Assembly: GCA_900320595.1 (NCBI GenBank)
Contig: ONSW01000008.1
Location: forward strand, 1-44,030
Reading direction: 5' to 3'
Length of the DNA: 44,030 nt
Source: an uncultured Eubacteriales bacterium
Lineage (GTDB): Bacteria; Bacillota; Clostridia; Oscillospirales; Oscillospiraceae
A program made the translations under genes and the position numbers. Below the pieces are notes generated by a model. It was not told the origin of the DNA. It was given only the letters and a program-made list of their open reading frames with translations, and did no database searches. Positions 1 to 44,030 of this stretch are shown here, piece by piece (the first letter of the stretch is position 1; the number at the start of each line of letters is the position of its first letter).

Positions 1-16
1 GGAGGGAGGGAAATAC

Positions 17-202
17 ATGTCTGAAATCTACGTCAAGGAAAACGAGTCTCTGGACAACGCTCTGAAAAGATTCAAGCGCAGCTGCGCCAAGTCCGGCGTC
101 CTGGCTGATCTGAGAAAGAAAGAGTACTATCAGAGCCCCAGCGTCAAGCGTCGTAAGAAATCCGAGGCGGCGCGCAAGAACAAGAACAAGCGCTATTATT
201 GA
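17..202 (+). CDS. rpsU: 30S ribosomal protein bS21
   Basis: Small basic protein of 61 residues that belongs to the small ribosomal subunit and helps initiation at the anti-Shine-Dalgarno end of 16S rRNA. The N-terminus reads [20 protein letters not shown], typical of the bS21 family, and the C-terminus is a lysine/arginine-rich tail ending NKNKRYY. Length is normal for the Gram-positive form. The start is supported by a GGAGGGAGGG purine tract immediately upstream at the window edge; the promoter lies outside the window. A hairpin terminator follows directly, so it is probably the last or only gene of its transcript. Confidence 0.97.
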
Positions 203-209
203 TCAAAGT

Positions 210-246
210 ACAAGGCAGCGTCCGAAAGGATGCTGCCTTTGTTTTG
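210..246 (+). terminator. Rho-independent terminator of rpsU
   Basis: An inverted repeat AAGGCAGC / GCTGCCTT separated by a 12-base loop is followed by a T-rich run (TTTGTTTT). It starts 8 bases after the rpsU stop codon. Confidence 0.8.
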
Positions 247-257
247 CCTGCGGACAC

Positions 258-302
258 AACAAAAGCGGGAAGCACGTTTGAAGTGCTTCCCGCTTTTGTT
301 CT
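258..302. terminator. Bidirectional terminator between rpsU and the MBG-repeat gene
   Basis: Near-perfect long hairpin: AACAAAAGCGGGAAGCAC and its reverse complement separated by about seven bases. The A/T-rich stem ends give a U-tract on either strand. It lies 34 bases past the stop of the minus-strand MBG-repeat gene and probably ends that transcript. Confidence 0.8.
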
Positions 303-335
303 TTGGGAGTGGAAAGAAGAGAGGATAGGAATCAA

Positions 336-3300
336 TCAGATAGCGTTATTTTCGCCCTTGTGTGCGCCGCCTTTGCGCAGCAGCGGGCGTTTCCAGCGGC
401 GGCCCTTGCCGCTGCCGAAGACGAGGAAATATGCGGCGATGAGGCAGCCGAGCAGCGCCAGCAGCATCAGGATGAGCCAGATGCCGCTCTGGCCGCGGCG
501 GGCGCTCTGGGTGGTCTGGGTACCCTCGATGGAGAACACGGTCTCAACGCTCTCGCCGCCGCTGTATTTTGCCTTCAGTGTGTGGCTGCCGTCGGAAAGC
601 GTGTTGAGATAGGCGGCCTTCAGCCAGATCTCCGTGCTGCCGGAGGCCGAGGTATAGGCGCTGCGGTCAAGGTCCTTGCCGTCGATCTGCAGTCCTTCAA
701 AGCCGTCATAGTCGTGGTCAAGCTTGATGAACAGCGTGCCTGCGCTGCCGCCGACCCAGGTGGGGCCTTCGCTCGACGCGCCGGACTCGTCGCTGACGGT
801 CAGCAGACCGTATTGGTAGCGGATCGCATAGTTCTTGGTGACGTCCGCGCCGCTGTTCTTGTCGGTGACCTTGACGTCGGCGACGGTGTTGTCGCTCGAG
901 CCGACCTTCGTCTGGGTGCCGGTGATGCGCAGCGTGACCTGGTGGTCTTCGACGCGGCCGGTGATGTTCGGGGTCGAACGCTCGGTAAGCGGCGTGCCGT
1001 CATAGACCTTGTTCGCGGCCTTGGTCTCGATCACGAGCTCGCGCTCGCTGATCGTATAGCTGCCTCTGCTGCGGGAAATGTTGAACTGATTCGTCACGTC
1101 GGCGCCGGAGGCGTTGCGGATCGTGACGCTCTTGATCGTGACGTCGTATTTACCGACGTCGGTGACGCTCTCGGGGTTAAAGGTCGCGTCGATGCGATAG
1201 CCGGCCGGCAGCGTGCCGCCCGTGACAAGGATGTCGTTGCCGGTGAAGCGATAGGCCTTGCCGTCATACACCTTGCTGTGATCGCCGAGAGAGAGCGTGA
1301 TGTCCTTGACGGGATTGCTGCCGACGGTCAGCGTGCCGGTCGCGGTCGTCACGGCATAGTTTGCCGTCACGTCGGCGCCGGAGGCGTCGGTGATCTTGAT
1401 CGAATTCTTCGAGATGCTGTTGGCGGAGCTGCCGGTCTGGGTCTGCGAGCCGACGACGGTTGCCGTCAGCTTGTGGCCGCTGACCAGCTCGCCGGAGGTG
1501 ATGGACCAGCTGTTGCGCGTGAGCGCGCTGCCGTCATAGATCTTCGAGGCGGAGGCGGCCGTGATCGTGATCGGGCGCGCCTTGACGGTCAGCTTGCCGG
1601 GCACGACGGTGATCGTGTATTTGTCCGTCACGTCCGTTTCGCCGTTTTTCACAGTGAAGGCGGCCTTGACCTCCTTCTCGCCGACATTGGTCAGCTCGCC
1701 GTCAAATGCGCCGGGAACAAGCTTGTCGCCCTCGGCGAGCGCGCCGGACGTAATCTCATAGTCCTTTGCGGCAAGCGCCTTGCCGTCATAGACCTTCTCC
1801 ACGCTCTTGATCGTGATCGTAAGAGCGGAAGAAGAGGACGAGGAGGTGACCGTCAGCGTGCCGTCCTTCAGCGTAAAGGCATACTGGGCGGTGACGTCCT
1901 TGCCGTCAGGGTCGGTGACCTTGACGGACTTGGCGCTGATGACGTTCGCCGAGGAGCCGACCTTGGTCTGGCTGCCGCTGATCGAAAGCGCAAGCGTGTG
2001 TCCCTTCACGAGGGAGCCGGCGGAAATGGTATAGCTGTTCTTTGTCAGCGCCGTACCGTCGAATTCCTTGGTGTCGGAGTCGGCCGTGATCGTGATCGGC
2101 CGGGGCTTGACAACAAGCTTGCCGGGCACGACGGAGATCTCATAGTTCTCCGTCACGTCGCTCTCGCCGTTCTTCACGGCGAAAACGGCCTTGATGCTTC
2201 CCTGACCGACGCCGGTGATGCCGCCCTCAAAGGAGAGGGGAACGAGCTTGTCGCTGCCGAGCAGCGAGCCGGAGGTCAGCTCAAATTCGCCGCTCGCGGC
2301 GCTCTCGCCGTCATATTCCTTTTCCGTGTCCTTGACCGTCACGGTCAGCTTCTGCTTTTCCGTGCGGGGGACGACGGTGATCGAGCCGTTGATGACGCTG
2401 ATGTTATAGTTCGCGCTCACGTCGCGTCCGCTGCCGTCCTGGATCTTGAACACGGCCGAGCCTGTGCTCGTGCCGGGCAGCGTCTGCCGGCCGGAGTAAG
2501 TGGGAGTGGCGCTGTGTCCTTCGGCAAGCGAGCCGAAGCTGATCGTATAATCCGAGGGCATAAGCGGGAGAGCGTTGTATTCGCCCGCAACGTCGCTGAT
2601 AGTGAAGGTAACGCCGCGCTGTACGATGCGCAGCGTGCCGGGTCTGACGACGAATTCGTATTCGCCCGTGACGTCTTCCTCGCCGCGCATGACGTGAACC
2701 TGGGAGAGATCGAGCGTGGCCTCGCTCTCGCCGGCGTCGGTGCGCGAGGGCGCGAGCGCGCTGTCGGGAACGATCAGCTCGTCTCCGCTCTTCACCTCGC
2801 CGTATCGGATATAGCTTGCGGTGAGCGGCGTGCCGTCATATTCCTTTTCGCCGCCGGTAAAGGAGAAGATGATCGCGTCCTTCCACTGTGCCTCAAGCAC
2901 GGCGGAGGAGCAAAGCACAATCTTGTCGCCGCCCTTGACGATGGCGGAGGCGCCGTTGGAAAAGCTGAGCTTCCAGCCCGTAAAGATTTTTCCGAGCGTG
3001 AGTGCGTGGGAACCGGCCTGCGCGTCGAGCGCGGCGACCGTATAGTCGGCAGAGCCCGCGCCTTCTGGGATCGCCAGCTCGACCGAGTCGCCTCCCGCGG
3101 CGACGGGAGAGGGGAGCGCGGCCGCCGTGCCGGCGGTATAGCTCACGGTGAGCGGGACGGCGGGATCGACGCGGTCAAGCTCGATGCGGATCGTATAGCG
3201 CTCGCCGCTGCCGTTGAAGACCGCGCCGACGGCCGATGCGTCGTAGCTCTCGGCAAAGAGCGCGGCGGGCAGCACGACCGCGCCTGCGGCGTCGGTCTTT

Positions 3301-3689
3301 GCCCCGGCGATCGAAAGAAGACTGCGGCTTTCAGCGGCGGCTTCGCTCCCGTCCGCGACAATCATCACCGTGCGCAGCACATAGCCCGCGGGCGGCGTGA
3401 GCGTCACACCGCCGCGGCGCAGATCTGCGACGGTGGGCGATGCAACGGGCGTGCCGGAGGCGTCTTTTCCGAAATCCACGGAAAAGCCCTTGCCGAGCGC
3501 ACTTTCGACCTCCTCGGCGGTGGTGAGCGTAAGCTCGTGTCCTTCGCCGTCCGTCGCCTTGACGGACCAGCCGATCGAAGCCGTGTCCGCCGGTCCTTCC
3601 GCAAAGGCGGCGGGAGCGGCGAGCGCGAAGAGCTGGACGACAAGCACGAAGGCAAGCAGGACGATACCGATTTTAGATGACTTGCTCAT
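336..3689 (-). CDS. Large secreted MBG/YDG-repeat surface protein with C-terminal membrane anchor
   Basis: A surface or adhesin-like protein of about 1117 residues; its ligand is not evident. A signal peptide (SKIGIVLLAFVLVVQLFALA, ending in APAAFAEG) starts the protein. Eight repeats each begin with a K-x-YDG-x-L/A motif near residues 282, 370, 457, 542, 632, 717, 806 and 894, about 85-90 residues apart. Each is followed by an S-G-x-L or A-E-G-H stretch and a DVTxxYxI strand, as in MBG (mostly bacterial Ig-like) domains. A transmembrane helix lies near residues 1065-1090 (IWLILMLLALLGCLIAAYFL) followed by a basic tail. I see no LPxTG or NPxTN motif. The ATG at 3689 is chosen over 3776 because AGAGGAG precedes it and the likely promoter lies at 3783-3810. 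A sortase gene lies just upstream. Confidence 0.85.
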   Translation of the reverse strand: MSKSSKIGIVLLAFVLVVQLFALAAPAAFAEGPADTASIGWSVKATDGEGHELTLTTAEEVESALGKGFSVDFGKDASGTPVASPTVADLRRGGVTLTPPAGYVLRTVMIVADGSEAAAESRSLLSIAGAKTDAAGAVVLPAALFAESYDASAVGAVFNGSGERYTIRIELDRVDPAVPLTVSYTAGTAAALPSPVAAGGDSVELAIPEGAGSADYTVAALDAQAGSHALTLGKIFTGWKLSFSNGASAIVKGGDKIVLCSSAVLEAQWKDAIIFSFTGGEKEYDGTPLTASYIRYGEVKSGDELIVPDSALAPSRTDAGESEATLDLSQVHVMRGEEDVTGEYEFVVRPGTLRIVQRGVTFTISDVAGEYNALPLMPSDYTISFGSLAEGHSATPTYSGRQTLPGTSTGSAVFKIQDGSGRDVSANYNISVINGSITVVPRTEKQKLTVTVKDTEKEYDGESAASGEFELTSGSLLGSDKLVPLSFEGGITGVGQGSIKAVFAVKNGESDVTENYEISVVPGKLVVKPRPITITADSDTKEFDGTALTKNSYTISAGSLVKGHTLALSISGSQTKVGSSANVISAKSVKVTDPDGKDVTAQYAFTLKDGTLTVTSSSSSSALTITIKSVEKVYDGKALAAKDYEITSGALAEGDKLVPGAFDGELTNVGEKEVKAAFTVKNGETDVTDKYTITVVPGKLTVKARPITITAASASKIYDGSALTRNSWSITSGELVSGHKLTATVVGSQTQTGSSANSISKNSIKITDASGADVTANYAVTTATGTLTVGSNPVKDITLSLGDHSKVYDGKAYRFTGNDILVTGGTLPAGYRIDATFNPESVTDVGKYDVTIKSVTIRNASGADVTNQFNISRSRGSYTISERELVIETKAANKVYDGTPLTERSTPNITGRVEDHQVTLRITGTQTKVGSSDNTVADVKVTDKNSGADVTKNYAIRYQYGLLTVSDESGASSEGPTWVGGSAGTLFIKLDHDYDGFEGLQIDGKDLDRSAYTSASGSTEIWLKAAYLNTLSDGSHTLKAKYSGGESVETVFSIEGTQTTQSARRGQSGIWLILMLLALLGCLIAAYFLVFGSGKGRRWKRPLLRKGGAHKGENNAI

Positions 3690-3782
3690 TTTGCGTTTCT
3701 CCTCTGAACAGGACGGGGTAATTCTTAAGATTCTTAAGCGATTTGTTCCCTGAATGAACGAATTTGCTGTTTTCATGGTCTC

Positions 3783-3810
3783 ATTATATCATGTTACGTT
3801 TTGTTTACAA
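3783..3810 (-). promoter_or_regulatory. Probable sigma-A promoter of the MBG-repeat gene
   Basis: On the minus strand TTGTAA (3805-3810) and TATAAT (3783-3788) are 16 bases apart. This implies transcription starting near 3776 and a leader of about 85 bases before the ATG at 3689. The leader contains a doubled TTCTTAAG element. Confidence 0.6.
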
Positions 3811-3855
3811 GATGTCGGAGGCTGAATAATTCTTAAGGAAAAGAGTCTCCTTCCT

Positions 3856-3888
3856 TAAAAAAGCAGACCGGAGGAAGCTCCGGTCTGC
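3856..3888 (-). terminator. Terminator of the sortase gene
   Basis: Stem GCAGACCGGAG (3863-3873) pairs with CTCCGGTCTGC (3878-3888) around a four-base loop. On the minus strand it is followed by a run of six T. It lies about 20 bases after the sortase stop codon. Confidence 0.85.
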
Positions 3889-3907
3889 GCCGCCGTGCGA
3901 ATAGGGC

Positions 3908-4723
3908 TCAGCCGATCTCCACAAGCTTGCCGAAGAGCACAAAGCGGACGTCTTCGGCGGAGTAGGTGCAGGTCGAGAGCGTGATGATCCGGTCGGTGCT
4001 GCTCACCTCGACGGAGCTGGAGAAATCGGAATAAAGCCGTACGGTGTTGAGGTATGCGGTAAAGTCGCCCTCCGTTGCAAAGGCGGAGGCATAGACAAAG
4101 GATTCGGGGTCCGTCGTGAAGCCCGCGAAGAAATCGACGCGGTAATTCTGATCGGGCGTATTGAGATACATGACGGGATGCGCGTCGTAAAAGGCCTGGT
4201 CGGTGTAGTCGTCGACCAGCGCGAACATCGAGCCGTCGCGCATGTTGTGGCCGTAGATGATCGTGTTCTGTCCCGAAAAATCGTCCGGGCAGGTGAAGTC
4301 CGCGAACAGCGAGCCGCCCACATTGTACGAGCCGTCAAGAAAATGGTCCAGATAATAATCGTTGTCATAGCCCTGGACGACCGGATAGTTGATCGCCGTA
4401 TTCGGCAGATAGAGCCAGCCGATAACGTCGTCGCTGCGCTGTGAGAGCAGGCCAAAGTCGATCGAGATCGGGGAAACGTCAAGCGGTGCTTCCGCGCCGA
4501 CAACGATCACCCCGTCGTCGGAAGGACTGCTCCCGGCGGGCGAGCCCGTCTCCTCCCGGCCGCCCGTAAGCGTCGAGAAAACAGAGCCGGAAAGCGAATC
4601 ATAGCGATCCGCCGCCTCGTGATAGCCCCGCTGGATCGAATAGATCTTCCAGCCGCTGACCAAGGCCGCCAGCAAAAGCAAAATAACAAGCGCCGTCAAT
4701 AACGTGCGCGTAAGACCTCTCAT
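3908..4723 (-). CDS. srtB: Class B sortase
   Basis: Membrane-anchored cysteine transpeptidase of 271 residues that cleaves a sorting signal and links surface proteins to the cell wall. An N-terminal transmembrane helix (about 7-25) is followed by a linker and the sortase fold from about residue 85. The catalytic triad is visible: His159 in IIYGHNM, Cys252 in TLSTCTY and Arg260 in DVRFVLFGKL. The TLSTC context and the long region between His and Cys fit class B. GGGAGG precedes the ATG. It is a single gene ending in its own terminator, next to the MBG-repeat protein. That protein lacks an obvious sorting signal, so whether it is a substrate is open. Confidence 0.93.
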   Translation of the reverse strand: MRGLTRTLLTALVILLLLAALVSGWKIYSIQRGYHEAADRYDSLSGSVFSTLTGGREETGSPAGSSPSDDGVIVVGAEAPLDVSPISIDFGLLSQRSDDVIGWLYLPNTAINYPVVQGYDNDYYLDHFLDGSYNVGGSLFADFTCPDDFSGQNTIIYGHNMRDGSMFALVDDYTDQAFYDAHPVMYLNTPDQNYRVDFFAGFTTDPESFVYASAFATEGDFTAYLNTVRLYSDFSSSVEVSSTDRIITLSTCTYSAEDVRFVLFGKLVEIG

Positions 4724-4837
4724 TTAGGAAGCCTCCCTTCCGCGGAATATTATAGTATAACGAAAACCGAAATGGTAGCCCCGCCGGCAAAAACTAATGA
4801 TTCTTCATAATTGGATAAAAATTAAGAAAGGAAAGAC

Positions 4838-4866
4838 TTGCGCTGTCCGCCTGTCCATGTTATATT
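4838..4866 (+). promoter_or_regulatory. Probable promoter of the SPT-like/SDR unit
   Basis: TTGCGC (4838-4843), a 17-base spacer and TATATT (4861-4866) stand about 50 bases ahead of the ATG at 4916. A ribosome binding site AGGAG lies at 4904-4908. Confidence 0.65.
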
Positions 4867-4915
4867 TAATTCAAATATTTTAATAAAAAAATTTGGACTA
4901 ATCAGGAGATGAACG

Positions 4916-6091
4916 ATGGATATCTTTGAAAAATGCTACCGTCCTTCCATGGCGGATGAGGTCCGGGAAAAGGGGATCTACCCCTATTTCCATGCGCTCG
5001 AATCCCGGCAGGACACCGAGGTCATCATGGAGGGCAAGCGCCGCATCATGCTGGGCTCGAACAACTATCTCGGCCTGACCACCGATCCGGAGATCATCGA
5101 GGCCGGCATCCGCGCCTTTGAGCGGTACGGCAGCGGCTGCTCCGGCTCGCGCTTCCTCAACGGCACGCTGGAGATGCATCTAGAGCTCGAGGCTGAGCTG
5201 GGCAAATTCCTGCGCAAGAGCGGGATCGTGACCTTCTCGACCGGCTTCCAGTCCAACCTGGGCATCCTCTCGGCGATCGTCGGACGCAACGACTATGTCA
5301 TCTGCGACAAGGAAAACCACGCCAGCATCTATGACGGCTGCCGTCTCAGCTTCGGCAAGATGCTGCGCTACGCGCACAACGACATGGAGGACCTGGAAAA
5401 GCAGCTGCAGCGTGTGCCGGAAGATTCCGGCAGCCTGATCGTCACCGACGGCGTGTTCAGCATGGGCGGCGACATCGCGAAGCTCCCGGAGATCGTGAAG
5501 CTTGCGAAGCAGTACGGCGCGCGCGTCATGGTCGACGACGCGCACGGTCTCGGCGTCATCGGCGAGGGCGGCCGCGGCACGGCCAGCCACTTCGGCCTCG
5601 AGGATGAGGTCGACATCTACATGGGCACCTTCTCGAAGTCGCTTGCGAGTCTCGGCGGCTACATGGCGGCGGACGCGCGCGTGGCGGACTATGTGCGCCA
5701 TGCCTCACGCCCCTTCATCTTCTCGGCCTCCATCACGCCGGCGAGCTGCGCCGTCGCGCTCACCGCGCTGCGCAAGCTTGAGGCGCACCCCGAGCTGCCG
5801 CAGCGGCTGCAGAGCCTGTCCGCCTATGCGCGCGAGGGCTTCCACAAGCGCGGCGTGCGCATCCGCGAATCGATCGCCGACGTCCCCACGCCGATCATCC
5901 CGCTCTACACCAACGACATCATGAACACGCTCGAGACCTCGCGGCGGATCTATGACGCGGGCGTTTACGTCAATCCCGTTCTGCCCCCCGCCACGCCGCC
6001 GGCCGACTGTTTGCTCCGCACAAGCTACATGGCCACGCACACCGAGGCGCTTCTGGACGAGGCGATGGACATCATCGCCGCCAATCTGTAA
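4916..6091 (+). CDS. Alpha-oxoamine synthase, probable serine palmitoyltransferase
   Basis: PLP-dependent enzyme of 391 residues that condenses an amino acid with an acyl thioester and releases CO2. Family hallmarks are SNNYLGL (48-54), YGSGCSGSRFLNGT (71-84), a stacking His135 in ENHASIYDG, Asp208 and His210 in DDAHGLG, and the PLP lysine Lys241 in GTFSKSLASLGG. Several stretches resemble bacterial serine palmitoyltransferases of Bacteroidetes rather than BioF or Kbl. These are IYPYFHALES near the N-terminus, HNDMEDLEKQLQ, and the C-terminal VNPVLPPATPP with YMATHTEALLDEA. The likely reaction is L-serine plus a fatty acyl-CoA giving 3-ketosphinganine. A gene for a reductase of the right type follows 19 bases downstream. 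Substrate assignment comes from remembered motifs, so 2-amino-3-ketobutyrate ligase or 8-amino-7-oxononanoate synthase activity cannot be excluded. Confidence 0.75.
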   Translation: MDIFEKCYRPSMADEVREKGIYPYFHALESRQDTEVIMEGKRRIMLGSNNYLGLTTDPEIIEAGIRAFERYGSGCSGSRFLNGTLEMHLELEAELGKFLRKSGIVTFSTGFQSNLGILSAIVGRNDYVICDKENHASIYDGCRLSFGKMLRYAHNDMEDLEKQLQRVPEDSGSLIVTDGVFSMGGDIAKLPEIVKLAKQYGARVMVDDAHGLGVIGEGGRGTASHFGLEDEVDIYMGTFSKSLASLGGYMAADARVADYVRHASRPFIFSASITPASCAVALTALRKLEAHPELPQRLQSLSAYAREGFHKRGVRIRESIADVPTPIIPLYTNDIMNTLETSRRIYDAGVYVNPVLPPATPPADCLLRTSYMATHTEALLDEAMDIIAANL

Positions 6092-6110
6092 GAGAGGGAA
6101 GGGGAGAGAC

Positions 6111-6905
6111 ATGGGCAAAGTCGTATTGATCACCGGCGGCAGCTCCGGCATCGGCAAAAACGCCGCGCTCGCGCTGGTGAAGATGGGCTGCACCGTTTAT
6201 GAAATGAGCCGCAAGGATTCCGTCGGCCTTGAGGGCGTCCGCCACATCCGCGGCGATGTCACGGACGAGACCCAGGCCGCCGCGGCGGTCAGAGAAGTCG
6301 TCGAGCGGGAGGGCCGGCTCGACGTGCTGATCAACAACGCGGGCTTCGGCATCTCCGGCGCCGTCGAGTTCACGCCGCCGAGCGAGGCACGGCGGCAGTT
6401 TGACGTCAACTTCTTCGGCATGGTGAACATGAACAAGGCCGCGCTTCCGGTCATGCGCGAGCAGGGCGGCGGCAGGATCGTGTGCATGAGCTCGGTCGCC
6501 GCGCCGATCGCGATCCCGTTCCAGGCCTACTATTCCGCCTCCAAGGCCGCTGTCAGGACCTACTGTCTTGCGCTGCACGAGGAGGTGCGCCCCTACGGCG
6601 TGGAGATCTGCGTCATCATGCCCGGCGACATCGCCACGGGCTTTACCGCCGCCCGCGCCAAGAGCGCCGAGGGCGACGACGTCTACGGCGGGCGCATTTC
6701 GCGCTCGGTCGCCGTGATGGAGCACGACGAGCAGACCGGCATGACGGCCGAGTTCGCCGGCAGCTTCGTGGCGAAGATCGCGACGAAAAAGGGCCACAAG
6801 CCCGTGGTGACCATGGGAGGAAAGTACAAGGTCTTCGTTTTCCTCACAAGGCTCATGTCCACGCGCCTGATGACCTTCCTCGTCGGCAAAATCTACGCAT
6901 CCTGA
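6111..6905 (+). CDS. Short-chain dehydrogenase/reductase, candidate 3-ketosphinganine reductase
   Basis: NAD(P)-dependent reductase of 264 residues. It shows the cofactor motif TGGSSGIG (8-15), NNAG (75-78), catalytic Ser128 in MSSVA and Tyr141/Lys145 in YYSASK. The C-terminal segment KYKVFVFLTRLMSTRLMTFL is hydrophobic and could sit on the membrane, as in ketosphinganine reductases. The ATG at 6111 is chosen because GGGAAGGGGAGAG precedes it and homology begins there; the frame is open further upstream only by chance inside the previous gene. It is co-transcribed with the alpha-oxoamine synthase, and I infer that it reduces that enzyme's 3-keto product. The SDR family is broad, so the substrate is inferred from context. 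Confidence 0.8.
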   Translation: MGKVVLITGGSSGIGKNAALALVKMGCTVYEMSRKDSVGLEGVRHIRGDVTDETQAAAAVREVVEREGRLDVLINNAGFGISGAVEFTPPSEARRQFDVNFFGMVNMNKAALPVMREQGGGRIVCMSSVAAPIAIPFQAYYSASKAAVRTYCLALHEEVRPYGVEICVIMPGDIATGFTAARAKSAEGDDVYGGRISRSVAVMEHDEQTGMTAEFAGSFVAKIATKKGHKPVVTMGGKYKVFVFLTRLMSTRLMTFLVGKIYAS

Positions 6906-6930
6906 AAGAGCGGCTTGAAAAGAAAAGAAA

Positions 6931-6966
6931 AAGACGGCGTGACCTGAGTCGGTCACGCCGTCTTTG
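6931..6966. terminator. Bidirectional terminator between the SDR and Nudix genes
   Basis: A perfect 15-base stem AAAGACGGCGTGACC and its complement, with a six-base loop, lies between two convergent genes. An A-rich run on the left gives a U-tract for the minus-strand transcript. Confidence 0.8.
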
Positions 6967-7016
6967 AATCCATCGGGAAAACGGAAGGCAGAGAGCGATG
7001 GAAGACAAAGCTGCCT

Positions 7017-7478
7017 TTATCTGACACCCTCTGAAATAAGCTTTTCGATGACGCGGCGTATTGGTGGAGAGATTTCGGAAAGATCGATTTCAGCGACGGA
7101 AAAAAACCGAAGCTCTTCCATTTCTCCATCCATTGATCTCGGCTCACCGTGCCAGTTCCTGCAGAGGAATACGACTTCAAAATTTGAAACCTCATCGCCG
7201 TTGGGGTAAATATAATGGGCATCCGGACCTGAATTGATACAGAAAAATACAAGATCTTCTGCTGTCAGACCCATCTCTTCAAACAATTCCCGTTTTGCAC
7301 AATCCTCTGCAATTTCATCGATTTCAACTGCACCGCCGGAATAACCCCATTTGTGGTTGTCTGAGCGCTTTCCCAATAAGATACGCTCCTGCGCGTCAAG
7401 GCAGATGATACTGGCGCCGCACTGCATAACAGTGCGATGACCGACCAGCTTCCTCATTTCAGACATATACCCGGTCAT
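7017..7478 (-). CDS. Nudix hydrolase
   Basis: Hydrolase of 153 residues acting on nucleoside diphosphates linked to another moiety. The Nudix box is complete at residues 49-71: GAVEIDEIAEDCAKRE followed by LFEEMGL, matching Gx5Ex7REUxEExGU. The ATG at 7478 is chosen over the upstream start at 7613 because AGGAGGG stands just before it and the likely promoter lies at 7513-7541. Base composition is well below that of the neighbours: the line 7201-7260 has 22 G/C in 60. That suggests acquisition by transfer. It stands alone and converges on the SDR gene. The substrate cannot be read from the sequence. Confidence 0.9.
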   Translation of the reverse strand: MTGYMSEMRKLVGHRTVMQCGASIICLDAQERILLGKRSDNHKWGYSGGAVEIDEIAEDCAKRELFEEMGLTAEDLVFFCINSGPDAHYIYPNGDEVSNFEVVFLCRNWHGEPRSMDGEMEELRFFSVAEIDLSEISPPIRRVIEKLISEGVR

Positions 7479-7512
7479 GCTTTGTCCCTCCTGATTCCTG
7501 TTTGTTGAAGAG

Positions 7513-7541
7513 ATTATAGCATCTTCCCGGACGGGGAGCAA
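7513..7541 (-). promoter_or_regulatory. Promoter of the Nudix gene
   Basis: On the minus strand TTGCTC (7536-7541), a 17-base spacer and TATAAT (7513-7518) lie about 35 bases upstream of the ATG at 7478. Confidence 0.7.
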
Positions 7542-7686
7542 CAAATACTGCTGGCGAAAAAAGCGTTTGCTTTTAACAGATCGAGTATAGCGTTTCTTGC
7601 CCGAAAAAAACAAAATCTAACGAAACCCGGCAAAGAGGGTTCGATTTTGGGAGGAGGAGCGATGTGGCAACTATCAAGGGAAGGGA

Positions 7687-7712
7687 TTGAAAGGGAAAGC
7701 TTTCCCTTTCAA
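7687..7712. repeat. Perfect 26-base palindrome
   Basis: The half-site TTGAAAGGGAAAG is followed without a gap by its exact reverse complement. It has no loop and no T-run, so it is a poor terminator. It might be an operator, a recombination site or a remnant of a mobile element; nothing decides this. Confidence 0.6.
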
Positions 7713-7762
7713 CAATTTGAGCAAAGTGGATTATTTGCCCGAGGCAGAGCCGCGGGCCCTCC

Positions 7763-7802
7763 AAAAAAGAAGCATCTGCTATCAGCAGATGCTTCTTTTT
7801 TG
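7763..7802 (-). terminator. Terminator of the tRNA operon
   Basis: AAAAAAGAAGCATCTGCT and its complement form an 18-base stem around a three-base loop. It ends in six T on the minus strand, directly after the CCA end of tRNA-Cys. Confidence 0.85.
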
Positions 7803-7876
7803 GAGGCGCCACCCGGATTTGAACCGGGGCAATCGCGGATTTGCAGTCCGCTGCCTTACCACTTGGCTATGGCGCC
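7801..7876 (-). tRNA. tRNA-Cys(GCA)
   Basis: Read on the minus strand, the acceptor stem GGCGCCA pairs with TGGCGCC, the anticodon loop is CTGCAAA (anticodon GCA), and the T-loop GGTTCAAATCC is intact. The discriminator base is U, as expected for Cys, and CCA is encoded. It is the last tRNA of a four-gene operon. Confidence 0.97.
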
Positions 7877-7922
7877 GGATATTGGAAAAGAGGGCTTTTC
7901 ACAAAACCCTCTTTTCTTTTTG

Positions 7923-7998
7923 TGGAGCGGCCTACGAGGCTCGAACTCGCTACCTCCACCTTGGCAAGGTGGCGCTCTACCAGATGAGCTAAGGCCGC
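7923..7998 (-). tRNA. tRNA-Gly(GCC)
   Basis: On the minus strand the acceptor stem GCGGCCT pairs with AGGCCGC, the anticodon loop is TTGCCAA (anticodon GCC), the T-arm contains GTTCGAGCC and CCA is encoded. It is the third gene of the tRNA operon. Confidence 0.97.
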
Positions 7999-8001
7999 AG
8001 A

Positions 8002-8077
<76 letters not shown>

Positions 8078-8086
8078 ATATAGTTA

Positions 8087-8163
8087 TGGTGGGAACAACT
8101 GGACTCGAACCAGTGACCCCCTGCTTGTAAGGCAGGTGCTCTAACCAGCTGAGCTATGCTCCC
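8087..8163 (-). tRNA. tRNA-Val(TAC)
   Basis: On the minus strand the acceptor GGGAGCA pairs with TGTTCCC, the anticodon loop is CTTACAA (anticodon TAC), the T-arm contains GGTTCGAGTCC, and CCA is encoded. It is the first tRNA of the operon, about 30 bases from the promoter. Confidence 0.97.
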
Positions 8164-8171
8164 GCGCGACA

Positions 8172-8197
8172 GCTTTGTTATCATGCTTTGTTATCAT
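8172..8197. repeat. 13-base tandem duplication at the tRNA promoter
   Basis: The unit GCTTTGTTATCAT occurs twice without a gap. On the minus strand the promoter-proximal copy supplies the -10 box, and the second copy falls in the initially transcribed leader and carries CATGAT in place of TATGAT. Confidence 0.75.
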
Positions 8198-8221
8198 ACT
8201 AAAAAAATCCAAAGTTGTCAA
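8193..8221 (-). promoter_or_regulatory. Strong promoter of the tRNA operon
   Basis: On the minus strand a consensus TTGACA (8216-8221), 17-base spacer and TATGAT (8193-8198) lie just upstream of tRNA-Val. The -10 region lies within a 13-base perfect tandem duplication (8172-8197, unit GCTTTGTTATCAT on the plus strand). Confidence 0.85.
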
Positions 8222-8243
8222 TATCCCAAATCAAATTTTTCTT

Positions 8244-8278
8244 CCCCGCGGCGGAAGAGAGCCCCTCCCGCCGCATAG
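8244..8278 (-). terminator. Possible terminator after hslO
   Basis: On the minus strand a seven-base GCGGCGG / CCGCCGC stem with a 13-base loop lies about 15 bases past the hslO stop. A purine- and A/T-rich stretch follows rather than a clean T-run, so it is weak. Confidence 0.35.
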
Positions 8279-8288
8279 GGAAAGCGCC

Positions 8289-9167
8289 TCACGGGAGCTC
8301 TTCTCCGGCAAGCGCGGTGATCTCGGCGGGCGTGAAGGAATAGACCTTGTCGCAGAACTGGCAGCTGACGGAGATGTCCTTTCCCTCCTCCGCGATGTGG
8401 CCGAGCTCCTCCCGCCCGATGCTGCGCAGCGCGTCCTTCACGCGCTCGTGCGAGCAATAGCAGCGGTATTCGATCTCCTTTTCGCCGACAAGGTGGTGTT
8501 CCAGGCCCTTGAGCACCTGCTCGAATACGGCCTCCGCCCCGTCCTCGTCCAGGATGGTCGTCAGCTGATCCATCATGAAGATGTTTTCCTCCAGCTTGTC
8601 GATCAGCGCGCTGTCCGCACCGGGCATGAGCTGGACGATGAAGCCGCCGGCGGCCTTGATGCTGCGGTCGGTGTCGACCAGGACCCCCAGCGCACAGGCC
8701 GAGGGGACCTGCTCGCTCTCGGTGAGATAGGCGGTCATGTCCTCGGCGATCTCGCCGGAGATCAGCGCGGTAGAGCCGATATACGGCTCTTTTAATCCGA
8801 TGTCGCGGCTGACCGTGACCATGCCGTCGCGCCCGACGGCGCCGCCGACGTTCAGCTTTCCGTCGCCGCGCAACGGCAGCTCGACAAAGGGATTTTCCGC
8901 ATAGCCGCGCACGTTCCCGCCCGAATCGGACACCGCGACGACGCTGCCGATCGGACCGCCGCCGTTGATGCGGATCGTCAGGCTTCCCTTATCTTCTTTC
9001 ATCGCGTCGCCCAGAAGCGAGGCGGCGCAAAGCGTGCGGCCCAGCGCCGCGGCGGCCGTGGGACTGCAGCCGTGAATGGCGCGCGCCCGCTCGACGGTAT
9101 CGCGCGCCGTGACGACGGCCATCTTGACAAAGCCGTCGGCGGCAGTGGCCCGAATGATTTTATCCAT
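8289..9167 (-). CDS. hslO: Hsp33 redox-regulated chaperonin
   Basis: Cytosolic holdase chaperone of 292 residues that is activated when oxidation releases zinc from its C-terminal cysteines. The four cysteines are present: Cys236 and Cys238 in RCYCSH, and Cys269 and Cys272 in CQFCDK. The N-terminal domain has the family pattern (MDKIIRATAADGFVKMAVVT). The ATG at 9167 is selected because AAGGAG precedes it and homology begins there. The frame upstream overlaps the methyltransferase gene and is not used. It is the distal gene of the yerC-methyltransferase-hslO operon. Confidence 0.96.
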   Translation of the reverse strand: MDKIIRATAADGFVKMAVVTARDTVERARAIHGCSPTAAAALGRTLCAASLLGDAMKEDKGSLTIRINGGGPIGSVVAVSDSGGNVRGYAENPFVELPLRGDGKLNVGGAVGRDGMVTVSRDIGLKEPYIGSTALISGEIAEDMTAYLTESEQVPSACALGVLVDTDRSIKAAGGFIVQLMPGADSALIDKLEENIFMMDQLTTILDEDGAEAVFEQVLKGLEHHLVGEKEIEYRCYCSHERVKDALRSIGREELGHIAEEGKDISVSCQFCDKVYSFTPAEITALAGEELP

Positions 9168-9181
9168 GGTAAATAATCTCC

Positions 9182-9727
9182 TTATTCTTCCCGTTTGGCG
9201 CAGACAAAGACGCGCCCTCGTTCGCCCTGCGGCCCGTCCGTCACAAAGCGGACGGCGACAAAGCCGTGCTCCTCCAGCTCGCGGCGGAGCTGAGAGCGCG
9301 TGTGGGCGTATTCGACATGCTCCTCGCCGCTGCGGCGCCACAGCGCGCCCTCGCGCTCAAAAAGGTCCATGCCGTAGACGAGACAGTTCTCGCTCTCGTC
9401 AAAATCCGCCCGCCACAGGCAGAGCAGATCCTCATCCTCGTCGACGGAGACGCTGCCGTCCAGCGCGCGCAGACTCTCCGGCGATTTGATATCAAAGATC
9501 AGCAGCCCGCCGGGGCGCACGAACAGGTGCAGGCGCCGGAACACCTCGCCGAGATCTTCCCCGGGGAGATAGTTCATCCCGTCGAGCGAGCAGATCGCGG
9601 CGTCGACCGTGCCGTACAGATCCAGCTCCTGCGCGCTCTGGCACAGGAACAGCGGGGCGGGGGAGAGCTCAGCGGCCTTTTCGCGCGCCTCCATCAGCAT
9701 CTCCTCGGACTGGTCGGCGGCGATCAT
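9182..9727 (-). CDS. Class I SAM-dependent methyltransferase, 5'-truncated
   Basis: Motif I of a class I methyltransferase is encoded just upstream of the first ATG, at 9727. The in-frame sequence reaches 9817 and reads LLLDLCCGTGTLTAELCRRG, stopping at a TGA at 9818-9820. The annotated ATG (MIAADQSEEMLMEAREKA) lies after motif I, so a protein starting there would lack the SAM-binding loop. Roughly the first 35-45 residues of the usual family member are missing. The later motifs (DAAICSLDGMNYL, LLIFDIKSP) look intact. The preceding yerC frame runs into this region, as if a deletion had fused the two genes. Either a non-ATG start within 9728-9817 is used or the gene is dead. Confidence 0.7.
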   Translation of the reverse strand: MIAADQSEEMLMEAREKAAELSPAPLFLCQSAQELDLYGTVDAAICSLDGMNYLPGEDLGEVFRRLHLFVRPGGLLIFDIKSPESLRALDGSVSVDEDEDLLCLWRADFDESENCLVYGMDLFEREGALWRRSGEEHVEYAHTRSQLRRELEEHGFVAVRFVTDGPQGERGRVFVCAKREE

Positions 9728-9756
9728 CTCATAACCGCGGCGGCACAGCTCCGCCG

Positions 9757-10077
9757 TCAGCGTTCCCGTACCGCAGCACAGATCGAGCAGAAGGCGGAAA
9801 GACGTGAGAACGCGATCTCATAGCCGCCTTCGCCATACTGCAGCGAACGGTTGACGCGGCTGATCGTGGCGCTGGAAGCGCCGGTCTCGGCCAGAATGTC
9901 GTTATAGATCATGCCCTTGTCAAGACAGACGGCCACCTGATAGCGCTGCTCCATGGCCATAAGCTCCGACACGGTGCACAGATCGTCAAAAAACTTCATG
10001 CATTCGTCGACGTCGCGCAGGGTGAGGATCGCTTTATACATGTTCTCATTGCGGGGCTTTTTTGAGAGCTTGTTCAT
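9757..10077 (-). CDS. YerC/YecD-type TrpR-like regulator with altered C-terminus
   Basis: Helix-turn-helix protein of 106 residues related to the Trp repressor. The core DDLCTVSELMAMEQRYQVA, then YNDILAETGASSATISRVNRS, matches the YerC family. The family normally ends shortly after a YEIAxxRL segment. Here that is followed by SAFCSICAAVRER, which is out-of-frame sequence of the methyltransferase gene. The natural stop therefore seems deleted and the tail read from the neighbour. The ATG at 10077 is preceded by GGAGG; the frame begins earlier at an ATG at 10089 that overlaps the ribosome binding site. The target of the regulator is unknown. Confidence 0.85.
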   Translation of the reverse strand: MNKLSKKPRNENMYKAILTLRDVDECMKFFDDLCTVSELMAMEQRYQVAVCLDKGMIYNDILAETGASSATISRVNRSLQYGEGGYEIAFSRLSAFCSICAAVRER

Positions 10078-10251
10078 GTTAACCTCCATCTATCCAGCGG
10101 TCAATTTACTTTCATTTCCATCTTATCACTTTAATCTGTAAAAGTAAAGAGAAAAATCCCCGATACAGCAGGTTTTTTTCGTGGCTTTTGCATAAAATAA
10201 TCAGCATACTGTGGGGAGGCGCACATTCCGGGGATGCGTGAAAGAATCCCC

Positions 10252-10280
10252 TTGCGCAAATGCTGCGGAGAGGATATAAT
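10252..10280 (+). promoter_or_regulatory. Promoter of the NfeD-SPFH pair
   Basis: TTGCGC (10252-10257), a 17-base spacer and a consensus TATAAT (10275-10280) stand about 30 bases before the ATG at 10312. AAGGAGG lies at 10297-10303. Confidence 0.8.
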
Positions 10281-10311
10281 ACAATAAGAATATCGGAAGG
10301 AGGCGTGTTGT

Positions 10312-10758
10312 ATGTTCGGATTCCAGGGCGGCATGACGGCCGCGTGGGTCGTACTGATGATCATCTTCCTCGTCATCGAGGGGATCGTGCCCGGACTGGT
10401 GTCGATCTGGTTTGCGCTCGGCGCGCTCGCGGCGCTGATCTCGGCCATGCTCGGCGCGCAGATCTGGCTGCAGGCGACGTGGTTCGTCGTGATCTCGCTG
10501 CTCGCGCTTGTCGTGACACGGCCGCTGGCAAAGAAGTATGTCAACTCCAGAACACAGGCCACGAACGCCGACATGCTCATCGGCCAGGAGTGCATCGTGA
10601 AGGAAACGATCGACGCACTTCGCGGGACCGGGGCGGTCTCCGTCGCCGGAAAGGAATGGACCGCACGCAGCGCTGCGGCCGAGGAAATCATCGAAAAAGG
10701 CGCCGTCGCCGTGATCGAACGGATCGAAGGCGTCAAGCTGATCGTCAGAAAAAAGTAA
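10312..10758 (+). CDS. NfeD-family membrane protein (short form)
   Basis: Membrane protein of 148 residues that partners stomatin/flotillin-type SPFH proteins. Hydrophobic helices occupy about residues 10-28, 30-48 and 52-70. A C-terminal OB-fold domain follows from about 85 (GQECIVKETIDALRGTGAVS to VIERIEGVKLIV). The serine-protease domain of long NfeD proteins is absent, as in the short form usually paired with an SPFH protein. The gene starts behind a consensus promoter and AGGAGG site and is followed after 31 bases by the SPFH gene, forming the classic two-gene unit. Confidence 0.9.
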   Translation: MFGFQGGMTAAWVVLMIIFLVIEGIVPGLVSIWFALGALAALISAMLGAQIWLQATWFVVISLLALVVTRPLAKKYVNSRTQATNADMLIGQECIVKETIDALRGTGAVSVAGKEWTARSAAAEEIIEKGAVAVIERIEGVKLIVRKK

Positions 10759-10789
10759 GGATACCTGAAAGAAGTACGGAGGGATCATC

Positions 10790-11671
10790 ATGGCTGTCAT
10801 CATCATTATCGCGATCATTATCATTGCTCTGATCATTGTCAACATCCGCGTTGTTCAGCAGGCGCGCGCGTTCGTCATCGAGCGTCTCGGCGCTTATAAG
10901 GAGACCTGGAACGTCGGCCTGCACGTCAAAATGCCCTTTATCGACCGCGTGGCGAAGATCGTCTCCTTGAAGGAGCAGGTCGCCGACTTCCCGCCCCAGC
11001 CCGTTATCACCAAGGATAACGTTACCATGCAGATCGACACGGTCGTCTATTTCCAGATCACCGACCCCAAGCTCTTCACCTATGGCATCGAGCAGCCCAT
11101 GGTCGCCATCGAAAACCTGTCCGCGACGACGCTGCGTAACATCATCGGCGATCTCGAACTGGACCAGTGCCTGACCAGCCGCGACATCATCAACTCCAAG
11201 ATGCGCGCGATCCTCGACGAGGCGACCGACCCCTGGGGTATCAAGGTCAACCGTGTCGAGCTGAAGAACATCCTCCCGCCCAAGGAGATCCAGAACGCGA
11301 TGGAGAAGCAGATGAAGGCCGAGCGTGAACGCCGTGAAGCCATCCTCCGCGCCGAGGGTGAAAAGCGCGCCGCGATCCTTGAGGCCGAAGGCGAAAAGGA
11401 ATCCGCGATCCTGCGCGCCGACGCGAAGAAGCAGCAGCAGATCCTCGAGGCCGAAGGCGAAGCCCAGGCGATTTTGAAGGTGCAGACGGCCACGGCCGAA
11501 GGTATCCGTCTGATCAACGAGTCCGCCCCGTCCGACGCCGTGCTGCGCATCAAGGCGCTCGAGGCCTTTACCGCCGCCGCGAACGGAACGGCTACCAAGA
11601 TCATCATCCCCAGCGAGATCCAGGGCCTGGCCGGCCTTGCCGCGGGCGTGATCGAGGCCAACAAGGAATAA
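10790..11671 (+). CDS. SPFH/Band 7 (stomatin-like) membrane protein
   Basis: Protein of 293 residues of the stomatin/prohibitin superfamily, which forms oligomeric membrane microdomain scaffolds. An N-terminal hydrophobic segment (AVIIIIAIIIIALIIVNIRV, about 2-22) is followed by the Band 7 domain (VVQQARAFVIERLGAYKETW through VNRVELKNILPP, to about residue 165). An EAR-type coiled coil of ERREAILRAEGEKRAAILEA repeats follows, about 175-230. A C-terminal segment ends LAAGVIEANKE. GGAGG precedes the ATG. It is co-transcribed with the NfeD-like gene, and together they probably form a membrane quality-control or raft-like complex. Confidence 0.93.
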   Translation: MAVIIIIAIIIIALIIVNIRVVQQARAFVIERLGAYKETWNVGLHVKMPFIDRVAKIVSLKEQVADFPPQPVITKDNVTMQIDTVVYFQITDPKLFTYGIEQPMVAIENLSATTLRNIIGDLELDQCLTSRDIINSKMRAILDEATDPWGIKVNRVELKNILPPKEIQNAMEKQMKAERERREAILRAEGEKRAAILEAEGEKESAILRADAKKQQQILEAEGEAQAILKVQTATAEGIRLINESAPSDAVLRIKALEAFTAAANGTATKIIIPSEIQGLAGLAAGVIEANKE

Positions 11672-11692
11672 ACCCTCATAAAAAACAAATAC

Positions 11693-11720
11693 CGGTGCCG
11701 GCAAATCTCTGCCGGCACCG
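11693..11720 (+). terminator. Hairpin after the SPFH gene
   Basis: A perfect 11-base stem, CGGTGCCGGCA with its complement, and a six-base loop start about 20 bases after the stop. Only a short pyrimidine stretch (TCCTTG) follows, so termination may be partial before the hexokinase gene. Confidence 0.55.
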
Positions 11721-11741
11721 TCCTTGAATGGAGCGTATTTC

Positions 11742-13013
11742 ATGAAAATGACCGCACAGGAATTCCTCATCCGCCACAACATGTCGCCGGAGCAGATCGA
11801 TCCCGCGTTCTACGGCCCGCAGATGGCAAAGAGCATGGAAGAGGGGCTTGAAAAGGACGGATGCATGCTGCCCATGATCCCCACTTACCTGAAGAACAGC
11901 GGCGAGGTGCCGCAGGATGTCAGCGCCGTCGTTATTGACGCGGGCGGCACGAATTACCGCTGTGCGCTTGCGCGCTTCTCCGGCGGCAAGTGTGTGATCA
12001 GCGAGATGAAGAAGATGCCCATGCCCGGCATTGGAAAGAGCGCCACCTGGGAGGAGTTCATCTGCTTTGTGGCCGACAGCATCATGTCCTATATGGATCG
12101 CGCGGACAAGATCGGCTTCTGCTTTTCCTACTCCGCCGACATCACGCCGGAGATCGACGGCCGCGTCATCCGCATCGACAAGGAGGTCGTCGTGACCGGG
12201 TCTGAGGGGAAGCTGGTCGGCGCCTCGCTGCTTGCGGAGCTTGAGCGCCGCGGCTGCACCGGCAAGAGCGTCGTGATCCTAAACGACACGGCGGCGGTGC
12301 TTCTCGGCGTGTCCGCGACGCTGGAAAAAGAAAAGTACAGCGACTTTATCGGCCAGATCAACGGCACGGGCAGCAACACCTGCTGCATCGTCCCGATGAA
12401 GAAGATCGGCAAGCTGCACCGCGACGGCGAGGAAGGCATCATCGTCAACATCGAGTCCGGCCTCTATGACGGATTTCCCCGCGGCGATTTCGATCTGGAG
12501 CTCGACTGCGAGAGCAACAACCCCGGCTCGAAGCATCTGGAAAAGCTGACGGCGGGCGTGTATCTCGGCTCGCTGTGCCGGATCATGTTCGAGGCCGCCG
12601 TCAACGAGGGCGTCCTCTCCGCCGAGAGCGGGGAGAAGATCGCTGAGCGCGGCCGCTTTGACGCCTCGACGATCGACCGCTGGGCCGGCGGAGAGGATCT
12701 GGAAGGGATCGCCTCCTGTGAGGAAGATGCGGCGTTCATCCGCGAGATCTGTCTTGCCGCGATCGACCGTTCGGCCAGATGCATGTGCGTCAACCTCATT
12801 GCGATTGCTTTGCTCAATGGCACCGGCGCGGATAAGCCCGTCTGCGTCTGCGCCGAGGGTTCGCTCGTGCAGAAGAGCCGCCATTTCCGCCCGCTGCTGG
12901 AGATGTATCTTGAACGGTATGCTCTCGGCGTGTTCGGGAGAAAGCTGGAAATGACCGTCGGATACGAGACGACGCTCCCCGGCGCCGCGGCCGCCGTGCT
13001 GCTCAACAAGTAA
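11742..13013 (+). CDS. Hexokinase of the eukaryotic type
   Basis: Sugar kinase of 423 residues that phosphorylates hexoses with ATP at the entry to glycolysis. The sequence follows the hexokinase family rather than ROK or Glk glucokinases. It has phosphate-1 motif VIDAGGTNYR (64-73), sugar-binding region GFCFSYSADI, catalytic Asp182 in LNDTAAV, adenosine motif GQINGTGSNT (205-214), and NIESGLYDGFPRGDFD with NPGSKHLEKLTAGVYLG. The ATG at 11742 is preferred over 11724 because GGAG precedes it. It stands as a single gene between hairpins. The true sugar preference is not readable. Confidence 0.88.
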   Translation: MKMTAQEFLIRHNMSPEQIDPAFYGPQMAKSMEEGLEKDGCMLPMIPTYLKNSGEVPQDVSAVVIDAGGTNYRCALARFSGGKCVISEMKKMPMPGIGKSATWEEFICFVADSIMSYMDRADKIGFCFSYSADITPEIDGRVIRIDKEVVVTGSEGKLVGASLLAELERRGCTGKSVVILNDTAAVLLGVSATLEKEKYSDFIGQINGTGSNTCCIVPMKKIGKLHRDGEEGIIVNIESGLYDGFPRGDFDLELDCESNNPGSKHLEKLTAGVYLGSLCRIMFEAAVNEGVLSAESGEKIAERGRFDASTIDRWAGGEDLEGIASCEEDAAFIREICLAAIDRSARCMCVNLIAIALLNGTGADKPVCVCAEGSLVQKSRHFRPLLEMYLERYALGVFGRKLEMTVGYETTLPGAAAAVLLNK

Positions 13014-13027
13014 GTTTACATAACACT

Positions 13028-13057
13028 AAAAAAGCAAGCTGAAAAGCTTGCTTTTTT
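13028..13057 (+). terminator. Terminator of the hexokinase gene
   Basis: AAAAAAGCAAGCT and its complement form a 13-base stem around a GAAA tetraloop, ending in six T. It starts 14 bases after the stop codon. Confidence 0.9.
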
Positions 13058-13086
13058 CTTCCTTTTTTTGCATTTTCTTATAGCAA

Positions 13087-13109
13087 AGCACAAAGTGCTG
13101 TGTTATAAT
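13087..13109 (+). promoter_or_regulatory. nrdR -10 box with an inverted repeat in the spacer
   Basis: A TATAAT lies at 13104-13109, 36 bases before the nrdR ATG. The -35 region is poor. Directly upstream, AGCAC-AAA-GTGCT (13087-13099) forms an inverted repeat that could bind a regulator. It does not match the NrdR-box consensus as I know it. Confidence 0.45.
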
Positions 13110-13144
13110 GATTCCGATCACACATCATCGGGGGAGAAAGAGAT

Positions 13145-13600
13145 ATGAAATGCCCGTTTTGCGGTTATTCCGACAGTAAGGTCATCGACTCGCGCCCGGC
13201 GGAAGAGGGCTCGACCATCCGCCGCAGAAGAGAGTGCCTGGCCTGTGGGAAGCGTTTTACGACCTATGAGATCATCGAGCGTCTGCCGCTTGTCGTCATC
13301 AAGCGTGACGGCAGCCGCCAGTCCTTCGACAAGGTCAAACTGATCAACGGTATGGTGCGCGCCTGTGAAAAGCGCCCCGTCACCCTCTCCCAGCTTGAGA
13401 CGATCGCCGACGAGATCGAGCAGGAGCTCCAGAGCGGGCTCGAGCGCGAGATCCGCACGGTCGACATCGGCGAAATGGTGATGGCCCGGCTCAAGGACGT
13501 CGACGAGGTCGCCTATGTGCGCTTCGCCTCGGTCTACCGCAGCTTCAAGGATATCAACACCTTTATGGAGGAGCTCTCCAAGCTCCTGACGGAGAAGTAA
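13145..13600 (+). CDS. nrdR: NrdR transcriptional repressor of ribonucleotide reductase genes
   Basis: Zinc-ribbon plus ATP-cone regulator of 151 residues that senses ATP/dATP and represses ribonucleotide reductase genes. The zinc ligands are Cys3, Cys6, Cys31 and Cys34 ([18 protein letters not shown] and [15 protein letters not shown]). The ATP cone covers about residues 49-139 ([20 protein letters not shown]). Length is standard. GGGGGAGAAAG precedes the ATG. The gene seems to have its own promoter; no ribonucleotide reductase genes lie in this window. Confidence 0.97.
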
Positions 13601-13606
13601 GGACAC

Positions 13607-13984
13607 TCAGAAAATGCTGCTCAGGCGCAGTGCGTCCATCCGCTCGATACTGTCGAGATGATAGTAAAGACGAAGATAGGCGTCGGTGCTTTTTTCCTCT
13701 CCCTCGCGGAGCGCGGCGGACAGGTCAAAAAAAGCGTCTGAGACGGCGTCGATCTCGCCCTGACGCAGCATAATATGAGCATATTCCGCCGCGGAATGCC
13801 ATGCTTCCATCGCCGTCTCCATTTCTGAGACGGCGAGTTGTCTGTCACCCCGCTCCCACGCGGCGGCAGAACGGCCGAGCGCACTTTCGACCTCTTCCAC
13901 CAGATCGCCCAGAAAGCGAAGATTACCGAAAAGAAAGCCGAGCATCAAAATGAGAAGCGCAATAGCGACAAGCTCCCGTTTCAT
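13607..13984 (-). CDS. DUF4363 family protein
   Basis: Protein of 125 residues with one N-terminal membrane helix (ELVAIALLILMLGFLFGNLRF) and a helical remainder (residues about 30-115). It fits the DUF4363 family, which is typically encoded with DUF421 membrane proteins. Its ATG overlaps the stop of the DUF421 gene (ATGA at 13981-13984), so the two are translationally coupled. No function is established; the pairing suggests an accessory subunit of the DUF421 protein. Confidence 0.75.
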   Translation of the reverse strand: MKRELVAIALLILMLGFLFGNLRFLGDLVEEVESALGRSAAAWERGDRQLAVSEMETAMEAWHSAAEYAHIMLRQGEIDAVSDAFFDLSAALREGEEKSTDAYLRLYYHLDSIERMDALRLSSIF

Positions 13985-14658
13985 GTGTTCCTCTCCTTTT
14001 TCGCGCAGTACACCTGCGACGCATCGTCGACCGTCAGCAGAAACACCTCGCCGAGCTCACAGCCGCGCAAGACAAGCTGTTTGGCGAGCCAGCGCTCGTC
14101 ATGGCCGCTTTTGATGAGATTTTCCCGGATGAGCCGGCCGTCGCTGACGAGGATGCGCGGAAAGCCCGTGATCCTCTTCGGGACGTTCAGATCCCCGGCG
14201 CTCGGCGGCTGCTCGTTTGGATAAAGCAGGATGCTCAGCTTCCCGCTGGTCTCCAAAAACGCGTATTCGACCGTCGAGAGGTCGCGCACGCCCTGCGAGC
14301 GCATCTCCTGCATCAGCTCATCGAGCGTAAAACGGTTTTGGCGCATTTCCCGCTGGTCGATCCGGCCGTGAAAGATCAAAAGACTTGGCTTTCCGAAAAG
14401 AAAGGCGCGCAGCCGGACGCTGCGCATCGACAGCGTCGAGATCAGCATTTCGCAGCAAAACAGCGTGACGATCGGGATGATCCCGTTGAGCATCGGCATG
14501 CCGATGTCCTGAAGCGGGTTGGCGGCCAGGTCGGCGATCAGCGACGCGACAAGAAACTCCGACAGCTCCATCTCGCCGAGCTGGCGCTTGCCCAGCAGAC
14601 GCAGAAAAAGGAGCAGCGAAAAATACAGGATCAGAGTCCGCATGAAAATGACGGCCAA
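13981..14658 (-). CDS. DUF421 (YetF-like) membrane protein
   Basis: Protein of 225 residues with about three N-terminal transmembrane helices (RTLILYFSLLLFLRLLGKRQ, SEFLVASLIADLAANPLQD, NGIIPIVTLFCCEMLISTLS). A cytoplasmic DUF421 domain follows (GKPSLLIFHGRIDQREMRQN, LDELMQEMRSQGVRDLSTVE). The GKRQLGEMELSEFLVASLI stretch is a family signature. I take the TTG at 14658 as start because the family usually has about five residues before the R-T-L-I-L-Y segment and GGGGTGA precedes it. The ATG at 14643 is the alternative. Biochemical role unknown; in spore formers such proteins often occur with DUF4363. Confidence 0.88.
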   Translation of the reverse strand: MAVIFMRTLILYFSLLLFLRLLGKRQLGEMELSEFLVASLIADLAANPLQDIGMPMLNGIIPIVTLFCCEMLISTLSMRSVRLRAFLFGKPSLLIFHGRIDQREMRQNRFTLDELMQEMRSQGVRDLSTVEYAFLETSGKLSILLYPNEQPPSAGDLNVPKRITGFPRILVSDGRLIRENLIKSGHDERWLAKQLVLRGCELGEVFLLTVDDASQVYCAKKERNT

Positions 14659-14724
14659 GAAAGATCACCCCGGCTTTAGTATTCCCCGCTCCGCGGACAT
14701 TACGCGAAAGGAAACGGACGCGAT

Positions 14725-15447
14725 TTGAAAACGATCACGCTGCCAGGGGAGCAAAGCATTGCCGCTGCTGCGGCGCACATCCTCTCCCGTATCGAAAAAA
14801 AGAAGGACGCGGTCATCGCGCTCGGCGCGCTGGACGAAGAGCTTGCCGTCTGGGACGAGCTCTGCCGTCAGGCGCGCGGGAAAAACGTGAGCCTTTCGTG
14901 CGCGCGCTTTTTCGCCGTCTGCGAATTCGAGGGCGAGACGCTCCCGGAAGGCGCCTCGGTACGCCAAAGGCTGCTTTCTCATTTGATCGACAGGAGCGAC
15001 GCGCGCGAAGAAAACCTCTTTATCCCGGACGCGGAAGACTGCGCGGGATATGACGAGAAGATCGCCGCGCTCGGCGGGCTCGATCTCGCGGTGCTCGGCC
15101 TCGGCGACAACGCCCGCGTCGGCTTTAACGAGCCGGCAACGCCCTTCGACTCCGGCACACATCTGCAGAAGCTCACAAGAAAGACAAGAGCCGAGCTCGC
15201 CTCCCGCTTCGGCGGTGAGGAAAACGTGCCCGTGCGCGGCGTGACCCAGGGCTTTCAAACGCTGTGCTTCGCGCGCGACATCGTCGTGATCGCCCACGGC
15301 GCGGAAAAGGCGACAGCGCTCTACCGCACGCTCTACGGCCGGGACGACAGCGTCTATCCTGCGGCGTTCCTGCAGCTCCCGCCGAACGTCACGGTCTATG
15401 CGGACGAAGAGGCGGCCGCTTCCTTAAATGGAAACAATGGAAATTGA
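14725..15447 (+). CDS. NagB-like (glucosamine-6-phosphate deaminase family) protein with degenerate active site
   Basis: Protein of 240 residues with the NagB/RpiA/SoL fold. The recognisable core is GLGDNARVGFNEPATPFDSGTH near residue 125, aligning with the GxGxDGHIxFNEP motif of glucosamine-6-phosphate deaminases. Key positions differ: the catalytic His is Arg131, the Asp before it is Asn129, and the general base Asp of MDEY is Cys66 (FAVCEFEG). Glu136 is kept. The N-terminal phosphate loop (usually a TGSTP-like motif) is also missing. Normal deaminase activity is therefore unlikely. It starts with TTG behind AAAGGAAA and overlaps the next gene by 20 bases. It may be a regulator or a diverged enzyme. 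Confidence 0.75.
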   Translation: MKTITLPGEQSIAAAAAHILSRIEKKKDAVIALGALDEELAVWDELCRQARGKNVSLSCARFFAVCEFEGETLPEGASVRQRLLSHLIDRSDAREENLFIPDAEDCAGYDEKIAALGGLDLAVLGLGDNARVGFNEPATPFDSGTHLQKLTRKTRAELASRFGGEENVPVRGVTQGFQTLCFARDIVVIAHGAEKATALYRTLYGRDDSVYPAAFLQLPPNVTVYADEEAAASLNGNNGN

Positions 15448-16075
15448 AATCTTGTTTCAGGATCAAAGCATCCTCGTCTGTCTCAAGCCCCCCGGCGTCC
15501 TGTCCGAGACGGGCGGCATGCCGGAGCTGCTGGAAAAGGCGGCGGGCGGCAGCGTCTTCTGCGTCCATCGGCTCGACCGCGCCGTCGGAGGCGTGATGGT
15601 CTATGCCCGGACGAAGGCGGCGGCGGCCGCGCTCTCGGCCGCGATCGCGGCGGGGCGGATGGAAAAACGCTATCTCGCCGTCGTCTGCGGCAGACCGGAT
15701 GAAGAAAAGGGAAGCCTGAAGGACCTTTTATATCACGACCCCGCCCACAACAAGAGCTTTGTCGTGCGGCGGATGCGCCGCGGCGTGCGCGAGGCGGAGC
15801 TTTCCTATGAAACCCTCGGATCGGCGGAGGTGGACGGCAATATGCTGAGCCTGCTCTCGGTCACACTCGTTACCGGCCGCAGCCATCAGATCCGCGTCCA
15901 GTTCGCTTCCCGCTCGCTCCCGCTTGCGGGCGACGGACGCTACGGCAGCCCGGTTCGGGACTGCGACCTCGCCCTGTGGTCGCACAGCCTTGCCTTTCCG
16001 CATCCCGTGACGGGGGAGGAGCTGCGCTTCTCCGCCCCGCCGCCGGGTCGCTTTCCCTGGACAGAATTCAACTGA
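15428..16075 (+). CDS. RluA-family pseudouridine synthase
   Basis: Enzyme of 215 residues that isomerises uridine in rRNA or tRNA. The catalytic motif is HRLDRAVGGVMVYART, with Asp50 the nucleophile. Family stretches KPPGVLSETG, KRYLAVVCGRP and GRSHQIRVQFASRSLPLAGDGRYG are present. No N-terminal S4 domain exists, so it is the short form. The start at 15428 overlaps the NagB-like gene; a second ATG at 15437 is possible and neither has a clear ribosome binding site. Coupling to the upstream gene is likely. The modified site cannot be told from sequence. Confidence 0.9.
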   Translation: METMEIEILFQDQSILVCLKPPGVLSETGGMPELLEKAAGGSVFCVHRLDRAVGGVMVYARTKAAAAALSAAIAAGRMEKRYLAVVCGRPDEEKGSLKDLLYHDPAHNKSFVVRRMRRGVREAELSYETLGSAEVDGNMLSLLSVTLVTGRSHQIRVQFASRSLPLAGDGRYGSPVRDCDLALWSHSLAFPHPVTGEELRFSAPPPGRFPWTEFN

Positions 16076-16131
16076 ACGACACCCCAGCACCCACAGCAAA
16101 GAATCGTTTTCCAAAGGAGGACACACACAGC

Positions 16132-17889
16132 ATGGCATTATCCAACATCATCTCCCTGTTCGGCGGCATCGCCCTGTTCCTGTTCGGCATGGGCCTCATG
16201 GGCGACGGTCTGAAAAAGGTCGCCGGCAGCCAGATGGAGATCATTCTCTACCGCCTTTCCGGCACGCCGCTGAAGGGACTTTTGCTCGGCGCGGGCGTGA
16301 CGGCCGTGATCCAGTCGTCGTCCGCGACCTCGGTCATGCTGGTCGGCTTTGTCAACTCCGGCATGATGAAGACCCAGCAAGCGCTCAGCGTCATCCACGG
16401 CGCGTTGATCGGCACGAGCATCACGGGCTGGATCATCTGTCTGTCCTACCTCGGCGAGAGCGGTGGGCTTGCCTCGCTGCTGTCTACCTCGACGATCGCG
16501 GCGCTGTTCGCCATCGTGGGCATTGTGGTGCGCATGACGGCAAAGCGTGCCGCGACCAAACACGCGAGCGATATCCTGCTCGGCTTTACGGTGCTGATGT
16601 TCGGCATGCAGACGATGAGCGGCGCGGTCTCTCCGCTGAAGGACAGCCCGCAGTTTATCGCCCTGCTTACGACCTTTTCCCATCCGCTCGTCGGTATCGT
16701 GGTCGGCGCGGTCTTCACGGCGGTCCTGCAGAGCGCTTCGGCGGCTGTCGGTATCCTGCAGGCCCTCTCCGCGACCGGCGCGATCAACTTCACGGTGGCC
16801 TATCCGATCATCCTTGGTATCGCGGTCGGCGCCTCGGTGCCTGTGCTGCTCTCCGCCATCGGCGCGAAGGTCGACGGACGCCGTACGGCTTTCCTGTATC
16901 TGATCGTCGAGGCTGTGGCCGCGGTGGTGTTCGCCGCGCTCTATTACGGGCTCGACGCCGCGGTGGGGCTGGGGATCGGCTCGTGGAAGATGGACCCCTT
17001 TACGATCGCGGGCGTGAACACGATCTTCCGCGTGCTGACGGCGATCTTCCTGATGCCGTTCAACCGCCAGTTCGTCAAGCTTGCCGAAAAGCTGGTCCGC
17101 ATCAGCGAAAGCGAGGAGAGCGACAACGCCGCCCTTGCCCGTCTTGACGAGCGTTTCCTCCAGCATCCCCAGCTCGCGCTGGAGCAGAGCCGCCTGACCG
17201 TCAACGACATGGCCACGATGTCCGCCGGCGCCTTCGGCGCGGCGGCGCAGCTGGTCTGGAAATTCAGCGCGGACGGCTTCGGGAAAGTTGAGCGCATGGA
17301 AAACCTGATCGACGAATTCGAGGACAAGATCGGCACCTATCTCGTCAAGCTCAACACAAGCGAGCTGAATGTCAAGCAAAACGAGGACGTTTCAAAGTTC
17401 CTGCGCACGATCAGCGACTTTGAGCGTATCAGCGACCACGCGATGAACACCGCCGAGGTCGCCCAGAAGATGAACGAGAGCAAAGTCGGCTTTTCCGGCG
17501 ACGCCGCGGCCGAGCTGCGTGTGCTGACGGCGGCGGTGGAGGAGATCCTCTCGCTCGCCATCGGCGCGTTTACGACCGGCGATATCGAAAAGGCCTATGC
17601 GGTCGAGCCGCTCGAGGATCGCATCGACGATCTGTGCGAAACGATGAAGCAGCACCACGTCTCCCGTCTGCAGAGCGGCGTGTGCACGATCAGCCAGGGC
17701 TTCCCGTTCAACGATCTCATCACGAACTATGAGCGTGTGGCGGACCACTGCTCGAATATCGCCATCGCGATGATCGAGCTGAATCAGGACGACTTTGACA
17801 TGCACGGCTACCTCATCGACCTCAAAGAGCAGCATGCCCACCGCTTTGACGAGTATTACAAGGCTTACGCCGAAAAATACAAGTTCTGA
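16132..17889 (+). CDS. Na/Pi cotransporter family protein with PhoU-like domain
   Basis: Membrane protein of 585 residues. The N-terminal half carries two Na/Pi-cotransporter repeats with the QSSSATSVMLVGFVNSG and LQSASAAVGILQALSATG signatures and about 8-9 transmembrane helices up to residue about 320. The C-terminal half is cytoplasmic and PhoU-like (LIDEFEDKIGTYLVKLNTSE, ISDFERISDHAMNTAE, NYERVADHCSNIAIAMIE), which bind metal in PhoU. It probably imports phosphate or balances cytoplasmic phosphate. AAAGGAGG before the ATG at 16132 fixes the start; the frame extends further upstream inside the RluA gene by chance. A bidirectional terminator follows. Confidence 0.93.
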   Translation: MALSNIISLFGGIALFLFGMGLMGDGLKKVAGSQMEIILYRLSGTPLKGLLLGAGVTAVIQSSSATSVMLVGFVNSGMMKTQQALSVIHGALIGTSITGWIICLSYLGESGGLASLLSTSTIAALFAIVGIVVRMTAKRAATKHASDILLGFTVLMFGMQTMSGAVSPLKDSPQFIALLTTFSHPLVGIVVGAVFTAVLQSASAAVGILQALSATGAINFTVAYPIILGIAVGASVPVLLSAIGAKVDGRRTAFLYLIVEAVAAVVFAALYYGLDAAVGLGIGSWKMDPFTIAGVNTIFRVLTAIFLMPFNRQFVKLAEKLVRISESEESDNAALARLDERFLQHPQLALEQSRLTVNDMATMSAGAFGAAAQLVWKFSADGFGKVERMENLIDEFEDKIGTYLVKLNTSELNVKQNEDVSKFLRTISDFERISDHAMNTAEVAQKMNESKVGFSGDAAAELRVLTAAVEEILSLAIGAFTTGDIEKAYAVEPLEDRIDDLCETMKQHHVSRLQSGVCTISQGFPFNDLITNYERVADHCSNIAIAMIELNQDDFDMHGYLIDLKEQHAHRFDEYYKAYAEKYKF

Positions 17890-17906
17890 ATTTCTCGAAT
17901 ACAGCA

Positions 17907-17936
17907 AAACCGGCAGTCTTTTGACTGCCGGTTTTG
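17907..17936. terminator. Bidirectional terminator between the Na/Pi and Dus genes
   Basis: Perfect 13-base stem AAAACCGGCAGTC with its complement around TTTT. It lies between convergent genes and has T-runs on both strands. Confidence 0.88.
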
Positions 17937-17956
17937 AACGTTCAGGGGATAATTAC

Positions 17957-18925
17957 TTACACAGGCGGCTGAAAACCGCGTGCGGGATCAAACGCACAGG
18001 AGGCCATCAGCGAGGACGCGCAAGCGCGCAACGCGGGAAGATCGCGGGCCTTATTCAGCGCCTTATATGGCCTGGCACAGTCAGGGAAGAGACTGTGCAT
18101 GTAAAACCAAAGCTCCTTCATCTTCCCGGCGGTAAAGGCCGGACTCAGTCCCGAGGCAAGATGCGCCTCAATCAGCGTATCGTGGAACTCGCGCAGCTCG
18201 CCGAGCGATAGCTCCCCGCCGCCGCGGATCGTGCGGAACAGCGCGGGATTCGCCGCCGCGCCGCGGCCGAGCATCACGCCGCCGAGCGTCTCAAAGCGAC
18301 CGGTGATCGCGCGGAAATCCGCCGGCGTGAAGACATTGCCGTTGTACACGACGGGGAAGCGGGACTGGCGCAGCGCGGCGGCGAAGGCGTCACGGTCCGG
18401 CTCGCTGCGGTACATGCCCTCGCGGTCGCGCGCGTGGACGATCAGCTCGTGGATCGGATAGCGCTCGAATACGCCCATCAGCGACTCAAATTCCGCCGTC
18501 GAGGCAAAGCCAAGCCGCGTCTTGACCGACACGGCGATCGGCGTGCGGGCATAGATGTCGGCGAGAAAGGCGTCAAGCCGCTCCGGCTCGCGCAGCATGG
18601 CCGCGCCCTTGTGCTTGGACACCACGGTGGCGGAGGGACAGCCGATGTTGAGGTTGACCTCCTTATAGCCCATGTCGGCAAGCTGGCGCGCGACGTGCAG
18701 AAAGGCCTCGGCGTCGTTCGCGAGGACCTGCGGCACAAGCGTGATCGTGTCGTTGTTTTCGGGAAGAATATCGCGCAGCCGGGAGATCTTGAATTCTCCC
18801 TTGCTGTCGGGCGCGATAAAGGGGGCGTAATATTTGTCCGCCTGCGGGAAATGAGCGTGGTGTACCCGCCGGAACACATAGCCGGTCACGCCCTCCATGG
18901 GGGAGAAGGACAGCGTCATTTTCAT
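17957..18925 (-). CDS. dus: tRNA-dihydrouridine synthase family protein
   Basis: FMN-dependent reductase of 322 residues that converts uridine to dihydrouridine in the D-loop of tRNA. The TIM barrel starts with SFSPMEGVTGYVFRR. The catalytic Cys lies in EVNLNIGCPSATVVSKHKGA, and SVKTRLG, HARDREGMY and NGNVFTPADF are family stretches for FMN and substrate binding. The start is uncertain: ATG at 18925 is chosen, with 18919 close by; the frame is open up to 18964. It stands alone on the minus strand and shares an intergenic region of about 130 bases with the divergent coiled-coil gene. Confidence 0.92.
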   Translation of the reverse strand: MKMTLSFSPMEGVTGYVFRRVHHAHFPQADKYYAPFIAPDSKGEFKISRLRDILPENNDTITLVPQVLANDAEAFLHVARQLADMGYKEVNLNIGCPSATVVSKHKGAAMLREPERLDAFLADIYARTPIAVSVKTRLGFASTAEFESLMGVFERYPIHELIVHARDREGMYRSEPDRDAFAAALRQSRFPVVYNGNVFTPADFRAITGRFETLGGVMLGRGAAANPALFRTIRGGGELSLGELREFHDTLIEAHLASGLSPAFTAGKMKELWFYMHSLFPDCARPYKALNKARDLPALRACASSLMASCAFDPARGFQPPV

Positions 18926-19059
18926 CACCACGCCGATCATACCACAGCTTTGCCGATCGGACAAAGATTTTTCACCGTGTACATGATTTTTTCATAATTG
19001 TTTTGTACAATAATATCCTTAATGAGAAAACCAATCTGGCAGCTCGGAGGGGATTCGAC

Positions 19060-20661
19060 TTGCGCCATCCGGCTCTGACGCGTTTTCTGGCCGCGTTCCT
19101 CGCGGCAGTCAGCGCGATCACGCTGATCTCCGGCGGCATCTGCATCAAAAAAGCCGCCGACAGCAGAAAAAAACAGAATACCTATGTCGAGACGCTCTCT
19201 GCCAAGGCGGACGAGGCCGCGCTCCTGCGCGGGGAGATCAACGCGATGTTCGACGACTATGACGCGGACGAGCGGGCCTATAACGAAATGAACGAGCGGT
19301 ATACCAAGGATATGCAGACCTACCGTAAGGATCTTGCCCTGTATACCGCGACCGAGGCCGGACTCAAGCAGGGACGCGAACAGCTCGAAGAGGGCTATTC
19401 CGGTCTGCGCATGGGCTGGATCCAGCACGACAACGGTCTCAAGGCGCTTGAAGAGGCCGAGGCGCAGTTCCTGCCCGGGTATGAACAGTATCTTTCCGGC
19501 AAAGCCCAGCTTGAGGAGGGACGCCGTCAGCTCGAACAGGCCGAGGCGCTCAAGGCCCAGCTGCCCGATATCGAGCTGGTTCGCGCCGGGCTCGAGGCGG
19601 CCGAGGGCTCGGAAACGGCGCTTGCAACGACCGTCGACGCGATCGCCGCCGTTGTGCAGAATCCGCCGACCGACCCCGAGACCGGCGAGGTCGACAGCGC
19701 GGCGCTTCAGTCACAGCTTTCCGGTTACCTCTCGACGCTGTCATCCCAGCTCTCCGACATCAGCAGCGCCATGGCCGGCTCCTACACGCCTGCAGAGGTG
19801 CAGGCCATGCTCGCCCCGGCGATCGACGCCGTCAATGCCCAGGCGGCCGCCCTTGCCGACGGATCAAAAACCGCGGAGGAGCTGCTTGCCGAGGCACAGG
19901 CCATGATCCCCGCACAGCAGCAGATCCCGACCTCCTTTGCCGGGGCGCTCGCCCAGGCGGAGCAGACGCTGGATATGCTCGAGGGCCTTCCCGCCATGCG
20001 CGCCCAGCTTGACGAAGCGCAGAAGGCGATCGAAGAGACCGAGCCCATGCTCCTCCAGGCAAAGGCCGGTTTTGACGAAGGGAAAAAGCAGCTTGCGGCG
20101 GCCAAGGAAATGCTGATCCAGGTCGAGGCTGCGCTCATCCAGGGCAAAGAGGAGCTTGAGAAAAAAGAGGCGGAGCAGATCGAGACCCGCGCCGACCTTG
20201 ACCGGAGAAAGGAAGAACTCGAGCGCAGCTCTGCCGAGCTGCAGGAGCGCGCTGAGCAGATCCGGGACTATACCGACAAAAAGGACCGCTTCAACACGCT
20301 GCGCTACGCGCTTACGGCAGATGAAAGTATCAAGCCGCGCGTGCTCGCGGGCGAGGATCTGATCGATGTCTCGCACGAGGAGCTTTCCCGCCAGCGGACG
20401 GAGACGGCGCGGGAGTTTGCCCTTCGTCTCACCGCGGCGATCGGCATGCTGCTCGCCTCCGCCGCCGGGATCGTCACGGTCGCGGCCGCCTTTCACGACC
20501 GCCAGGGGCTGCGCCTTTTGCTCCCCGCGGCGCTTGCCGTCGCCCTCAGCGCGATCGGCGAGAGCGTCAGTCTTGCTGCCGGACGGGGTCTCATTTACAC
20601 GGTGCTCTTTGTCGGCATCTTCGCTGCCGGTGTCATCGGATTGAATTTGAAAAAAGCATGA
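19060..20661 (+). CDS. Membrane-anchored coiled-coil protein of unknown function
   Basis: I do not recognise the family. The protein of 533 residues has an N-terminal helix (RFLAAFLAAVSAITLISGGI, about 8-28). A long, mostly helical region with heptad-like Ala/Glu/Leu/Gln patterns runs from about 35 to 440. A C-terminal block has three transmembrane helices (LTAAIGMLLASAAGIVTVAA, LLLPAALAVALSAIGESV, LIYTVLFVGIFAAGVIGL). The layout resembles membrane tethers or YhgE/Pip-type proteins, but no motif proves it. The TTG at 19060 is chosen as start because GGAGGGG lies seven bases ahead; the frame is open back to 19003. It stands alone before a strong terminator. Confidence 0.7.
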   Translation: MRHPALTRFLAAFLAAVSAITLISGGICIKKAADSRKKQNTYVETLSAKADEAALLRGEINAMFDDYDADERAYNEMNERYTKDMQTYRKDLALYTATEAGLKQGREQLEEGYSGLRMGWIQHDNGLKALEEAEAQFLPGYEQYLSGKAQLEEGRRQLEQAEALKAQLPDIELVRAGLEAAEGSETALATTVDAIAAVVQNPPTDPETGEVDSAALQSQLSGYLSTLSSQLSDISSAMAGSYTPAEVQAMLAPAIDAVNAQAAALADGSKTAEELLAEAQAMIPAQQQIPTSFAGALAQAEQTLDMLEGLPAMRAQLDEAQKAIEETEPMLLQAKAGFDEGKKQLAAAKEMLIQVEAALIQGKEELEKKEAEQIETRADLDRRKEELERSSAELQERAEQIRDYTDKKDRFNTLRYALTADESIKPRVLAGEDLIDVSHEELSRQRTETAREFALRLTAAIGMLLASAAGIVTVAAAFHDRQGLRLLLPAALAVALSAIGESVSLAAGRGLIYTVLFVGIFAAGVIGLNLKKA

Positions 20662-20673
20662 TATATATATAGA

Positions 20674-20713
20674 AAAAAGGCGATCTCCGAACTTATTCGG
20701 AGATCGCCTTTTT
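20674..20713. terminator. Bidirectional terminator between the coiled-coil and glycosyltransferase genes
   Basis: Perfect 18-base stem AAAAAGGCGATCTCCGAA with its complement and a four-base loop. The left arm follows the plus-strand gene by 12 bases. The right arm contains the last codons of the minus-strand glycosyltransferase gene. Confidence 0.88.
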
Positions 20714-21967
20714 GATGCGCAGGGGGGCGCGCGCCGCTTCCTCCCGCGGCACACTGTCGAGGGCAGACAAAATCTCGTCCGTCCGCGCCGCCCAGGTGTT
20801 TTCAAGCGCTTCCTCGCGCAGCAGCGCCCGGTAGGCGGGGTCGCTGCGGTGCTTCAGGAGGATCTCCGCCTTTCGCAAAAAATCCTTCGCGTCGGCATAG
20901 AGAGCCACGCTGCGGTAACGGCGGCATTCGCTCATGCGCGAGCAGAGGATCGGCTTTTCCGCCGCCATATACTCAAAGAGCTTGACCGGCGAGGTCGAGC
21001 GCGTGATCTCATTGAGCACAAACGGGATCATCGCAAGATCGAACACGCGAAGAAAAGACGGTAACCTCTCGTAAGGCTGCGGCGGGATCCACCGGACGTT
21101 CGGAAGCGACAGCAGCCCGCTTTCGGGAAGCGAGCCGTCATAGTCCATGCCGACAAGCAGGAAAAGCCAGTCCGGTCTTGCCCCCGCCGCCTCGAGAAGA
21201 AGCGAATAGTCGAACCACTTCGCAAGCGCGCCGTAATAGCCGAGCGTACAGGAAAAGCGCGCGGCGGCGTCGGCGGCCTCCGGCGCGGGCGGGGCTTCGG
21301 ACGATGCGCAGAAGAAAGCATAGTCCCCGGCGTTGGGACTGTAGATCGCGCGGCGGGCGAGCGGTCGCGCCTTGTCAAAGAGCGTACGCGCGGTGCAGAC
21401 CGTGAGATCCGCGTGCCGCAGCAGAAAGCGATGGTCGCGCCGCATGGTGCGGTCATAGCCGTCAAAGATCTCCAGCTCGTCGATATATTCATAGATCACC
21501 CGATCCGGCCGCAGCAGCGGGAGATACCGCCGGTTGACCGTCCAGCTGAGCGAAACGATTGTCTCCGCCGCATCCGCGAGCAGCGTGCTCAGCTCCCGCG
21601 CAAGGGCGGCGTTGACGAGAAAAAGCGTCTCGCCGAGCGCCTCGGCGGATCGCACGTGATCATACGCGCTGTTTGCCGTAAGATAGAGCACCAGCGTATT
21701 TTCCTTTTCGCTGTACGCGCGGGCGAGTTGCTGCGGCCGCTGATAAAGCGGCAGATGCCAGTCGAGCGTGGGCGGAAAGACGACCACGCGCCGCCCCGCC
21801 GCGCGGCCGCCAAGCAGCTTGCGCAGCTCTCTTGCGTGCCGGAGCGCCTGCAAGGCGTTGAGCGGGCGGCGAGAGAGCGCCTTGAGCTCGCCGAAAAAGG
21901 CGGCAAAACGCAGATGAAGCAAATGTGAGGAGAGACGGCGTACAAGACGCCCTATACGAGAGAACAC
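20693..21967 (-). CDS. Glycosyltransferase (GT-B fold, GT4-like)
   Basis: Protein of 424 residues that probably adds a sugar to a surface glycan from an activated donor. The N-terminal domain has RVVVFPPTLDWHLPLYQRPQ and VIYEYIDELEIFDGYDRTMR. The C-terminal donor-binding domain has GYYGALAKWFDYSLL, LPNVRWIPPQPYERLPSFLR and ITRSTSPVKLFEYMAAEKPI. The E-x7-E-like and glycine-rich motifs fit GT4-type enzymes. The GTG at 21967 is chosen because AAAGGAG precedes it by eight bases, just past the ATPase stop at 21982. It is the last gene of the wecB-permease-ATPase-glycosyltransferase operon. Confidence 0.85.
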   Translation of the reverse strand: MFSRIGRLVRRLSSHLLHLRFAAFFGELKALSRRPLNALQALRHARELRKLLGGRAAGRRVVVFPPTLDWHLPLYQRPQQLARAYSEKENTLVLYLTANSAYDHVRSAEALGETLFLVNAALARELSTLLADAAETIVSLSWTVNRRYLPLLRPDRVIYEYIDELEIFDGYDRTMRRDHRFLLRHADLTVCTARTLFDKARPLARRAIYSPNAGDYAFFCASSEAPPAPEAADAAARFSCTLGYYGALAKWFDYSLLLEAAGARPDWLFLLVGMDYDGSLPESGLLSLPNVRWIPPQPYERLPSFLRVFDLAMIPFVLNEITRSTSPVKLFEYMAAEKPILCSRMSECRRYRSVALYADAKDFLRKAEILLKHRSDPAYRALLREEALENTWAARTDEILSALDSVPREEAARAPLRIKKAISE

Positions 21968-21981
21968 AGAACCTGCTCCTT

Positions 21982-22737
21982 TCACAGTCCCGCGGCGGCG
22001 AGATAGTTGCGGCATACAATGTCGCTCGGCCCGTCTTCCATCAGCTCGCCGTGCTCGAGCCACAACGCGCGCGGGCAGAGCTTGCGGATCTGCTCGGTAG
22101 AGTGGGAGACAAAAAGCACGGTCGTCCCGCCGCCGATCAGCGAGAGCATTTTCTGCTCGCTTTTCTGCTGAAAGGCCGCATCGCCGACGGAGAGGATCTC
22201 GTCGACGATCAGGATCTCGGGCTCGATCTGCGTGGCAATGGAAAAAGCCAGACGCGCCACCATGCCGGAGGAGAAATTCTGCACCGGCACGTCAAGAAAA
22301 TCGTGCAGCTCGGCAAAGTCCACGATCGCGTCAAAGCGCTCGGCGAGAAAGGGACGCGAATAGCCCATGATCGCGCCGTTGAGATAGATGTTCTCCCGCG
22401 CGGTCAGCTGCGGGTCAAAACCGGCGCCCAGCTCGATCATCGGGCAGACGTTCCCGCCGCAGCGCACCGCGCCGCGCGAGGGCTTCATCACACCGGCAAC
22501 AAGCTTTAAAAGCGTCGATTTGCCCGCCCCGTTGCTTCCGACAAGCCCGACGACCTCGCCGCGCCGAAGAGAAAAGCTGACGCCGCGCAGCGCCCAGAAG
22601 CTCTCTTTTTTCCTGTGAGCGCCGTGGCCGAGCTCCACAAACCACTGCTTGAGCGAAAAGCCGCGCTCGATCCCGAGATCGAACCGCATCGAGACCGCAT
22701 CCGCCTCGACCATGATATCGCTGTTTTCTGTCGTCAT
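21982..22737 (-). CDS. ABC transporter ATP-binding protein for polysaccharide/teichoic acid export
   Basis: ATPase of 251 residues of the Wzt/TagH class, which powers export of lipid-linked glycans. Walker A GSNGAGKS lies at 67-74, the signature is NFSSGMVARLAFS, and Walker B is EILIVDEILSVGD. Typical of the class are an N-terminal extension with MRFDLG and FWALRGVSFSLRRGE, and MIELGAGFDPQLTARENIYL. There is no large C-terminal carbohydrate-binding domain, so polymer length is probably not recognised by the ATPase. The ATG at 22737 is used; GTG at 22746 and ATG at 22713 are alternatives. The gene starts 11 bases after the permease. Confidence 0.92.
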   Translation of the reverse strand: MTTENSDIMVEADAVSMRFDLGIERGFSLKQWFVELGHGAHRKKESFWALRGVSFSLRRGEVVGLVGSNGAGKSTLLKLVAGVMKPSRGAVRCGGNVCPMIELGAGFDPQLTARENIYLNGAIMGYSRPFLAERFDAIVDFAELHDFLDVPVQNFSSGMVARLAFSIATQIEPEILIVDEILSVGDAAFQQKSEQKMLSLIGGGTTVLFVSHSTEQIRKLCPRALWLEHGELMEDGPSDIVCRNYLAAAGL

Positions 22738-22748
22738 GTTCTTCACCG

Positions 22749-23537
22749 TCAAACGTAATAGATAAACCGATCCTGCCTTGCGCGGAAAACCGCCGCGCCG
22801 ACGATCAGAACGGCCGCCGAGGAGACGCCGCAGAGGAGAAACTGCAGCGGCCGCGGCGTCGCGTGGAAGAGGATGATCGTGCGTGCAAAATCGATATACT
22901 GGAAGAGCGGATTGCATTTCATCAGCGCGATCAGCGCTGTATTCCCCACGGCGGAGAGATCATACATGATCGGCGTGAGATAGGTCCAGATCGTCAGCAC
23001 GATGCCGTAGATATAAAAAAGATCGCGCAGAAAGACCGCCGCTGCCGACAGCAGAAAGCCCATTCCCATCGTAAAGCCGAGCAGACAGAGATAAGCATAG
23101 GGGAGCAGCACATGCTGCCAGCACAGTCCCGTCCCGGTCAGCAAAATCACGGCGTAGAGCGGCAGCAGCGTCAACAGAAAATTGATGCCGACGAACAGAC
23201 ATTTCGACAGCGGAAAAATGTACTTCGGCATATAGACCTTGCGGATCAGGGCAAAGTTTGCCACCACGCTGCTCATGGCAAGATTCGACGCCTCGGAAAA
23301 ATAGTTGAACAGCGTCAGCCCTGTCATGAGATAGGCGAGATAGCTCACGCCGCCTGCCGTAAAGCGAAAGACGTTTTGAAACACCAGCGCCAGCACGCCC
23401 ATCATCAGCACGGGATAGAGCAGACTCCACAGCATGCCGAGCACGGAGCGCTTGTATTTGACCTTGAAATCGCGCGCGATCAGCTCCTGCAGCAGAAAGC
23501 CGTATTTCTTTGCGCAGAGCGAGATATGGGCGATCAT
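22749..23537 (-). CDS. ABC-2 type permease for polysaccharide/teichoic acid export
   Basis: Membrane protein of 262 residues with about six transmembrane helices. The N-terminus KKYGFLLQELIARDFKVKYK with RSVLGMLWSLLYPVLMMGVL is the Wzm/TagG signature. The C-terminus (NPLFQYIDFARTIILFH) also fits. It forms the channel partner of the downstream Wzt/TagH-like ATPase. Its ATG overlaps the stop of wecB (ATGA at 23534-23537), which indicates one operon. The exported glycan is not identifiable, but WecB upstream points to a ManNAc-containing polymer. Confidence 0.93.
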   Translation of the reverse strand: MIAHISLCAKKYGFLLQELIARDFKVKYKRSVLGMLWSLLYPVLMMGVLALVFQNVFRFTAGGVSYLAYLMTGLTLFNYFSEASNLAMSSVVANFALIRKVYMPKYIFPLSKCLFVGINFLLTLLPLYAVILLTGTGLCWQHVLLPYAYLCLLGFTMGMGFLLSAAAVFLRDLFYIYGIVLTIWTYLTPIMYDLSAVGNTALIALMKCNPLFQYIDFARTIILFHATPRPLQFLLCGVSSAAVLIVGAAVFRARQDRFIYYV

Positions 23538-24658
23538 CCCGCCGCCTCCCCGGAGCAGAGCTGCGCCGTGAGGATATCCGCGATCTTCTCGCTCGTGTGG
23601 CCGTCGCCGTAGGGGGAAGGGGCGCTCGCCATCTGTCTGCGCTCGTCCTCGCTGCCTAAAAGGCGCATAGCCGCATGGAAAATGCCGCTCTCCTCCGTCC
23701 CGGCCAGACGGACGCCGCCGGCCTCGAGGGCCTCGGGGCGCTCTGTCTCGCCGCGCAGCACCAAAACGGGCACGCCGAGCGCAGGCCCCTCCTCCTGCAG
23801 CCCGCCGGAATCGGTCAAAACCAGCGTGCAGCGGGCGAGAAGATTGTGCATGTCGAGCGTACCGAGCGGCTCGGTGAGCGTCACACCCGGCACATCTGTC
23901 AGCAGCGGACGCACGATCTCGCGCACGGCCGGATTTGGATGCACGGGAAAGATCACGTGCAGATCGTCACAGGCGGCGCACAGACGCTTCACGGCGCGGC
24001 AGATCGACGCGATCCCCTCCGGAATGTTCTCGCGGCGGTGCGCCGTCAGCAGCACGGTGCGGCCGGAAAAGAGGGCGGGATCGCGCAGGGCGCGCTCGGA
24101 AAAGACATACCCGGGACTGACGGTCGTCCGCAGCGCGTCGAGAGCGGTGTTGCCCGTGACATAGATGTGCTCGCGGATCCCTTCGGCGCGCAGATTTTGC
24201 GCGCTGCGCGCGGTCGGGGCAAAATGAAAGTCGGCGAGGTCGGCCGTGAGACGGCGGTTCATCTCCTCGGGAAACGGAAAATAGCGCCGATAGGTGCGCA
24301 GCCCGGCCTCCACATGTCCGACGGGAATCTGCGCATAAAAAGCGGCAAGCGCCGCGGCGCAGGAGGTGGAGGTGTCGCCGTGGACGAGCACCGCATCCGG
24401 ACGGCTTTGGCGCAGCACGTCCTCCATGCCGCGCAGTACGCCGCAGAAAATGTCGCCGAGCGTCTGGCGGCTGCGCATCAGATCGAGATCATAATCGGCC
24501 TTCACGCCGAAGAGATCGGTCACGCCGGAAAGCAGCTCGCGGTGTTGCGAGGTGAGGCAAACCTCGCTCTCGATCCCGCTGCGGCGGGAAAGCTCGAGCA
24601 CGAGCGGGCACATCTTCACGGCCTCCGGCCGTGTCCCGAATACGCTTAAAACTTTCAT
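23534..24658 (-). CDS. wecB: UDP-N-acetylglucosamine 2-epimerase (non-hydrolysing)
   Basis: Enzyme of 374 residues interconverting UDP-GlcNAc and UDP-ManNAc. It starts MKVLSVFGTRPEAVKMCPLV, a family signature. Further motifs are VLVHGDTSTS, HVEAGLRTYRRYFPFPEE, VTGNTALDAL, LLTAHRREN and TDSGGLQEEGPALGVPVLVL with the active-site residues. The ATG at 24658 is preferred to 24673 because homology starts there and GGGAAG precedes it. It is the first gene of the glycan-export operon, after the galE terminator. The product feeds a ManNAc-containing surface glycan or a teichoic-acid linkage unit. Confidence 0.96.
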   Translation of the reverse strand: MKVLSVFGTRPEAVKMCPLVLELSRRSGIESEVCLTSQHRELLSGVTDLFGVKADYDLDLMRSRQTLGDIFCGVLRGMEDVLRQSRPDAVLVHGDTSTSCAAALAAFYAQIPVGHVEAGLRTYRRYFPFPEEMNRRLTADLADFHFAPTARSAQNLRAEGIREHIYVTGNTALDALRTTVSPGYVFSERALRDPALFSGRTVLLTAHRRENIPEGIASICRAVKRLCAACDDLHVIFPVHPNPAVREIVRPLLTDVPGVTLTEPLGTLDMHNLLARCTLVLTDSGGLQEEGPALGVPVLVLRGETERPEALEAGGVRLAGTEESGIFHAAMRLLGSEDERRQMASAPSPYGDGHTSEKIADILTAQLCSGEAAG

Positions 24659-24677
24659 GGCAAAACTTCCCAAACAA

Positions 24678-24708
24678 AAAGATACGGGAAGATTTTTCCC
24701 GTATCTTT
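24678..24708 (-). terminator. Terminator after galE
   Basis: AAAGATACGGGAA pairs with TTCCCGTATCTTT around a five-base loop. On the minus strand a T-run follows (TTTTTGTTT). It separates the recJ-to-galE array from the wecB operon. Confidence 0.85.
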
Positions 24709-24741
24709 AAAAAAGTATTCAGTTTCGTCTGGGAGTAAAAA

Positions 24742-24769
24742 GCTGGAAGCTGGAAACTAGAAACTATAA
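24742..24769. repeat. Four-unit degenerate 7-base tandem tract next to the galE stop
   Basis: Units GCTGGAA, GCTGGAA, ACTAGAA and ACTATAA abut each other and end exactly at the galE stop codon (TTA at 24770-24772). Confidence 0.5.
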
Positions 24770-25789
24770 TTACTCCTCGCCGTATCCCATCGGGTTCTTC
24801 GACTGCCAGGCCCAGGTGTCGCGGCACATGTCGTCGAGATTGTACTGCGCCTTCCAGCCGAGAAGCTGCGCGCTCTTGTCGGGGCTGGAGTAGACGGTGG
24901 CCAGATCGCCGGGGCGGCGCGGCGCGATCTCATACGGGATCTTCACGCCGGTCACGCGCTCGAAGGCCTTGACCATATCGAGCACGCTGTATCCCTGACC
25001 GGTGCCGAGGTTGAACACGCTCTCGCCGCGGTGGGTCTGCATATATTCGATGGCCGCGACGTGGCCGCGTGCAAGGTCGACAACGTGGATATAATCGCGC
25101 ACGCCGGTACCGTCGTGGGTGTTGTAGTCGTCACCGAAAACGTTCAGATGATCCCGACGGCCGACCGCGACCTGCGCGATAAAGGGCATCAGATTGTTCG
25201 GGATGCCGCGCGGGTCCTCGCCGATCAGACCGCTGCTGTGCGCGCCGATGGGGTTGAAGTAACGCAGCAGACTGACGGAGAAATCATCCACCGCGTGTGC
25301 GGTGTCGCGCAGAATCTGCTCGGACATATACTTGGTCCAGCCGTAGGGGTTGGTGCAGTGGCCGGTGTTGGAATCCTCGCGCAGCGGCATCTCGTTGTCG
25401 CCGGAGTAGACCGTGGCCGAGGAGGAGAACACGATGTTCTTCACGCCGTGGTCGCGCATCGCCTCGCACAGGCGAACGGTGGAAAACAGGTTGTTGTCAT
25501 AGTATTCCAGCGGCATCGCGACCGATTCGCCCACGGCCTTGAGTCCGGCGAAATGGATCGCACAGTCGATGTTATGCTTTTCAAAGATCCTGTCGAGCGC
25601 CGCACGGTCGCGCACGTCGTTTTCATAAAAGGCGACGGGCTTGCCCGTGATCTGCTCGACGCGCTCCACGGCCTTGTGGCTGGAGTTGACGAGGTTGTCG
25701 ATGACGATGACATTGTGCCCGCGCTCGAGCAGTTCTACGCAGGTATGGCTGCCGATATAGCCGGCGCCGCCGGTGACGAGTACATTCAT
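24770..25789 (-). CDS. galE: UDP-glucose 4-epimerase
   Basis: NAD-dependent short-chain dehydrogenase-type enzyme of 339 residues converting UDP-glucose to UDP-galactose. NAD motif GGAGYIGSH lies at 7-15. The catalytic pair sits in NPYGWTKYMSEQ (Tyr-x3-Lys), with SSSATVYSG before it. Other matches are RYFNPIGAHSSGLIGEDP, YIHVVDLARGHVAAI and FNLGTGQGYSVLDMV. The ATG at 25789 follows AAAGGAGAAAG. It lies 21 bases downstream of a sugar nucleotidyltransferase gene, forming a UDP-sugar supply pair. Confidence 0.97.
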   Translation of the reverse strand: MNVLVTGGAGYIGSHTCVELLERGHNVIVIDNLVNSSHKAVERVEQITGKPVAFYENDVRDRAALDRIFEKHNIDCAIHFAGLKAVGESVAMPLEYYDNNLFSTVRLCEAMRDHGVKNIVFSSSATVYSGDNEMPLREDSNTGHCTNPYGWTKYMSEQILRDTAHAVDDFSVSLLRYFNPIGAHSSGLIGEDPRGIPNNLMPFIAQVAVGRRDHLNVFGDDYNTHDGTGVRDYIHVVDLARGHVAAIEYMQTHRGESVFNLGTGQGYSVLDMVKAFERVTGVKIPYEIAPRRPGDLATVYSSPDKSAQLLGWKAQYNLDDMCRDTWAWQSKNPMGYGEE

Positions 25790-25810
25790 GCTCTTACTTT
25801 CTCCTTTTAT

Positions 25811-26719
25811 TTAATCCAAAAGTGTTTCGGGATAAATGCCGCGCTCGCGCAGCGAGGCAATATAGGCGATCACGTCGGGGAGATCCTCCTGGTAGGTGAT
25901 GCCGTGCCAGATCTCGTGGCAGGGCAGGACGCGCACCGCAGCCTTGCCCTCTTCGATCAGCGCGTTGGCAACCGAGGGAAGGAAGTACTCGCACTTGAGC
26001 GGGTTGCGCGCGACGTTCTCTGCGTACCAGGCGGGGAAGCGGGCGACGAGCTCTTGCAGCATTTGCTGGCCGAAGCCCCAGAAGTTCATGCTCACGGGGC
26101 TGTCGCCGGAGAGGGGGATGAAGGTCTCGCCGTCCTCGGTATAGGCCGCGTCGCTGCCGCGCTTTTCGATGTGCGTGCGCTCGGTCACACCGGTGAGGAA
26201 ACCGTCCTCCACCCGGCAGACGCCGCGCGCGACCGAGCCGTTTTCCGTCACGGTGTTTCGCAGCAGATAGGCCACCATGGCGTGCTCATTCTCCGGCCGC
26301 TCGCTGACAAGATAGTCATAAAGCGCCTTGTAGGCGCCGGGACCGTAAAAATCGTCGGCGTTGATCACGGCAAAGGGCCCATCGACCGTACCGGCGCAGC
26401 AGGCCACGGCGTGGCCGGTACCCCAGGGCTTGACGCGCCCCTCGGGCACGGCGCAGCCCTCCGGCAGCTTCTCCAGCTGCTGAAAGACATACTTTACGTC
26501 GAAATACTTTTCCATCCTGCGGCCGACGGCGTTTTTGAAATCTTCCTCGATCTCGTGCTTGATCACGAAGGCGACCTTCCGGAAGCCGGCGCGGTAGGCG
26601 TCGAAGAGCGAAAAGTCGATGATGGCGTGTCCGTGCTCGTCCACGGCCTTGATCTGCTTGAGTCCGCCGAAGCGGCTGCCCATACCGGCGGCCAAAATGA
26701 CAAGAGTAGGTTCCTGCAT
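25811..26719 (-). CDS. Sugar nucleotidyltransferase family protein
   Basis: Protein of 302 residues with the glucose-1-phosphate nucleotidyltransferase fold. The N-terminal LAAGMGSRFGGLKQIKAVDE is the nucleotide-binding signature, and NADDFYG gives the metal-binding Asp region. AFVIKHEIEEDFKNAVGRRM and NPLKCEYFLPSVANALIEEG are also typical. Its substrate may be a hexose-1-phosphate with UTP or another NTP, consistent with galE downstream. It does not have the length or repeats of GalU (about 290 residues with a different C-terminus), so I do not name it. The ATG at 26719 lies 25 bases after the MBL gene. Confidence 0.85.
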   Translation of the reverse strand: MQEPTLVILAAGMGSRFGGLKQIKAVDEHGHAIIDFSLFDAYRAGFRKVAFVIKHEIEEDFKNAVGRRMEKYFDVKYVFQQLEKLPEGCAVPEGRVKPWGTGHAVACCAGTVDGPFAVINADDFYGPGAYKALYDYLVSERPENEHAMVAYLLRNTVTENGSVARGVCRVEDGFLTGVTERTHIEKRGSDAAYTEDGETFIPLSGDSPVSMNFWGFGQQMLQELVARFPAWYAENVARNPLKCEYFLPSVANALIEEGKAAVRVLPCHEIWHGITYQEDLPDVIAYIASLRERGIYPETLLD

Positions 26720-26744
26720 GTCTCGATCCTCTGTTTCCCTTCTT

Positions 26745-27353
26745 TTAAAGTTTCATAGCCTCGCGGCAATAATAGTTGAACATGCGCTCGCGCTCGAGCG
26801 TGGTAGAGTCCATGTGCCCCGGATAGACCTCATAGTCGCCGGGGAGCGAGCAGATCCGCTTGAGCGAAAGCATCTCCTCGTGCGCGTCGCCGCCCTCGAG
26901 ATCGACGCGGCCGCAGCTGCCGCGGAAGAGCGTGTCGCCGGTGAAAAGCGCGTTTTCACAGCGGATCGTCACGCCGCCCGGCGTGTGGCCGGGGGTGGCA
27001 ATGATCTCAAAGCGAAGACCCGCCTCGTCGATCACGTCGCCGTCGTCATAGTCGATGCCGCCCTTGGGCAGACAATAGGGCAGATGATAAGACCGCCCGC
27101 CCTTGTCGTCGCGGGTGTTCATATAGACGGTGGCTCCCGTCTCCTCGGCGACAGCGTCGGCGGCGCCGACGTGGTCATAGTGGCCGTGGGTGATCATGAT
27201 CGCGCGGCAGGAAAGATGATTGCTCTCAATATAATCGAGGATCGTGTTGCTCTCGTCGCCGGGATCGATGACGACGCACTCAAGCGTCTTCTCGTTCGTG
27301 ACGACATAGCAGTTTTCCTCCAGCTGCCCCACGGGCAGAGTTTTGATCAGCAT
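26745..27353 (-). CDS. MBL-fold metallo-hydrolase (glyoxalase II-like)
   Basis: Protein of 202 residues with the metallo-beta-lactamase fold. The metal motif THGHYDH (HxHxDH) lies near residue 55, and GHTPGG and YPGHMD provide the later His ligands. GDTLFRGSCGRVDLEGG is typical of the group of glyoxalase II-like hydrolases common in Firmicutes. The substrate is unknown; thioester hydrolysis is the usual inference. The gene starts three bases after dtd and is part of the recJ-rsh-dtd array. Confidence 0.92.
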   Translation of the reverse strand: MLIKTLPVGQLEENCYVVTNEKTLECVVIDPGDESNTILDYIESNHLSCRAIMITHGHYDHVGAADAVAEETGATVYMNTRDDKGGRSYHLPYCLPKGGIDYDDGDVIDEAGLRFEIIATPGHTPGGVTIRCENALFTGDTLFRGSCGRVDLEGGDAHEEMLSLKRICSLPGDYEVYPGHMDSTTLERERMFNYYCREAMKL

Positions 27354-27356
27354 CTT

Positions 27357-27800
27357 TCAAAGCTCCTTTGTGTCGAGAATGATCGTAATGGGGCCGTCGT
27401 TGACGGAGGCGACGAACATCTCCGCGCCGAACTGCCCGGTCTCCACCTTAAAGCCGCGCGCGCGGCACTCGCTGATGACCAGCTCATAAAGCGGGATCGC
27501 CTTTTCCGGGCGCGCCGCGTGGGAAAAGCCCGGACGACGGGAGCGGCAGTCGGCGAAAAGCGTAAACTGGCTGATGATCAGCAGTTCCGCACCGGCCGGC
27601 CCGGGGGCGATGTTCATCTTGCCCTGCTCATCTTCAAAAACGCGCAGACCGCAGATCTTGTCGGCGATCTTCTTCGCTTCCGCTTCGGTGTCGTCCTCAT
27701 GCACGCCGAGCAGGATCAGAAAACCCTTTCCGATCTCGCCGGCGATCTCTCCGCCGATCTCGACGGAGGCGTTCAGAACGCGTGTCACGACAGCTCTCAT
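27357..27800 (-). CDS. dtd: D-aminoacyl-tRNA deacylase
   Basis: Enzyme of 147 residues that removes D-amino acids wrongly attached to tRNA. The active-site motifs are LLIISQFTLFADCRSRRPGF and VNDGPITI near the C-terminus. Length is standard. It sits between rsh and the MBL hydrolase in the order rsh-dtd-MBL, which is common in Firmicutes. The ATG follows rsh by 12 bases. Confidence 0.97.
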   Translation of the reverse strand: MRAVVTRVLNASVEIGGEIAGEIGKGFLILLGVHEDDTEAEAKKIADKICGLRVFEDEQGKMNIAPGPAGAELLIISQFTLFADCRSRRPGFSHAARPEKAIPLYELVISECRARGFKVETGQFGAEMFVASVNDGPITIILDTKEL

Positions 27801-27812
27801 ATTGAAAACTCC

Positions 27813-30065
27813 TTACTTTCCGTTTCTTACGACCTCGGATACGCCGGGGATCGAGGAAAGTCGCCCCATGACGTACTTCAGCTCGGCCAGGTTCTTGATC
27901 TCCAGCGTGATCGTGGTGATGGCCGTGCCGGCGTTGTCGCGCGCCGAGAGCGTCCGCACCTTGGCGTTGAGCGAATTGAGCACCGTCGCGATGTCCATGA
28001 CGAGACCCGAGCGGTCCTTGGCGATGATCGTCAGCGTCGTGACATAGTTGTCGGTGATGTGGTCGGACCACGAGACGTCGATCCAGCGGCCGTCGTTCTC
28101 GTGGCTTGCGATGCTGCTGCGATAGTTTTCACAGTCGCGGCGGTGGATCGAAACGCCCTGGCCGCGCGTGATAAAGCCGACGATGTCGTCGCCGGGCACA
28201 GGCGTGCAGCAGCGGGAGAATTTGACAAGACAGTTGTCCAGCCCCGCCACGAGCACGCCGTGGATGGGCTTGCCGGTCTGCTTGGCGGCGGCCTGTTCGC
28301 GCCGCTCGGCCGCCTCGGTCAGCTTGTCGACGGTGGTCTTGCGGTCGGGCTTCTGCACGCGGGCATACTCGTCCTTCAGCCGGTTGGCCGCCCGCGTGGC
28401 GGTCATGCCGCCGTAGCCGATCGCGGCATACAGATCGTCGACGTTGGAGTAAGAGAGCCTGCGCAGGATCGGGGACATGATCGCCTCGTCGAGCACGTCG
28501 TCCAGGCTCAGCCCGTTGTGCTTGAGCTCGTCGTCGAGCATCTCGCGGCCGCGGATGACGTTCTCCTCGCGCCGCTCGCGCTTGTACCACTGCTTGATCT
28601 TGGTGCGGGCGCTGCCGCTCTTGGCGATGTTCAGCCAATCGCGGCTGGGGCCGGGGGCCGACTTGGACGTGCGGATCTCGACGATGTCGCCGTTCTGCAG
28701 CACATAGTCAAAGGTCACGATCCTGCCGTTGACGCTGGCGGAGACCATGTGGTTGCCGACGTCGGAGTGGATCATATAGGCAAAGTCGATCGGCGTCGCG
28801 CCGGCGGGGAGGTTGATGACGTCTCCCTTGGGGGAGAAGACGAACACCTCGTCGGCAAACATGTCGATCTTGAGATTGTGGAAAAAGTCCTGCGCGTCGG
28901 ATTCCTGCTGGCTTTCGAGCAGACGGCGGACCCAGGCAAAGCGATCCTCGTCGCCGGCGCGCAGCACGGCGCTGCTGTCGCCCATCTTGTATTTCCAGTG
29001 CGCCGCGATGCCGTATTCGGCCGTGTGGTGCATCTCCCAGGTGCGGATCTGCACCTCGAAAGGGATGCCCTCGCTGCCGATGACGGTGGTGTGGACGCTC
29101 TGATACATGTTGGGCTTCGGGGTGGAGATATAATCCTTAAAGCGCCCGGGAACGGGCTTGAACATATCGTGAATGACGCCGAGCACATTGTAGCAGTCCG
29201 GGATCGTGTCGACAATCACGCGGAAGGCGCACAGATCGAAGATACCGCTGATGTCAAGCTTCTGGGCGTACATCTTGCGGTAGATGCTGTAAACATGCTT
29301 GATGCGGCTGTAGATCGTCGCGTGGATGCCCTCCTCGTCGAGGCGGCGCTGGATCTTTTCCTCAACAGCCGACATAAAGGCCTCAAACTGGGGCATGCGG
29401 CTTTCAAGCGAGTCGGTGATCTCTTTATATCCGGCGGGGTCGAGATACTGCAGCGAGAGGTCTTCGAGCTCCCACTTGACGCGCTGGATACCGAGACGGT
29501 GCGCGATGGGGGCGTAGATTTCCATCGTTTCAAGCGACTTTGAGCGCTGCTTTTCCGTGGACTGATAGGCCATCGTGCGCATATTGTGCAGCCTGTCGGC
29601 GATCTTGATGAGGATGACGCGGATGTCCTTGGCCATGGCCATGAGCATCTTGCGGATGTTCTCCATCTGCTCGTCTTCGACGCTGGTATACTGCACGCGC
29701 GTCAGCTTGGTGACGCCCTCGACGATGTCGGCGACAGCCGTCCCGAACGAGCGGGCGATGTCGGCATGGGTCAGATCGGTATCCTCGATCACGTCGTGCA
29801 GCAGCGCGGCGACGATCGAATCCTCGTCAAGCCCCATGTCCACCGTGATGTCGGCGGCCGCGACGCAGTGCGTCACATAGGGCGAGCAGCCGTCCTTGCG
29901 CAGCTGCCCGGCATGCGCGCTGCGCGCCATCTCATAGGCCGCACGGACGCGGTCAAGGTCAACGCCGTGGCAGTTGGCGCGGATCTTTTCCTCCAGCTCG
30001 GCATACATCTTGTCGGGGTCAAGCGGTGTGCTTTGCAGCTTTCCTTTTTCGGCTTCTTTCTCCAT
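27813..30065 (-). CDS. Bifunctional (p)ppGpp synthetase/hydrolase (Rel/SpoT)
   Basis: Stringent-response enzyme of 750 residues that makes and degrades ppGpp in response to ribosome signals. The N-terminal HD hydrolase domain (about 45-195) has THCVAAADITVDMGL, ALLHDVIEDTDL and IADRLHNMRTM. The synthetase domain has a Gram-positive RFKD motif in GRFKDYISTPKPNMYQSVHT, then EVQIRTWEMHHTAEYGIAAHW. TGS (VFVFSPKGDVINLPAGATPI), a Cys/His-containing region and a C-terminal ACT domain follow. The ATG at 30065 is preferred to a TTG at 30080: GAGG precedes it, and it starts 11 bases after the recJ stop. Both activities look intact. Confidence 0.96.
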   Translation of the reverse strand: MEKEAEKGKLQSTPLDPDKMYAELEEKIRANCHGVDLDRVRAAYEMARSAHAGQLRKDGCSPYVTHCVAAADITVDMGLDEDSIVAALLHDVIEDTDLTHADIARSFGTAVADIVEGVTKLTRVQYTSVEDEQMENIRKMLMAMAKDIRVILIKIADRLHNMRTMAYQSTEKQRSKSLETMEIYAPIAHRLGIQRVKWELEDLSLQYLDPAGYKEITDSLESRMPQFEAFMSAVEEKIQRRLDEEGIHATIYSRIKHVYSIYRKMYAQKLDISGIFDLCAFRVIVDTIPDCYNVLGVIHDMFKPVPGRFKDYISTPKPNMYQSVHTTVIGSEGIPFEVQIRTWEMHHTAEYGIAAHWKYKMGDSSAVLRAGDEDRFAWVRRLLESQQESDAQDFFHNLKIDMFADEVFVFSPKGDVINLPAGATPIDFAYMIHSDVGNHMVSASVNGRIVTFDYVLQNGDIVEIRTSKSAPGPSRDWLNIAKSGSARTKIKQWYKRERREENVIRGREMLDDELKHNGLSLDDVLDEAIMSPILRRLSYSNVDDLYAAIGYGGMTATRAANRLKDEYARVQKPDRKTTVDKLTEAAERREQAAAKQTGKPIHGVLVAGLDNCLVKFSRCCTPVPGDDIVGFITRGQGVSIHRRDCENYRSSIASHENDGRWIDVSWSDHITDNYVTTLTIIAKDRSGLVMDIATVLNSLNAKVRTLSARDNAGTAITTITLEIKNLAELKYVMGRLSSIPGVSEVVRNGK

Positions 30066-30076
30066 GGCTGTTATCC

Positions 30077-32086
30077 TCAAATCGATTTCAGTGCGCGGAT
30101 GATTTCGGTGTTCTCCAGATCGGCCTTGCCTTCGATCTCCGCCTTTTCGGCGCCGTAGATCCCGCCGTCGGGGGAGGAGAGAAGACCGACCTCACGCAGC
30201 ACGGCCAGACACAGACAATAGGTCTCCTCCGCCATACCGGCCGGAGCAGAGGCGAGGATCTCCTCCGCCGTCGGGGCAAGACGGAAGCCGTCCTGCTCGG
30301 CCATGTGCCAGACGCGGATAAAATCGCTTCGCTCGGGGCAATAGGCGGCAGCGGCCCATAGCGCGCCGCGCTCGCCGTTCAGGATCCTGGCGCAGAGCGC
30401 GCCCCCGTCGTGGAGCCGCAGTGCGCTGACAAGCAGCTGCACCGAGACGTGACCGTGAAATTCGTTGATCTGCGGGGTGAAGGCAACGTCCACCGTGTCG
30501 CCGCTGTGAAGCGAAAGCTCCGCCGCGGTGTGGGAAAAAAAGATCCCTTCAAAGCTCTCGCGCCCAAGCCGGACGCGGATGCGCAGATGCTTGCCGCCGC
30601 CGACGTCGGATGCACTTTCCAGCTTGACGCCGCACAGACACATCGTCGGACGGGGATTGGCGTTGCCGAACGGCTCGAGCAGGTCGAGAGCCTTGACGTT
30701 TTCAATGCTCAAAAGCTCCGGATCACAGATCAGCAGATCCGGCTGGACCTCCGGTACGGGGGCGGGTCGATTGTCGCGGTAATAGCGCGCGAGCGCGGCG
30801 CGGAAATCATCCAGCTTGTCGCTGCGGATGTTCAGCCCCGCGGCGAGCGCGTGGCCGCCGAAGCCGATGAGGTGTTCCGAGCAGGCGGAGAGCGCGTCGA
30901 AAAGGTTGAAGCCGCCGTAGCTGCGGCACGAGCCCTTTCCCACCTCGCCGCTGAGACAGACCATGATCGCGGGCAGCGAATACTGCTCGGCAAGCCTTGA
31001 GGCGGCGATGCCGATCACGCCCTGGTGCCATTTGTCGCTCGCCAGCACGATCGGCGCGTCCGGCTCGGTTTCGGCGAGCATCTCGTTCGCCTCGCGCCAG
31101 ATGTCGGTTTCGATGCTCTGACGTTTGCGGTTGAGCTCGCACAGCTCCACGGCCAGGGCCGTAGCCTCTGCCGGATCAGAGCTCATCAGCAGCTTTTCCG
31201 CCGTAGCGGGGCAGCCGAGCCGCCCTGCGGCGTTGAGACGCGGAGCGAGCGAAAAGCCGATCGTCGCGGCGGTGAGCTTGCGATTGTCGACGCCGGCCTC
31301 GCGCAGCATGGCTGCGATGCCGGGGCGAGGTGAACTCTCGATCTTTTCAAGCCCCCGGCGGACGAGATAGCGGTTTTCCCCCACGAGCGGCATGACGTCC
31401 GCGACCGTGCCGACAGCGGCAAGATCGCAGTAGCGCTCCACCATCTCGTGGGTCTTTCCCTCGCAGGCACAGACAAGTTTGAGCGCAACGCCGACGCCGG
31501 CCAGATAGTGATTGGGATAGGGCTCGCCCGGCCGCTTGCAGTCGACGACCGCGACTGCTGCCGGCAGGGAAGAATCGCCGCACTCGTGATGGTCTGTGAT
31601 GATCATGTCGACCCCGAGCGACGCGGCATAGCGCGCCTCCTCGTGCGCGGTGATGCCGCAGTCGACTGTGATGATCAGACTCACACCCTGACTGTGGAGC
31701 ACATCGACGGCGCTGTCGTTCAGACCGTAGCCTTCCTCGCTGCGGTCCGGAATATAGGACAGGCACCTGAGCCCCTTGTAGCGCAGATAGTCCGTCAGCA
31801 GACAGGTCGAGGTGATGCCGTCGACGTCATAGTCGCCGTACACGGCCACCGTTTCTCCCGCCTCGATGGCGCGGTGGACGCGCGCGACCGCCTTCGGCAT
31901 GTCCGAGAGGAGCATGGGGTCGTGCAGCAGCTCTTCTCCGCCGTTTATCAGCGTGTCCATCTCCTGCCGGGAAGTGACGCCGCGCAGCGCCAGCACCGCG
32001 GCAAGCAGCCGCGGGCAGCCCGCATCCAGCAGCTCCTGCGGGAAAGACGGCCTGTCATAAGGGATCTTCCATTCTTTTCGATTCAT
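30077..32086 (-). CDS. recJ: Single-stranded-DNA-specific exonuclease RecJ
   Basis: DHH/DHHA1 5'-3' exonuclease of 669 residues in recombination and mismatch repair. DHH motifs are VYGDYDVDGITSTCLLTDYL, ITVDCGITAHEEARYA and ITDHHECGDSSLPAAVAVVD, plus a family region VIGIAASRLAEQYSLPAIM with GGHALAAGLNIRSDKLDD (DHHA1). An OB-fold and extra C-terminal region follow from about residue 450. It is the first gene of a long minus-strand array (recJ-rsh-dtd-MBL-nucleotidyltransferase-galE); the rsh ATG lies 11 bases after its stop. The ATG has only a weak ribosome binding site (AAGAAAG). Confidence 0.96.
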   Translation of the reverse strand: MNRKEWKIPYDRPSFPQELLDAGCPRLLAAVLALRGVTSRQEMDTLINGGEELLHDPMLLSDMPKAVARVHRAIEAGETVAVYGDYDVDGITSTCLLTDYLRYKGLRCLSYIPDRSEEGYGLNDSAVDVLHSQGVSLIITVDCGITAHEEARYAASLGVDMIITDHHECGDSSLPAAVAVVDCKRPGEPYPNHYLAGVGVALKLVCACEGKTHEMVERYCDLAAVGTVADVMPLVGENRYLVRRGLEKIESSPRPGIAAMLREAGVDNRKLTAATIGFSLAPRLNAAGRLGCPATAEKLLMSSDPAEATALAVELCELNRKRQSIETDIWREANEMLAETEPDAPIVLASDKWHQGVIGIAASRLAEQYSLPAIMVCLSGEVGKGSCRSYGGFNLFDALSACSEHLIGFGGHALAAGLNIRSDKLDDFRAALARYYRDNRPAPVPEVQPDLLICDPELLSIENVKALDLLEPFGNANPRPTMCLCGVKLESASDVGGGKHLRIRVRLGRESFEGIFFSHTAAELSLHSGDTVDVAFTPQINEFHGHVSVQLLVSALRLHDGGALCARILNGERGALWAAAAYCPERSDFIRVWHMAEQDGFRLAPTAEEILASAPAGMAEETYCLCLAVLREVGLLSSPDGGIYGAEKAEIEGKADLENTEIIRALKSI

Positions 32087-32121
32087 AACATCTTTCTTTA
32101 CCTTATTTTTATTAATAACTT

Positions 32122-32150
32122 ATCATACCAAAGATTTCCCGATATTTCAA
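32122..32150 (-). promoter_or_regulatory. Promoter of the recJ array
   Basis: On the minus strand TTGAAA (32145-32150), a 17-base spacer and TATGAT (32122-32127) stand about 35 bases before the recJ ATG. Confidence 0.75.
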
Positions 32151-32173
32151 TAGTTAGCCCCGCAGAGACAAAC

Positions 32174-32203
32174 ACGCCCCGGGAAAAGCCTTCCCGGGGC
32201 GTA
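32174..32203 (-). terminator. Terminator of the LOG-family gene
   Basis: ACGCCCCGGGAA pairs with TTCCCGGGGCGT around five bases. GTTTGT follows on the minus strand. It lies about 10 bases past the stop of the minus-strand gene. Confidence 0.75.
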
Positions 32204-32210
32204 ACTGCCG

Positions 32211-32786
32211 TCATTTGATCCAGTTTTTGATCGCGCGCGTTTCACCACTCGTTGGTGCGAGCGCGGCGGCAAGCGCCTCTTCCTCCGTGGCGCACAGCGG
32301 GAGACAGGCGAGAGCGTCCCGCGCCGTAAAGCCCTTTTCAATCGAATCGGCGATCAGAGTGTAAAGAGCGTCGAAATACCCGAGTGTGTTGAGCAGTACG
32401 ATGTTTTTCCCGTGCCGTCCGAGGAGACGCAGCGTAAAGACCTCGAAAAACTCCTCCAGCGTGCCCACGCCGCCGGGCAGAACGATAAAGGCGTCCGCGA
32501 GCTCCTCCATTTTGCTCTTGCGCTCGGCCATTGTATCGGTAAAGATAAACTCGCCGTGTTCCTTGAAAAGGACGTCGCCCTCGTCAAAAAACCGCGGCGC
32601 AATCCCGACAAGACCGCCGCCGGCGTCGATCACGCCCTCGGCGCAGGCGCCCATCAGCCCGTCGCGTCCGCCGCCGTACACAAGCGTATGCCCGCCGCGG
32701 CCGATCAGCACGCCGAGACGGCGCGCCGCGTCGTAGTATTCCTTTTCCAGCCTGTCGCTCGAGGCGCCGAAAATGCAGATATTCAT
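32211..32786 (-). CDS. LOG-family (TIGR00730) Rossmann-fold phosphoribohydrolase
   Basis: Protein of 191 residues of the LONELY GUY family, which releases a base from nucleoside 5'-monophosphates. The family motif PGGVGTLEE lies near residue 98, with YGGGRDGLMG near residue 39 and AERKSKM ahead of it. GRGGHTLV and LLNTLGYFDALYTLI also match. The ATG at 32786 is chosen because AGGAAG precedes it and homology starts there. It stands alone and diverges from the metal ABC transporter operon. Its substrate in bacteria is poorly known. Confidence 0.92.
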   Translation of the reverse strand: MNICIFGASSDRLEKEYYDAARRLGVLIGRGGHTLVYGGGRDGLMGACAEGVIDAGGGLVGIAPRFFDEGDVLFKEHGEFIFTDTMAERKSKMEELADAFIVLPGGVGTLEEFFEVFTLRLLGRHGKNIVLLNTLGYFDALYTLIADSIEKGFTARDALACLPLCATEEEALAAALAPTSGETRAIKNWIK

Positions 32787-32808
32787 GCTTCCTGCCCGCT
32801 TTCTGTAT

Positions 32809-32820
32809 GATTGCAATCAT
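32809..32820. promoter_or_regulatory. 12-base palindrome upstream of the metal ABC operon
   Basis: TGATTGCAATCA is a perfect palindrome in the divergent region between the LOG-family gene and the metal-binding lipoprotein gene. It could be an operator, but it does not match a metal-regulator box I can name. Confidence 0.3.
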
Positions 32821-32859
32821 TTTAATCCGCCGCCGCGGGCGCTGTCAATGAAGATTTCC

Positions 32860-32888
32860 TTGCAAAGGGCGGCGGCTTGTTGTAAGAT
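32860..32888 (+). promoter_or_regulatory. Putative promoter of the metal ABC operon
   Basis: TTGCAA (32860-32865), a 17-base spacer and TAAGAT (32883-32888). The predicted transcription start falls within a base or two of the ATG at 32896, which lacks a ribosome binding site, suggesting a leaderless message. Confidence 0.5.
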
Positions 32889-32895
32889 GGTCAGC

Positions 32896-33849
32896 ATGAA
32901 ACGAACGATCTTTGCGCTGCTCGCCGCGGCGCTGCTCTTCTCTTTGGCCGCCTGCGGTGCCGGGCCGGCGGATACGGCGATGGAAAAAAATAATACAAAA
33001 CCCGTCGTCGTCACGACGCTTTTCCCCGCCTATGATTTTGCGCGTACGATCGCCGGGGAGCGGTGCGAGGTGTCGCTGCTCGTCCCGCCGGGGACGGAGG
33101 CGCACAGCTTCGAGCCCACGCCGCGCGATTTGCTGCGGATCGCCGACTGCGATCTGCTTGTCGCGAACGGCGGCGAATCGGAGGAATGGCTCGAGACCAT
33201 GCTGGATGGGATCGACGGCGAGGTCCCGGTGCTGTATATGCTCGACTGCGTCGACGCCCTGGAGGAAGAGGAGAAAGAGGGCATGCAGGATCTCCACGAG
33301 GAAGAGCCTGAGGACGAGATCGAATACGACGAGCACGTCTGGACCTCGCCGCGCAACGCCATGGCGATCTGCCGGGCGATCTGTGACGAGCTTTGCGCGA
33401 TCGACGCGGACGGAGCTGCGTATTACCGGCAAAACTGCGACGGCTACTGCGCTGAGCTCGAAGGGCTCGACGCCGCCTTTCGCGAGATCGTCGCGCAGGG
33501 AAGGCTCCATTGCCTGATCTTTGCCGACCGCTTCCCGGTGCGCTATTTCGTCGAGGAATACGGCCTTGACTATTACGCGGCCTTTCCCGGCTGCGCCGAC
33601 GACGCCGAGCCGTCCGCCCGCACGGTCGCCTTTCTGATCGACCGCGTGCGCGAGGAAAGGGTCCCCGCGGTGTTTACGATCGAATATTCAAACGAAAAGA
33701 TGGCGGATGTGATCTGCGAGGATACCGGCTGTAAAAAGCTGCTGTTCCACTCCTGCCATACGCTCAGCGCCGAAGATCTTGCGCGCGGCGAAACCTATCT
33801 GAGCCTGATGTGGGCCAATACCGAAAGCGTAAGGGAGGCGCTCGGCTGA
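32896..33849 (+). CDS. Metal (zinc/manganese-type) ABC transporter substrate-binding lipoprotein
   Basis: Extracytoplasmic metal-binding lipoprotein of 317 residues, ZnuA/TroA family. The lipobox is LAAC with Cys20. His70 (EAHSFEPTPRDLL) and His147 (DEHVWTSPRNAM) are at the usual ligand positions. Between them lies an acidic loop (EEEEKEGMQDLHEEEPEDEI) of the type used to capture zinc. The usual third His of the family is replaced in ADRFPVRYFVEEYGLDYYAAF, as in several clostridial members. A late FHSCHTLS stretch offers His285/His288. The ATG at 32896 is chosen because the signal peptide starts there; frame upstream is open. It is followed by the ATPase with a TGATG overlap. Confidence 0.9.
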   Translation: MKRTIFALLAAALLFSLAACGAGPADTAMEKNNTKPVVVTTLFPAYDFARTIAGERCEVSLLVPPGTEAHSFEPTPRDLLRIADCDLLVANGGESEEWLETMLDGIDGEVPVLYMLDCVDALEEEEKEGMQDLHEEEPEDEIEYDEHVWTSPRNAMAICRAICDELCAIDADGAAYYRQNCDGYCAELEGLDAAFREIVAQGRLHCLIFADRFPVRYFVEEYGLDYYAAFPGCADDAEPSARTVAFLIDRVREERVPAVFTIEYSNEKMADVICEDTGCKKLLFHSCHTLSAEDLARGETYLSLMWANTESVREALG

Positions 33850-34556
33850 TGGCGATCTTAACATGTGAAAACGCGTCGTTCTCCTATGACGGCGTAACGG
33901 TGCTCGAGGGCGTCGACTTTTCGCTCAAGGCGGGGGACTATCTCTGCGTCGTGGGCGAAAACGGTTCCGGCAAGTCGACCCTGATCCGCGGGCTTTTGTC
34001 GCTCAAAGCGCCGTCGAAGGGCAGGATCACGCTCGGCGACGGGCTGAAAAAGACCGAGATCGGCTATCTCCCGCAGCAGACGAACATCCAGCGCGACTTT
34101 CCCGCGAGCGTGTGGGAGGTCGTGCTCTCCGGCTGTCTCAACTCGCTCGGCTCCCGTCTTACCTACAGCGCCGAGGATAAAAAGCGCGCGGCGGCCAATC
34201 TCGAGCGCATGGGCATCGAGGACCTCAAAGACAAAAGCTATCAGGAGCTCTCCGGCGGCCAGCAGCAGCGCGTGCTCCTGGCACGGGCGCTGTGTGCGAC
34301 GAAAAAGCTCCTGCTCCTCGACGAGCCGGTGACCGGACTCGACCCCGTCGCGGCGGGGGAGATGTACAATCTCATCAAGCTTGTCAACCTCTGCGACGAT
34401 ATCTCCGTCATCATGGTCACGCACGATATCCACGAGGCGGTGCGCTATGCCACGCACATCCTCCATCTCGGCCATCGGCAGCTCTTCTTCGGCACGGCCG
34501 CGGAGTATAAAAAGAGCGCCCTCGCGCGCCGGTTTCTGGGAGGGAGCGGGATATGA
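33849..34556 (+). CDS. Metal ABC transporter ATP-binding protein
   Basis: ATPase of 235 residues of the ZnuC/MntB class. Walker A GENGSGKST (about 36-44), Q-loop GYLPQQTNIQRDFPASVWEV, signature ELSGGQQQRVLLARAL, Walker B LLLLDEPVTGLD and the H-loop MVTHDIHEA are all present. Its start codon overlaps the stop of the binding protein (TGATG at 33847-33851). GGGAGG precedes it. It pairs with the permease that overlaps its own end by four bases. Confidence 0.96.
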   Translation: MAILTCENASFSYDGVTVLEGVDFSLKAGDYLCVVGENGSGKSTLIRGLLSLKAPSKGRITLGDGLKKTEIGYLPQQTNIQRDFPASVWEVVLSGCLNSLGSRLTYSAEDKKRAAANLERMGIEDLKDKSYQELSGGQQQRVLLARALCATKKLLLLDEPVTGLDPVAAGEMYNLIKLVNLCDDISVIMVTHDIHEAVRYATHILHLGHRQLFFGTAAEYKKSALARRFLGGSGI

Positions 34557-35362
34557 GCGGACTTCTTTCCATGTTTTCCTATCATTTCATGCAGCGGGCG
34601 CTGCTGGTCGGCGTGCTGGTCAGCCTGTGCGCGGCGCTGCTCGGCGTGTCTCTGGTCTTAAAGCGCTATTCGATGATCGGCGACGGCCTTTCCCACGTCG
34701 GCTTCGGCGCGCTCGCGATCGCCTCGGCCTTCCATCTCGCGCCGCTGGCTGTGACGGTGCCCGTCGTCGTGATCGCCGCCGTTTTGCTGCTGCGACTGCG
34801 CAGCGACGGCCGCGTCAAGGGCGACGCCGCGATCGCGATCATTTCCTCCAGCGCGCTTGCGATCGGCGTGGTCGTCGTGTCCGTCACGCGGGGCATGAAC
34901 ACCGAGGTGACGAGCTACCTCTTCGGCAGCATCCTGTCGCTGAGCAGGGGAGACACGGTTTTGAGCGTGGTCTTGTCCCTCGCGGTGCTTGCGGTGTTCC
35001 TACTGCTGTATCCGCGGCTCTTCGCCGTCACCTTTGACGAGACCTTCGCCCGCGCCACCGGGACGCGCGCCGACCTTTACAACACACTGCTCGCCGTGCT
35101 GACGGCGGTGACGGTCGTGCTGGGCATGCGGATGATGGGCGCTCTGCTGATCTCCAGCCTTATCATCTTCCCGGCGCTCGGCGCGATGAAGATCTGCCAC
35201 AGCTTCCGCGGCGTCGTGATCTGGGCGGCGGTGATCTCGGTCGTGTGCTTTCTCTTCGGCATGACGGCGTCGTATGTGTTCGAAACGCCGAGCGGCGCGA
35301 GCGTCGTGATCGCAGATCTCATCGCGTTCGGTTTCTGCTCGCTGTTTGCCAATCGAAAGTAA
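34553..35362 (+). CDS. Metal ABC transporter permease
   Basis: Membrane protein of 269 residues of the ZnuB/MntC class with about seven to eight helices. Family signatures are FMQRALLVGVLVSLCAALLG, LVLKRYSMIGDGLSHVGFGA and LLAVLTAVTVVLGMRMMGAL. It overlaps the ATPase gene by four bases (ATGA) and completes a three-gene importer. A strong terminator follows. The absence of a regulator nearby leaves zinc versus manganese open; the acidic/His loop of the binding protein leans to zinc. Confidence 0.96.
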   Translation: MSGLLSMFSYHFMQRALLVGVLVSLCAALLGVSLVLKRYSMIGDGLSHVGFGALAIASAFHLAPLAVTVPVVVIAAVLLLRLRSDGRVKGDAAIAIISSSALAIGVVVVSVTRGMNTEVTSYLFGSILSLSRGDTVLSVVLSLAVLAVFLLLYPRLFAVTFDETFARATGTRADLYNTLLAVLTAVTVVLGMRMMGALLISSLIIFPALGAMKICHSFRGVVIWAAVISVVCFLFGMTASYVFETPSGASVVIADLIAFGFCSLFANRK

Positions 35363-35373
35363 AAACAAGCCAT

Positions 35374-35411
35374 AATATCCGGGGCAAAGCATCCGCTTTG
35401 CCCCGGATATT
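35374..35411 (+). terminator. Terminator of the metal ABC operon
   Basis: AATATCCGGGGCAAAGC and its complement form a 17-base stem around ATCC. TT follows, then an AT-rich stretch. It lies 12 bases past the permease stop. Confidence 0.85.
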
Positions 35412-35438
35412 TGCATAAAACAACGCTGAAATAGTGCA

Positions 35439-35458
35439 TATTCATAATAAAATGAATA
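35439..35458. promoter_or_regulatory. AT-rich inverted repeat upstream of the amino-acid ABC promoter
   Basis: TATTCAT and ATGAATA are separated by six bases, about 50 bases before the -35 box. The sequence between this and the promoter is very A/T-rich, like an UP element. It is loosely like an arginine-repressor site but with half-sites in the opposite order, so I do not assign it. Confidence 0.3.
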
Positions 35459-35505
35459 ATAATAAATAAAATCAAGAAAAATAAGAATATTTTTTCAAAA
35501 ATTGC

Positions 35506-35534
35506 TTGACATCTCCATGCGCTTGTGCTATTCT
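35506..35534 (+). promoter_or_regulatory. Promoter of the amino-acid ABC operon
   Basis: Consensus TTGACA (35506-35511), a 17-base spacer and TATTCT (35529-35534) stand about 55 bases before the ATG at 35589. Confidence 0.8.
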
Positions 35535-35588
35535 CACAAACGTCAAGAACATTTCTTATGGCATCTGACGAAAGTGAGGAACAAAGCG

Positions 35589-36524
35589 ATGAAAAAGATG
35601 AGTAAAATTTTGTGCATGCTGCTGAGCGTCGCCATGCTGCTTAGCCTGGCCGCCTGCGGAAGCAGTGCGAACACCGCCGCAAAAGGCGAAGCCAATCTCG
35701 CCGCCGCCTATGACAAGTATCTCTCCGGCTTCAGCACGAACGGCACGAACGGAACGCTGACGGTCGCCCTGTCGCCCGACTTCGCGCCGATGGAGTTTTA
35801 TGACGTGGCCAAGAGCGGCGACGCCGCGATCGTCGGCTTCGACGTGCTGCTGGCCAACTACCTGGCCCAGGAGCTCGACATGAACCTTGCGTTGAAGCCC
35901 ATGTCCTTTGATGCCTGCCAGGCTGCGGTGCAGACCGGAAACGTTGATATTGCGATCTCCGGCTTCTCCTGGACCTATGAACGCTCGCAGAACTACGAGC
36001 TCTCCGACTGGTACGTTGCCGGCGACAACGAGACCGAGCAGTCCATCATCTGCCTGAAGGAGAACGAAGGCAAGTTCACCAAGCCCGAGGACTTTGTCGG
36101 CGCCAAGATCGGCTATCAGGGCGCTTCGCTCCAGCAGGTACTGGTCGAGGAGACCTTCGGTGAGATGGACGTCGACATCAGCAATGTCTTCAGTGATCTC
36201 GGCACGGCTGTCGAGGCGCTCAAGGCCAAGCAGATCGACTTTCTGGCCGTCGCGCACGGCAACGGCGAATCCATCATCGCCAGCGCGAACGACTCGATCG
36301 CCTTTACCGGCTTTGACTTCGAGGTGGACGAGATCTATAAAAACAACGTCTGCCTGCTCCAGAAGGGCAACACCGAACTGCTGGAAAAGGTCAACGCCGC
36401 GCTTGCCAAGGCACTTGAAAACGATTACTACTCCGGCTGGTACGACGCCTGCAAGGTCTACGCCGGCGTCTCCACGCTCGACGAGCTGGGCTTTGACGAC
36501 GAGGGCAACAAGATCACCGAATAA
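35589..36524 (+). CDS. Amino-acid ABC transporter substrate-binding lipoprotein
   Basis: Extracytoplasmic binding protein of 311 residues. The lipobox LAAC (Cys23) follows a signal peptide starting MKKMSKILCMLLSVAMLLSL. The family-3 solute-binding pattern is clear: SPDFAPMEFYDVAK, GFDVLLANYLAQEL, DIAISGFSWTYERSQNYELS and ALKAKQIDFLAV. The ligand is likely a polar amino acid or related compound, not definable here. The ATG at 35589 has TGAGGA ahead; the frame is open from 35502 through the promoter. It is first in an operon with permease and ATPase. Confidence 0.93.
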   Translation: MKKMSKILCMLLSVAMLLSLAACGSSANTAAKGEANLAAAYDKYLSGFSTNGTNGTLTVALSPDFAPMEFYDVAKSGDAAIVGFDVLLANYLAQELDMNLALKPMSFDACQAAVQTGNVDIAISGFSWTYERSQNYELSDWYVAGDNETEQSIICLKENEGKFTKPEDFVGAKIGYQGASLQQVLVEETFGEMDVDISNVFSDLGTAVEALKAKQIDFLAVAHGNGESIIASANDSIAFTGFDFEVDEIYKNNVCLLQKGNTELLEKVNAALAKALENDYYSGWYDACKVYAGVSTLDELGFDDEGNKITE

Positions 36525-36560
36525 TTCCCTCGGCCACATCACACAAGGGAGCTTCCGTCC

Positions 36561-37238
36561 ATGACATTTCTAACGAACGTCGCCAATATTCTGGCGAAAT
36601 ACTGGCAGGTCTTTCTGATCCAGGGCATCGGCTATACGCTGCTGCTGTCCGTCATCGCGGTGGCCGGCGGCGCGTTCTTCGGCTCGCTGCTGGCGCTGGC
36701 CAAGCGCTCAAAACTGAAGATCTTAAAAGCGCTTGCCGCGATCCTGGTCGAGATCGTCAGAGGGACGCCTGTCCTGCTGCAGCTCTATATCGGCGTGTTC
36801 GTGTTCCCGATGATCATCCCGAAGCTCTCATCCCTGCCGTACATCTATTCCGTGTCGATCGTGCTGATCATCAACTCCAGCGCCTATGTCTCCGAGATCA
36901 TCCGTTCCGGCATCGAGGCCGTGGACGTCGGCCAGATGGAGGCGGCGCGCTCCCTGGGTCTTACCCACACCACGGCGATGCTCTCCATCATCCTGCCGCA
37001 GGCGGTGAAAAACATCCTTCCCGCGCTCGGCAACGAGTTCATCATGGTCGTCAAGGAGACCTCGCTGGCCTCGACCTTCTTTGTCGGCGAGCTGATGACG
37101 GCGTATCTCAAGGTCAAGGGCTATACCTATCTGACGATGGAATGTCTCGCGATCGTCGGCGTGCTGTACTTCGCGCTGACCTATATCCTCTCGAAGATCC
37201 TCAAAGCGTTTGAAAGGCGGATGAAGGCGCATGCTTGA
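36561..37238 (+). CDS. Amino-acid ABC transporter permease
   Basis: Membrane protein of 225 residues of the HisM/GlnP type. It has the family signatures [60 protein letters not shown] (EAA loop contacting the ATPase) and [20 protein letters not shown]. About five helices. AAGGGAGC precedes the ATG. It lies 36 bases after the binding protein and overlaps the ATPase gene by eight bases. Confidence 0.96.
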
Positions 37239-38193
37239 TATCAAAAATATCTACAAGAACTTCGGCGACCTTCATGTGCTCAAGGGCGTTTCCACCCACG
37301 TGGAAAAGGGCGAGGTCATTGTGATCATCGGTGTGTCCGGCTCCGGCAAATCCACACTGCTGCGCTGCATGAACCTTCTCGAGGAGCCCACTTTCGGCGA
37401 GGTGTGGATGGAGGGCAAGCTGATGACGCCGCCCGACCCTTATCTGCACTTCGACGTGATCCGCGCGTCGAAAACGTATCAGAAGCTTGTCGAAAGCGGC
37501 CTAAGCGACGACGAGGCGATCCATAAGATCAAGGATGAGGACCTGCTGAAGGAAAAGCACCCGAAGACGGAGGGACCCGCGTACGCGGCGCTGCTGAAAA
37601 AGATCTACGACGAAAACGGGATCGACATCAACCTCGGCCGCCAGAAGATGGGCATGGTCTTCCAGAACTTCAACCTCTTCAACAATAAGACAGTGCTGGA
37701 AAACATCACGCTCGCACCGATCAAGATCGGAAAGCAGCGGCTCAAGGACGCGAAGAAGCGCGGCGAAACGCCCGACAAAACGCCGGACGATGTTGTGCGG
37801 GAGGCCAATGAAAAGGCCATGAAGCTCCTCACCCGTATCGGCCTGCAGGACAAGGCAAACGTGTATCCGTCCACGCTCTCCGGCGGGCAGAAGCAGCGTG
37901 TCGCGATCGTGCGCGCGCTGGCCATGGAGCCGGACGTCATGCTCTTTGACGAGCCGACCTCGGCGCTCGACCCCGAGATGGTGGGCGAAGTGCTCGACCT
38001 GATCCGCGACCTGGTCAAGGACGGCATGACCTCCGTCATCGTGACGCACGAGATGGGCTTTGCCAAGGAAGTGGCCGACCGCGTGATCTTCATGCACGAC
38101 GGCGTGATCGCCGAGGAGGGCACGCCCGACGAAGTGTTCAATCATCCGAAAAACCCGCGCTGCAAAGAATTTTTAAGTAAAGTTCTGTATTGA
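37231..38193 (+). CDS. Amino-acid ABC transporter ATP-binding protein with a large insertion
   Basis: ATPase of 320 residues; close relatives are usually near 240-250. Walker [10 protein letters not shown] (34-42), Q-loop VFQNFNLF (143-150), signature LSGGQKQ (216-222), Walker B VMLFDEP (236-242) and VTHEMGFA are all intact. About 60 extra residues (roughly 65-135) lie between Walker A and the Q-loop, with alternating charge (for example [19 protein letters not shown]). A second charged insertion ([20 protein letters not shown]) follows the Q-loop. It overlaps the permease by eight bases and so belongs to the same operon. The core is active; the role of the insertions is unknown. Confidence 0.95.
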
Positions 38194-38208
38194 GAAAATG
38201 AAAAAGAG

Positions 38209-38246
38209 GCAGAAGCGGGAACTATTTCGATAGTTTCCGCTTCTGC
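38209..38246 (+). terminator. Terminator of the amino-acid ABC operon
   Basis: A 17-base stem with one G-U pair (GCAGAAGCGGGAACTAT with its complement) and a TTCG tetraloop. The T-run is weak (TTGCCTT), so some read-through into the peptidase gene is possible. Confidence 0.6.
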
Positions 38247-38267
38247 TTGCCTTACAGAGGTGTCCGT

Positions 38268-39707
38268 ATGAACGAGGAGAAAAAGGCCACGCTCGCTTTC
38301 ATCGACGAGACGGCGGCGGTATATAAAAAGATCGCGGATGAGATCTGGGAAAACCCGGAGCTGTCCTTAAAGGAATTCAAGTCCGCCGCGCTCTATTGTG
38401 AGGAGCTCAAAAAGCTGGGCTTCGCGGTGACAAAGGGGCTCTGCGGGATCGAAACGGCCTTTTGCGGCACGTTCGGCCACGGCGCGCCCGTGATCGGCAT
38501 CCTGGGCGAATTCGATGCGCTCTCTTCTTTAAGCCAGGCGGCGGGGAAGACAGAGCCGGACGCGCTCGTCCCCGGCGGGGCGGGCCACGGCTGCGGGCAC
38601 AATCTGCTCGGCGCGGGCTCGCTTGCCGCGGCTGCGGCCGTCAAGCACTATCTCGAGCAGACGGGAAAGAGCGGCACCGTGATCTTCTACGGCTGCCCCG
38701 GAGAGGAGGGCGGCAGCGGCAAGGCCTATATGGCGCGCGAGGGGCTGTGGAAGCAGCTTGACGCCGCGCTGAGCTGGCACCCCGGCGACGTCAACCAGGT
38801 CGAGACCGGCACGAACAACTCCTGCATCCAGGTGCTCTACAACTTCTCCGGCGTGGCGGCGCACGCGGCGGGCGACCCGTACAACGGCCGCAGTGCGCTC
38901 GACGCGGTGGAGCTGATGAACATCGGCGTCCAGTTCCTGCGCGAGCACATGACCGACGACTGCCGCATCCACTATGCGATCACAGACGCGGGCGGCGTCT
39001 CGCCCAACGTCGTGCAGGCCAAGGCCTCGGTGCTGTACATGGTGCGCGCGAACAAGGTGGCGGACTCGGTCGCGCTGCAAAAGCGCGTGGACGACATCGC
39101 AAGGGGCGCCGCACTGATGACGGGGACGAGCTTCAAGCGCGTGTTCATCGACGGCACGGCCGAGCTGCTGCCGAACTTTACGCTGGAGGACGTGCTCTAC
39201 CGCAACATGGCCGAGATCGGCGTCCCGCAGCCGAGCGAGGAGGAGCTCGCCTTTGCCGCCGAGCTGAAAAAGAGCTTCCCGCCAGAGAAGGGTCTTCCCG
39301 GCGTCGGTGCGCGCGCCGACGCGGCGATCGCGGCCAAGGTGAGGGAGTGGAGCGAAAACGGCACCAGGCCGATCAACGATTTCCTCGCGCCGCTCTACCA
39401 CGGCACGATCTTCAGCCCCGGCAGCACCGACGTAGGGGACGTGAGCTGGCTCACGCCCACGGCGCAGATCAACACGGCCACCTGGCCCTCCGGCATCCCG
39501 GGCCACAGCTGGCAGGTCGTGGCCTGCGGCAAGAGCAGCATGGCGCACAAGGCAATGCTCTATGCCGCCAAGTCGCTCGCCGGCGCGGCGATCGACCTTC
39601 TTGAGGACGCGGCGCTGCTTGAAAAGGCCAAAGCTGAGTTTGCCGAAAAGGCCGCATCCGGCTATGTCTGCCCGATCGAGGACGGCGCCGTCCCGATTGC
39701 GCTGTAA
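38268..39707 (+). CDS. M20-family amidohydrolase, AbgB-like
   Basis: Metallopeptidase-type amidohydrolase of 479 residues resembling AbgB, the p-aminobenzoyl-glutamate hydrolase subunit. Metal ligands are visible in GGAGHGCGHNLLG, CPGEEGGSGK and SWHPGDVN, with a late His in YHGTIFSPGSTDVGDVSW. LGEFDALSSL supplies the usual Asp. The ATG at 38268 follows AGAGGTG. It lies after the ABC operon behind a weak terminator, so it may hydrolyse an imported amide or peptide. Its actual substrate is unproved. Confidence 0.9.
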   Translation: MNEEKKATLAFIDETAAVYKKIADEIWENPELSLKEFKSAALYCEELKKLGFAVTKGLCGIETAFCGTFGHGAPVIGILGEFDALSSLSQAAGKTEPDALVPGGAGHGCGHNLLGAGSLAAAAAVKHYLEQTGKSGTVIFYGCPGEEGGSGKAYMAREGLWKQLDAALSWHPGDVNQVETGTNNSCIQVLYNFSGVAAHAAGDPYNGRSALDAVELMNIGVQFLREHMTDDCRIHYAITDAGGVSPNVVQAKASVLYMVRANKVADSVALQKRVDDIARGAALMTGTSFKRVFIDGTAELLPNFTLEDVLYRNMAEIGVPQPSEEELAFAAELKKSFPPEKGLPGVGARADAAIAAKVREWSENGTRPINDFLAPLYHGTIFSPGSTDVGDVSWLTPTAQINTATWPSGIPGHSWQVVACGKSSMAHKAMLYAAKSLAGAAIDLLEDAALLEKAKAEFAEKAASGYVCPIEDGAVPIAL

Positions 39708-39738
39708 GTTTACCGCATAATGCCATATCTTTTGCAAA

Positions 39739-39771
39739 AAATAACCGCAGGATGACCGCCTGCGGTTATTT
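39739..39771 (+). terminator. Terminator of the AbgB-like gene
   Basis: A 13-base stem AAATAACCGCAGG with its complement and a seven-base loop ends in TTT and A/T-rich sequence. Confidence 0.8.
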
Positions 39772-39783
39772 CATTGTTCGGTT

Positions 39784-39810
39784 TTAGCACTCAAATCAGG
39801 AGAGTGCTAA
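39784..39810 (+). promoter_or_regulatory. CIRCE operator (HrcA site)
   Basis: The exact consensus TTAGCACTC, nine bases, GAGTGCTAA. This is the HrcA repressor site of heat-shock genes and is placed ahead of hsp20. HrcA itself is not in the window. Confidence 0.93.
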
Positions 39811-39842
39811 CATTAACAGTTTGTTCATAAAATAGAGGATAT

Positions 39843-39871
39843 TTGTTCAAAAATGTTTGGTATTTTATATA
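39843..39871 (+). promoter_or_regulatory. Possible promoter of hsp20
   Basis: TTGTTC (39843-39848), a 17-base spacer and TATATA (39866-39871), 58 bases before the ATG. If right, the CIRCE lies about 33 bases upstream of the -35 box, which is atypical. A weaker promoter overlapping the CIRCE is not excluded. Confidence 0.45.
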
Positions 39872-39928
39872 CACAAAGAAACGAGAGACATGAAAAATCT
39901 CTCGACAATAACATCGGAGGTATTCATC

Positions 39929-40372
39929 ATGTTTGAAATCATTCCGTTTGATCGTCATATTCGTCATCTTGCCGCTATGGATCCGTTCCGTGAGTTCGAC
40001 GAGCTCGAACGCAGCTTCTTCGGCAGCAACAGCAGCATGGTTTCCGCGTTCCGCACCGACGTGATCGACACCGGCGACGCCTACAAGCTGGAGGCTGAGC
40101 TCCCCGGCTTTAACAAGGAAGACATCCAGCTCAACGTCGAGAACGACTGCCTGACCGTTACGGCCGAGCACAAGAGCGAGAAGAAGGAAGAGGACGAGAA
40201 GAAGAACTTTATCAAGCGCGAGCGCTTCTACGGCTCTTACACCCGCAGCTTCGACGTGTCCGGCATCAATGTCGACGGCATCGAGGCCACCTATGAAAAC
40301 GGCGTTCTGACGCTGAACCTGCCGAAGAAGGCCGCCGAGATCCCCGCCAGCCGCAAGCTGGAGATCAAGTAA
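39929..40372 (+). CDS. Small heat-shock protein Hsp20
   Basis: Alpha-crystallin-type chaperone of 147 residues that holds unfolding proteins. The crystallin domain runs from FRTDVIDTGDAYKLEAELPG to the ENGVLTLNLPKK motif, with an N-terminal segment starting MFEIIPFDRHIRHL. The ATG at 39929 follows CGGAGG at 39915-39920; the frame opens earlier at 39857 in the leader. Control by HrcA is inferred from the upstream CIRCE. It ends in a strong terminator. Confidence 0.96.
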   Translation: MFEIIPFDRHIRHLAAMDPFREFDELERSFFGSNSSMVSAFRTDVIDTGDAYKLEAELPGFNKEDIQLNVENDCLTVTAEHKSEKKEEDEKKNFIKRERFYGSYTRSFDVSGINVDGIEATYENGVLTLNLPKKAAEIPASRKLEIK

Positions 40373-40416
40373 GAGATCATCCTGTAATCCCTCTTTTCAA
40401 CATCCCCCATATACAA

Positions 40417-40450
40417 AAGCCGCCCGGCGGGAATTCCCGTCGGGCGGCTT
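40417..40450 (+). terminator. Terminator of hsp20
   Basis: AAGCCGCCCGGCGGG pairs with CCCGTCGGGCGGCTT (one G-U) around AATT, followed by GTCTTGTT. It closes the plus-strand part before the accessory island. Confidence 0.85.
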
Positions 40451-40463
40451 GTCTTGTTGCGCA

Positions 40464-40553
40464 CAGCGGGGGGAGTGGTTAGCTCCTCTCGCCGTGACTG
40501 TGTGATTTAATTGTCGTTTTCTTCGTGGGACGGGGAACCGACCCCTGTCCCAT
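40464..40553. repeat. 90-base direct repeat, copy 1
   Basis: This segment and the one at 41132-41221 agree at 86 of 90 positions by my alignment. Each starts with CAG(C/T)GGGGGGAGTG and ends with GGGACGGGGAACCG(A/T)CCCCTGTCCCAT. The pair brackets the hypothetical gene at 40559-41038. Confidence 0.85.
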
Positions 40554-40558
40554 CGCTG

Positions 40559-41038
40559 TTATTCGATTATTATTGCGATTGGCTCATTGTAAGTGTCGAT
40601 ATTACTCTCGAGATAGTTTTCATTCTCTCGAAATAAATGAAAGGTAACTCGCATATCCATTGGCTCTTCATCTATGATCTTGATGATAAACACTAGCTTT
40701 CTCGGGACAGCAAAGCTTTCTTTAATGTGCTCAACTTCGCTGCAATACTGATTTAATAGGTCTACATCAATCGGGATACCTTTCTCAGTAAAATCAGAGA
40801 GATAAACAGAATTTAGGGCACATTCATACCCAGTGAGATCGATAAAAGATGACTTTAGGCTCTCTTTATCTGGTGGGCTTTGGCAATTGTTATAATCTAG
40901 GAATAGTGATTTTTCTTTGTATGTGAGGCTTTTTAGAAAACCTGCTATTTTTTCATTTTTATTTTTACACTGCAGATTAATACAATTCAATTGGCTCCCA
41001 AGTGGGCTATTTAAATATTTATCATTCAAGACTATCAT
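40559..41038 (-). CDS. Hypothetical protein in the AT-rich island
   Basis: I do not recognise the family. The protein of 159 residues has no signal peptide or membrane helix. It starts MIVLNDKYLNSPLGSQLNC and its second half is strand-rich and acidic (KLVFIIKIIDEEPMDMRVTF, SNIDTYNEPIAIIIE), a style common in immunity proteins of polymorphic toxin systems, but no match is proved. AGGGGAG precedes the ATG. Its ATG overlaps the stop of a short upstream frame (41035-41097), which suggests a former coupled gene pair. It is bracketed by 90-base direct repeats and has lower GC than the flanks. Confidence 0.65.
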   Translation of the reverse strand: MIVLNDKYLNSPLGSQLNCINLQCKNKNEKIAGFLKSLTYKEKSLFLDYNNCQSPPDKESLKSSFIDLTGYECALNSVYLSDFTEKGIPIDVDLLNQYCSEVEHIKESFAVPRKLVFIIKIIDEEPMDMRVTFHLFRENENYLESNIDTYNEPIAIIIE

Positions 41039-41097
41039 TTTATCTCCCCTAAAAATCTTAACTCTTTTGCAATCGCATCAACGACTTCCTGGTTTTC
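41035..41097 (-). pseudogene. C-terminal remnant of a coupled upstream gene
   Basis: The last 20 codons before the stop at 41035 (ENQEVVDAIAKELRFLGEIK) look like natural coding sequence and overlap the next ATG as ATGA. Upstream the frame runs into the palindromic repeats and no longer looks coding. A ribosome binding site and ATG (AAGGGAGCGGTTATATG) survive at about 41224-41240 on the other side of the repeat. I read this as a small gene disrupted by repeat insertion. Confidence 0.35.
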
Positions 41098-41130
41098 TGG
41101 GACAGGGGACTGTCCCATGTCCCATGTCCC
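41098..41130. repeat. GGGACAGGGGAC-type palindromic repeat
   Basis: GGGACAG-GGGA-CTGTCCC is an inverted repeat, followed by two further CATGTCCC units. The same word family recurs at 40529-40552, 41195-41227, 41591-41638 and 42786-42804. It directly adjoins copy 2 of the 90-base repeat. Confidence 0.75.
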
Positions 41131-41131
41131 C

Positions 41132-41221
41132 CAGTGGGGGGAGTGATCAGCTCCTCTCGCCGTGACTGTGTGATTTAATTGTCGTTTTCTTCGTGGGACG
41201 GGGAACCGTCCCCTGTCCCAT
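41132..41221. repeat. 90-base direct repeat, copy 2
   Basis: Second copy of the unit at 40464-40553, with four differences. The 3' end contains GGGACGGGGAACCGTCCCCT, a palindromic-type core. Confidence 0.85.
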
Positions 41222-41248
41222 GTCCCATATAACCGCTCCCTTATCTTG

Positions 41249-41557
41249 TCAAAGAATATTGGGGTTATTTCCAGAATAACGTACAATATCAGGATACTCT
41301 TTTGCCCAGAATTTAAAAACGACTAAACCTTCATCAAATTTTTCCGGGTAGCTAAATGGGATTTCCACGCAGTAAGTTAATCTATGACGGACAATTTCGT
41401 CTCTTACATAAATCGGCAATTCGCCTGGTCGTCTGTAGCTGATTGTGAGGATCTCGCCTTTTTTAAGTTGGAATATTTTCTTACGCCATTCACTTGATAT
41501 ACTTATCTCCATTGCTGTGTCACTAATATTGTTTTTATAAATCTGCCTAAGCGTCAT
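41249..41557 (-). CDS. Hypothetical protein in the AT-rich island
   Basis: Unrecognised protein of 102 residues without signal peptide or membrane helix. The middle part is strand-rich and basic (WRKKIFQLKKGEILTISYRR, YVRDEIVRHRLTYCVEIPFS). It ends in VRYSGNNPNIL. GGGGTGA lies eight bases before the ATG at 41557. It has the low GC of the island and lies between two palindromic repeat clusters. Its small size and location behind an RHS remnant would suit an immunity-type gene, but this is a guess. Confidence 0.6.
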   Translation of the reverse strand: MTLRQIYKNNISDTAMEISISSEWRKKIFQLKKGEILTISYRRPGELPIYVRDEIVRHRLTYCVEIPFSYPEKFDEGLVVFKFWAKEYPDIVRYSGNNPNIL

Positions 41558-41590
41558 GTATAATCACCCCAGATATTCGCTCCACGATAA

Positions 41591-41638
41591 TGGGACAAGG
41601 AACCGTCCCCTGTCACATTTTGACCGTCCCCTGTCCCA
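41591..41638. repeat. Palindromic repeat cluster
   Basis: Two variants of the island repeat in tandem: GGGACAAGGAACCGTCCCCT and, after ATTTTGA, CCGTCCCCTGTCCCA. It separates the 102-residue gene from the lipoprotein gene. Confidence 0.75.
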
Positions 41639-41643
41639 GATAG

Positions 41644-42750
41644 TTAGTCTGTCTCAAAGAGATGGTTTGAGACATTTACAGCATGGAGTTTATCACTAAA
41701 AACATATAGACCGACACAAACATCTTCTAGTTGAACTAAACTGACCTTTTGCTGACCAGTTGGAGATAAACACAGAATTTTATTGGAAGCGCCATCATCT
41801 TCTAACACGCAAAAATATAAACAGTTTTCGTAAAATACAGGTTTTCCATAAACTTCTTTCGGAAGATCTTTATCGAGATACATCCAAATAATGGCTGAAG
41901 ACTTGTAGTCAAAAAAGGAGTATCCCGAATTTCCTTGCTGTCCATCAGATGCTTTATATTCGGTATAAAAAAGGATTGTACCAGTTTCATCATCTGCATA
42001 CAGTATTTTAATATATCCGTTATCATTGTCAGTTAATTGTTGCAAATTCATGCCATTATGATCGCACGAAAAAATATTGCGGCCGCCATCGAAGGCATTT
42101 CCCTCACCGGCAGTAAAGAAAACTCTGTTTTTCGTGACGAGAAAGTTATAGATATTCCCCTCGGTTTCCGCTACAACTATCTCTTCTCCCGTTTTCAGGG
42201 AGTGCCTTATTATTTTCCCTTCATATTTTAAATCAAAAGGTATTTTGTACTCGATGTAAAACTCTTTATCGCTCAAATATTGCTGACAATAGAAGACTGC
42301 GTCTTCTGAAAATTGTACAAATGAACAGTCTTTGATTATCAGTTCATTCTTTTTAGAGTTAAAACAATACCTATAAAGATCATAATTATATAAAAAGATC
42401 TTTCCTTTCTCGTTTCGCTTTAGATAATATATACCATCATCTCTTATTACTATGCTGGAAATAATCCCATCGGCAAGCTTTATTCTTTTGCCTGTGATCT
42501 CATCGCAAACATACAAACCGTCAGTTCTGCTTTTTGAATAGTTTTGATGCAAATATGAATACTTGCTATATGCTACTACGTTTCCCGATTTGCATATTCT
42601 TCCTGTTTGTTCCCCGAGAATATTCCTATTTAATTCATAGCAATTTGGAATAATATCCGGACAAAACTGGCTTTCTGTATTCAAGATCTTATTATCACAG
42701 CCAGCGAGCAATAGGCTAAATAGTAAAATATATACCACCATTCGTTTCAC
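41644..42750 (-). CDS. DUF5050-like lipoprotein (beta-propeller type)
   Basis: Putative lipoprotein of 368 residues. Signal peptide MVVYILLFSLLLAGC has a lipobox LAGC with Cys18 when the GTG at 42750 is used. The rest is rich in short repeats like DGIYYLKRNEKGKIFLYNYD, DAVFYCQQYL, NRVFFTAGEGNAFDGGRNIF and YGKPVFYENCLYFCVLEDD. Such repeats suit a DUF5050/WD-like six- or seven-bladed propeller. GGAGAAG precedes the GTG; ATG at 42741 is an alternative. GC is low: 15 of 60 in 42361-42420. A ligand cannot be given. It follows the RHS remnant and a repeat. Confidence 0.75.
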   Translation of the reverse strand: MKRMVVYILLFSLLLAGCDNKILNTESQFCPDIIPNCYELNRNILGEQTGRICKSGNVVAYSKYSYLHQNYSKSRTDGLYVCDEITGKRIKLADGIISSIVIRDDGIYYLKRNEKGKIFLYNYDLYRYCFNSKKNELIIKDCSFVQFSEDAVFYCQQYLSDKEFYIEYKIPFDLKYEGKIIRHSLKTGEEIVVAETEGNIYNFLVTKNRVFFTAGEGNAFDGGRNIFSCDHNGMNLQQLTDNDNGYIKILYADDETGTILFYTEYKASDGQQGNSGYSFFDYKSSAIIWMYLDKDLPKEVYGKPVFYENCLYFCVLEDDGASNKILCLSPTGQQKVSLVQLEDVCVGLYVFSDKLHAVNVSNHLFETD

Positions 42751-42785
42751 TTTATATCTTCTCCAATAAAAGATAGAGGCTCCTG

Positions 42786-42804
42786 TGGGACAGGGGACGG
42801 TTCC
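42786..42804. repeat. Palindrome-family repeat at the end of the RHS remnant
   Basis: TGGGACAGGGGACGGTTCC on the plus strand. It sits exactly where the RHS coding frame loses its homology, suggesting insertion or recombination there. Confidence 0.7.
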
Positions 42805-42943
42805 AGATCGTCTCGGAGATGCGTTCGAGGCCGTAAGTGTAGCTGGTGGTCTGGCCGTTTTGGTTCTCGGAAATGACCACGCCGTCCCCATACAGAATAT
42901 CCCACGTCAGCGTGGTTGTCAAATCTTTGCCGGGCTGCGGCGC
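42803..42943 (-). pseudogene. Remnant of an RHS/YD-repeat protein gene
   Basis: A 47-codon minus-strand stretch encodes TLTWDILYGDGVVISENQNG, then QTTSYTYGLERIS, ending ETIW. The TSYTYGLERIS pattern is characteristic of RHS-repeat regions of secreted polymorphic toxins. The stretch begins just after a terminator for the upstream gene and ends at a GGGACAGGGGAC-type repeat. It has neither a start nor the core region, so it is a fragment. The frame is distinct from the overlapping, non-coding open frames on the same strand. Confidence 0.65.
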
Positions 42944-42950
42944 AAATAAT

Positions 42951-42976
42951 CCGCGCGACAGGGTGCTGTCGCGCGG
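42951..42976 (-). terminator. Terminator of the PAP2-family gene
   Basis: CCGCGCGACAG pairs with CTGTCGCGCGG around GGTG. ATTATTT follows on the minus strand. It begins 10 bases after the PAP2 stop codon. Confidence 0.8.
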
Positions 42977-42985
42977 ACTTTTGCT

Positions 42986-43675
42986 TTATGCTCTTTTCCT
43001 TGCGCAGAGCCTCGGCTTCCAGTAATCGTCCCAATAGACAAACAGCTCGGCCACCAGGCTGACCGGCAGTGCGGCGAACACGTCGACCATCGAATGCTGC
43101 TTGACGAACGCCGTGGCGAGACAGATCATCACGACCACGAACGCCAGCAGAACTTTCCACACCGGCTTGAGATCCTTGTTTTTCAGCCCGACGGACAGAA
43201 TGCCCATCGAGTACGCCACGTGCAGCGACGGGCATACGCCCGTCGAGGTGTCGAAGGAGTAGATAAAGGCCATCAGCCGGGTGAGGAAGTTGTCGCGCAC
43301 GAACGCCTCCGGCCGCAGATCCTGGCGCGAGGGATAGAGGATGTAGATCGTCATCGCGATGAGCTGGGTGATGAAGATAAAGAGGGAGAGCTTGGAAAAG
43401 CTCTTAGGATCATACAGCAGCGTATAGATCAGTGATCCGAAAACCAGCGCGTACCAGAAGACGTAAAACACGGCGAAGTATTCGCAGAAGGGGATCATGT
43501 CGTCGAGCGCGCAGTGCATCGGATGGCAGATCTCCGGCGGGATCAGATTCTCGGTGAGAAAGTAGAAACTGAAATAAAAGAGCCAGCCGAAAATTGCCAG
43601 CTTCATATGGGAAAACTGGGGCGTATTGAGCTTTGAAAAACGGAATTCACGGTAATCAACTACCGGCTTCTTCAT
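42986..43675 (-). CDS. PAP2-family membrane phosphatase
   Basis: Integral membrane protein of 229 residues with about five to six helices. The acid-phosphatase motifs are present: SRQDLRP (part of KxxxxxxRP), CPSLHVAYSMG (PSxH) and AFVKQHSMVDVF (Hx3D). It may dephosphorylate phosphatidate, undecaprenyl diphosphate or another lipid phosphate. The start overlaps the upstream acyltransferase gene by 20 bases, so the two are probably coupled and act in membrane lipid metabolism. Confidence 0.9.
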   Translation of the reverse strand: MKKPVVDYREFRFSKLNTPQFSHMKLAIFGWLFYFSFYFLTENLIPPEICHPMHCALDDMIPFCEYFAVFYVFWYALVFGSLIYTLLYDPKSFSKLSLFIFITQLIAMTIYILYPSRQDLRPEAFVRDNFLTRLMAFIYSFDTSTGVCPSLHVAYSMGILSVGLKNKDLKPVWKVLLAFVVVMICLATAFVKQHSMVDVFAALPVSLVAELFVYWDDYWKPRLCARKRA

Positions 43676-44030
43676 CGGTATATACCTCTATGGGAATGTT
43701 TTTGGGGTAAAGGCGTTTGGGTATGTTGCGGTACGGGATCACGGTGTGCTCCGGCAGCGAGGCGGCCATCTCGGTGATCGCGTCTTTCATGGCCTTGCAG
43801 ATGCGCTCGCGCTCGGACTCGATCGGGGCGTCGGGGTCAAAGCGGACGGGCTTGCCGATCACGGTCTTGTGCAGCTTCGGCGCGTTGTAGACCGGGACGA
43901 AGAGCAGCGCCTGCTTCGTCTTCCTGTAATAAAACCGCGCGAGATCGACGAATTTGTCCTGAAAATCATACAGGATGTTGTTATAGCGCTTGTTCCACTC
44001 CGGAAAAATGATCATGCTGCGCCCCTCCTG
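43656..44030 (-). CDS. Acyltransferase (PlsC-like), C-terminal part, cut by window end
   Basis: The frame from the window edge encodes QEGRSMIIFPEWNKRYNNIL, which fits the EGxRSxxxFPEGT region (motif III) of 1-acylglycerol-3-phosphate acyltransferases. ALLFVPVYNAPKLHKTVIGK (motif IV region) and a C-terminal YPKNIPIEVYTDEEAGS follow. The active-site NHx4D and motif II lie outside the window. An ATG at 44015 preceded by AGGAGGGG could mimic a start, but the conserved context runs through it. Coupled to the PAP2 gene. Confidence 0.75.
   Translation of the reverse strand, partial: QEGRSMIIFPEWNKRYNNILYDFQDKFVDLARFYYRKTKQALLFVPVYNAPKLHKTVIGKPVRFDPDAPIESERERICKAMKDAITEMAASLPEHTVIPYRNIPKRLYPKNIPIEVYTDEEAGS

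Follow-up and report, generated by a model that had tools for sequence, protein, structure and literature searches.

Sphingolipids made by gut bacteria influence the immunity and metabolism of their host. Within the gut, sphingolipids are usually credited to Bacteroides and to the host. A pair of adjacent genes from an uncultured Eubacteriales bacterium (Clostridia, Oscillospiraceae) raises the question of whether such a genome could encode the synthesis of a sphingoid base. The window analyzed here is the whole stretch of 44,030 nucleotides (contig ONSW01000008.1, forward strand). A preliminary description of this DNA had cautiously proposed that sphingoid bases, or an analogue of them, might be the product of a serine palmitoyltransferase (SPT)-like enzyme and a neighboring SDR, and the placement of the synthase within the SPT clade gives this proposal sequence-level support. 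With a probability of roughly two in three, the pair is considered a two-gene unit predicted to make a sphingoid base. The synthase (P0001) would join L-serine to a long-chain acyl group, supplied as a thioester of ACP or CoA, with loss of CO2, giving 3-ketosphinganine, and the SDR (P0002) would use NAD(P)H to reduce the ketone, yielding sphinganine or a variant in chain length or branching.

The synthase gene (4916..6091, plus strand) encodes a 391-aa SPT-like alpha-oxoamine synthase, and the SDR gene (6111..6905, plus strand), separated from the synthase stop codon by 19 bp, encodes a 264-aa putative 3-ketosphinganine reductase. Two Shine-Dalgarno-like sequences were read off the same strand: AGGAGA (4904..4909), 6 nt 5' of the synthase start, and AGGGGAG (6100..6106), 5' of the SDR start. 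In the synthase, sequence and alignment located the motif YGSGCSGSRFLNGT at residues 71-84 (5126..5167, plus strand), Lys241, aligned with the PLP Schiff-base lysine of SPTs, at 5636..5638 (plus strand), and the motif VNPVLPPATPP at residues 352-362 (5969..6001, plus strand). The coordinates, the 19-base gap, Lys241, both synthase motifs and the hydrophobic C-terminus of P0002 had all been described previously and match the sequence. Also as described, neither an N-acyltransferase nor a further reductase was found among the immediate neighbors: the pair is flanked by genes for a class B sortase (TIGR03064) and a NUDIX protein. Within the window, genes for an acyl carrier or an acyl-ACP ligase are likewise absent next to the pair. 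A 15-bp hairpin (6930..6965) separates the pair from the convergent NUDIX gene; it is terminator-like on the minus strand and perhaps bidirectional. The scan that located it gave 5 terminator-like sites, versus 2.2 expected from shuffles. For a PAP2-like protein (42989-43675), a role as head-group enzyme was considered, and no supporting evidence was obtained.

Among the NCBIfam models, the highest score for P0001 was obtained with NF047600 (SPT-CFB), 530 bits against a cut-off of 640, and the equivalog test therefore failed. SPT-BetaP (391 bits), the BioF/Kbl subfamily (373), glycine C-acetyltransferase (368) and BioF (357) came next; P0001 was below the SPT equivalog cut-offs, and the 11 other families matched all ranked under the two SPT models. 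A Phocaeicola control reached 703 bits with NF047600, and three further clostridial synthases that were scanned stayed, like P0001, under the curated SPT cut-offs. Since its score is below the curated SPT cut-off, P0001 is regarded as a separate SPT lineage. Against PDB entries the best score was that of the SPT 3a2b (430 bits), followed by a dual BioF/KBL enzyme (246), KBL (2-amino-3-ketobutyrate CoA ligase; 240), the cysteate acyltransferase 28eh (233), a BioF-like enzyme (216) and BioF (194). The identity of P0001 was 51% to two Bacteroidota SPT references and 39-42% to two proteobacterial ones.

The clostridial rows and the four SPT references formed one clade in a tree of 60 rows (support 100/96), recovered again with 26 rows (100/98) and 36 rows (99/96); the references were 4 SPT, 3-4 KBL, 2 BioF and 1 HemA, SulA and CqsA being absent and several branches long. 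A position inside BioF or KBL, which the preliminary description had named as evidence against its proposal, was rejected by AU tests (p 0.0002 with KBL and p 0.0016 with BioF, the groups having been defined once the first tree was known), and the phylogeny set P0001 in the SPT clade. Moreover, P0001 has 12 of the 13 residues that are present in the SPT references and absent from the KBL, BioF and HemA references; when the SPT references were held out one by one, the same count gave 13/15, 13/15, 13/14 and 13/18. Two of these residues, N82 in YGSGCSGSRFLNGT and N353 in VNPVLPPATPP, fall within the motifs, and the SPT-only residues near the active site, N82 and A271, are each kept in 49/49 clostridial rows. 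The PLP lysine K241, the stacking histidine H135 and the conserved N49 and R368 are likewise found in 49/49 rows, in columns assigned by the present analysis, the Sphingomonas SPT reference having a Tyr in the Asn column.

The SDR carries the cofactor motif TGGSSGIG at residues 8-15 (6132..6155, plus strand), in which T8, G9, G13, I14 and G15 are invariant across a 31-row alignment, the catalytic Ser128 (6492..6494, plus strand) and the sequence YSASK with the catalytic Tyr141 and Lys145 (6531..6545, plus strand). The catalytic Ser, Tyr and Lys are present in 31/31 rows; the triad and the cofactor motif are common to SDRs generally and thus unspecific. The best NCBIfam model for P0002 was NF049977 KdsR, but the score of 235 bits falls short of the 400 bits set as the equivalog cut-off. 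KdsR was also the top curated model for three other window-type SDRs scanned, and it gave 210-231 bits for the SDRs of L134, L137 and L139, whose top model is another subfamily; in four second-clade SDRs it came third, after unnamed oxidoreductase models. Because other SDR subfamilies score similarly with KdsR, the assignment of P0002 as a probable 3-ketosphinganine reductase leans mostly on its context.

This context was examined in related loci. Genome contigs were scanned for relatives of the synthase (tblastn, E <= 1e-3), giving 307 stretches. The best 80 were retained, and their synthases are 71-97% identical. An SDR is the next same-strand gene in 67 of the 80 loci, a frequency well beyond chance; ten lack an adjoining SDR, and three are cut by the end of the locus. 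In 150 genomes of the family, both genes were detected in 52, the synthase only in 3, the SDR only in 8 (with a synthase threshold of E <= 1e-100) and neither in 87, giving a Fisher p of 7e-28 in a test that takes no account of shared ancestry. The pair is adjacent in 46 of the 52 genomes with both genes and split between contigs in 6. Other arrangements were observed as well: the two genes are tail-to-tail in 8/10 second-clade loci and head-to-head in 4/4 loci from two deep window-side branches. Ten lower-identity synthase loci placed in the tree supplied these head-to-head pairs and a further deep window-side branch (f141), in which an SDR was found at 1/6 loci (L192, about 0.7 kb downstream, 40% identical); within the stretches examined, it was absent from four of the other loci, and one ends too early downstream. 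Compared with locus L010, dN and dS were 0.029 and 1.16 for the synthase and 0.085 and 1.39 for the SDR, and both genes are under purifying selection. The functional link previously proposed from adjacency is thus strengthened by the co-occurrence in 150 genomes and by the three gene arrangements among relatives.

Additionally, the related loci were searched for further members of the unit, with ORFs picked by conservation, as G+C-rich DNA has long antisense ORFs. A third conserved gene never recurred near the pair beyond about a dozen of the best 80 loci; the clearest recurrence, in 8 of these 80, was a MarR-type gene immediately upstream. A MarR homologue encoded elsewhere in the source genome (C66, 47%) is distant from the pair and precedes an MBOAT-like gene, and no link to the unit was found. 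Six of the ten loci that lack an adjoining SDR were scanned (L015, L017, L027, L030, L058, and L079); there, the genes after the synthase are mutually unrelated, corresponding to a TPP enzyme, an M20 peptidase, a DUF3048 protein, a protein of no family, an Ig-like protein and a SpaA protein.

The preliminary description had also cautioned that a ceramide synthase was missing, and for the CC_1154/YghO type (CerS) the genome search agrees: none was detected in the source genome (G000) at E <= 1, an absence that is uncertain at a genome completeness of 92.65%. Since this type was not found, any N-acylation would need another enzyme. Within the family of the window, CerS-family proteins occur in 4/55 synthase carriers, and in the phylum sample they occur in 17/20 synthase carriers versus 43/378 other genomes. 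As proof that ceramide is made, the CerS family is weakened by its breadth and by the lack of a clade of the carriers' own in the CerS tree (23 loci and 4 references, with L176 omitted for an internal stop).

Synthase carriers amounted to 55/150 genomes in the family, 36/245 in the order and 20/398 in the phylum, and the pair is present in many uncultured gut and rumen Clostridia. Whether such carriers make a sphingoid base is directly testable, because the record of one of them names a DSM strain, Sporobacter termitidis DSM 10068 (L059). The outer-membrane marker Omp85 was absent from all 14 window-type carriers tested, the source genome included; a monoderm cell would therefore house the product. 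A broader reading, tentative and held with somewhat less than even confidence, is that monoderm gut and rumen Clostridia have been overlooked as producers of sphingoid bases, with a third SPT lineage and their own ketoreductase in an operon. Most of the producers in the family of the window would form or store this base while lacking the known bacterial ceramide synthase, either acylating it with an unrecognized N-acyltransferase or retaining it as a one-chain amino lipid, and a sister lineage in diderms of the same phylum would have a likely complete ceramide pathway.

Several other products or functions could be considered for this pair. The synthase might use alanine or glycine, so that reduction by the SDR would give 1-deoxysphinganine-type or other 2-amino-3-hydroxy lipids. 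This is unlikely, even if it is the strongest of the alternatives: the lineage stands apart from the characterized SPTs, at 51% identity to the Bacteroidota references and below the equivalog cut-off, and 1-deoxyceramides have been observed from gut Bacteroidota, according to the available text of PMC11334938, but the SPT-only N82 and A271 near the active site are invariant in the clostridial rows. Slightly less probable is that the pair supplies the alkyl-amine portion of a natural product or lipid signal that is secreted, instead of a membrane sphingolipid. The patchy occurrence of the carriers in family, order and phylum, a MarR-type gene at some loci, which fits a regulated accessory trait, and the lack of a recognized lipid-assembly gene adjoining the pair in the window are consistent with it; however, a biosynthetic cluster should retain other genes, and no third gene recurs beyond about a dozen of the best 80 loci. 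The 71-97% identity among these best 80 of the 307 relatives is also more like primary lipid metabolism.

Readings that change the class of the synthase are far less probable. P0001 as KBL or BioF, with the SDR in threonine breakdown or biotin metabolism, draws on the common superfamily, on KBL and BioF model scores of 290-373 bits and on 4/14 BioF-only residues; against this, none of the 36 KBL-only residues is present, two SPT models outrank the 11 other families, and the flanking genes encode a sortase and a NUDIX protein. Together with the AU tests, the residue counts led to the rejection of both identities. A sulfonolipid precursor, made by a cysteate acyltransferase (SulA/CFAT) and a capnine-type reductase, would involve parallel chemistry, as presented in the available part of PMC9304779, and gut Bacteroidota are among the SulA producers. 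This is the least probable of all, as P0001 has Ala271 (5726..5728, plus strand) in the column of SulA Lys281, which is Ala in SPTs and in 49/49 clostridial rows; the column was assigned by the present analysis, and 28eh scored 233 bits versus 430 for the SPT. The SulA reading was rejected on this replacement, with trees that contained no SulA sequence.

The preferred reading, a sphingoid-base unit, would bear on how producers are counted. Sphingolipids of gut bacteria are ascribed to Bacteroidota in the accessible portions of three accounts (PMC10191378, PMC10865984, PMC12816596). If about one third of the sampled genomes of one clostridial family carry an SPT-type synthase, gene counts limited to Bacteroides SPTs may miss producers. 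It would also raise the questions of what use a cell lacking an outer membrane makes of a sphingoid base and which enzyme acylates it.

Compared with known systems, P0001 shares the alpha-oxoamine synthase fold family with KBL and BioF and differs from them in the tree tests and residue counts. With SulA (28eh) it shares superfamily and reaction type, but it lacks the lysine that marks SulA in the available text of PMC9304779, and its score is far lower than with the SPT. The proteobacterial system (Caulobacter CC_1162-1165 and CC_1154; Roseomonas, L089) is similar in its SPT-type first step and separate reductase, whereas the pair of the window has no adjoining AcpR, AasR, epimerase-type CerR or CC_1154-type CerS, its synthase is only 39-42% identical, and its reductase is a classical SDR. 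Bacteroides BT_0972, compared through the NF049977 KdsR model only, resembles P0002 in that this is its best curated model and in the SDR catalytic residues; a Gly-X-X-X-Gly-X-Gly motif, reported for BT_0972 in the available part of PMC9278070, is also present in P0002. By contrast, P0002 stays at 235 bits against the cut-off of 400, with other SDR subfamilies scoring near. The Bacteroidota SPTs (Sphingobacterium multivorum, 3a2b; NF047600; BT_0870 type) are alike in identity (51%), catalytic residues, 12/13 SPT-only residues and clade. P0001 differs from them in falling under the family cut-off as a separate lineage and, while the single Bacteroidota SPT locus read (L088) has no adjoining SDR, in standing in tandem with one.

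The window constitutes contig C20 of a 2.07-Mb genome that is 92.65% complete. The alpha-oxoamine synthase (391 residues; 4916-6091, + strand) carries both of the motifs named in the preliminary description, and its Lys241, taken there as the PLP lysine, was indeed aligned to the PLP lysine of serine palmitoyltransferase (SPT). The SDR (264 residues; 6111-6905, + strand) begins 19 bp past the synthase, and between the pair and a convergent NUDIX gene lies a 15-bp hairpin (6930-6965). On the upstream side, in divergent orientation, a class B sortase (TIGR03064) adjoins an MBG/AgI-II-type surface protein with an MBG domain (1146 aa; 339-4723, - strand). Related genes were also seen upstream of the pair in three other loci (L008-L010). 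The far end of the contig holds, both on the - strand, a PAP2-like membrane protein (42989-43675; no confident family, DUF7103 below cut-off) and, overlapping it at the contig end, the putative C-terminal part of a PlsC-type acyltransferase (43659-44015); these identities come from a reading of motifs. A PF00155 search of the genome returned seven proteins, the synthase among them; since the other six had no significant match to it, no second alpha-oxoamine synthase was found in this genome.

Assignment of the synthase was approached with profiles, trees and diagnostic residues. The best NCBIfam model was SPT of the CFB group (530 bits, below the cut-off of 640; a control Phocaeicola SPT reached 703 bits), followed by SPT-BetaP (391 bits), and the glycine C-acetyltransferase and BioF models scored 357-373 bits. 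Against the PDB, S. multivorum SPT came top with 430 bits, above a dual BioF/KBL enzyme (246), 2-amino-3-ketobutyrate CoA ligase (KBL, 240), a cysteate acyltransferase (233), a BioF-like enzyme (216) and, lowest of those quoted, BioF (194). In a 60-row tree, the window-type synthases (c1, 39 rows), a second clostridial clade (c2, 10 rows) and four SPT references formed one group with support of 100/96, to the exclusion of KBL, BioF and HemA. The same grouping was recovered with 26 rows (100/98) and 36 rows (99/96); the trees were built without SulA or CqsA rows. Forcing c1 and c2 together with KBL (AU p 0.0002) or with BioF (p 0.0016) was rejected, and their union with Bacteroidota SPT alone was not (p 0.33), in tests whose groups were chosen after the first tree had been seen and in which several reference rows were long-branched. 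Thirteen alignment columns carry a residue shared by all four SPT references that none of the six KBL, BioF and HemA references has. The window synthase has the SPT residue at 12 of them, the exception being R317 (G in the SPTs), together with 0/36 KBL-only and 4/14 BioF-only residues. As for the cysteate acyltransferase SulA, the position of its Lys281 is an alanine in SPT (PMC9304779, in part); Ala271 of the window synthase stands there, and alanine was found in 49/49 clostridial rows.

The SDR matched 3-ketodihydrosphingosine reductase KdsR best among NCBIfam models (235 bits, cut-off 400), ahead of an unnamed oxidoreductase subfamily (200 bits). KdsR was likewise top for L059, L097 and L117, three further SDRs of the window type, and ranked third for four c2 SDRs. 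On its own this match is weak identification, because SDRs from Prevotella, Latilactobacillus and Mitsuaria also reach 210-231 bits on KdsR though their best model is another subfamily. In a 31-row alignment Ser128, Tyr141, Lys145 and the cofactor glycines were invariant, as was Arg34, past the second strand, which would fit NADPH as cofactor. The proven Bacteroides enzyme BT_0972 has motifs of the same kind (PMC9278070, in part).

A contig scan (tblastn, E ≤ 1e-3) yielded 307 stretches encoding a synthase relative, of which the best 80, 71-97% identical, were kept. These 80 are labelled Oscillospiraceae, Ruminococcaceae, Lachnospiraceae, Clostridia and the like; many are rumen or gut MAGs, and one, Sporobacter termitidis DSM 10068, bears a DSM strain name. 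A same-strand SDR came next after the synthase in 67 of them, the two reading frames frequently overlapping or almost touching in the relatives; 10 had no SDR following and 3 ended too soon. Compared with four relatives, amino-acid-changing differences per site were fewer than silent ones in both genes (L010: synthase dN 0.029, dS 1.16, SDR dN 0.085, dS 1.39; L011: synthase dN 0.122, dS 0.60, SDR dN 0.281, dS 0.70). A MarR-type regulator directly preceded the synthase in 8/80 loci (L015, confirmed by Pfam MarR, L031, L038, L041, L047, L080, L086 and L087). Its closest homologue in the window genome (47%; C66:3078-3362, L133) lies away from the pair, flanked by genes that read as rpsB-like and MBOAT-like.

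Other ARRANGEMENTS were found in c2 and in deep branches. In c2 (L106-L115, L153-L162), the ten loci from the phylum search are 54-57% identical to the window synthase; in 8/10 a neighbouring SDR runs tail-to-tail with the synthase on the other strand, and a gene that reads as OmpH/Skp-like often comes next. Ten lower-identity loci branch at the base of c1. In L196-L199 (58-61% identical) an SDR (35-47%) lies head-to-head with the synthase in all four, and in f141, a deep window-side branch (L190-L195, six loci, 52-54%), one locus has an SDR (40%) about 0.7 kb downstream, four have none on the stretch examined and one ends too soon downstream. Thus, the synthase lies beside an SDR in three arrangements, though this does not extend to all branches, and f141 counts against the pairing pattern.

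Co-occurrence was quantified with 150 genomes from the window's family (synthase E ≤ 1e-100, SDR E ≤ 1e-45). The synthase was present in 55 and the SDR in 60, with both genes in 52, only the synthase in 3, only the SDR in 8 and neither in 87 (Fisher p 7e-28, uncorrected for shared ancestry). Where both occurred they were adjacent in 46/52 genomes, with match ends 11-103 bp apart, and on different contigs in six; in one of these, G437, the synthase match runs off its contig, which leaves room for linkage there. Two synthase-only genomes (G414, G499) had partial synthase matches, and in the third (G507) a more divergent SDR (35%) lies head-to-head with the synthase. When the SDR-only genomes were re-searched at E ≤ 1e-20, three gave a distant synthase at 211-247 bits and the other five gave no match. 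Of these distant synthases (L143-L145, from G531, G496 and G462), L143 groups with KBL and L145 with an enzyme of a Bacteroides fragilis conjugative plasmid, on long branches, and L144 was outside the trees. The plasmid enzyme (L094:3803-5038), an alpha-oxoamine synthase, falls immediately outside the SPT clade, with 5/13 SPT-only residues retained.

The synthase is a patchy, accessory trait, carried by 55/150 family, 36/245 order and 20/398 phylum genomes, with one match per carrier among the matches listed (E ≤ 1e-100); two family genomes of the same genus differ in having it (G401) or lacking it (G505). The outer-membrane family Omp85 was detected in 6/6 c2 genomes and 0/14 c1 genomes, the window's included (f141 being outside the sample), suggesting a diderm cell in c2 and a monoderm one in c1.

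The missing ACYLTRANSFERASE, the ceramide synthase (CerS) step, was also sought. In Proteobacteria this enzyme is CC_1154, with E. coli YghO given as its counterpart (PMC9386255, in part). A gene close to lptF/lptG on a Roseomonas plasmid (L089:22724-23881) matches a yghO-annotated record at 45.7%; four sequences of this kind formed the search model, and hits were counted at E ≤ 1e-20. Homologues occurred in 60/398 phylum genomes, namely in 17/20 synthase carriers vs 43/378 others (Fisher p 1e-12, uncorrected), with one to four genes in each of ten c2 genomes. In the window's family they occurred in 4/150 genomes, all among the 55 carriers (p 0.017), and the window genome, at 92.65% completeness, had none with this model at E ≤ 1. 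The enrichment is only a hint of ceramide synthesis, because the family is broad, its clostridial members share 27-36% identity with the references, and in its tree the synthase carriers fail to come together as a single clade. Taken at face value, the window's family mostly possesses steps one and two and lacks the known third step of CC_1154/YghO type. N-acylation beyond the usual producers has a precedent in Bifidobacterium, which is stated to turn imported sphingolipids into dihydroceramide (PMC10626005, in part).

The analysis shows in what order the two genes lie and to which lineage they belong, that their catalytic residues are intact, and that they are under selection and inherited together. 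In the route that we infer, the synthase would join serine and an acyl thioester into 3-ketosphinganine, which the SDR would reduce to sphinganine. A survey by Stankeviciute in 2022 reportedly found an actinobacterial producer. Smaller groups of Gram-positive producers are mentioned in PMC11087976, and the terms Firmicutes, Bacillota and Clostridi occur nowhere in the main text of PMC11334938, a broad survey of Spt-like proteins in the Black Sea. The literature searched, read in part, gave no report of Clostridia making SPT or sphingoid bases, and an earlier mention in subscription papers or supplements is possible. Set beside these known producers, the sequences point to SPT-type chemistry in a third lineage, found in putatively monoderm Clostridia, where the predicted synthase would share an operon with its own ketoreductase.
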